From: an uncultured Sulfurimonas sp.
GTDB taxonomy: Bacteria; Campylobacterota; Campylobacteria; Campylobacterales; Sulfurimonadaceae
Assembly (NCBI GenBank): GCA_937900945.1
Contig: CALCGG010000099.1
Location: 1-45,058 of the forward strand
Direction: 5' to 3'
DNA: 45,058 nucleotides
In this document: piece after piece, positions 1-45,058 of the stretch
Position numbering within the stretch: position 1 is the stretch's first letter
Layout of the letters: each line of letters begins with the position of its first letter
The notes under the pieces: model-generated
Database searches by the model: none
What the model was told of the DNA's origin: nothing
What the model saw: the letters and a program-made list of their open reading frames with translations, nothing else
Program-made: the position numbers and the translations under genes

Positions 1-233
1 TAATTATGAAGTTCAATATCTTGGATATTCTTTGGATGATATGTAAAATAAATATGGCTATTTCTTTTTATGACACCAATTTATTTAGGCTTGATATATT
101 ACAAAATGACTTCTAATATTGATATTATGGCTCTGCTGTTGACAAATGATAAAAATAGACAAAGTCTTAAATGAAAGTAATTTTAGAGATAGTTATAAAA
201 GTGCTTGTTTGTGGGGTTTAAAGGGTGTTTGAT

Positions 234-310
<77 letters not shown>

Positions 311-337
311 ATATGTCCCTAAAATTAGGGGATTGTA

Positions 338-412
338 TGGATGGGGTGAAGGGATTCGAACCCCTGAGTGCCAGTACCAAAAACTAGTGCCTTACCGCTT
401 GGCGACACCCCA
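338..412 (-). tRNA. tRNA-Gln (TTG)
   Basis: Reverse complement TGGGGTGTCGCCAAGCGGTAAGGCACTAGTTTTTGGTACTGGCACTCAGGGGTTCGAATCCCTTCACCCCA-T-CCA; anticodon loop TTTTGGT. Confidence 0.95.
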
Positions 413-430
413 TCATTTAATGTAGAAAAT

Positions 431-507
<77 letters not shown>

Positions 508-675
508 ATACTTAAAACAAACTCAGTTACCTTGTTTGTTGGAGCGAAATTATAGGTAAAACAGGTCCATTTGTCAAGCCTTTTGATGGCAAATTAATAA
601 ATAATATAAATTTGAACTATTTTTAATCAATTTTTAAATACAATATACGACAAATTATTTAAAAAGAGAATATAT

Positions 676-1704
676 ATGACACCTATACAACGAGTACTTG
701 AAGCTATCCAAGAGATTAAAAAAGGAAAAATGATCATCATGATAGATGATGAGGACAGAGAAAATGAGGGTGATTTGGTTTACGCCTCCGCTTTTTCAAC
801 TCCTGCTCATGTTAACTTTATGGCTACACATGCAAGAGGTCTAATTTGTGTTGCGCTCAGCAAAACAATTGCAACGCGTCTTGAACTTAATCCGATGGTA
901 AGTTCAAATACATCTTCGTATGAAACTGCTTTTACGGTCTCCGTTGATGCAAAAAATGCTTTGACCGGTATCTCTGCGTCAGAGAGAGACGATACTATTA
1001 AAATATTGGCTAATCCAATAAGTCATGCAGGCGAACTGGTTAAACCGGGACATATTTTTCCTCTTATAGCCAAGGATGGCGGAACACTTGTTAGAACTGG
1101 TCATACAGAGGGCTCAGTTGATTTATGCCGCTTAGCTGGACTTAGCGAGTCGGGTGTTATCTGTGAGATAATCAAAGAAGATGGGACTATGGCAAGACGC
1201 GATGACCTTGACATCTTTGGTGAGAAACATAATCTTAAAACTATTTTTATTTCAGATATTGTTGAATATCGTTTAGCAAATGAAAGATTAGTAAATGAAA
1301 CAGATGTAAAAGAGATAGATTTTTTTGGCGTAAAAGTGAAACAACACACTTTTGAAGACCATGACAAAATAGAACATACAGCTATTGTTTTTTACAATGC
1401 CGGTGAAATAGCTAATGTAAGAGTTCATAATGTTATACCAGACATAGAACTTTTTTTAAATCAGAAAAAATACAACAATTTAGTACACTCCATAGAATAT
1501 TTAAAACAAAACAGTGGTGTTCTAGTTTTTATTAACAAAACAAATCATCAGGACAATGCAACCATGAAAGAGTTTGGAATCGGCGCTCAGATACTTAAAT
1601 CTCTCGGTATTTCTAAAATGAACCTTATCTCTTCCATGAAACAAACAGACTTTGTAGGCTTGGGTGGTTTTGGTCTGGAAGTCAACGAAATGATAGAAAT
1701 ATGA
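676..1704 (+). CDS. ribBA: 3,4-dihydroxy-2-butanone 4-phosphate synthase with GTP cyclohydrolase II-like C-terminal domain
   Basis: MIIMIDDEDRENEGDLVYA...HARGLICVAL; C-term EFGIGAQILKSLGISKMNL...GLGGFGLEV resembles GCHII but lacks its Cys motif. Confidence 0.92.
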   Translation: MTPIQRVLEAIQEIKKGKMIIMIDDEDRENEGDLVYASAFSTPAHVNFMATHARGLICVALSKTIATRLELNPMVSSNTSSYETAFTVSVDAKNALTGISASERDDTIKILANPISHAGELVKPGHIFPLIAKDGGTLVRTGHTEGSVDLCRLAGLSESGVICEIIKEDGTMARRDDLDIFGEKHNLKTIFISDIVEYRLANERLVNETDVKEIDFFGVKVKQHTFEDHDKIEHTAIVFYNAGEIANVRVHNVIPDIELFLNQKKYNNLVHSIEYLKQNSGVLVFINKTNHQDNATMKEFGIGAQILKSLGISKMNLISSMKQTDFVGLGGFGLEVNEMIEI

Positions 1705-1777
1705 TTTTTTTAAAAATGGACTCTTTAGTGTTTTTTGATATAATCTAGTTTAAAATATAAAATAAAAAGGATATAAA

Positions 1778-2203
1778 ATGGAATGCGATTTTCCGTCAGT
1801 TAATTCAAATAAACAAGAAATAAAAGAAATTTTTGCTAGCGTGAAGACTATTGCAGTTTTAGGACTTTCGCCAGACAGTTCCAAAGATAGTCATAGAGTA
1901 GCAGCTTATTTGCAAGCACATGGTTATAAGATTGTGCCAGTTTATCCAAAAGAGGAAATTATACTTGGCGAAACTGTTTACAATTCACTTGCAGAGATAC
2001 CCTTTCCTATAGATATGGTAAATATATTTAGAAAATCAGCCGCGCTTGATCCGATTGCCGATGCCTGTATCTCTAGAGGTGACATAAAAGTTTTTTGGGC
2101 TCAAAAAGGTATCGTAAATAATGCTGCTGCACAAAAAGCAAAAGATGCGGGGATGATGGTTGTTCAAAATATGTGCAGCATGGTAGAGCATCGTTCGTTA
2201 TAA
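1778..2203 (+). CDS. CoA-binding domain protein (YccU-like)
   Basis: Rossmann-like VKTIAVLGLSPDSSKDSHRVAAYLQAHGYKIVPVYPKEEIILGE...; typical length. Confidence 0.85.
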   Translation: MECDFPSVNSNKQEIKEIFASVKTIAVLGLSPDSSKDSHRVAAYLQAHGYKIVPVYPKEEIILGETVYNSLAEIPFPIDMVNIFRKSAALDPIADACISRGDIKVFWAQKGIVNNAAAQKAKDAGMMVVQNMCSMVEHRSL

Positions 2204-2212
2204 GGGAATATA

Positions 2213-3415
2213 TTGTTAGATATAAATAAAATTTACGAAGCTAGAGAAAAGATAAAAGATATCATAGTTGATACGCCTTTTTCTTACGCACCCTATCTGA
2301 GTGAAATTGCAGAGTGTGAGGTTTATTTAAAAAAAGAAAACTTGCAGGTTACAGGTGCTTTTAAAATACGAGGTGCTTATAATAAAATAGCATCATTGAC
2401 GGATGAACAAAGAGCATGCGGAGTTATAGCGGCAAGTGCTGGAAATCATGCGCAGGGTGTTGCCCTTTCTGCTTCCAAATTTAACATTAGAGCCGTGATT
2501 GTAATGCCGGAATCAACACCGCTTACAAAAATTAACGGTGTAAAGCATTTTGGAGCCGAAGTTATTTTGCACGGTACAAATTATGATGAAGCCTACGCCT
2601 ACGCACGTTCTTACGGAGAAAAAAACTCTTTAACTTTTGTGCATCCTTTTGAGGATGAAGAAGTTATTGCAGGTCAGGGTACGGTCGCTTTAGATATATT
2701 GGATAAATGTGAAGATCTTGATGCTGTTATTATTCCTGTCGGCGGTGGCGGTCTTATCTCCGGAATGGCATCAGCTTTTAAAGCTATCAATCCAAAGATT
2801 GAAGTTATTGGTGTCAGTGCTAAAGGTGCACCTGCACTTAAAAATTCATATGATTTAAAAAAAGCTGTTGATTCAACGAGTGTAAGAACTATAGCGGATG
2901 GCATAGCTGTTCGTGACACTTCAGAGATTACGCTGGGGCATATTTTACAAACTGTAGATAAGTTCATAAGTGTTGATGATGAAGAGATAGCCAGCGCAAT
3001 TTTATTTTTACTTGAGAAACAAAAACTTGTTGTTGAAGGTGCCGGTGCTGTTGGTGTGGCTTCACTTTTACATCATAAGCTGGAACATTTAAAAGGCAAA
3101 AAAGTTGCTGTCGTTCTTAGTGGCGGGAACATGGATGTTACACTTCTTTCTGTGATTATTGAGAAAGGTCTTTTAAAGTCTGGCAGAAAAATGAATATAA
3201 CGGTTACTTTAATCGATAAGCCTGGTTCATTAATGAGATTTACCCAAATCTTACAAGAATTAAATGCAAATATAGTCCATATATCCTATGACAGAACTTC
3301 AATTTCGCTGGATTATGGTGACGCAAATGTAACAGTTCACATGGAAACAAAAGGTGATGAACATCAGCAAGAAATAAGAAGAATATTGAAAAAAGAGGGT
3401 TATTTAAGGGATTGA
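2213..3415 (+). CDS. ilvA: threonine ammonia-lyase, biosynthetic (TTG start)
   Basis: PLP motif LQVTGAFKIRGAYNKI, GGGGLISG loop, C-terminal ACT-like domain; upstream AAGGGA. Confidence 0.92.
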   Translation: MLDINKIYEAREKIKDIIVDTPFSYAPYLSEIAECEVYLKKENLQVTGAFKIRGAYNKIASLTDEQRACGVIAASAGNHAQGVALSASKFNIRAVIVMPESTPLTKINGVKHFGAEVILHGTNYDEAYAYARSYGEKNSLTFVHPFEDEEVIAGQGTVALDILDKCEDLDAVIIPVGGGGLISGMASAFKAINPKIEVIGVSAKGAPALKNSYDLKKAVDSTSVRTIADGIAVRDTSEITLGHILQTVDKFISVDDEEIASAILFLLEKQKLVVEGAGAVGVASLLHHKLEHLKGKKVAVVLSGGNMDVTLLSVIIEKGLLKSGRKMNITVTLIDKPGSLMRFTQILQELNANIVHISYDRTSISLDYGDANVTVHMETKGDEHQQEIRRILKKEGYLRD

Positions 3416-3419
3416 CAGA

Positions 3420-5546
3420 ATGCAATTAATGCATGAAAAAAAATTTGCTAAACCAGTAATATTAACAAAAATTTTAGACAGTGGTGACTTGCTTGCTGTC
3501 GATTCAAGTACAACAGTAGTGATAATGGATACTGCTTCATTGAATGTTAAAAGCGGTTTAAATGCAAAAATCTCCCATGCAGATTATAAAAACCGTGTTG
3601 TTGATTTTACAAGTAACGGAAATTATTTTACTACAGTAAGTTCTGATGCAAAAAACTCTATACTATTTAACGTTGAGACTAAAAAAGTGATAGCCAAAGT
3701 GTCTAGACACCAAGGTAATGTGTCTTGTGTCGGTATTGATCCAAAAAATTCTTATATGTTTTCATGCGGGGATGATGGAAAAACTTTTGCACTAGACATA
3801 AAGAGCGGAAAACTTGTTTTTACTCTTCCGGTTCATGTTGATACTATTAATGATATTGCTTTTAGTGAGAATGCAACCTGGGTGGCAACGGCAAGTTATG
3901 ATAAAAAGGTATCGCTATTTAGTTTAGATAGAATGACCCCGGTATATAAGATGATTGGACATTCTGCTCCTGTTATGAAGTTACAGTTTTTAAATAATCA
4001 TAGGCTTTTTAGTATAGACAAAGAATCTAATGGGATTGTTTGGGACACGCAAACGGGTAAAGTGTTAAAAAGGCTTGAAGGGCTGCATGACACAGTTGTT
4101 CAAGTAACGATAGACAGTGATGATAGATTTCTTTTTTTAGGGACGCAGCTTGGCTACATACTTGTTTACGATAGCCAAACTTATGAACAGTTATCCGAAA
4201 AATATATTAAGCTTGATTCATCTATCACTTCCCTTTGTTTTGATAAAGAAAAAAAATATTTAATAATAGCTACAGAGAACTCAGAACTTCTTTTTTATCA
4301 TATATATTATGGTGAAAATAATTTAAAAGAGTTTGTTAAAAATAAAGATTATGACCACATCTATCCATATATAGAAAAAAATCCGCTTTTAAAATCTACT
4401 AATATTTATGCAAGAGTGGAAGCTTTATGGGAAATGACACTAAAAAAAGCAAAATTGGCACTAGAAAACAGTGATAAAAGAACAGCTATTGCTCTCTTTA
4501 AAAGTTTTAAAAATATTCCAGATAAAAATAAAATCATGCAAAAAGTTATTCGTGAATATGCAGAATTTGACAAGTTTGCTGCTTTGGCAAAACAAGGCAA
4601 AATATCCTTAGCTTACTCGCTTGCAAGCCAGTACCCAGTTTACAAAGAATCAGAAATTTATAAATCTCTAGAAGCCAACTGGAGAAAAAGTTTTGTGATA
4701 GCTCAGAAATATGCTATTGATCCAAAAGGTCAGGATAAGGCTCGTGAAATATTGGCTCCTTATAGAGGGGTTACTGAAAAAACAAATCTTATACAAGAAT
4801 TGTTTTCACAATCTGAAGTATATAAAAGATTTAGAATTGCCATGGGACAAAAAGATTTTAAAGGTACTTTTGAACTTATAAAATTACATCCATTTTTAAA
4901 AGAATTTCCTGAATATGAAGCTATTATGAAATATGCTGATACTTTATACGTAAAAGCACAAAAGTTTATGCAAGATGCCGATACCCATGCGGCTATTAAA
5001 ATATTTAGAGCTTTACAAGAATTTCCTGATTTTGAGGAGGATGCAAAAAAAATAATTGCAGAGATTGAAGCAAAGCATAAATTTTTCAATGCTATAAAAG
5101 ATGAAGATATTGTTTTGGCGTACAATATTTTAGCAACTTCTGAAGATTTACAAGATAGTGAAGATGGAAAAGCCTTGCAAAAACAGTGGAATAATGATTT
5201 ATCAAAAGCTAATGAATATGCTGTTGAAGGCAATATAAGCGGTATAAAAGAAGCTCTGGCAAAATATATGAATATTAGTTCCAAATATATGGCTCTCGGT
5301 ACTATTTTTGGTTGGGCTTATATGATTCAATTAGAGCAGGCTGTTAAGCAAAAAAAAGATCAGGCAGTTATAGAAAATGGAATAAAGAATTATATTTTAT
5401 CATTTGGATTGCAAGACCAGATTTTAAGTTTTTATGAAATTTTTATACGGTATTACCCGCACTCAAAACTAACCCTTGAACTTCAGACTAAAGGCTCTTT
5501 AAGCATGTGGCGACCATCAATGGTAGCCACTTCAATCTTAGAATAG
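3420..5546 (+). CDS. WD40-repeat beta-propeller protein with C-terminal helical repeats
   Basis: Multiple WD40-like blades (e.g. HVDTINDIAFSENATWVATASYDKKVSLFSLD; HSAPVMKLQFLNNHRLFSIDKESNGIVWDTQTGKVLKRLEG) followed by about 370 aa of helical, repetitive sequence. Confidence 0.85.
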   Translation: MQLMHEKKFAKPVILTKILDSGDLLAVDSSTTVVIMDTASLNVKSGLNAKISHADYKNRVVDFTSNGNYFTTVSSDAKNSILFNVETKKVIAKVSRHQGNVSCVGIDPKNSYMFSCGDDGKTFALDIKSGKLVFTLPVHVDTINDIAFSENATWVATASYDKKVSLFSLDRMTPVYKMIGHSAPVMKLQFLNNHRLFSIDKESNGIVWDTQTGKVLKRLEGLHDTVVQVTIDSDDRFLFLGTQLGYILVYDSQTYEQLSEKYIKLDSSITSLCFDKEKKYLIIATENSELLFYHIYYGENNLKEFVKNKDYDHIYPYIEKNPLLKSTNIYARVEALWEMTLKKAKLALENSDKRTAIALFKSFKNIPDKNKIMQKVIREYAEFDKFAALAKQGKISLAYSLASQYPVYKESEIYKSLEANWRKSFVIAQKYAIDPKGQDKAREILAPYRGVTEKTNLIQELFSQSEVYKRFRIAMGQKDFKGTFELIKLHPFLKEFPEYEAIMKYADTLYVKAQKFMQDADTHAAIKIFRALQEFPDFEEDAKKIIAEIEAKHKFFNAIKDEDIVLAYNILATSEDLQDSEDGKALQKQWNNDLSKANEYAVEGNISGIKEALAKYMNISSKYMALGTIFGWAYMIQLEQAVKQKKDQAVIENGIKNYILSFGLQDQILSFYEIFIRYYPHSKLTLELQTKGSLSMWRPSMVATSILE

Positions 5547-5600
5547 TTTTGGACTTAAAACTTACAAGCTATTTTAACCTAAAATATAGCTCTATTTTCC

Positions 5601-5606
5601 TATAAT
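5601..5606 (+). promoter_or_regulatory. candidate -10 box (TATAAT) upstream of ilvB
   Basis: TATAAT about 42 bp before the ilvB ATG in an intergenic region. Confidence 0.4.
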
Positions 5607-5647
5607 AAGCGAATTTTTAAATATACAATAATAAGAGGAGACTTTTC

Positions 5648-7348
5648 ATGCAAATTAGTGGTGCACAGATGGTCATTGAAGCTTTAATTGCCGAGGGTGT
5701 AAATACCGTTTTTGGATACCCTGGCGGGGCAATTATGAATGTTTATGATGAGATATATAAACAACATGATTTTAAACATATTTTAACTCGTCATGAGCAA
5801 GCAGCAATTCATGCTGCAGAGGGTTATTCAAAAGCTAGCGGTAAAGTCGGTGTTTCGATTATTACGAGTGGACCAGGTTTTACCAATGCTGTAACCGGTT
5901 TGGCTGATGCTTATATGGACTCTATTCCATTGGTAGTAATCAGTGGTCAGGTTCCTATGAGTCTTATTGGAACTGATGCATTTCAAGAGATAGATGCTGT
6001 TGGAATCAGTCGTCCTTGTACAAAACACAATTACCTTGTAACAGATGCAAAAGATTTGGGACGTGTTCTAAAAGAAGCATTTTACATCGCAAGAAGTGGT
6101 CGTCCAGGTCCCGTTCATGTTGATATTCCAAAAGATGTCACAGCGCAAATAGCTGAATTCAATTATGATATTGAAGTTGACTTAGAAACGTATAAACCTC
6201 ACACAAAAGGCAATCCTCGCCAAATTAAAAAAGCGATGGAAGCTATATCGAAAGCTAAAAGACCACTTTTTTATCTTGGCGGCGGCATTGTAAATTCAAA
6301 TGCAGCCTATGAAGTTCGAGACTTAATTCATAGAACCGGTATTCCGGCAGTTGAGACATTGATGGCAAGAGGTGTTCTTTCCCATGATGATGAACTTCTT
6401 ATTTCTATGCTTGGAATGCACGGCTCTTATGCTGCAAATATGGCTATGAGTGAAACAGATTTAGTTATTGGTATTGGTGCCAGGTTTGATGACAGGGTAA
6501 CAGGAAAGCTCTCAGAATTTGCAAAAAATGCTGGAGTTATTCATGTGGATATAGACCCTGCAAGTATCTCTAAACTTGTAAATGCAGACTATCCAATCGT
6601 TGGTGACATTAAGAATGTTATTGATGAGATGTTGGAATTGTCTTCACAAATTCATCCTGAGAATTATGAGTCTTGGAGAGAAACTATCAATAACTTTGAT
6701 AGGGTGCATCCTTTGATTTTTCATGAAGATACTGATAGATTGAAACCGCAATGGGTGGTTAAAAGAGTGGGTGAACTCCTTGGAGATAGTGCAAATATTT
6801 CTACTGATGTTGGACAGCACCAAATGTGGGCAGCACAATTTTATCCATTTACCCGTCCTCGTCAATGGATAACCTCTGGCGGACTCGGAACTATGGGTTT
6901 TGGTTTTCCGGCAGCGATGGGTGTTAAAGCCGCATCACCGGATAAAACAAGTATAAATTTTACCGGAGATGGTTCTATTTTAATGAATTGTCAAGAGTTG
7001 ATGACAGCAGTTGAGCAAAAGCTTCCAGTAATCAACATCATCTTGAACAATAATTTCTTAGGAATGGTCCGTCAGTGGCAGACACTCTTTTACGACAAGA
7101 GACACAGTGAAACAGACTTAAGTGTTCAACCGGATTTTGTAAAGTTATCAGAAGCTTTTGGTGGAATCGGTTATAGAGTTCACACAAAAGAAGAATTTGA
7201 TGCAGCACTTAAAGATGCAGTAGAAAAAAATATTGTTGCATTTATAGAAGTTCTGGTTGAAAGATTTGAAAATGTTATGCCGATGGTTCCATCTGGTGGA
7301 TCACTTTTTAACATGATGTTACTAGAAAAGAAGAAGGAGAAAAAGTAA
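5648..7348 (+). CDS. ilvB: acetolactate synthase large subunit
   Basis: GVNTVFGYPGGAIMNVYDE, ThDP-binding GDGSILMNCQELMTAVEQKLPVINIILNN. Confidence 0.97.
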   Translation: MQISGAQMVIEALIAEGVNTVFGYPGGAIMNVYDEIYKQHDFKHILTRHEQAAIHAAEGYSKASGKVGVSIITSGPGFTNAVTGLADAYMDSIPLVVISGQVPMSLIGTDAFQEIDAVGISRPCTKHNYLVTDAKDLGRVLKEAFYIARSGRPGPVHVDIPKDVTAQIAEFNYDIEVDLETYKPHTKGNPRQIKKAMEAISKAKRPLFYLGGGIVNSNAAYEVRDLIHRTGIPAVETLMARGVLSHDDELLISMLGMHGSYAANMAMSETDLVIGIGARFDDRVTGKLSEFAKNAGVIHVDIDPASISKLVNADYPIVGDIKNVIDEMLELSSQIHPENYESWRETINNFDRVHPLIFHEDTDRLKPQWVVKRVGELLGDSANISTDVGQHQMWAAQFYPFTRPRQWITSGGLGTMGFGFPAAMGVKAASPDKTSINFTGDGSILMNCQELMTAVEQKLPVINIILNNNFLGMVRQWQTLFYDKRHSETDLSVQPDFVKLSEAFGGIGYRVHTKEEFDAALKDAVEKNIVAFIEVLVERFENVMPMVPSGGSLFNMMLLEKKKEKK

Positions 7349-7824
7349 TGATAGACAACAATGAAAGACGAGTAGTTTCGGTTATTGTGGTTAATGAAGC
7401 GAGTGTTTTATCTCGTATTACTGATCTTTTTTCTGGTCGTGGTTATAACATCACATCTTTGACAGTTGCTCCGATTCCTGATAGCAAATATTCAAGATTG
7501 ACTATTGTTACAGCTGGTTCTATAAGAGTGATTGAGCAAATTACAAAGCAGTTGCATAAACTTATTCCAGTTCTTAAAGTTTATGAACACTCTGATTTAG
7601 TTGAAAAAGAGATGGCTTTGGTTAAGTTCCCTATCACTGAAAATTTAAGTGATATTAGTGCGCTTTGTGGTGCTTACAATGGTAAAATCGTAAATGTTGG
7701 AGATAATGTAATCATAGTTATGGTTGCAGATGAACCAAAAAGAGTTGATAACTTTTTAAGTGTTATTAAGAGATATAATCCAAAAGAAATTGTGAGAAGC
7801 GGTTCTGTGGCACTTGAGCGATAA
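7348..7824 (+). CDS. ilvN: acetolactate synthase small subunit
   Basis: ACT domain VSVIVVNEASVLSRITDLFSGRGYNITSLTVAP; directly follows ilvB. Confidence 0.95.
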   Translation: MIDNNERRVVSVIVVNEASVLSRITDLFSGRGYNITSLTVAPIPDSKYSRLTIVTAGSIRVIEQITKQLHKLIPVLKVYEHSDLVEKEMALVKFPITENLSDISALCGAYNGKIVNVGDNVIIVMVADEPKRVDNFLSVIKRYNPKEIVRSGSVALER

Positions 7825-7827
7825 TTG

Positions 7828-8778
7828 ATGACTTTAAGTAATATAGCTGCTATTTTAGAGATAGAATTTAGTGCTGAAGATATAGAAATTACAGGTATGA
7901 ATACACTTAAAAATGCTATGCCTAATGAAATCTCTTTTGTGTCTAATTCAAAATATATAAAAGATATTGAGAGTAGCAACGCAGCTGCAATTATAGTTTC
8001 TGCTTCTTTAATCAAGCATGTACCGGAGAATTGTGTAGCTTTAGTTGTTGAAAATTCTTACTGGTCTATGGCAACTCTTTCTAAATATTTTGCTCCAGTA
8101 ATTGAAGATAACAATCTTCCCCTTGCTCAAATAGGCGAGGGGAGTATTGTGTCTTCTAAAGCTGAAATAGCAAATGGCGCTAAGATAGGCAAAAACTGTA
8201 CTATTCTTGCTCATGTCTACATTGGTGCAGAAGCAGTTGTTGGTGACAATACTATTATTTATCCCAGTGTAACTGTTTACAGAGACTGTAAAATTGGAAA
8301 TGATTGTATCATACATGCCAATACGGTTATCGGTGCTGACGGTTTTGGCTTTGCTACAAATCACTTGGGTGAGCATAGAAAGATTTACCAAAATGGGAAT
8401 GCTGTTATTGAAGATGATGTAGAAATTGGCAGCAACGTGAGCATTGACAGAGCGGTTTTCGGAACTACACTTATTAAAAAAGGTGTCCGTATAGATAATC
8501 TTATACAAATTGGACATAATTGTGAAATAGGTGAATATTCAGTAATGGTTGCTCAGTCTGGTCTTGCCGGGTCCACTAAGCTTGGACGTAATGTTGTAAT
8601 GGGTGGGCAATCAGCTACGGCTGGTCATATAGAAATAGCTCCTTTTACAACATTTGCCGCTAGAAGCGGTGTAACAAAAAGCATTAAAGAAAGCGGCTTA
8701 ACTTTTGGAGGTTTTCCACTTATGGAACAAAAAACATGGTTAAAACTTCAGGTGAAAATAGCTAGACTATTGAAATAA
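7828..8778 (+). CDS. lpxD: UDP-3-O-acylglucosamine N-acyltransferase
   Basis: Hexapeptide repeats, GADGFGFA and IGHNCEIGEYSVMVAQSGLAGSTKLG; ATG at 7828 preferred over the TTG at 7825. Confidence 0.95.
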   Translation: MTLSNIAAILEIEFSAEDIEITGMNTLKNAMPNEISFVSNSKYIKDIESSNAAAIIVSASLIKHVPENCVALVVENSYWSMATLSKYFAPVIEDNNLPLAQIGEGSIVSSKAEIANGAKIGKNCTILAHVYIGAEAVVGDNTIIYPSVTVYRDCKIGNDCIIHANTVIGADGFGFATNHLGEHRKIYQNGNAVIEDDVEIGSNVSIDRAVFGTTLIKKGVRIDNLIQIGHNCEIGEYSVMVAQSGLAGSTKLGRNVVMGGQSATAGHIEIAPFTTFAARSGVTKSIKESGLTFGGFPLMEQKTWLKLQVKIARLLK

Positions 8779-8811
8779 TTTTAAGAAAACTTTAAAAAAA
8801 AAGGATTGGTA

Positions 8812-9015
8812 ATGTCAAAAACAATTGCATTAAGCGGAACAAAGAAAGGTGTTATTTCGGTAACAAAAATAGAAAAGCCATATGGTGAAAATAGTGCGAC
8901 TGTAGCAAGTATTGGTATATCATTAGCTGGAAATGCTGATGTTCCTGAATGGAAAGTTCATATTCCTATGGATAACTTAGATGAAGTTATAGAAGCTTTG
9001 CAGTCTTTAAAATAA
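8812..9015 (+). CDS. small conserved-looking hypothetical protein (67 aa)
   Basis: Good spacing and AAAGGATTGGTA upstream of ATG; MSKTIALSGTKKGVISVTKIEKPYGENS... Confidence 0.7.
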   Translation: MSKTIALSGTKKGVISVTKIEKPYGENSATVASIGISLAGNADVPEWKVHIPMDNLDEVIEALQSLK

Positions 9016-9028
9016 TAATTTCAAACTA

Positions 9029-9055
9029 CTTACATGTGCCGTTTGCACATGTAAG
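9029..9055. terminator. 11-bp hairpin in the convergent intergenic region
   Basis: CTTACATGTGC-CGTTT-GCACATGTAAG; no strong T-run. Confidence 0.55.
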
Positions 9056-9060
9056 ATGAA

Positions 9061-10230
9061 TTAAGCTTTTAACTCTTTTACAAACTCTTCGATTCTCTTT
9101 ATTCCAGTACGGATACTTTCAATATCAGTAGCAAAACTAAATCTAAAATAACCTTCACTTCCAAATCCTATACCTGGAACAACAGCTACTCCTGTTTTTG
9201 CCAGTAACTGTTTTGAAAATTCTAAAGAATCATTACTTACTTGCTTAATATTTACAAAAAGATAGAAAGCCCCGTCTGGCTTTATAACACTAAGCCCATC
9301 GATTTCATTAAAGAGTTTAAAGGCTTCATCACGACGCTCTTTAAATGCTTTTCTCATCATCTCTATATCTGCATCAGCTGAACCGTCTAACCCTGGAATA
9401 GCAGCTTTTTGAGTTATTGAGTTTATGTTTGAAGTGCTTTGGCTTTGAAGTTTTTTAGTTGCTTGAATTAGCTCGGTGTTGTGAGCTGCCATGTAGCCAA
9501 ATCTCCAGCCAGTCATAGCTACTGATTTACTTAAACCGTTAATTGTTACAGTTCTCTTATACATGTCCTCACTCACAGCGGCTGCTGATGTAAAAGTACC
9601 TTCATATACAAGTTTTTCATACATCTCATCACTTGCAACGATAACATTAGTTCCCTCTAAGACTTTTCCTAAAGCGGTAAGTTCCTCTTTTGAGTAAACA
9701 GAACCGGTTGGGTTGGATGGAGTATTTAAAATTAACATTTTGCTATTTGGTGTTAAAGCATTTTTTAATTGCTCTGGAGTTATTTTAAAGTCAGTATCAT
9801 CAAGAGTTTCTATCTCAACAACTGTACCCCCACAATATAGAACTAACTCTGGATATGTAACCCAATAAGGTGCAGGTATGATTACTTCATCACCCTTTTG
9901 TATTGTTGCAGCAAACAAGTTAAATAGAGAATGCTTAGCACCATTGTTTGCAATGATTTGATTCGGAGCATATGTTAAGCCGTTATCTCTTTTAAGCTTT
10001 TGTGCGATTGCTGTTCTTAGGGCTGGTATTCCATCAACAGCAGTATATTTTGTAAAACCCTCGTTGATAGCCTTGATTGCAGCATCTTTGATAACCTGTG
10101 GTGTATCAAAGTCAGGCTCTCCGGCAGAAAAGCTAAGGATATCTTTCCCTTCAGCTTTAAGCTCTTGCGCGAGTGTTGTAATCGCGATTGTAATCGATTC
10201 AGATAGCGTGTTGATGCGGTTTGTTAGCAT
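9061..10230 (-). CDS. aspC: pyridoxal phosphate-dependent aspartate aminotransferase
   Basis: AGEPDFDTP, NTPSNPTGSVYS, GLSKSVAMTGWRFGY; ATG at 10230 preceded by AAGGAC. Confidence 0.93.
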   Translation of the reverse strand: MLTNRINTLSESITIAITTLAQELKAEGKDILSFSAGEPDFDTPQVIKDAAIKAINEGFTKYTAVDGIPALRTAIAQKLKRDNGLTYAPNQIIANNGAKHSLFNLFAATIQKGDEVIIPAPYWVTYPELVLYCGGTVVEIETLDDTDFKITPEQLKNALTPNSKMLILNTPSNPTGSVYSKEELTALGKVLEGTNVIVASDEMYEKLVYEGTFTSAAAVSEDMYKRTVTINGLSKSVAMTGWRFGYMAAHNTELIQATKKLQSQSTSNINSITQKAAIPGLDGSADADIEMMRKAFKERRDEAFKLFNEIDGLSVIKPDGAFYLFVNIKQVSNDSLEFSKQLLAKTGVAVVPGIGFGSEGYFRFSFATDIESIRTGIKRIEEFVKELKA

Positions 10231-10319
10231 TTTTAAGTCCTTAGTCACTTGATGTGAAAATAATAGCCATAATTATACTAAAATAATTTTATAGTTAAGT
10301 TGAGAAAATATTTTCTTAC

Positions 10320-11021
10320 TTAATTCTTCATAGCTTTAATAAATGATTGATAAATATTTTCAAGAGCTAAATCATCTTCTAAGAGTTTTTTGTTGTCTTC
10401 AACTAAAATATGTTCTAGAACAGCAACTCTTTTTAGTAGGTATTCAAACATCTCTTTGTTGATATCAGGAAGCATATTATGCATAAACGGATCTTTACAT
10501 CTCCCTTTTTCTATTACATGTGCCGGGATTCCTATCGCAGTTGAACAGTCAGGTACCTCTTTTACTACAACAGAATTTGCACCGATTTTTGCATATTCGC
10601 CAATAACAATATTTCCAAGTATTTTTGAACCGGCACCCAAAACAGCACCTTGTTTTATAGTGGGATGGCGTTTTCCGTGTGTTAAAGATACACCGCCAAG
10701 AGTTACTCCTTGATAAATCAGTACATCATCTTCTATAATCGTAGTCTCTCCAATCACAACTCCAAAACCATGATCAATAAAAACTCTTCTCCCAATTACG
10801 GCGGCAGGATGAATATCTATATTGGTAAAAATTTGTGATAAGCCCATTATCATTCTTGCCAATCTTTTAAAATTTGCTTTATAAAGTTTATGAGATAGCC
10901 TATACCAAGCAATTGCCCAAACACCTGGGTAGTTGAATAAAAAATCTACCTTTGAATTTAGAGCAGGGTCATTTTTATAAGCATTAGAAAAATCTTCTCT
11001 GATATCAGTGTAAAGTCCCAC
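10320..11021 (-). CDS. cysE: serine O-acetyltransferase
   Basis: DIHPAAVIGRRVFIDHGFGVVIGETTIIEDDVLIYQGVTLGG left-handed beta-helix signature. Confidence 0.95.
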   Translation of the reverse strand: MGLYTDIREDFSNAYKNDPALNSKVDFLFNYPGVWAIAWYRLSHKLYKANFKRLARMIMGLSQIFTNIDIHPAAVIGRRVFIDHGFGVVIGETTIIEDDVLIYQGVTLGGVSLTHGKRHPTIKQGAVLGAGSKILGNIVIGEYAKIGANSVVVKEVPDCSTAIGIPAHVIEKGRCKDPFMHNMLPDINKEMFEYLLKRVAVLEHILVEDNKKLLEDDLALENIYQSFIKAMKN

Positions 11022-11030
11022 AATTAAGCC

Positions 11031-12860
11031 TTAGTTTGTTGTTCTTAGATAACCGTTTTGCTGTACGAATATCTCTAATTTTGAAAGTGTATCACTTTTT
11101 TCTTTTTCTGTAATAAATTGGCTATTAGACAAGTCTGTCTTAAGTTTATTTAAAATTTCATCTTTATCGTAGCCGATTGATTCGAGAATATCCAAGATGT
11201 TTTTTGATTCGATTTCATTTTTTATTTCATAGTTAACATCATTTACATATATAGTATATTCACTAGGATGTGTAAACAGATTATGGCTCATTCCCAGTGT
11301 TTCCTGATAAGCTCCAACATTGAAAAAACCTAAAAAGTATTCTTCCTCATCTAAGTTTACATCATGCAGATATAAAGGTTTATCAGGGTTAAAACCAATC
11401 TCTCCATCACTATCACATGTGATATCCCAAAGAGAAGCTGCTCTAATGGGTGTAGAGTTTAAATGGTGCAACGGCATAACAGGAAAATGCTGTCCTAAGC
11501 CCCAGTAGTCCGGCAAACTTTGAAAAATAGAAGCATTTATGAGATATCGCTCTTGCAACCTGACTTGTAATTGTTCAAGCTCATTTGTAGGGTCTAATGA
11601 TGTCAAATACAATGATTTTTTTATAATATTATGCACTAATATTTCTGCATTAGAACGATCCTGCAAGTCAATATAACCTAAATCAAATAAAGTTAGAAGG
11701 GACTCCATGTGGTCGAGGGCATCATGCAAATACTCTATGCAATTTTTATTGTTAAGAAGTTTATGCAGTTCTATAAGTTCTTCAAGAAGAGGCGGGTTTT
11801 TCTTTTTGAAGTTTAAAAGCTGTTCTTGATAATCATGTGTAAAAAGCTCAAGGACAGGAGTTATTAAAACAGCATGAGAAGCTACTATAAATCTTCCTGA
11901 CTCTGTAAAAATATCTGGATGTTGAACATTTTTAGCATTCATAATCTCACCAAGTAAGAAGACAACACTGCTTGAAAATTCAGCTATAGAATAGTTTCTG
12001 GCTTTTGAATGAATATGTTGGTCATACTCTACTGCCAGTCCACCACCAATATTTATGCTTGAGAGTGATGAAGCTCCCATTTTTTTAAGTTCGGCATAGA
12101 TATTTCCAGCTTCTCTTAGAGCTCTTTTTAAAGGTGCAATGTCAGACATTTGGGAACCTATATGAAAATGAACCATGCTTAAATGTTGGAGTAAATTTTG
12201 CTCCCCTAAAAGTTTGACTGCCTCGATAATTTCTGTAGAGGTTAAACCAAATTTTGCATCCATCCCACCGCTTTTAGCCCAAATCCCGCTTCCGGCACTG
12301 TGGAGTCGAACTCTAAGTCCAATATTTGGAACTTTTAAAGTACATTCTCGGGCAACTTCGATGATGGTTTCAAGCTCGCCCAAGCCTTCGATTGTAATTG
12401 TGATTTTGTGTCCACTTTGAGCTGCAATAAATCCTAGAGATATCATCTCTTTATCTTTAAAGCCGTTAACAGTTATATTTGCTCCACTAGGGGTTTTACT
12501 CATGGCTAAGATAAGTTCTGCTTTAGAACCTGCTTCTAAACCATAGTTGTATTTTGAACCTTGTGATGTTACAGCTTCTACAGCAAAAGGAAACTGATTC
12601 ACTTTTAGTGGAAAAACAGCGTTAAAAGATCCATTGTAATTATTCTCTTCCATAGCTCTGTCAAAGTGAGAATAAAGAGTTTGAATCTGTTTTTTAATAA
12701 GATGCGGAAATCTTAATAAAATAGGACCTTTCACATCATTTGAGCGAATCTCTTCTGTTATTTGCAAAAGTGAAGGCATGCTCTTATAATTTAATTTTAG
12801 TTGACCATCCTCGATGATAAAATTATTATTTGACCAAATGTCGAGTCCAAAGTTTTTCAT
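11031..12860 (-). CDS. speA: biosynthetic arginine decarboxylase
   Basis: FPLKVNQ PLP-Lys region, GLEAGSKAEL, NIGGGLAVEYDQ. Confidence 0.95.
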   Translation of the reverse strand: MKNFGLDIWSNNNFIIEDGQLKLNYKSMPSLLQITEEIRSNDVKGPILLRFPHLIKKQIQTLYSHFDRAMEENNYNGSFNAVFPLKVNQFPFAVEAVTSQGSKYNYGLEAGSKAELILAMSKTPSGANITVNGFKDKEMISLGFIAAQSGHKITITIEGLGELETIIEVARECTLKVPNIGLRVRLHSAGSGIWAKSGGMDAKFGLTSTEIIEAVKLLGEQNLLQHLSMVHFHIGSQMSDIAPLKRALREAGNIYAELKKMGASSLSSINIGGGLAVEYDQHIHSKARNYSIAEFSSSVVFLLGEIMNAKNVQHPDIFTESGRFIVASHAVLITPVLELFTHDYQEQLLNFKKKNPPLLEELIELHKLLNNKNCIEYLHDALDHMESLLTLFDLGYIDLQDRSNAEILVHNIIKKSLYLTSLDPTNELEQLQVRLQERYLINASIFQSLPDYWGLGQHFPVMPLHHLNSTPIRAASLWDITCDSDGEIGFNPDKPLYLHDVNLDEEEYFLGFFNVGAYQETLGMSHNLFTHPSEYTIYVNDVNYEIKNEIESKNILDILESIGYDKDEILNKLKTDLSNSQFITEKEKSDTLSKLEIFVQQNGYLRTTN

Positions 12861-12975
12861 TTATGTAAACCTATATATGTAATTTGTGATGAAAATATTT
12901 ATCAATATCGAAGTATATCTCACCATTTCTATTTTTAATGCTATTCATATCCATCTGTTATTTATAAACTCAATG

Positions 12976-14187
12976 CTAGAAATTCTTTAAGAACATAGTA
13001 CTTTCTGTTTTATTTTCTAAATCTTTAACCCATATCGTATCGTTTTGCATCTCGTTTGTGCCGATTACACAGCAAAACCTTGCATTTACTTTATCAGCAC
13101 CTTTAAGATGGCTTTTAAGGTTTTTTGCTTTGTAATCACAGGTGGCTTTATCACTCTTTCTTTTCTTATGAGTAAGACTGACAACTAAATCAATAGCCTC
13201 TTCATCCATAGCACCGAGGTAATAACCGTCTCTTTTAACTTCTGGCATCTTTATGAGTTCCATAAGCCTTTCAATTCCCATGGCAAAACCAACTGCAGGA
13301 GTAGGGCGACCATCTAAAAACTCTACAAGTCTGTCGTAACGACCACCGCCGGCTATCGCACTTTGAGAGCCTATGTTGTCGCTAACAAACTCAAATGCAG
13401 TCTTAGAATAATAATCAAGTCCGCGAACCAAGTTTGTATCTATCTCATAAGCTATCTCGTTATCATCAAGAATCTTCTTTAACTTCTCAAAATCATCTTC
13501 ACATGCAGAGCATAAATGGTTAATGAGTTTCGGAGCTTCTTTGTATATCACTTGACATGTTCCATTTTTACAGTCAAGAACACGGATAGGGTTTGTAGCT
13601 TTTCTTCTGACACAATCTTCACAAATATCATCTTCGCATTTTTCAATAAAACTCACTAAAGAATCGCGATACTGAGGCATACAATTACTGTCTCCAAGTG
13701 AATTCAGCTGGAGTCTGTAAGCAATTCCAAGAGCTTTTAAAATGTCACTGACCATCATAATCATAGCAGCGTCTTCATAAACACTGTCAACGCCAAAACT
13801 CTCAACTCCAAACTGATGAAACTGTCTTAGACGGCCTTTTTGAGGTCTTTCATAACGGAACATAGAACCATGATAAAAGAAACGATGAATCCCACCAGCT
13901 TTATCAAGTTTTTTTTGAACAAAAGCACGGACAACACCGGCGGTTCCCTCAGGGCGAAGACAAACATCATTTTCCCCTTTGTCTATAAACTGATACATCT
14001 CTTTGCCGACAATATCACTGGATTCACCAACGGAGCGTTTAAAAAGGGCAGTTTCTTCTAAAAGAGGAGTTTCTATAAAATGATAACCATACTTTTGTGC
14101 TATATCAGTAGCCGTATTTATAAAGTAAGTAAATCGTTCATAATCCTCACTTAAAATATCGTTCATTCCTCTTAGTGAATTAATCAT
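12976..14187 (-). CDS. hisS: histidyl-tRNA synthetase
   Basis: RGMNDILSEDYERF, RPEGTAGVVRAFV, QFHQFGVESFG, GLDYYSKTAFEF. Confidence 0.97.
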   Translation of the reverse strand: MINSLRGMNDILSEDYERFTYFINTATDIAQKYGYHFIETPLLEETALFKRSVGESSDIVGKEMYQFIDKGENDVCLRPEGTAGVVRAFVQKKLDKAGGIHRFFYHGSMFRYERPQKGRLRQFHQFGVESFGVDSVYEDAAMIMMVSDILKALGIAYRLQLNSLGDSNCMPQYRDSLVSFIEKCEDDICEDCVRRKATNPIRVLDCKNGTCQVIYKEAPKLINHLCSACEDDFEKLKKILDDNEIAYEIDTNLVRGLDYYSKTAFEFVSDNIGSQSAIAGGGRYDRLVEFLDGRPTPAVGFAMGIERLMELIKMPEVKRDGYYLGAMDEEAIDLVVSLTHKKRKSDKATCDYKAKNLKSHLKGADKVNARFCCVIGTNEMQNDTIWVKDLENKTESTMFLKNF

Positions 14188-14764
14188 TGCTATCCTTCAT
14201 ATTGTTTAATATTTCTTTTGTTATATCTTCTATGTTTTTTGTTGCATCAATAGTTACAAGTTCCAGCTGAAGGAGCCTTGCAGCCTCTATGATGGCATCT
14301 TGAATTTTTAAAAGATACTCAGATCCTCTAAGTTCTATACCATCTAATTTTTTTTGGGAAAGTCTAAGCTCTAATTCCTCTTTTGTAAGTTGAAGTAAAA
14401 AAACTTTTTTCGGATAAATACCGTTTGTAGCAAATCTATTGAGATGAATTATTGCTGTTTCACTTATTTCGCCTTGAATTAAAGCGTAAGCGACACCACT
14501 GACTGCACTTCTGTCAGATATTATCATTTTCTCCAGATTTGGCTCTATGACCTCTTTTATATGTTCAGCACGATCGGCTAAAAAGAGTAGAAATTCAGCT
14601 TTTTTACTTTGTATTTTAGCATTTAGAACGATTTCTCTTATCTCTTTGCCTATCTCTGTGCCACCCGGCTCTTTAGTGATAATAGCATCTGGAAAGTGTT
14701 CGGCTAGTTTTGAGATTTGTGTGCTTTTTCCGGCAGTGTCGATACCCTCTAGTGCAATGTACAT
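14180..14764 (-). CDS. tmk: dTMP kinase
   Basis: MYIALEGIDTAGKSTQ P-loop; TKEPGGTEIGKEIREI; DRAEH. Confidence 0.96.
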   Translation of the reverse strand: MYIALEGIDTAGKSTQISKLAEHFPDAIITKEPGGTEIGKEIREIVLNAKIQSKKAEFLLFLADRAEHIKEVIEPNLEKMIISDRSAVSGVAYALIQGEISETAIIHLNRFATNGIYPKKVFLLQLTKEELELRLSQKKLDGIELRGSEYLLKIQDAIIEAARLLQLELVTIDATKNIEDITKEILNNMKDSND

Positions 14765-15255
14765 GCGCTCATGCTCCCTATGATTTTTTGAACTTCTTTT
14801 GGAAGCAAGTGCTCTGTTTTTGCATTAAATTTTAAAAGATTCCTAACAATGGATGAACTGATAAAAGCATGTTGTAGCTTTGGCATAAGATAAACGGTCT
14901 CAATTGAATCGTCCAGAGAGTTGTTTAAATATCCAAGTTGCAATTCATACTCAAAATCACTCACTGCCCGAAGCCCGCGTATAAGTATAGTCGCATCATG
15001 AGTACGGGCAAATTCTACTGTTAAGTTATCAAACCCGAGAACTCTTACATTGCTCAGATTTTCTATCGCTTTGTTTGTCATTTCTATCCGCTCATCAAGA
15101 GTAAACATCGGTTTTTTATCATGTGAGAGTGCAACAGCTATAATCACTTCATCAAAAAGCCCTAAAGCCCTCTCAATGATGTCAAAATGACCATTTGTAA
15201 TAGGGTCAAAAGTCCCAGGGTAAAGTGCAATTTTTTTATTCAAAGTTATTCCCAT
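14749..15255 (-). CDS. coaD: pantetheine-phosphate adenylyltransferase
   Basis: ALYPGTFDPITNGHFDIIERAL; IRGLRAVSDFEYELQ; ISSSIVRNL; exact start uncertain (overlaps the ubiX 3' end). Confidence 0.96.
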   Translation of the reverse strand: MGITLNKKIALYPGTFDPITNGHFDIIERALGLFDEVIIAVALSHDKKPMFTLDERIEMTNKAIENLSNVRVLGFDNLTVEFARTHDATILIRGLRAVSDFEYELQLGYLNNSLDDSIETVYLMPKLQHAFISSSIVRNLLKFNAKTEHLLPKEVQKIIGSMSACTLH

Positions 15256-15764
15256 CTCTTGTAAAGATTATTTTCTATTCCAAGCAGGTCAAACCACTTG
15301 CCGATAATGAAATTTTCCATCTCATGAAGTGTTTGCTGCTCAGAGTAATAAGCCATAACAGGAGGTGCTATGATGATGCCTAAAGAGGCTAGTTTATGCA
15401 TGTTCTCAAGTGCTATGGCAGAAAAGGGCATTTCCCTTGGAGCTAAAATCAATTTTTTCTGTTCTTTTATCATAACGCTGGCACATCTTGTGACAAGATT
15501 GTCAGAAATACCGCATGCAATTTTAGCAAGAGTGTTCATACTGCAAGGCGCTATAATCATAGCATCTACTCCAAATGAACCAGAAGCGATGCTTGCTGAG
15601 ATATCATCGTTTTTATGTGTAATAATATTCATCTCTTTTTTTAAAACAATTTCAGAATTTTTTGACATAATAAAATGTTTTTCAATAGAGTCAGGAAGCA
15701 GTTCAAGTGTCTTTAACCCTAAATTAACTCCGCTGGCACCACTTGTTGCTACAACTATTTTCAT
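15246..15764 (-). CDS. ubiX: UbiX family flavin prenyltransferase
   Basis: VVATSGASGVNLGLKTLELL; IIAPCSMNTLAKIACGISDNLVTRCA. Confidence 0.93.
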   Translation of the reverse strand: MKIVVATSGASGVNLGLKTLELLPDSIEKHFIMSKNSEIVLKKEMNIITHKNDDISASIASGSFGVDAMIIAPCSMNTLAKIACGISDNLVTRCASVMIKEQKKLILAPREMPFSAIALENMHKLASLGIIIAPPVMAYYSEQQTLHEMENFIIGKWFDLLGIENNLYKRWE

Positions 15765-15765
15765 G

Positions 15766-16644
15766 CTATTGTACCTCTGCCATATTTCTACCGGTAACCC
15801 GTACTTTTATTTTTTTGCCATCACTTTTCTGAACTGTGATTATGTCGCCGAGCATACCTTCAGTTTCAGCTTTTGCTGAAAAAGAAAGAGACATGCCATC
15901 TGAATTTAATATGGTAGTTACAAATGAGCCACGCTTAACAACGCTAAGTTTTCGGATATCTCTAAGTGTAATTATATTGCCATGTCTTATGCTGATTTTA
16001 GTCTGAACCGCATTGTTTTTCAAGTTTTGTAAAGGTGTCGCTCTAAATTTGTCTAAGATTATACTCTTTTTTACACAATTAATAGCAGATAGTTCAGTAT
16101 CTCTTTTGATATTGTTTTTTGCTACGTAGACATCTACGTTTGCATCTATAGTGTAATCAAAAAATATCTTTTTTTGCTGTTTTGTTTTTATATAGAGTGT
16201 TCCATGATTATATAAACTATTCTTTTTTTGAATATTTATAAGGTATTCATGCGGCAAAGATTCTATATACGTTCTTGGCATGATAAAAATTTGTTTTATA
16301 TCAATACTTGGATAAATCTTTTTATAAAAATCTTTTATGTATTTTTTGATTTTTGATGTGTCAATAGGACTTTTTTTTGTAAATTTTATATAGTTACTTT
16401 TAGAAGTGTACGTACCGTAGCCATATGATTTTAAGTCTTTGATTAAATCTTTTGATTTTACTCTTTTTGTATATTTTCCTTGTTCAAATGAAAATAAAAC
16501 TGCATCTGAATTGACATGTGGAATTATTTGGGATAGGTTTATGTCGTTTGAATTTACATAGTAGTCTTTATTTAGTGTATTGCCAGATAGCAATTCTAAA
16601 AAAATAACAATAAAAAAGAAAATTTTCAATAACATTACAATCAC
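15766..16644 (-). CDS. flgA: flagellar basal body P-ring formation chaperone FlgA
   Basis: C-terminal SAF-like region DTELSAINCVKK...VQTKISIRHGNIITLRDIRKLSVVKRGSFVTTILNSDGMSLSFSAKAETEGMLGDIITVQ. Confidence 0.88.
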   Translation of the reverse strand: MIVMLLKIFFFIVIFLELLSGNTLNKDYYVNSNDINLSQIIPHVNSDAVLFSFEQGKYTKRVKSKDLIKDLKSYGYGTYTSKSNYIKFTKKSPIDTSKIKKYIKDFYKKIYPSIDIKQIFIMPRTYIESLPHEYLINIQKKNSLYNHGTLYIKTKQQKKIFFDYTIDANVDVYVAKNNIKRDTELSAINCVKKSIILDKFRATPLQNLKNNAVQTKISIRHGNIITLRDIRKLSVVKRGSFVTTILNSDGMSLSFSAKAETEGMLGDIITVQKSDGKKIKVRVTGRNMAEVQ

Positions 16645-16704
16645 TTAATAGATTTTTTGCCATTTTAGCATATTTTGGTGCGGAAATTATAAAAATTGTT
16701 GTTA

Positions 16705-16789
16705 GTGGTACCTGCGGGCGGACTTGAACCGCCACGACTTGCGCCAACGGATTTTGAATCCGTCATGTCTACCATTCCATCACGCAGGC
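16705..16789 (-). tRNA. tRNA-Leu (CAA), CCA encoded
   Basis: Reverse complement GCCTGCGTGATGGAATGGTAGACATGACGGATTCAAAATCCGTTGGCGCAAG...CGCAGGTACCA; long variable arm. Confidence 0.95.
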
Positions 16790-16854
16790 TTAAAAGAGTG
16801 AAATGATAGTGGGTTATTGCTTAATTATAAATGAATTTAGCCGATACTAAAAGA

Positions 16855-16870
16855 TGGAACTTATATTGCT
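16855..16870 (+). promoter_or_regulatory. sigma54-type promoter upstream of flgL
   Basis: TGGAAC-TTATA-TTGCT against consensus TGGCAC-N5-TTGCW, exact N5 spacing, about 65 bp before the flgL ATG. Confidence 0.7.
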
Positions 16871-16934
16871 ACTTATGAAGCATAATAAGATTTATAGAAT
16901 TTAAGCATAATCAGCAGCAAAATGGAGGTGCATT

Positions 16935-19391
16935 ATGAGAGTTACATCCAATATGTACTATAAAAACATCTTTAATGATAGTTCAAAAGCAAATGAAAAA
17001 CTTTTTGATGTGAACAAACAAATATCCTCTGGACTTAAGATTCAGTATGCCGGTGATGATGTATCTACTTTTGCTGATACTATGAGGCTTGATAATGAAT
17101 TGACGACATTGGGGCAAATCAAGGGAAGTGCTGGGAGCGCATCTAAGATGTCAACTCAGGCAGATACGGTTCTCAATGAATTTCAAACTACAATGGATCG
17201 TACAAGAACTTTACTTCTTCAAGCTTCAAATTCATCTCAAAGCGAGGCATCTATGGATGCAATTGCTGCTGAATTAAGAGGACTTGAGAGCCATCTTAAA
17301 AATTTATCCAATACTTCTATCAATGGACAATATCTTTTTTCAGGTTCTGCTGTTGATGTAAAACCTATTGCTGCTGATGGCAGTTACATGGGAAATGATG
17401 TTTCAATGAATGCTTTTTTAGGTTCAAGAGTTGAGCAGCAATATAATCTAACCGGTGCTGATTTGTTTTTGGGGGAAGAAGTACTTGTAAAAAGACAAGT
17501 AACTACAAATGTACCCCAATATAATTTAAGTGCTAAATATCCTGATTTTTCAGACCCGGCAAGTAGTTTAGGTGGAATTGATAAAACTATTACTGTCAGT
17601 GATACTATTCGTGATTTGATGGGTGATTTGGATGCTAATGGGACTGCTGCAACGAATCATTTCTATCTTAGCGGTGCGAAAAGTGATGGAACATCTTTTA
17701 CTAAGCATATATCCATGAGTGGATCCAGTACCGTAGATGAATTATTGACACAAATAGGTAATGCTTATGGAAATACTTCAGATTTGAAAGTAGTGAATGT
17801 TTCTTTGAATGCTTATGGTGAGATTGTCATAGAAGATAAAATGAAAGGTTCAAGTAAGCTTGATTTTCATATGGTTGGAGCGGTTGATTATGACGTTACA
17901 GGTGGTGATGCAGCCGATGTTAACAATGCAATTTATGGAACTGCTGCCGGAAGTATTGATAACTTGGATGATGGTGAAACAAACTTTGACAAAATTATCA
18001 ATGGAACAAGTACGGCAGCTAATACTAATTTATATATAAAAAGCTTTGTGCAATCACCTTTTTCTACTGTTGCTGCTCCTGCAAGTGAATTAGTGAGTGC
18101 AGAATTTGCTATGAGCAGGGCTGTGGTAGCCGTTGATACACTAAGCATTACAGTTGATAATGGAGATGCTACCACAACAGCATATACCCAACTCTTTAAT
18201 GCAGATCCTGCAACAACTTATGATGATTTAAAAAACCAGATTGAAGCTGATGGTGATTTCACTGTAACCGTAAATGGAGACACGATTACACTAAATGCAA
18301 CTGCACAAGGTGTGGCGAAAGGTGTTTCTATAAATACAGATTTGGCAAATGATAATGGTAGCCTTACAGGAGCAGTTACAGTTGTTCCAACTATAATAAA
18401 CAGTATTATTGCAACAGATATTGATGCTTTAGTTTACGATAAAACACAGTTTACTAAAGATGGGTCAAAGCTGTCCTCAAATGTTCCACAGATACTAAGA
18501 GGTACAAATGCATTTGCATCTCCATCCACTAAAATTTCTGAAGTTGCAGACCTCTCTCAGGGAACAGCAGGTACACTAAGTGGCACACAATTTACACTCT
18601 CAGGAACCGATACAAGCGGAAATGCTTACACGGCACAAATTGATTTTGCAACTGCGGGTTCAACTTTCTCGCTTGATGGGGGAGTGACAAACTATAATAT
18701 ATTTAATATGGGAAGCCCAAGAACAGCAGTTGATGCAGATAAAATGACCTATCAACAGCTTATGGATGTTACAAACATGATTGTAACGGGTAGTCTGCCG
18801 GCAGTAAATACAGAAGCTGGTTATGATACTGCAATTAGCTCAGCAGAAAGCTCTGGAAGTACCTTTTTAAGTTATGATGGAAAAATTCAGTTTAAAGATG
18901 CAACTAGTAGCAATACAAAAGCCAGTTTAGCTATTTATGACTCAAATAGTGGAGACTTCAGTATTGGTGCTGATGCATCCGTTATGACTTTTAACTCTAA
19001 TAATGCGCTAACGGTTCGTGATCCTAAAACAGATTTCTTTAAAAATCTTCGTGAGACAATAACTGCTGTTGAAAACTACAAGCTTTATCCAGACAGTAAG
19101 AGTGGTGATATAAGAAGTGTTGGAATAGAAAATGCCATATCAATTATGGATGATTTAATGGAACATGTGGGTAGAGCACATGCTGTAGTCGGTGCGCAGT
19201 CAAATGCACTAACAAATGCACTTGAAAGAACACAACTTTTAGAAACTAGTACGATGACGCTTCGATCCTCTGTAATAGATACAGATATAGCCGAAGCATC
19301 TTTAATGCTCACGCAGTTATCTTTAAATTTACAGGCTATGCTCTCAACAGTTGCCAAGGTTTCTAAGCTCAGTTTAGTAAATTATCTGTAA
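16935..19391 (+). CDS. flgL: flagellar hook-associated protein FlgL (818 aa)
   Basis: N-term MRVTSNMYYKNIFNDSSKANEKLFDVNKQISSGLKIQYAGDDVS; C-term flagellin-like helices ENAISIMDDLMEHVGRAHAVVGAQSNAL...TDIAEASLMLTQLSLNLQAML. Confidence 0.9.
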   Translation: MRVTSNMYYKNIFNDSSKANEKLFDVNKQISSGLKIQYAGDDVSTFADTMRLDNELTTLGQIKGSAGSASKMSTQADTVLNEFQTTMDRTRTLLLQASNSSQSEASMDAIAAELRGLESHLKNLSNTSINGQYLFSGSAVDVKPIAADGSYMGNDVSMNAFLGSRVEQQYNLTGADLFLGEEVLVKRQVTTNVPQYNLSAKYPDFSDPASSLGGIDKTITVSDTIRDLMGDLDANGTAATNHFYLSGAKSDGTSFTKHISMSGSSTVDELLTQIGNAYGNTSDLKVVNVSLNAYGEIVIEDKMKGSSKLDFHMVGAVDYDVTGGDAADVNNAIYGTAAGSIDNLDDGETNFDKIINGTSTAANTNLYIKSFVQSPFSTVAAPASELVSAEFAMSRAVVAVDTLSITVDNGDATTTAYTQLFNADPATTYDDLKNQIEADGDFTVTVNGDTITLNATAQGVAKGVSINTDLANDNGSLTGAVTVVPTIINSIIATDIDALVYDKTQFTKDGSKLSSNVPQILRGTNAFASPSTKISEVADLSQGTAGTLSGTQFTLSGTDTSGNAYTAQIDFATAGSTFSLDGGVTNYNIFNMGSPRTAVDADKMTYQQLMDVTNMIVTGSLPAVNTEAGYDTAISSAESSGSTFLSYDGKIQFKDATSSNTKASLAIYDSNSGDFSIGADASVMTFNSNNALTVRDPKTDFFKNLRETITAVENYKLYPDSKSGDIRSVGIENAISIMDDLMEHVGRAHAVVGAQSNALTNALERTQLLETSTMTLRSSVIDTDIAEASLMLTQLSLNLQAMLSTVAKVSKLSLVNYL

Positions 19392-19418
19392 AATTCATCT
19401 TTCAAAATGCCAAAAAAT

Positions 19419-19450
19419 TTTCATCTGGAACATTTTTGGCTATACTTCCT
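19419..19450 (+). terminator. weak hairpin between flgL and ftsK
   Basis: GCCAAAAA...TTTTTGGC 8-bp inverted repeat, no clean T-run. Confidence 0.3.
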
Positions 19451-19478
19451 TTAATTATATTAGTAAAGGTAAAGTGAT

Positions 19479-21770
19479 TTGAAAGATACACTGTTTATTA
19501 TAGTTTTTGGAGTTTTAATCTATCTCGGTGTTGCAACAATACTCGGTAGTAGCGGACCAATAGGAAGTTATGGAGCTATTTTTGCTTCACATAATCAGTA
19601 CTATTTTGGATATCTTTCTTTCGTTTACCTCTTGGCTACTCTTATTCCTTTGTATTTTTTGCATAAAACAACAGTTTTTAATTTCCGTAAAGCTGAAATA
19701 GTCACTGCCTCATTTTTACTTTTTTTCTCCTTTCTTTTATTTCAGGCGATATTGGTTCACAACGAATTAAGAGGAAAAATAGGTGGTGACTTCGTAGATT
19801 TTCTATCTCCATATATTGGAGTTTTTGGGCTTTGGATATTCTGGCTGATTATCACCTTGGTTTCCGTTATTATCATTTTAGATAAAAATCCTCATGAACT
19901 TGTAGCACTATTTTATAATCTTATTAAAAGAATTGTTCCGGATATTAAATTAAATAAAATAATGAACTATATTCAATCCAATAAGACTGAAGTTTCTAAA
20001 AAATCGATTAAAAAAGAAGATGTTTTGCTTATCCAAAAAAACAATGAAGACGAGCTGGAAAAGCCAACATTTTTGAGAAAGAAAGATAAAAAACAAGATT
20101 CTGTACAAAAAGTTTTCAAATTAGATGAACTGAATCAACTAGAATCTGTACTTTCAAATCCAAATGATACGCAAAAGCAAGAGATAGAGAAAAAGAGAGA
20201 TGTTCCACATGTAAAAGACGCTGTTGAAGAACTTACAAAAGATGATAAACCACACACTATTGTGGAGTTGGCATCAAAAGTAAAAGAACAAAAAAATGCT
20301 TTGATTATTGATGAACTTGAAGAAAATACAAAACTTTTAGAAAGTATAGAAAAAGGGGAAGTTGAAAAGCCTAAAAATTTTACTCTTCCATCTGTAAACT
20401 TTTTGCAAAAACCAACATCCACCTCTCATAGTGTTGATGAAAGTGAAGTGGATGATAAAATACGATATCTTATAGAAAAACTGGCACATTTTAAAATAGA
20501 AGGTGATGTTGTAAGAACTTACGCTGGACCGGTTGTCTCAACTTTCGAGTTTAAGCCTGCAGCCAATGTAAAAGTATCCAGAATTCTAAATCTTCAAGAT
20601 GATTTAGCTATGGCGCTATCAGCTGAGAGCATCCGTATTCAAGCACCGATACCGGGAAAAGATGTTGTAGGTATTGAGATACCAAATGCAACAGTAGATA
20701 CGATTTATTTAAGAGATTTACTCGACAGTAAACTTTTTAAAGATTCATCATCACCTTTGACAATCGTTTTAGGTAAAGATATAGTTGGCAGACCGTTTAT
20801 AACTGACCTTAAAAAACTTCCACACTTGCTTATAGCAGGAACGACAGGAAGTGGAAAAAGCGTTGGTATAAATGCTATGATATTGAGCCTTTTATATAAA
20901 AATTCTCCTGATCAGTTGAGACTTCTCATGATAGACCCTAAAATGCTTGAATTTTCTATATACAATGATATTCCGCATCTTCTTACTCCTGTTATCACAA
21001 AACCAAAACAGGCGATAGTTGCGTTAAACAATATGGTCTCCGAGATGGAACGCAGATATGAGCTTATGAGTGAAAACAGAACGAAAAATATAGAAAACTA
21101 TAATGAGAGAGTAAAAAAAGAGGGCGGCGAGCACTTTCCTTATATCGTAGTTATCATAGATGAGTTAGCCGACTTGATGATGACGAGCGGAAAAGATGTC
21201 GAGCACTCCATAGCAAGACTTGCGCAGATGGCAAGAGCTTCCGGGATACATCTTGTTGTAGCGACTCAAAGACCTTCTGTTGATGTTGTAACAGGTCTGA
21301 TTAAAGCAAATTTGCCTTCTCGTATATCTTACAGAGTAGGGCAAAAAGTAGATAGTAAAATTATCTTGGACCAGCAAGGTGCAGAATCTTTACTCGGTAA
21401 GGGAGACATGCTTTTTACTCCTCCCGGTTCAACCGGTTTAGTTCGCCTTCACGCACCATGGAGTACTGAAGAAGAGATAGAAAAAATTGTTAATTTTATA
21501 AAATCTCAAAGAGAACCAAACTATGATAAACGATTTTTACTTGAAGAAAGTGAACTTAGCTCTTCATCTGCTCGTGATACTTATGAAGAATTAGACCCAT
21601 TGTATGAAGAAGCTAGAAATGTGATTTTAACTGATAAAAAAACTTCTATTTCATACTTGCAAAGAAAGTTACAGATAGGGTATAACCGTTCAGCAAGAGT
21701 CATAGAACAGCTAGAAGGCGAGGGCATCTTATCTGCTCCTAATGTAAAAGGCATTCGTGAAATCTTATAA
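19479..21770 (+). CDS. ftsK: DNA translocase FtsK (TTG start)
   Basis: N-term TM segments; HLLIAGTTGSGKSVGINAMILSLLYK; VIIDELADLMM; C-terminal gamma winged-helix. Confidence 0.96.
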   Translation: MKDTLFIIVFGVLIYLGVATILGSSGPIGSYGAIFASHNQYYFGYLSFVYLLATLIPLYFLHKTTVFNFRKAEIVTASFLLFFSFLLFQAILVHNELRGKIGGDFVDFLSPYIGVFGLWIFWLIITLVSVIIILDKNPHELVALFYNLIKRIVPDIKLNKIMNYIQSNKTEVSKKSIKKEDVLLIQKNNEDELEKPTFLRKKDKKQDSVQKVFKLDELNQLESVLSNPNDTQKQEIEKKRDVPHVKDAVEELTKDDKPHTIVELASKVKEQKNALIIDELEENTKLLESIEKGEVEKPKNFTLPSVNFLQKPTSTSHSVDESEVDDKIRYLIEKLAHFKIEGDVVRTYAGPVVSTFEFKPAANVKVSRILNLQDDLAMALSAESIRIQAPIPGKDVVGIEIPNATVDTIYLRDLLDSKLFKDSSSPLTIVLGKDIVGRPFITDLKKLPHLLIAGTTGSGKSVGINAMILSLLYKNSPDQLRLLMIDPKMLEFSIYNDIPHLLTPVITKPKQAIVALNNMVSEMERRYELMSENRTKNIENYNERVKKEGGEHFPYIVVIIDELADLMMTSGKDVEHSIARLAQMARASGIHLVVATQRPSVDVVTGLIKANLPSRISYRVGQKVDSKIILDQQGAESLLGKGDMLFTPPGSTGLVRLHAPWSTEEEIEKIVNFIKSQREPNYDKRFLLEESELSSSSARDTYEELDPLYEEARNVILTDKKTSISYLQRKLQIGYNRSARVIEQLEGEGILSAPNVKGIREIL

Positions 21771-21779
21771 GCATAAGTC

Positions 21780-22172
21780 ATGATTAAAGCTAAACTTTTT
21801 TTTACAAAATACACTAATTCCTTTAGTGTATATATTCAAAACCTCGAAGAACTCTCAGTCCAACAAATACAAGAATTACAAAATTTTGTCAGCGTCAGAA
21901 GAGGTATATTTGATTTTGAAACATACTCTTTTGTTGTCCAAAAAAGACTGGAATTTGAAGAATTTTTGGCACTCATAAAAAATAGTGAGATTGAAGCTAC
22001 ATGTAATGAAAAACTCCTAGAAATAAAAACAAATGCAAGAATAGAGTTTGGAAAATATAAAGGTCTTTTTTATAGTGAAGTTCCTGATTCATATCTCAAA
22101 TGGCTAAAAATAAATTATAGAGGTAAGGATAGAGAAACCCTTGACATTGAGTTAAAGAGTAGAAATCTCTAA
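21780..22172 (+). CDS. hypothetical protein with C-terminal DUF3820-like motif
   Basis: C-term IEFGKYKGLFYSEVPDSYLKWLKINYRG resembles the FGKYKG..(D/V)P..YL.WL motif of DUF3820. Confidence 0.7.
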   Translation: MIKAKLFFTKYTNSFSVYIQNLEELSVQQIQELQNFVSVRRGIFDFETYSFVVQKRLEFEEFLALIKNSEIEATCNEKLLEIKTNARIEFGKYKGLFYSEVPDSYLKWLKINYRGKDRETLDIELKSRNL

Positions 22173-22298
22173 AAAGTGTTACCTTTTTATACAATCGTAC
22201 AATGAAATTTCACCACACTGTTTCTATTTGTAACATGTAGAAAATAGATAATTTATATTTAGCTATAATAATTCGAAATTAAATATACAGGAATAATT

Positions 22299-24890
22299 AT
22301 GGCATTTATGGAAGAATATAAATCACATGTACTTGAAAGAGAAAAGCTTGGAGTACCACCTCTGCCACTATCAGCTGAGCAGACTGCTGCATTAATTGAA
22401 ATGATTAAAGCCGGTGAGGGTGATATGGAACAAAATATTGACCTTATTACAAACCGCGTATCTCCGGGTGTTGATGACGCTGCATATGTAAAAGCTGCTT
22501 TTTTAAATGATGTTGCGTCTGAAAAAGTGACTATATCTGCAATTTCCCCTGCTGATGCAGTAAAAATTATGGGAATGATGTTAGGCGGATATAATGTTAA
22601 ACCTATTATCGATGCTTTAAATTCTGCTAAAAGCGATGTTGTTGAAGCTGCTAAAGAAGCTTTAAAACACACTTTACTTGTTTATGATGCATTTAATGAT
22701 GTTGAAGAATTACACAAAGCTGGAAATGCACATGCAACAGAAGTTATGACTTCATGGGCAAATGCTGAGTGGTTTACTTCTAAACCGGCATTGGCTGAAG
22801 AAATGACTGTAACTGTATATAAAGTTCCAGGTGAGACGAATACAGATGATCTTTCTCCAGCTTCTGAGGCGTTTACACGTTCAGATATTCCATTACATGC
22901 TAATTCTATGCTTGTATCTAAAATGGAAGACCCAATCAACACTATCAGCAAGTTAAAAGAATCTGGTCATCCAATTGCTTATGTTGGTGATGTTGTTGGT
23001 ACTGGTTCAAGCCGTAAATCTGGTGTTAACTCTGTTCAGTGGCACATGGGTGAAGATATCCCAGGTGTTCCAAACAAGCGTACTGGCGGTGTAGTAATTG
23101 GTGGTATTATTGCTCCAATTTTCTTCGCTACATGTGAGGATTCAGGCGCATTGCCACTAGAAATGGATGTTGCTGGTATGGAAACAGGTGATGTTGTAAC
23201 AATCTACCCATATAAAGGTGAGGCATATAAAGACGGTGCATGTATTGCTACTTTTAAACTAAATCCAAATACTATCACTGATGAAGTGCGTGCAGGCGGT
23301 CGTATTCCGTTGATTATCGGTCGTGGTTTGACTTCTAAAGCTCGTAATGTTCTTGGAATGGGTACATCAGATGCATTCTTGACTGCTGAACAACCAGCTG
23401 ATACAGGTAAAGGATATACTCTTGCGCAAAAGATGGTTGGTAAAGCATGTGGTATAGAAGGTGTTCGTCCAGGTATGTATGTTGAGCCTGTAACTACAAC
23501 AGTCGGTTCTCAAGATACAACAGGTCCAATGACGCGTGATGAGATCAAAGAACTCGCAGCTTTAGGTTTCTCAGCTGATTTGGTAATGCAGTCTTTCTGT
23601 CACACAGCGGCATACCCAAAACCGTCTGACGTTGTAATGCACCACACACTTCCTGATTTTATAGCTAACCGTTCAGGTGTTGCGCTTCGTCCTGGTGATG
23701 GTGTTATCCACTCATGGTTAAACCGCTTAACTCTTCCAGATACAGTTGGTACTGGTGCAGACTCTCATACTCGTTTCCCAATCGGTATCTCTTTTCCTGG
23801 TGGTTCTGGTATTGTTGCTTTTGCTGCAGTAACTGGGTCAATGCCTCTTACAATGCCTGAATCTGTACTTGTACGTTTCAAAGGTGAGCTACAGCCTGGT
23901 ATCACACTGCGTGACCTTGTAAACGCGATTCCTTACTATGCAATCAAAGAAGGTCTTTTGACTGTTGAGAAAAAAGGTAAGAAAAACATTTTTAACGGAC
24001 GTATTTTAGAGATTGAAGGTTTGCCTGAGCTTAAGGCTGAGCAGGCATTTGAACTTTCAGATGCATCTGCTGAGCGTTCTGCTGCAGCATGTACGGTACT
24101 CTTAAATGATGAACCGGTAATCGAATATTTAAAATCAAATATTACTTTGATCGAGTCGATGATTGCTGATGGTTACGAAGATTCTCGTACATTACAGCGT
24201 CGTGCAGACAGAATGAAAGAATGGGTAGCCAATCCGTCATTGATGCAACCGGATGCTGATGCAGAATACGCTGCGATTATCGAAATCGATCTTAACGAAG
24301 TAACAGAGCCAATCTTGGCATGTCCAAATGATCCGGACAACGTTAAACTTCTAAGTGAAGTTGCCGGTGAAAAAATTGATGAAGTATTCTTAGGTTCTTG
24401 TATGACAAATATCGGTCACTATCGTGCTGCTGGTGAAGTAATGCGTGGTGAAGGTAAAGTTGCTGTTGAAAAATTCTGGATTGTTCCACCAACTCGTATG
24501 GATGAGCAACAACTGATCAACGAAGGTTACTATGACGTTTTCAATGCAATCGAAGCACAAACAGAAGTACCTGGATGTTCACTTTGTATGGGTAACCAGG
24601 CAAGTGCACGCCCAGGTTCAACTGTATTCTCTACTTCTACTCGTAACTTTGACAACCGTTTAGGTAAAGGTACTCAGGTTTATCTTGGTTCTGCAGAACT
24701 TGCGGCAGTATGTTCTAAACTTGGACGTATCCCGACTGTAGAAGAGTATATGGAGATTGTTCCTGCAAAACTTGCTGGTAAAACAGATGATGTTTATAAA
24801 TATCTTAACTTTAATGAGATTAAAGACTATCACTTGGAAGCACGTACTGTAGCTGAAGAGAAATACGGCGTAACAATTAAAGCTGTATAG
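22299..24890 (+). CDS. acnB: bifunctional aconitate hydratase 2 / 2-methylisocitrate dehydratase
   Basis: [44 protein letters not shown]; Fe-S Cys region [11 protein letters not shown] and [11 protein letters not shown]. Confidence 0.97.
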
Positions 24891-24903
24891 CTTTAAAACT
24901 AAA

Positions 24904-24930
24904 GTAACGACGCAACTTCAGCGTCGTTAC
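24904..24930. terminator. terminator hairpin between convergent acnB and lolA
   Basis: GTAACGACGC-AACTTCA-GCGTCGTTAC followed by atctcTTTTTTT. Confidence 0.85.
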
Positions 24931-24951
24931 ATCTCTTTTTTTAAACCTTCA

Positions 24952-25467
24952 TTAATCTCTTATAACATCAAACTCTAATGGAATTCTCGGTACAAAAATA
25001 CTGTTGTCTATTTCTATATTTTGCTTTTGGTTCGTAAACAGTATCTGTACCTTATTGTCAAATTCATCTAAATATGAGATAGACTCTATAAAATTATTTT
25101 TTGAAATAATAGTAAATTTTGATTCTTTATAATAAGCTTCATAAACATCTTTTTTAATCTCTTTTGCATGTTCTACTATACTAAAGAAATCAAATTTCGA
25201 TTCAATTCTCTTAACTATAACCTGTTCTATCTCAGGCTCTATTATAGTCACATTGCGAGCATTTATATAAATATCTTTTTTTACCGGTTTTGTGTATTGC
25301 CACATTGCGTATAAAGGTTTAGCGGCTATAAGGTGGCCATTATAAGTTAGGACTTTATTTTTCTCATCCGTGATATTTTGAGTAAATTCTGCTTCAAATG
25401 AATAAATATTCTTTAGAGATGCAAAACTGAGAGTGAACAGTATCATTAATAAAAGTGTTTGCTTCAA
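24952..25467 (-). CDS. lolA: outer membrane lipoprotein carrier protein LolA
   Basis: Signal-peptide-like N-term; FEAEFTQNITDEKNKVLTYNGHLIAAKPLYAMWQYTKPVKKDIYINARNVTIIEPE. Confidence 0.9.
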   Translation of the reverse strand: MKQTLLLMILFTLSFASLKNIYSFEAEFTQNITDEKNKVLTYNGHLIAAKPLYAMWQYTKPVKKDIYINARNVTIIEPEIEQVIVKRIESKFDFFSIVEHAKEIKKDVYEAYYKESKFTIISKNNFIESISYLDEFDNKVQILFTNQKQNIEIDNSIFVPRIPLEFDVIRD

Positions 25468-25514
25468 GTATTTCCTTTTTTGAAAATTATAGCAAAGTGA
25501 TCGTTTACATATTG

Positions 25515-25520
25515 TATAAT
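25515..25520 (+). promoter_or_regulatory. candidate -10 box (TATAAT) for a long secA leader transcript
   Basis: Perfect TATAAT in the lolA-secA intergenic region; would give a leader of about 400 nt. Confidence 0.45.
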
Positions 25521-25632
25521 ATTAGATTTAAAAAAAGCTCTGCCATTAAATTATGGTGATTCTAACTATAAATATGATAAAATCACCGCCATTTCTATGG
25601 TTGCTGTTGTCATGTAGCAAATAATTGCGGTA

Positions 25633-25902
25633 TAAGTGCCTAACCATAATAAATGTCATAATCAATGAGAAGATAAGCTATAAGCTGTGAGGCAAAATCA
25701 CGCAGTTGCACTTATTGTGCTTCAAGAGATTTTAACGAAGCAGATTGTAGCTTTTCTTCTCACCCTTCGGGCAACATTTAAAAGGATTATCTCCTGTGTT
25801 GAACTTCACTTAACGATGCTCGGCATCGCCAAGCAAAGTTCGCCTTGAATCTAAACCTTTTAAATGTTGTTGATTATGGTATTTATTATGGTTGGGCACT
25901 TA
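25633..25902 (+). ncRNA. candidate structured RNA or fold-back element upstream of secA
   Basis: 33-nt terminal inverted repeats (25633-25665 / 25870-25902) whose only three mismatches are G.U on the + strand; internal helices 25666-25680/25748-25762 and 25772-25785/25856-25869 plus CC(UUCG)GG hairpin at 25764-25771. Confidence 0.6.
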
Positions 25903-25930
25903 ACAATAGTAATCTAATATAAGGTTGAAA

Positions 25931-28504
25931 ATGCTACAAGCATTCGTTGGTAAGGTCTTTGGTACTTCAAATGACCGTGAATTAAAAAAATATTCTAGCA
26001 AAGTTAATGAGATAAACGCATTAGAAACAAAATATTCGGCGCTCAGTGATGATGAGTTAAAAGCGGAATTCTTAAAACTAAAAAATAGTGTCTTGAAAGA
26101 GGAAAAAACCTTAGGTATGGTTCTGGTTGATTCTTTTGCTATTACAAGAGAAGCTTCTAAGCGGGTTTTGGGCATGAGACATTTCGATGTTCAGTTGATT
26201 GGTGGAATGGTACTGCATGAAGGTCGTATAGCTGAGATGAAAACAGGTGAGGGTAAAACACTTGTAGCAACTCTGGCAATTGTTTTAAATGCTATGACCG
26301 GAAAAGGTGTGCATTTAGTCACTGTAAATGACTATTTGGCGAGCAGAGATGCCAAAGAAATGGGAGTTCTCTATAACTTTTTAGGATTTTCAGTTGGTGT
26401 TGTTTTAGAGAATATGCATGATAGTGTGGCTAAAAAAGAGGCGTACAACGCTGATATAACTTATGGTACAAACAATGAATTTGGTTTTGATTACCTTAGA
26501 GATAATATGAGTTATTCATTGGATACCATGGCTCAGAGAAACCATAATTTTGTTATTGTTGATGAAGTTGACTCTATTCTGATAGATGAAGCTAGAACAC
26601 CATTGATTATCTCAGGTCCTACTAACAGAAGCATGCAAGATTATAGCGATGCGAATGTTATAGCTTTAAATTTAGTAAAAGATGAACATTTTACTGTTGA
26701 TGAAAAAGACAAAGTAGTCCTTATTACGGAAGAAGGTATTACTAAAGCGGAAGAGTTATTTAAAGTTGAAAATCTTTATAGTGCTGAAAATTCATCACTT
26801 CCACATGCTCTAGACCAGGCCTTAAAAGCTAATTATCTTTTTGAGAAAGATGTCGATTATGTTGTTAATGATGGCGAGGTTGTAATTGTTGACGAGTTTA
26901 CAGGCCGTTTGAGTGAAGGTCGTCGTTTTTCTGAAGGTCTGCATCAGGCTTTAGAAGCTAAAGAGGGTGTTGAAGTAAAAGAAGAAACACAAACCTTAGC
27001 AGATATCACTTTTCAAAATTATTTTAGAATGTATGACAAGCTGGCCGGTATGACTGGAACAGCAGAAACAGAAGCAACAGAATTTTCACAAATTTATTCA
27101 CTGGATGTTGTTTCCATTCCAACTAATATTCCTGTTACAAGACAAGATTTAAACGACTTGATTTATAAAACTGAAGAAGAAAAATTTTCTGCAGTTATCA
27201 ATACAATTAAAAAGCTATCTAAAACAGGACAGCCTGTTTTGATAGGAACGGCTTCTATTGAAAAGTCTGAAAAGCTTCATGAAGTTCTTAAAAAAGAAAA
27301 AATTGCTCATACCGTTTTAAATGCTAAGAACCATGCGCAAGAGGGTGAGATTATTAAAAGTGCCGGTGCTAAAGGAGCGGTTACAATCGCTACAAATATG
27401 GCCGGTCGTGGTGTTGATATCAAAGTAAATGATGAAGTCAAAGCTCTTGGCGGACTTTATATAGTTGGAACTGAGCGACATGAAAACCGCCGTATCGACA
27501 ATCAGCTTCGTGGTAGAAGCGGTCGTCAGGGTGATGCAGGTACAACACAGTTTTATCTTTCTTTAGAAGATAATTTACTCCGTATTTTTGGCTCTGATAA
27601 AATCAAGTCCATCATGGAAAGACTTGGTGTTGAAGATGGTGAATATATAGAGTCCAAAATGGTTACCCGTGCAGTTGAAAAAGCTCAGAAAAAAGTTGAA
27701 AACATGCACTATGAAGGTAGAAAGCAGATAGTTGAGTATGATGATGTTGCAAATGAACAAAGAAAAATTGTCTATAAATTCAGAAATCAACTCTTAAGTG
27801 CAGAGTATGATATATCATCAAAAATTGATGATATAAGAGAAGAATATATTAAGTATATGTTTGGCTTATCTGGAATTTATATTGGCGGGGCAAGAGAAGA
27901 CTTCTCTCTGGAAGATATAGCTAAGCACCTAAAAGAAGAGATAAACTTTAATCTAAATACAGACTCATTAGTTTCACTTGAATATGAAGAGTTATTCGAA
28001 GCAGTTCTAAGCAGTGTTAAAAAATCTTATGATGAGAAAATGAGTGTTTTAGAAGATGAAATGCGTCAAGATATAGAAAAAGAGTTTTATTTAAAAGAGC
28101 TCGACAGTGCTTGGAGAGAACATCTTTATTCTATGGACAATATGAAAACAGGTATTAGACTTCGTGCGTATAATCAAAAAGATCCTCTTGTTGAGTACAA
28201 AAAAGAGAGTTTTAATCTTTTTGGCGAGTTAATCAATGATATCAAGTTTAATACCATCAGAACACTTCAGATTATTCAGTTTAAATTAGAATCAGCAGAA
28301 GAAGAGGCTAAGAAAATTGCTCAGCAAATGGAGATACAAAGAATGCTTGATAGTCAAGCAATGCAATTAAATCATCATGACGATGAAGAAGATGCAAATT
28401 CAAAAAGAATTTCCAGAAATGATCCTTGTCCATGTGGAAGCGGGAAAAAGTACAAACAATGTTGCGGTAAAAGTGGTCCAAAAAAAGGTGCTTTTGCTTC
28501 TTGA
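25931..28504 (+). CDS. secA: preprotein translocase ATPase SecA
   Basis: [33 protein letters not shown]-terminal zinc motif [19 protein letters not shown]. Confidence 0.98.
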
Positions 28505-29703
28505 AAAAATCTATAGTACCCTATTTAGTAAAACGATTTTTACGATTTGACAATGAGCAGCCTTTTATATTTCTATCTGCTTTATTGGCATTTTTAGGTA
28601 TTTCGATAGGCGTTACAGTTCTTCTCATTGCTATGGCGCTTATGAATGGCTTTGACAATGAATTTAAGAAAAAACTTACCATTATGAACTATCCATTAAC
28701 TGTGATTCCAAAATTTTACGGAGCAGTGAACGAAGACCTGCTTCTTGATTTAGAAACAAAATTTCCTTTACTTTCTTTTAGTCCATATGTGCAGTCATCC
28801 ATCATGGCAAGAAGCGGAAGCAAGCTTGAAGGCGGATATCTATTTGGTGTAAACATGAACGATGAAGCAAAAGTCAATAGTGTTTTAAGCAAAGCTATCG
28901 AGCAAAGTAAGATCGGTAAATTTGAAGTCTTAATCGGCAAATCATTAAAAGATGATTATAGCTTGTATATAGATGACAAACTGATGTATATTTTTACACA
29001 TGTAGAACCAGGCGGACTATCGATAACGCCTAAAATTAAGCGTTTTAAAGTTAAAGCTATATTTGATTCAGGTCTTTCTGCTTATGATAAAGCTTACAGC
29101 TACACAACATTGGAATCATTACAATCAATGCTGCATCTTCCTTCAAATCAATACGACGGGATACATATATTTTCTAAAAATCCACATGTAGATATACTAA
29201 AGATAAAAAAAGAACTTCCGGTAAGTGTCAGTATAAAAGGCTGGTGGGAAGATAATGTAAACTTTTTTGCCGCTCTGGAGTTGGAAAAAGCCTCCCTTTT
29301 TATAGTTTTAATGCTCATTATTTTAATAGCTGCAATCAACATAATCTCTTCACTTCTCATGACTGTTATGAATAGAAGAAGTGAAATCGCTTTACTGCTT
29401 TCCCTTGGTGCTACAACGGCTGAAGTTAAAAGAGTATTTTTATATTTAGGCATTGTTATTGGTGTGAGTGGTATTCTGGCAGGCATTGTTCTTGGCATGG
29501 GAGGATTATGGGTTTTAAGCACTTTTGATATTGTTAACTTACCAAAAGATGTATACCCTACTACAACACTTCCTTTGGATTTAAGTTTACAAGATTTTAT
29601 TTTGATAGTAACAGGAGCATTTACGATTGTTATTTTATCCTCTTATTATCCTGCAAAAAAAGCTAGTGAAGTTGACATACTGACTGTTTTGAGAAATGAA
29701 TAA
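28501..29703 (+). CDS. lipoprotein-releasing ABC transporter permease (LolC/LolE-like), TTG start overlapping the secA stop
   Basis: MacB/FtsX-type TM architecture; [45 protein letters not shown]. Confidence 0.88.
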
Positions 29704-29704
29704 G

Positions 29705-32700
29705 CTATTTTCCCTTTAGGAGTTTGTACGGAAATAATAGAGTTCTTTTTATGATATTTAAAGGGGCAACAATTATTTCTTGTGCCAGTTTTGAATTTAC
29801 ATCTGGATTGGTTAATGATCCTGTAACGCTCAAAGAAGTGGATATAGAATTTTCACCAAATAATATATAACCAACCGCAGGAATTTTTGACATACCACTA
29901 CCTAAATCAGTTTGTAAGTTTAAGTCAAGGTTTATTGTATCTGCTTTGAAGTTTGCCACTCCTCGACCCAATATCTTAAGCTCTGGAGAGTTCAAGCTCA
30001 TATCTGTAATGTTATAGATATCATCTTTAGCTTTAAACTTCATATATGCTTCTTTTACCGGTAATCCTTTTGAACTATAGCCTGGTAAACTAAAGGTGAC
30101 TAGAGATGGTATTGTATTGACAAAAGCCAGCACATTATTTAAAATTTTATAGTCTAATACTGCTGTGTCTTTGATTATAAAAGTTCCATCATATTCTTTT
30201 GTTGAACCGCTTATTGTAAAGGCTAAGGCTCCATCTTTAAATCTGGAAAGGGCAAAAAGATTTTCCATAAATTTATCATCAAATTTATCTCCATATAAGT
30301 GAAATTTATTATTTTCAAGCTTGAATCCGGCGTTTGCTTCATGGTGAATTAGCTGAGCCGTAACTGCATTGTTTAAATACTGTAAATCAATACTATCTGA
30401 GACTATGCGTCTATTTTTATCAATGTATAAATAGCAATTTTCAGAGCTAAAAGTTACTTTCTTGTCTGATTTGTTGGATGTAGAATTTCTATCATTAATA
30501 AAATTTAATATGGAGTTTATATTAAAACCTGTATCTTTTGCTTTTACTCTTATATTTTCATCTGCATTTATATTGATAGTATCATTTATATTTAAATATA
30601 TTTTTTTATTTTCAGAGTTTATTTTTCCTTTTATTATATAGTTTTCAACTTCTACATTATCAGCCACAAGTATTTTATAGGGGTATTTTACATTTGCTAA
30701 AAAGTGAATATTTTTATCATTTGCCTGCTTATGTACTTCAACGCTTCCTTCTGTAAGATTATAGTCTTGCAGTAATTGTGATTTTTTTGCTATTTCAGAT
30801 AGAGAATTGATTTTAAACTTCCACTCATTATTTGCAAGCGTATATTCTGTTGATAGCTCCGAAGAAGTAAAAGTTGTATTTTCATCAGTAGATTTTATAA
30901 CTAAGTTAACGGTTTCTTTATTTGAAAAAATTTCATTCATATTTTCATTTTTTAAATTTAAGTTGTTTAGACTTATGATTCCATTTTTTGATTTTAAGTT
31001 GTAGTACGTACTAAATTTTGTGTTCATAAAGTTATCAATATTTAGTAATCCCTGTTTAATGTAAAAAATGTCATTTTGCAGGCTCAGGTCTAGATCCTCA
31101 ACAGTAGCCTCAGTGCCGTCAATACTAAATCTGATCTTATCCAACGATTTCATTTTTATGTTTTTATCTTGATAATCTAATTCTATTTGTGAATTAGACT
31201 GAGATAATTTAATGCTGTCGTATAAAAATTTCAGCAGGTCGATTTTTAGATTTACCGTATTCAATTTAAATGACACTTTACCGGACATGTAGGCAGTTGA
31301 AACATTTGGAATTTCTACTAGGGTGGTGGGTATTTCAGCACTTAATTCCTTTAAATCAAACGGCATGTCTAATGAGCTGACGTAAACCTCTTTGTCTTTA
31401 ATGTTCCATACAGAATCGTTGATGTTGATTATGTCTCGTTCGGGTAATACTTTATAAGTAATCAGTAAAGGTTTAATTTGTTTTTTTAAAGATATATCCA
31501 ACTTTTTAAACTCAGTATTTTCAACTTTAAACTCTATTTTCCCTTCGTGTTTTTTTACATTTAGTTTTACATTGACTTTAGCGCGGGCTATATCTTGATA
31601 TTTTGCCAGCATATTTTTTATTTTAACATCATAATTATTCAGAGAAATATAGGCATCATATATATCAATATCTAAGCCTAAATAGTTAAAATTTGCCTCT
31701 TTTGTAAAAAAATCTCCTACTGCTTCAACAGCTATGCTGTGAAGGTTTACTTCAATTTTTAGATCAGTATTTACTGTGCCTGTGTTTTGAGTAAAAGGTA
31801 GATTTATTTTGTATGTACTCAGGATTTTTAAGATATTTTTATCTACAGAACCTTTAAATTTTAAGTACAGAGTAAGGAGTTCCTCTTTTTTGTTGAAATC
31901 TATTTTCAGCCAACTTTTATCAAGAAAGAAACCATAAGAGTAGGCCTCTTTTGGCAATATGTTAAGAACACCATCTTTAAATACCAACTCAGTTGTTTTA
32001 CTTTGGACACCTTGTAGTTTTGGATTATATGTATATAAAAGATTATTTGCTTCTGCACTTACATAGACATGCTTGTAGGCTTCGTCTAACTTGCTGTATT
32101 CAAGCCATCCATCAATTTTATTTAGTGATAAGTCAGACATGGAGATAGCATCAAGCACCCAATATTTAACTTCTGTCGGTAGTGGAAATAAATTTATAAT
32201 ATATTTTATATCTGTCATATTTTCTGGTGCGTTGATACGATAAAAAAGTTTATTTTCATCAGCATAAGATATAACTCTTAACTTATCATTCTGATTTATG
32301 TTGATATTAAATAAAGAGATTAAAGCCAACTCTTTTAAATCAAAAATCAAGTCACCATTGATATCTATTTTTCTTTTAAAATCGTGAAATTCTTCTACAT
32401 GTAAAGTCATTGCATTAGATTTGAAAGATAATAAGCCATGTAATAAAAAGCTTGGAGATGAAGCTACAAAAAAACCATTATCTTTATCTGTATACTTCAA
32501 TGAAGCAGATAAGTCGTTAATTTCGATTTGATTAACAATGATTTTTTCAAACCAATTATTAAATATAAATAATTCTCTAAAAATTTGTTTTATTTTTTTG
32601 TAGTCAAAAGGGGTTTGATCCTTGGATTGCGGCGTAAAGTGAATCTTCTCAACGGTTACATTTATTTTTTCATCCCATTTTATGTATAATTGCTCAATTT

Positions 32701-32848
32701 GAAGATTTTGAACTGATATACGATTAATATGAAGTCCATTTTGTAAAATTACAAATATAACAGAAAGTGTCAAAAAAATGAATATTAAAAAACTTACAAT
32801 TATAAAATGGATTTTTGAAATAGTATTGATTATTATTTTATCAGTCAT
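29705..32848 (-). CDS. YhdP/AsmA-like (DUF3971 / AsmA_2-type) large membrane-anchored protein
   Basis: 1047 aa; single N-term TM, long beta-rich region, C-term FSLPGYSSKGLPVKEAYMKFKAKDDIYNITDMSLNSPELKILGRGVANFKADTINLDLNLQTDLGSGMSKIPAVGYILFGENS. Confidence 0.8.
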   Translation of the reverse strand: MTDKIIINTISKIHFIIVSFLIFIFLTLSVIFVILQNGLHINRISVQNLQIEQLYIKWDEKINVTVEKIHFTPQSKDQTPFDYKKIKQIFRELFIFNNWFEKIIVNQIEINDLSASLKYTDKDNGFFVASSPSFLLHGLLSFKSNAMTLHVEEFHDFKRKIDINGDLIFDLKELALISLFNININQNDKLRVISYADENKLFYRINAPENMTDIKYIINLFPLPTEVKYWVLDAISMSDLSLNKIDGWLEYSKLDEAYKHVYVSAEANNLLYTYNPKLQGVQSKTTELVFKDGVLNILPKEAYSYGFFLDKSWLKIDFNKKEELLTLYLKFKGSVDKNILKILSTYKINLPFTQNTGTVNTDLKIEVNLHSIAVEAVGDFFTKEANFNYLGLDIDIYDAYISLNNYDVKIKNMLAKYQDIARAKVNVKLNVKKHEGKIEFKVENTEFKKLDISLKKQIKPLLITYKVLPERDIININDSVWNIKDKEVYVSSLDMPFDLKELSAEIPTTLVEIPNVSTAYMSGKVSFKLNTVNLKIDLLKFLYDSIKLSQSNSQIELDYQDKNIKMKSLDKIRFSIDGTEATVEDLDLSLQNDIFYIKQGLLNIDNFMNTKFSTYYNLKSKNGIISLNNLNLKNENMNEIFSNKETVNLVIKSTDENTTFTSSELSTEYTLANNEWKFKINSLSEIAKKSQLLQDYNLTEGSVEVHKQANDKNIHFLANVKYPYKILVADNVEVENYIIKGKINSENKKIYLNINDTININADENIRVKAKDTGFNINSILNFINDRNSTSNKSDKKVTFSSENCYLYIDKNRRIVSDSIDLQYLNNAVTAQLIHHEANAGFKLENNKFHLYGDKFDDKFMENLFALSRFKDGALAFTISGSTKEYDGTFIIKDTAVLDYKILNNVLAFVNTIPSLVTFSLPGYSSKGLPVKEAYMKFKAKDDIYNITDMSLNSPELKILGRGVANFKADTINLDLNLQTDLGSGMSKIPAVGYILFGENSISTSLSVTGSLTNPDVNSKLAQEIIVAPLNIIKRTLLFPYKLLKGK

Positions 32849-33722
32849 GTATTACCTAAACAAGCCTATGGAAACATCAAAAGTCATATACATTCCAAAA
32901 GGTTCTATAAATAATATTATAGCACAATTGCAAGTGCAAAATTACAATGTATTTAAGCTTGATTCACTGCTCTTGAGAGCTATAGGAAGACCACAAAATG
33001 GATGGATTGACATTGGAGTAAACAGAATCACCAAAGGGGACTTTTTATACAAGCTAACAACTGCAAAAGCGGCACTCCAAAATATAACTCTGATTCCTGG
33101 AGAAACAACATATATCTTTTTAAATCAATTAGCAGAAGATCTTAATCTTGATAGAAAAATATTACAACGCTATTATGATTTATATTTTTCCATGGAAGAG
33201 GGCGCACTTGTTCCAAATACATACAAACTTCCTCTTGGTATAACAGAAAAAGAGTTAATCAAAATTTTATTAGACCAGTCGTTGAAGCAGATGAGGGCAT
33301 TCTCTATTAAGCTCTTTGGTACATATAACGAGAAAAAATGGTTTCGTTATGTAGCAATAGCATCTATTATTCAAAAAGAATCAGCAAATATATCCGAAAT
33401 GCCAATAGTTAGTTCAGTTATATACAATAGAATGAAAAAAGGGATGCTGTTGCAGATGGACGGAACGCTAAACTATGCCCAATATTCACATGTCAAGGTT
33501 ACGCCAGAGCGAATTAAGGAAGATATGACACTTTTTAACACATACAAATATAAAGGTGTCCCACCAGTGCCAATATGTAATGTAAGTTTTGATGCTATCA
33601 AAGCAGCAGTTTTCCCAGCTAAAACGGATTATCTTTATTTTATGAAGTCAAAGAGTGGAACGCATGATTTCGCATGTAACTATTCTACACATTTAAGCAA
33701 TATAAAGCGTGCTACAAAATGA
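32778..33722 (+). CDS. mltG: endolytic transglycosylase MltG
   Basis: IASIIQKESANISEMPIVSSVIYNRMKKGMLLQMDGTLNYA YceG/MltG signature. Confidence 0.93.
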   Translation: MNIKKLTIIKWIFEIVLIIILSVMYYLNKPMETSKVIYIPKGSINNIIAQLQVQNYNVFKLDSLLLRAIGRPQNGWIDIGVNRITKGDFLYKLTTAKAALQNITLIPGETTYIFLNQLAEDLNLDRKILQRYYDLYFSMEEGALVPNTYKLPLGITEKELIKILLDQSLKQMRAFSIKLFGTYNEKKWFRYVAIASIIQKESANISEMPIVSSVIYNRMKKGMLLQMDGTLNYAQYSHVKVTPERIKEDMTLFNTYKYKGVPPVPICNVSFDAIKAAVFPAKTDYLYFMKSKSGTHDFACNYSTHLSNIKRATK

Positions 33723-33843
33723 AACAAATTGTAAATAGCAAGAAGAATTTTAGATAGGCTAACTAAATATTATAGTTCTTAATGCTATGATTTATCTTGT
33801 AAATTTTCATCACGAAAATAAAATATAAACTCGAGGATACAAG

Positions 33844-36018
33844 ATGTCAAAAATTATTTGGTCAAAAATTGATGAAGCACCAGCTTTAGCAACTTATTCG
33901 TTATTACCTATCGTTAATGCTTTTACTAAAGCAGCGGGTGTTGAAGTAGTTACTAGTGATATTTCACTAGCAGGTAGAGTTTTGGCTGCAATGGGTCTTG
34001 CGGAAGATGAACTTTCAAAACTAGGTGAAGTTGTTTTAGAATCAGATGGAAATATTATTAAGCTTCCAAATGTATCAGCTTCAGTTGGACAACTTAAAGA
34101 TTGTATTGCAGAGCTTCAAGGTCAAGGTTACGATATTCCTAATTTCCCTGAAAATCCAGCAAATGCTGAGGAAGAAGCTGTTAGAGCAAAATATAATGCT
34201 TGTTTAGGTTCAGCTGTTAATCCAGTTTTACGTGAAGGAAACTCAGATAGACGTGCTGCAGTAGCTGTTAAAAAGTTTGCTCAGAAAAATCCTCATAAAC
34301 TTAGAGCATTCCCAGCAAATCCAAAGTCTTATGTTGCACACATGGAAGGTAATGGAGATTTCTACGGAAATGAGCAGTCAGTTACTATGGATAAAAACCA
34401 AAAAGTAACTATCGCTTTAAATGGTAAAGAGCTAGGAAGCATTAAAGCAGTTGACAAAGAAGTTTTAGACGGTACATTTATGTCTAAAGCTAAATATAGA
34501 ACATTTATCCAAAAGACAATTGATGATGCTAGAAAAAATGGTGTTTTATGGTCAATCCACCTTAAAGCAACAATGATGAAAATTTCTGATCCTATTATGT
34601 TCGGTCATGCTTTTGAAGTATTCTTTCAAGGTGTATTTACAAAATATGCAGATGTATTTGCATCATTAAAAGTAAATCCTAATCAAGGAATGAGTGACTT
34701 AGAGAAGAAGATCAAGGGTCATGCACAAGAAGCAGAAATAAAAGCAGCTTTCCAAGCAGTAATTGATTCTGATCAACCACAAATCGCAATGGTTGATTCT
34801 GACAAAGGTACAACTAACTTTAATGCATCTAATGATGTGATTATTGATGCTTCTATGCCAGTTGTTGTACGTGAAGGTGGTAAGCAGTGGAACAGAAAAG
34901 GCGAAGCGGTTGAGTGTGTAGCTGTAATTCCTGATTCTACTTATGCAATGTTTCATGCAGAGATGGTAGCTGACTGTGTTAAAAATGGTCAATATGATGT
35001 TGCTACTATGGGTTCTATGGCTAATGTTGGTCTTATGGCTCAAAAAGCAGAAGAGTATGGTTCTCATCCAACTACGTTTGAACTAGCAGAAGGTGGTAAA
35101 GTAACTGTTACTGCTGAAGATGGTACAGAGCTTATGACATTTGATGTTGAAGCTGGAGATATTTGGAGAATGAGTAGAGCTAAAGATGTTGCTATTAAAG
35201 ACTGGGTTAGACTAGCGGTTGAGAGAGCAAGAATTGAAGGCGTGCCTACAATCTTCTGGTTAGACGAAAACAGAGCTCACGATGCAGAGATGATTAAAAA
35301 AGTAAATACTTATTTAGCTGATTTAAACACAGATGGCTTAGATATTCAAATTATGGATATTACAGCTGCAACTAGATTTACAAATGCAAGAGTAAGTGAA
35401 GGTAAAAATACTATCGCTGTAACTGGAAATGTTTTACGTGATCATTTAACTGACATGTACCCAATTTTAGAGCTTGGAACATCTGCAAAAATGCTTTCAA
35501 TCGTTCCATTATTAGCTGGTGGTGGTCTGTATGAGACTGGTGCTGGTGGATCTGCTCCAAAGCATGTTGACCAATTCTTAGCTGAAGGTCACTTACGTTG
35601 GGATTCTTTAGGTGAGTTCTTGGCACTTGCCGAGTCTTTAAGATTTATCGGTCAAAAAAACAATGATGCGAAACTAGCTGCGCTTACTGCTGGACTTGAT
35701 GTTGCAAATGATGCTTATCTAGATAATAATAAAGAGCCTTCACGTAAAGCTGGCGAACCGGACAACAAAGCATCACACTTTTACTTAGCACAATACTGGG
35801 CAAAAGCTCTTGCAGAAGGTAACGATGCTGAGTTAGCTGCTAAATTTGCTCCGGTAGCTGCAGCCTTGACTTCAAATGAAGATACAATTATCGCTGAGTT
35901 ACTTGCTGTAGAAGGTAAAGCTCAAGATATCGGTGGTTACTACCATCCGGATGATGCGAAAGCTGAAGCTGCGATGAGACCATCTGCAACGCTAAACAAG
36001 ATTATAGATTCTATATAG
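33844..36018 (+). CDS. icd: monomeric NADP-dependent isocitrate dehydrogenase
   Basis: 724 aa; VLREGNSDRRAAVAVKKFAQKNPHK; LLAGGGLYETGAGGSAPKHVDQF, typical of the monomeric IDH family. Confidence 0.96.
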   Translation: MSKIIWSKIDEAPALATYSLLPIVNAFTKAAGVEVVTSDISLAGRVLAAMGLAEDELSKLGEVVLESDGNIIKLPNVSASVGQLKDCIAELQGQGYDIPNFPENPANAEEEAVRAKYNACLGSAVNPVLREGNSDRRAAVAVKKFAQKNPHKLRAFPANPKSYVAHMEGNGDFYGNEQSVTMDKNQKVTIALNGKELGSIKAVDKEVLDGTFMSKAKYRTFIQKTIDDARKNGVLWSIHLKATMMKISDPIMFGHAFEVFFQGVFTKYADVFASLKVNPNQGMSDLEKKIKGHAQEAEIKAAFQAVIDSDQPQIAMVDSDKGTTNFNASNDVIIDASMPVVVREGGKQWNRKGEAVECVAVIPDSTYAMFHAEMVADCVKNGQYDVATMGSMANVGLMAQKAEEYGSHPTTFELAEGGKVTVTAEDGTELMTFDVEAGDIWRMSRAKDVAIKDWVRLAVERARIEGVPTIFWLDENRAHDAEMIKKVNTYLADLNTDGLDIQIMDITAATRFTNARVSEGKNTIAVTGNVLRDHLTDMYPILELGTSAKMLSIVPLLAGGGLYETGAGGSAPKHVDQFLAEGHLRWDSLGEFLALAESLRFIGQKNNDAKLAALTAGLDVANDAYLDNNKEPSRKAGEPDNKASHFYLAQYWAKALAEGNDAELAAKFAPVAAALTSNEDTIIAELLAVEGKAQDIGGYYHPDDAKAEAAMRPSATLNKIIDSI

Positions 36019-36026
36019 TTGAAATT

Positions 36027-36052
36027 ATTCTATCTCTTTTTTGAGATAGAAT
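36027..36052 (+). terminator. Rho-independent terminator after icd
   Basis: ATTCTATCTC-TTTTTT-GAGATAGAAT followed by a T-rich tract. Confidence 0.8.
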
Positions 36053-36062
36053 AAATTTTCTT

Positions 36063-36094
36063 TTTTTTGTGAAACTATTTAGTTTTACAAAAAA
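36063..36094. terminator. second tandem hairpin after icd
   Basis: TTTTTTGTGAAACT-ATTT-AGTTTTACAAAAAA, 14 bp with one wobble. Confidence 0.6.
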
Positions 36095-36168
36095 GGCGAA
36101 AAGTCTTTAAGTGATATTAGTTAATATACTTTAAGTTTTATCATAATCTATCATTTTAAGGAATCTAT

Positions 36169-37125
36169 ATGAAACAGGGTAAAAGAGTAGGGATAGTAGG
36201 TGCTGGAAATGTTGGAGCTACAGTAGCTTATTCATTAGCAATGCTTGGTTCTTGCCATGAAATCATTCTTCGTGACAATAAGATTGACGTAGCTCGCGGA
36301 AAAGCTCTCGACATGTCTCAAGCTGCTTCTGCAGTTAGAAGTCACACAGTTGTAAAAGTTGCAGAATCTATGGAAGATTTAGTAAACTGCGATGTTGTCG
36401 TTGTAACAGCAGGTAGTCCGAGACTTCCTGGCATGAGCCGCGATGATTTACTAATGATAAATGCTAATATTACTAAAGAAGTTATTGAAGGTATTGCAAA
36501 ATATTCCCCGGATGCAATCATAATTATGGTTTCAAATCCTTTGGATGCTATGACTTATGTAGCATTAAAAGAAAGCGGTTTTGATAGAAGCCGCGTCATA
36601 GGAATGGCTGGTATATTGGATAGTTCAAGAATGGCAGCATTTATTCAAGAAAAACTTGGATATGGTGGTGGACAGATTCGTGCATCAGTCATGGGTGGAC
36701 ATGGCGATGATATGGTTCCATTACCTCGTTATTCTACTGTTGCAGGTGTTCCTCTTAGTGATGTGCTCAGTGAGGGTGAAATCGCAGAAATTGTTGATCG
36801 TACTCGTCATGGCGGTGCAGAAATTGTAGGCTATTTAAAAACTGGTTCAGCTTATTATGCTCCTGCAAAATCAACTGCTATTATGGTAGAAGCAATACTT
36901 AAAGACACAAAACAGATTCACCCTTGTGCAGTTTACTTGGATGGTGAATATGGTTATACAGATGTAGTATCCGGTGTTCCTGTAATGTTGGGTGCTAATG
37001 GAGCTGAAAAAATAATTGAAGTAACTCTTAATGATGCAGAAAAAGCGATGTTTAGTAATTCTTGTGCTTCTGTGCAGGATTTGATAGATACATTAAATAA
37101 AAATAATTTTTTTGGGGAGAAATAA
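36169..37125 (+). CDS. mdh: malate dehydrogenase
   Basis: [54 protein letters not shown]. Confidence 0.95.
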
Positions 37126-37126
37126 T

Positions 37127-38518
37127 TTGAAGACTCGTATAGAAAAAGACACAATGGGTGAAATAAATGTTCCGATAGATGCGTATTGGGCTGCTCAAAC
37201 TCAGCGTTCTATTGAAAACTTTAGAATTGGTCAAGAGACTATGCCGTATGAAATCACTCGTGCATTCTCATATTTAAAAAAAGCCGTAGCTTTAGTAAAT
37301 ATGGATCTTGGAAAATTAGATGCTAGAAAAGCTGAAGCAATAGCTCAAGCAGCCGATGATATGTTAGCAGGAAAACTCGATGGACAGTATCCACTTGTTG
37401 TATGGCAGACAGGTTCAGGCACACAATCAAATATGAACAATAACGAAGTACTTGCAAATCGTGCTACTGAAATTTTAGGCGGTGATTTTAGAGTTGAAAA
37501 GTTGATTCATCCAAATGATGATGTTAATAAATCCCAAAGTTCAAATGATACTTACCCGACTGCTTTACATGTAGCGGCCGTTATAGCTGTTGAAGAATCT
37601 TTGTTGCCTGCTATTGCAAAATTAAGAGATACTCTTCAAGCTAAAAGTGAAGCATTCAATCATATAGTAAAAATCGGTCGTACCCATCTTCAAGATGCTA
37701 CTCCAATCACGCTTGGTCAAGAGATTAGCGGTTGGGTAGAGATGCTTAACAAATCTGAAAAAATGGCTAAGACTTCATTAGAAGCAGTTCGTGAACTAGC
37801 TCTTGGAGGTACAGCAGTTGGAACTGGGCTTAATGCTCATCCGGAATTGGGTGAAAGAGTTGCTAAAAAATTATCAGAACTTACAGGTCATGATTTCATT
37901 ACAGCTCCAAATAAATTTCATGCTCTAACTTCTCATGATGCATTAGTATTCGCACATGGTGCTCTTAAAGCACTTGCTGCTGACATGATGAAAATAGCAA
38001 ATGATGTTAGATGGCTTGCATCGGGCCCTCGTTGCGGTTTGGGTGAAATAACTATTCCTGAAAATGAGCCGGGTTCATCTATCATGCCAGGAAAAGTAAA
38101 TCCTACTCAAAGCGAAGCAGTTACTATGGTGGCTTGTCAAGTTATGGGGAATGATGCGACTATCGGTTTTGCGGCTTCACAAGGAAACTTTGAACTCAAT
38201 GTATTTAAACCGGTAATTGCGTATAACTTTTTACAATCAGTTCGACTGCTCAGTGATTCTATTGTTTCATTTAATGATCATGCAGCTGTTGGCATTATGC
38301 CTGTACATGCAAGAATCGATCACTTTTTACATGATTCATTAATGTTGGTTACTGCACTTAACCCATATATTGGTTACGAAAATGCGGCAAAAATTGCAAA
38401 AACTGCTCATAAGAACAACTCTACACTTAAAGCGACATCTATCGAACTTGGTCTTTTAACTGCAGAACAATTTGATGAATATGTTAAACCAGAAGAGATG
38501 ATTGCGCCTAAGGCGTAG
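37127..38518 (+). CDS. fumC: class II fumarate hydratase (TTG start)
   Basis: [34 protein letters not shown] at 37127 preceded by GGGGAG. Confidence 0.95.
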
Positions 38519-38547
38519 TCATTTCCATTTTAAAACAAGGAGAATAA

Positions 38548-39720
38548 ATGAATATACATGAATATCAGGCAAAACAGATTTTCGCTAAGTATGGTGTTCC
38601 AACACCAAAAGGTATAATGGTTGAAAGTGTACAAGATGCAGTTAGGGCTGCAGAAGAGTTAGGTGGTCCGGTTTGGGTTGTTAAAGCTCAAATACATGCT
38701 GGTGGTCGTGGTCTTGGTGGTGGTGTTAAACTTGCTAAAAGTCTTGAAGAAGTAGAAAAATTAGCTAATGAGATTCTTGGTATGACTTTGGTTACTCACC
38801 AGACAACCGCTGAAGGTAAATTGGTTCAAAAACTTTATATCGAAGACGGAGCAGACATTAAAGCAGAGTTCTATCTTTCTGTTGTTTTAGATAGAAAATT
38901 AGAAATGCCTTTAATAATGGCTTCTACTGAGGGTGGTATGAACATTGAAGATGTTGCGGAAAATACTCCTGAAAAAATAATTACAATACCGGTAGATCCA
39001 GCTATTGGTTTTCAAGGTTTTCACGGTCGCCAATTAGCGTTTGGTCTAGGTCTTACTGATCCGGCTGAGCAAAAAAATATGATCTCATTTGCACAAAAAC
39101 TTTTTAAACTTTATATGGAAAACGATGCAGAGATGATAGAAATCAATCCACTTGTTAAAACAGGTAAGGGCGATTTTATTGCACTTGATGGAAAAATGGG
39201 ATTTGATAATTCTGCCCTAGGACGTCATCCAGAAATCGCTGCAATGAGAGACTTGACAGAAGAAGATGCTGATGAAGTAGAAGCTGCTAAATATGGTCTT
39301 TCTTATGTTGCTCTTGATGGTGAGATTGGTTGTATGGTAAATGGTGCCGGTCTTGCTATGGGTACTATGGATACAATTAACTATATGGGCGGAACTCCAG
39401 CTAACTTTTTAGATGTTGGTGGTTCTGCTAATGCTGAAACTGTTGCAAAAGGTTTTGAAATTATTCTTAAAAACCCTAAAGTAAAAGCAATTTTCGTAAA
39501 TATTTTTGGTGGTATTGTTCGTTGTGACCGTATTGCCAACGGTATTATTGAAGCTACTAAGATTACAGACGTTAATGTTCCTGTAATTGTTCGTCTTGAT
39601 GGAACTAATGCGCCAGAGGCTGCAGAGATTCTTAAAGGTGCAAATATACCTAACTTAATTGTTGGTAATGATTTAGGTGACGGTGCTGCTAAGGCTGTTG
39701 CTGCTGCGAAAGGAAACTAA
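38548..39720 (+). CDS. sucC: succinate-CoA ligase (ADP-forming) beta subunit
   Basis: MNIHEYQAKQIFAKYGVPTPKG; VKAQIHAGGRGLGGGVKLA; FVNIFGGIVRCD. Confidence 0.97.
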   Translation: MNIHEYQAKQIFAKYGVPTPKGIMVESVQDAVRAAEELGGPVWVVKAQIHAGGRGLGGGVKLAKSLEEVEKLANEILGMTLVTHQTTAEGKLVQKLYIEDGADIKAEFYLSVVLDRKLEMPLIMASTEGGMNIEDVAENTPEKIITIPVDPAIGFQGFHGRQLAFGLGLTDPAEQKNMISFAQKLFKLYMENDAEMIEINPLVKTGKGDFIALDGKMGFDNSALGRHPEIAAMRDLTEEDADEVEAAKYGLSYVALDGEIGCMVNGAGLAMGTMDTINYMGGTPANFLDVGGSANAETVAKGFEIILKNPKVKAIFVNIFGGIVRCDRIANGIIEATKITDVNVPVIVRLDGTNAPEAAEILKGANIPNLIVGNDLGDGAAKAVAAAKGN

Positions 39721-39723
39721 TAA

Positions 39724-40599
39724 ATGTCAATTTTAGTAAATAAAGATACAAAAGTAATCGTTCAAGGTTTTACAGGAAAAGAGGGTTCTTTCCATGCTGA
39801 ACAATGTTTAGCATATGGTACGAAAATCGTTGGCGGTGTTACACCAAATAAAGGTGGACAAGAGCATTTAGGCCAACCCGTATTCAACACAGTTGCAGAT
39901 GCTGTAAAAACTACTGGCGCTACAGTTTCTATGATTTTTGTTCCACCTGCATTTGTAGGTGACGCTGTAATGGAAGCTGCTGAAGCTGGGATTGAGCTTG
40001 CAGTAATTATTACTGAAGGTGCTCCGGTTAAAGATATGCAAGCTGCTAAAGCTCATGCTACTAAGCATGGTATGATGACAATCGGGCCAAACTGTCCAGG
40101 TATTATCACTGCAGAAGAATGTAAAATCGGAATTATGCCAGGTATGATTTTCAAAAAAGGTAATATTGGACTTATATCAAAATCTGGTACATTAACATAC
40201 GAAGGTGCAAACCAAGTTGTTAAAGAAGGTTTTGGTATTTCAACGGCTGTAGGTATCGGAGGGGATCCAATCATTGGTCTTTCTTATAATCAACTATTGC
40301 CAATGTTTGAAGCTGATCCAGACACTCATGCAATCGTAATGATTGGTGAAATTGGCGGAGATTTAGAAATTCAGGCTGCAAAATTAATTAAAGAACAAAT
40401 CACAAAACCGGTTGTTGCTTTTATTGCAGGTCAAACTGCACCTAAAGGTAAAACTATGGGTCATGCCGGAGCAATCGTTTCTGGAAGTGCCGGAACAGCA
40501 AAAGAAAAAATGGACGCACTCAAAGCTGCCGGCGTAACAGTTGTTGTTTCTCCAGCGGAAATAGGTAAGGCTGTAGCTAAGCTCTTAGGCAAAAAATAG
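39724..40599 (+). CDS. sucD: succinate-CoA ligase alpha subunit
   Basis: [46 protein letters not shown] active-site region. Confidence 0.97.
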
Positions 40600-40602
40600 G
40601 TA

Positions 40603-40893
40603 ATGCTAAAAACAGTAGAGGTCAACAATGTACGATGTGAAGGTTGTGCAAATACAATAATAAAAACTCTTAAAAGCGAGGGTTTTAAAGATATTGAGGT
40701 TGACCTCTCGTGCGAGCCTCGTACGGTAACAGTAAATGTTAAAGATGAGGCGTCATCAGCACAACTTAGAGCTACTTTAAGGAAATTAGGCTATCCTTTT
40801 TGTGATGAAGAGATTAAGTTTAGTGAATCAGCTAAACTAAAAGCAAAAAGCTTTGTCTCTTGTTCCGTCGGGAAATTTAGTATTCAAAAATGA
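40603..40893 (+). CDS. heavy-metal-associated (HMA) domain protein
   Basis: N-term VEVNNVRCEGCANTIIKTLKSEGFKDIEVD with the C-x2-C HMA motif; 4 nt after sucD. Confidence 0.85.
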   Translation: MLKTVEVNNVRCEGCANTIIKTLKSEGFKDIEVDLSCEPRTVTVNVKDEASSAQLRATLRKLGYPFCDEEIKFSESAKLKAKSFVSCSVGKFSIQK

Positions 40894-40913
40894 TACAAAG
40901 TAAAATTTGTATC
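40892..40913 (+). promoter_or_regulatory. hairpin between the HMA gene and oorD
   Basis: GATACAAA-GTAAAA-TTTGTATC perfect 8-bp inverted repeat overlapping the TGA stop. Confidence 0.4.
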
Positions 40914-40932
40914 TTAATAATTAGGAGAATAA

Positions 40933-41283
40933 ATGGGAACTTTTAAAACGGAAAACCCAGGTAATGCACCTGTTTGGGTAAATACAGACAATTGTAAGGC
41001 ATGTGATATTTGTGTGTCAGTATGTCCTTCTGGTGTGCTTGGAATGAGGTATGAAAAAACTTCTACACTTGGTGCAATGATTTCTATTGATCATCCAGAA
41101 GCTTGTATAGGGTGTAATGAGTGTGAACTTTCATGTCCAGATTTTGCTATATATGTAGCAGATCCAAAAGAATATAAAGCAGCTGGGTTTAGCTTTGCTA
41201 AATTAACTGATGATGCTAAAGCTCGCCAAATGTTAGTAGTAGAAAATAACTATATGTCACTAGATGTACAAGGAGTTAAATAA
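40933..41283 (+). CDS. oorD: 2-oxoglutarate:acceptor oxidoreductase ferredoxin-like subunit OorD
   Basis: Two 4Fe-4S motifs CKACDICVSVCPSGVL and CIGCNECELSCPDFAI. Confidence 0.94.
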   Translation: MGTFKTENPGNAPVWVNTDNCKACDICVSVCPSGVLGMRYEKTSTLGAMISIDHPEACIGCNECELSCPDFAIYVADPKEYKAAGFSFAKLTDDAKARQMLVVENNYMSLDVQGVK

Positions 41284-42437
41284 TGTCGGATTTAAGAGAA
41301 GTTGTATCAAGTGGTAATCATCTAGCAGCATTAGCAGGCGCAGATGCAGGATGTAAGTTTATGGGCGGTTATCCAATTACGCCATCATCAGAAGTTATTG
41401 AGCAAATGTCTGACCTTTTACCAGCGCGTGGCGGTGTTACTATTCAGATGGAAGATGAAATTGCTGCGGTAGCTGCTGCTATTGGCGCTGGCATGGCTGG
41501 TCATAGAACAATGACAGCGACTTCAGGTCCTGGTATTTCACTTAAAGCAGAAAACCTTGGTCTTGCACAAATGACTGAAGTTCCATTGGTTGTTGTGAAT
41601 GTTATGCGTGGTGGTCCTTCGACTGGTCTTCCTACTCGTGTTTCTCAAGGTGATGTTCGTCAAGCAAAAAATCCATCACATGGTGATTACCGTTCTATTA
41701 CATTATGTGCAGGTAATCTTGCTGAGTGTTATACAGAAACAGTACGTGCATTTAATTTGGCTGACCGTTTTATGCAACCTGTATTTGTTTTACTTGATGA
41801 GACAATTGGGCATATGCACGGTAAAGCAATCATACCAACAGAAGAAGCAGTTCAAGCTGGTATCGTTCCACGTAAACAATTTGATGGTGCTCCTGAAGAT
41901 TATCATCCTTATGAATGTGAACCAGATCAGCCTGCAGTACTTAATAAAATGTTTACAGGATATCGTTATCACTTCACAGGTCTTCACCATGATAAAAATG
42001 GTTTCCCAACAGAAGAGATTGAAACTTGCCGTAAACTTATCCAGCGTCTTGAAGATAAGGTTATGTTGCACACTGATGAACTTGAATCAAATGAAGAGTT
42101 TATGTTAGATGACATGACTGGTGCCGAGGGTGAAGTTCTTATTATCGCTTATGGTTCAGTTTCTCTTTCTGCAAAAGAAGCTATCCGTCATTTACGTGCT
42201 GCCGGTATAAAAGCAGGTTTGTTCCGTCCTATTACTTTATGGCCATCTCCAGCTGATAGTATAAAAAAATATACTGATATGATTAAAAATGTTCTTTGTG
42301 TTGAGCTAAACATTAGACAATACACAGAAGAAGTTGAGCGTGTATCTAGTAGACTTGATATTGAAGGTCTATACAAGGTAAATGGTCGTCCAATATCTCC
42401 ATATGAGATTGTAAATAAAGTTAAAGAGGTATTCTAA
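41283..42437 (+). CDS. oorA: 2-oxoglutarate:acceptor oxidoreductase alpha subunit OorA
   Basis: GYPITPSSEVIEQM; TSGPGISLKAENLGLAQMTEVPLVVVNVMRGGPSTGLPT. Confidence 0.96.
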   Translation: MSDLREVVSSGNHLAALAGADAGCKFMGGYPITPSSEVIEQMSDLLPARGGVTIQMEDEIAAVAAAIGAGMAGHRTMTATSGPGISLKAENLGLAQMTEVPLVVVNVMRGGPSTGLPTRVSQGDVRQAKNPSHGDYRSITLCAGNLAECYTETVRAFNLADRFMQPVFVLLDETIGHMHGKAIIPTEEAVQAGIVPRKQFDGAPEDYHPYECEPDQPAVLNKMFTGYRYHFTGLHHDKNGFPTEEIETCRKLIQRLEDKVMLHTDELESNEEFMLDDMTGAEGEVLIIAYGSVSLSAKEAIRHLRAAGIKAGLFRPITLWPSPADSIKKYTDMIKNVLCVELNIRQYTEEVERVSSRLDIEGLYKVNGRPISPYEIVNKVKEVF

Positions 42438-42438
42438 C

Positions 42439-43296
42439 ATGGCATTTAATTATGATAAATATTTAAGATTAGAAAAAATGCCAACACTTTGGTGTTGGGG
42501 TTGTGGTGATGGAGTTATTCTTAAAGCTTTTGTAAGAGCTGTTGAAAAAATGGGTCTCAATCAAGATGATGTTTGTGTTGTTTCAGGAATTGGATGTTCT
42601 GGAAGATTTTCTTCTTATGTAGATTTCAATACTGTTCATACGACTCATGGTCGTACGGTTGCATTTGCTACAGGAATCAAGTTAATGCACCCAGACAAAC
42701 ATGTAATATGTGTTGCTGGTGATGGTGATGCTCTCGCAATTGGTGGTAATCATACTATTCATGGTGCTCGTAGAAATATTGATATAACTTTAATCATTAT
42801 TAACAACTTCATTTATGGCTTAACGAACTCACAAACATCTCCAACTACACCACAGGGTATGTGGACAGTTACACAAAAAGCGGGTAATATTGACCCTACT
42901 TTTGATGCTTGTGCTTTAGGTATTGCAGCAGGTGCTTCTTTTGTTGGAAGAGAATCGATGCTCGATCCTAAAAAACTTGAGAAGATACTTATTAAAGCTA
43001 TGGAGCATAGAGGTTTTTCATTTTTAGATATTTTATCTAACTGTCATATCAATCTTGGTAGAAAAAATAAGATGGTTTCGGCGATGGAAAACCTTAGTTG
43101 GATTGATAGTATTACTACGCCTAAGAAAAAGTATGATACTCTAACCGAAGCAGAACAATTAAATATATTCCCAACAGGTATTTTAAAGCAAGATACAGAA
43201 GTTAGAGAGTACTGTGATATGTATAAAGACATTCAAGATGTACAGCAGAAGAAACGTGCAATAATTACACAAGACGATTTTGCTAAAAAAATATAA
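42439..43296 (+). CDS. oorB: 2-oxoglutarate:acceptor oxidoreductase beta subunit OorB
   Basis: MPTLWCWGCGDGVILKAFVRA; ThDP motif GDGDALAIGGNHTIHGARRNIDITLIIINNFIYGLT. Confidence 0.96.
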   Translation: MAFNYDKYLRLEKMPTLWCWGCGDGVILKAFVRAVEKMGLNQDDVCVVSGIGCSGRFSSYVDFNTVHTTHGRTVAFATGIKLMHPDKHVICVAGDGDALAIGGNHTIHGARRNIDITLIIINNFIYGLTNSQTSPTTPQGMWTVTQKAGNIDPTFDACALGIAAGASFVGRESMLDPKKLEKILIKAMEHRGFSFLDILSNCHINLGRKNKMVSAMENLSWIDSITTPKKKYDTLTEAEQLNIFPTGILKQDTEVREYCDMYKDIQDVQQKKRAIITQDDFAKKI

Positions 43297-43305
43297 GGAA
43301 AACAT

Positions 43306-43866
43306 ATGAGTACTAAAACATTAATGAGATTTACAGGTGTTGGTGGACAAGGTGTTCTTCTTGCCGGTGAGATTTTTGCAGCAGCAAAAATTAAAACTGG
43401 TGGTCATGGATTAAAAACAGCAACATATACATCGCAAGTTCGTGGTGGACCAACAGTTGTTGATATTCAACTAGATGATGAAGAAATTTATTATCCATAT
43501 GCAAATGACGGTGAGATTGGTTTTATGCTTTCTGTTGCAAATGTAAGTTACAACTCTTTTAAAGATGGTGTTCAAAAGGGTGGGACTATTGTTGTTGATC
43601 CAAACTTAGTTCATCCAACTGATGAAGATAGAAAAATGTGGAATATACATGAGATTCCAATTATTACTATTGCAAAAGAAGAGGTTGGTAATGTAATTAC
43701 TCAATCTGTTGTTGCGCTTGCTATTGCAAATACTATGATGAATGCTATTGACAAAGAAACTCTTGTTGCTACAATGCTTTCAAAAGTACCTGCTAAAGTT
43801 CATGCTGCAAATATAAAAGCTTATGATCTTGGCGAAAAATACGCTAGAGAGGCTATGGCTAAATAG
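43306..43866 (+). CDS. oorC: 2-oxoglutarate:acceptor oxidoreductase gamma subunit OorC
   Basis: FTGVGGQGVLLAGEIFAAAKIKTGGHGLKTATYTSQVRGGPTVVDIQL. Confidence 0.96.
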   Translation: MSTKTLMRFTGVGGQGVLLAGEIFAAAKIKTGGHGLKTATYTSQVRGGPTVVDIQLDDEEIYYPYANDGEIGFMLSVANVSYNSFKDGVQKGGTIVVDPNLVHPTDEDRKMWNIHEIPIITIAKEEVGNVITQSVVALAIANTMMNAIDKETLVATMLSKVPAKVHAANIKAYDLGEKYAREAMAK

Positions 43867-43876
43867 TTTTACATTA

Positions 43877-43910
43877 AAGGGCAGCCCATTACAGGGTTGT
43901 CCTTTTTTTT
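43877..43910 (+). terminator. Rho-independent terminator after oorC
   Basis: AAGGGCAGCCC-attaca-GGGTTGTCCTT (11 bp with wobbles) running into an 8-T tract. Confidence 0.92.
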
Positions 43911-43926
43911 AATCCCCAACTTAATA

Positions 43927-44553
43927 TTAAATAATATCCAACTTAATACTTTCCCAAAAAAAATCCACATGTTTTTCAAACTGAGTTGCTAAACTATTTG
44001 TAGATAATGAATCAAATCTTAACAAAGTGACCTGAAGTCTTAAGTAGAATAGGGTGGATAAAAACTCATAAGAGATTGTCATAGGATCTGCATAACGAAT
44101 AAGACTATTTTGCATCATTATGAAAAATCCCTCAGACAATATTTTTATATTTTTATCATGAAAATCGGTCATAAACTGTTCCCTAAGCTCTTTATTTTGC
44201 AACAGTTCAATCAAGAGTAATCTAAACATACTTTCATTATTCTTATCAAAAGTAAGAAGCTTATACTGCATTACATACTTATGTAAAAAAGGTTTCCCGC
44301 GAAGAGCTAACTCTTTTATTTCCTCCTCTTTAAAAGAGAAGGGTGATGAAAATATATCTTTTGCTATGAGTAAAAATATTTCTTCTTTACTTTTGTAATG
44401 ATTATAAATTGCGCTCTCTCTTATTCCAACACTTGAAGCTATTTTCCTTACACTTGTAGCCTTATATCCATACTCTGTAAACAATAAAAATGAAGCTTTG
44501 AGTATTTTGTCTTTTGTTCCGGTGCCTTTCTTAAATATCGTAGTTTGCGGCAT
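43927..44553 (-). CDS. TetR/AcrR family transcriptional regulator
   Basis: N-term HTH GTKDKILKASFLLFTEYGYKATSVRKIASSVGIRESAIYNHYKSKEEIFLLI; ATG at 44553 preferred. Confidence 0.92.
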   Translation of the reverse strand: MPQTTIFKKGTGTKDKILKASFLLFTEYGYKATSVRKIASSVGIRESAIYNHYKSKEEIFLLIAKDIFSSPFSFKEEEIKELALRGKPFLHKYVMQYKLLTFDKNNESMFRLLLIELLQNKELREQFMTDFHDKNIKILSEGFFIMMQNSLIRYADPMTISYEFLSTLFYLRLQVTLLRFDSLSTNSLATQFEKHVDFFWESIKLDII

Positions 44554-44576
44554 AAACAACCCTTTTTATATTAAAT

Positions 44577-44683
44577 GAACACTTGTTAATGTATGTGCAA
44601 TTATATATGAACAAGTGTTAATTTAAACTTACAATAAGAGAACACTTGTTCATACTAAAATATTAAAATATGAACAAGTGTTC
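44577..44683. promoter_or_regulatory. array of four TetR-type operator palindromes GAACA-N2-TGTT(C/A)
   Basis: Sites at 44577-44588, 44609-44620, 44640-44651 and 44672-44683; start-to-start spacing 32/31/32 bp. Confidence 0.8.
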
Positions 44684-44732
44684 TTGTTGAAAAAAGAAAC
44701 TAATTCAAAGGATATTTAGAGTAATATTCCGC

Positions 44733-45058
44733 AGGTACAACAGATAGTTACTTGAATTTTATAATCCAAGAGGAAAGTCCGATCTGCCGTAAGACAGTGT
44801 TCCATTTAACTAATGGCCGTAGTAATGCGAGGGAAAGTGCAACAGAAATTAGACTTCTATTGTTATGCAGTAGTAAAGGTGAAAAGGTGGTGTAAGAGAC
44901 CACCAGTCTTTATAGTAATATAGAGAGCTTGTAAACCCAACATGGCAGCAAGAAACAAACGGTTAGCGTCTTACATTGCTATTGTTTCGCTAGAGGTACT
45001 ATGTAAATAGTACAGTAGATTAATGCTATCAAAACAAAACTCGGCTTACGTTGTACCT
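44733..45058 (+). ncRNA. rnpB: RNase P RNA (bacterial type A); 3' end at or just past the window edge
   Basis: AGGTACAAC/GTTGTACCT terminal helix, GAGGAAAGTCC, GAAAAGGTGG..AAGAGACCACCAG, GTAAACCC, AAACTCGGCTTAC conserved blocks. Confidence 0.95.

Follow-up and report, generated by a model that had tools for sequence, protein, structure and literature searches.

A fold-back element upstream of secA in Sulfurimonas: very probably a non-autonomous IS630-type MITE with two inverted hairpin units

The secA locus and its fold-back element

The window analyzed here is a stretch of 45,058 nucleotides from an uncultured Sulfurimonas sp. It contains secA (25931..28504, plus strand; an ORF assigned by NCBIfam TIGR00963 with 1049 bits), whose divergent neighbor is a LolA-like gene. 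The SecA protein matches that of a named Sulfurimonas MAG at 82%, which places the host in this genus. Three tRNA genes on the minus strand, two of them equal in score, and the 5' part of an RNase P RNA at the window end were also detected by Rfam (237-507 and 44732-45058, respectively). Upstream of secA lies a fold-back of 270 bp (25633-25902), which stops 28 nt short of the secA ATG, as given in the initial annotation. Its arms (25633-25665 and 25870-25902) are inverted repeats in which all 33 positions are paired (30 Watson-Crick and 3 G.U pairs on the plus strand), which reproduces the pairing described there, and blastn gave an arm-to-arm identity of 91%. No third arm-like site could be found in the window at up to three mismatches, and none appeared in 100 shuffles. 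The minimum free energy of the plus strand was -117.1 kcal/mol, compared with -57.0 +/- 4.7 for shuffled sequences (z = -12.9), and we regard the fold-back as genuine and well outside the range of chance. The minus strand gave an almost equal value (-113.0, z = -12.4); since both strands fold nearly alike, the fold gives no pointer to the strand. In the predicted plus-strand fold we recovered the four-way junction proposed earlier, with the arms enclosing two hairpins and a mini-hairpin. No ORF of at least 60 amino acids was present within the element, and Rfam returned no match for it even at relaxed thresholds.

A covariance model, R1, was built from the first hairpin (unit A) and the mini-hairpin. 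Unit A (25666..25762, plus strand; helix P2 of the initial annotation) is an imperfect palindromic hairpin of ~97 nt, which carries the motifs GGCAAAA and TTTTAACGAAG, has a stem that covaries across the family and was matched by R1 at 25664-25773 on the plus strand (103.4 bits). The model also matched the second hairpin, unit B (25772..25869, minus strand; formerly P3), at 25761-25871 on the opposite strand (65.7 bits). Because R1 matches both hairpins in opposite strands, the element consists of two inverted ~97-nt units sharing a mini-hairpin of the form CCC-nnn-GGG. In the window this central mini-hairpin, common to both units, reads CCC-TTC-GGG (25763..25771, plus strand); among 29 copies the CCC and GGG were invariant and the loop was variable. 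The units are enclosed by a left terminal inverted repeat, AGTGCCTAACCATAATAAATGTCATAATCAA (25635..25665, plus strand), and a right one (25870..25900, minus strand).

The sequence TATGATAAAAT (25573..25583, plus strand) is a likely secA promoter -10 region, judged from the position of a similar box in relatives. In most of 13 relatives the distance from such a -10-like box to the secA ATG is about 68-77 nt, compared with 358 nt in the host; thus, the insertion probably sits within the transcribed 5' leader of secA, the promoter role of the box being putative. No promoter- or terminator-like consensus site could be identified in 25400-26000. In the orthologous lolA-secA intergenic regions of relatives that were read, the element was absent, and the host alone carries a copy there. 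In many relatives, a palindrome, ACTATATAGT, often ACTATATAGTAAATTATATAGTA, occurs about 28-42 nt before secA (L146, L148, L149, L151, L155, L156, L162 and L164); it is absent from the host and its closest relative and may represent a separate leader hairpin.

The very stable fold and its position in a leader that is probably transcribed could be taken to indicate a structured RNA acting from the plus strand, either a regulator in the secA leader or an ncRNA in its own right, both of which had been suggested before. We consider this highly improbable: the secA leaders that were read in relatives lack the element, the two strands fold equally well, and neither a promoter- or terminator-like site nor an Rfam match accompanies it. 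Further evidence on this point came from the sister copies.

Dispersal and insertion at TA

When 99 relatives were searched by blastn, the element was found in 25 genomes, all of them Sulfurimonas, at many unrelated loci and often at full length. We extracted 31 copies, nearly all of 266-271 nt and one of 258 nt. With R1, matches were obtained in 72 of 135 Sulfurimonas genomes, with a maximum of 41 unit matches in a single genome. Five elements are present in the host genome (G000), namely the secA copy and four with other arms. The latter (L219-L222; C110:10642-10843, C118:37116-37321, C198:1655-1856 and C234:88-289) have ends of three kinds (ATACCAATCCCC.., TAAGTCCTTAG.. and ATACCAAATGCA..). 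The gene contexts of sister copies were convergent, divergent and co-directional. The copies thus occur in every gene orientation, which argues against an RNA, and together with the absence from the secA leaders of relatives this did not bear out the earlier idea of a secA leader element.

Near-identical copies occurred at separate loci of one genome, with 263-264 of 265 bases shared in G142 and identities of 97.4% in G053 and 98.1% in G016; the 99%-identical copies at different G142 loci indicate recent activity. Five elements (L020, L049, L021, L050 and L054) lacked unit B with both ends kept, and this form, which was present at two loci of G052 (L020 and L049), may itself be mobile. Ends of the AAGGGCACCTCTAAAAACCC type were also seen paired only about 50-70 bp apart (G155:C304:2661-2731 and G142:C36:10870-10920), that is, in elements reduced almost to their ends. 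At two loci of G108 (L229 and L230), an extra ~20 nt, TTGCTATGCCCTTTGGGTA, forms an added mini-hairpin near the apex of unit A. In G039, a related element (L024) stops just short of an aspartyl-tRNA-synthetase-like gene, a few bases from the gene start, and the end of the element carries AAGGA at a distance that suits a ribosome-binding site. A blastn search of plasmid and phage records gave no match. An autonomous element with AAGGGCACCTCTAAAAACCC ends was also sought, and mainly ~270-bp elements and contig ends were returned.

For 12 copies, the two flanks were joined and used to look for empty sites in 15 relatives. A clean 2-bp TA duplication relative to empty sites in close relatives was observed for six copies (L031, L018, L044, L017, L035 and L032). 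For example, the filled site CTTA/TATGTTATAATC corresponds to the empty site CTTATGTTATAATC (L031), CCTTATATCTAAAAG to CCTTATCAAA(A/C)AG (L018), and GATCTATATATGAC to GATCTATATGAC (L044). Site alignments were ambiguous for L037, L033 and part of L013 and L012. A duplicated TA is characteristic of IS630/Tc1-mariner elements. The window copy has TA on both flanks (25633..25634 and 25901..25902), which we take as its target-site duplication from the filled and empty sites of its sisters, the empty-site relative of this copy being too diverged for an exact duplication. The outermost T-A pair of the helix described in the initial annotation belongs to the TA target duplication and not to the element proper, and what looked like a 33-bp closing helix represents two transposon ends together with the TA duplications.

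Terminal repeats, IS630 partners and related systems

PF13358 was detected in 20 of 135 Sulfurimonas genomes, and carriers of the element that possess it include G108, G125, G169 and G170. The partner proteins are IS630-family transposases (NCBIfam NF033545) in elements of 1.07-1.13 kb. The IS630 elements of G169 (1.07 kb) have the ends TAAGTGCCTAACCAAAATTAATGTCATA, compared with TAAGTGCCTAACCATAATAAATGTCATA in the window; including the TA, the left arm of the window copy agrees with this IS630 end at 26 of 28 positions and the right arm, which pairs with the left end over 33 bp, at 23 of 28, and the next best place in the window reaches 18 of 28. In G108, the ends of the IS630 elements (1.13 kb), TAAGTACCTATCCAAAAATAAAACCAA, are the same as those of two MITEs of that genome (L233 and L234), and the IS630 end of G109, ATACCAATCCCCATTAAA, resembles two of the host MITEs. 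PF13358 was not found in the host genome, and several genomes that carry recent copies, G142 among them, likewise yielded no IS630 transposase, although draft assemblies may lose genes. The partner transposase is thus not always resident with the MITE. A resident cognate transposase is usual for a MITE rather than defining, and a MITE can outlive its partner.

The same interior was found with unrelated ends (TAAGTGCC.., TAAGTAAGAG.., AAGGGCACCTCTAAAAACCC, ATACCAATCCCC.., TAAGTACCTATCC.. and TAAGTCCTTAG..), and the notion that one type of terminal repeat is tied to the core proved wrong. R1 did not match any unit in eight IS630 loci; hence the interior is not left over from these IS630s, and an origin of the core as an internal-deletion product could be ruled out for these eight loci.

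On the basis of these data, the fold-back is very probably a non-autonomous IS630-type MITE that is mobilized in trans by an IS630-family (Tc1/mariner-type DDE) transposase. The suggestion of a MITE-like element in the initial annotation was right: the copies are dispersed, empty sites exist, and both TA duplications and ends of the IS630 type were observed. Copies at many unrelated loci, seen by blastn and the covariance model, and target duplications, seen in the site alignments, had been proposed as the sign of a MITE. The element encodes nothing, and the transposase would be supplied in trans. An IS630-type transposase would bind both ~30-bp terminal inverted repeats and excise the element, which would be inserted at a TA with duplication of the TA, and the window copy would have landed in this manner in the secA leader of the host lineage. 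The arms would change in step, both ends suiting one transposase, and other arms would pair with other IS630 types. The units may act at the DNA level, for example by drawing the two ends close to each other when the palindrome extrudes or turns single-stranded. The dispersal, the empty sites, the duplication of TA, the agreement with IS630 ends and the internal covariation described below are direct observations; mobilization in trans is the most likely route by analogy with RUP and IS630-Spn1 (PMC2229807, PMC3049150).

Several known systems resemble the element in part. The repeat unit of pneumococcus (RUP) is also short and non-coding, is dispersed between genes, has ends like those of the resident IS630-Spn1, targets TA and has ends that pair in the predicted fold (PMC2229807, PMC3049150). 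However, RUP is 107 bp long and restricted to one species, whereas the element described here is ~270 bp long, contains two inverted hairpin units and occurs in two phyla with several end types that go with different IS630s. The Correia/NEMIS elements of Neisseria share terminal inverted repeats, TA at the termini and target duplication, and their transcripts contain a stable stem-loop (PMC2229807), for which RNase III processing has been reported; they differ in their size (107/155 bp), their ~24-bp ends and the lack of a twin-unit interior. The ends of the window copy hold GCCTAAC and GTTGGGC, which fit the RYYYAAC/GTTRRRY boxes of integron attC sites, but the element is about twice the length of attC and no cassette array is present; an attC site was rejected, the boxes not being kept in sister copies such as TAAGTAAGAGACC.

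The inverted pairs of palindromic units between genes are also reminiscent of REP/BIME sequences. It might be proposed that, as in REP/BIME pairs, a single-strand Y1/HUH (REP-associated) transposase mobilizes the hairpin units and that the IS630-like ends are secondary, and both the BIME-like layout of two inverted units and the recurrence of the units with unrelated ends would agree with this. We regard such a mechanism as extremely improbable, because insertion gives TA duplications, the ends match IS630 ends, and the units are ~97 nt long and lie inside TA-flanked ends, whereas REPs are 20-40 bp (PMC3733652) and tied to Y1 transposases (PMC3733652, PMC2817692).

Covariation and distribution of the twin-unit interior

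Among 29 copies, 56 of the 91 predicted pairs were altered on both sides. In the arms of these copies, 857 of 899 cells were Watson-Crick pairs, and the remainder included G.U (17) and A.C (16) in nearly equal numbers. The three G.U pairs of the window copy, previously taken to indicate a plus-strand RNA, therefore lose this meaning in the family. A total of 86 units, with many end types, were aligned in addition; 96.2% of cells paired, compared with 40-49% when slid. Double changes occurred in 34 of 35 pairs, with a covariation of 0.826 (0.208 when shuffled), in an alignment that was fitted to the model and leans towards pairing. The ratio of G.T to A.C in the unit stems was 112:17 in the model-fitted alignment, an excess that was gone in a strand-neutral one.

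The conserved core and covarying stems would suit a structured RNA, and the initial annotation had proposed that covariation supports an RNA. Covariation is indeed strong, but this rule does not hold for transposon ends: paired ends that track a transposase as it changes resemble a conserved helix and imitate RNA covariation. The arms, with 17 G.U and 16 A.C cells, have no strand bias, and the excess of G.U in the unit stems is confined to the RNA-model-fitted alignment. An RNA regulator is thus not supported: a secA leader regulatory RNA was rejected, being neither conserved upstream of secA in the relatives whose leaders were read nor strand-specific in its arms, and an independent ncRNA is likewise unsupported, with no promoter- or terminator-like site found in 25400-26000, no Rfam match and no strand bias of the arms. 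This removes a candidate riboswitch-like secA element.

The arms probably covary because both ends serve one transposase, or because template switching corrects the palindrome. Long palindromes are known substrates of template-switch correction. If one side of the palindrome were copied onto the other, arms and stems would stay matched by mutation rather than by selection, which we consider possible though rather unlikely. The absence of a strand preference in the arms and their near-perfect pairing in nearly every copy are in line with this process, but it leaves the dispersal, the TA duplications and the IS630-like ends unexplained, and mismatches at fixed positions of the units are conserved instead of being corrected away. 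Template switching can act alongside mobilization of an IS630-type MITE, and part of the covariation may come from it.

Since the units covary across many end types, their covariation cannot be attributed to the ends. Judging from the alignments, the interior has preserved its hairpins although its sequence has turned over almost completely. A DNA-level role of the units in transposition is favored, given the similarity of the two strands and the lack of a strand preference in the arms. Ordinary MITEs are decaying deletion products of one IS. For the present elements we suggest, with considerable reservation, that the twin-hairpin interior may be a functional module in its own right, predating any of the terminal repeats attached to it and recognized as a structure (by a transposase, a host protein or an RNase, or as a transcription-neutralizing insulator), which unrelated IS630 end types would have carried through Campylobacterota and Gammaproteobacteria as a structure-selected MITE superfamily. 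Such a superfamily would span two phyla while its size and layout stay constant (TA, ~30-bp end, unit, mini-hairpin, inverted unit, end, TA), and would open to experiment the question of why an interior that is non-coding and has no relation to the IS retains its hairpins. No description of a twin-unit superfamily could be found in Rfam or in openly accessible papers, the scope of this search (ISfinder and subscription literature lying outside it), and no papers on Sulfurimonas MITEs were found. What is new here is the twin-unit interior and the wide distribution of this IS630-type MITE.

At E <= 1e-6, R1 matched 31 of 397 well-completed Campylobacterota genomes, representing 15 of 68 genera including that of the host, and 21 of 369 genomes of the class of Colwellia sp. 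C1TZA3 (Gammaproteobacteria). Matches were also seen in Photobacterium chitinilyticum and Colwellia. An exact IS630 partner for a given gammaproteobacterial MITE was not found; PF13358 was present in 5 of 20 gammaproteobacterial genomes, and IS630 elements with ends of a related type (CTAGTGT.., ATACCAAT..) occurred in some of them. The gammaproteobacterial examples with readable ends are 253-278 bp long and have end repeats 26-35 bp in length around two inverted units, and most of them have TA at or beside the ends, even in GC-rich DNA.
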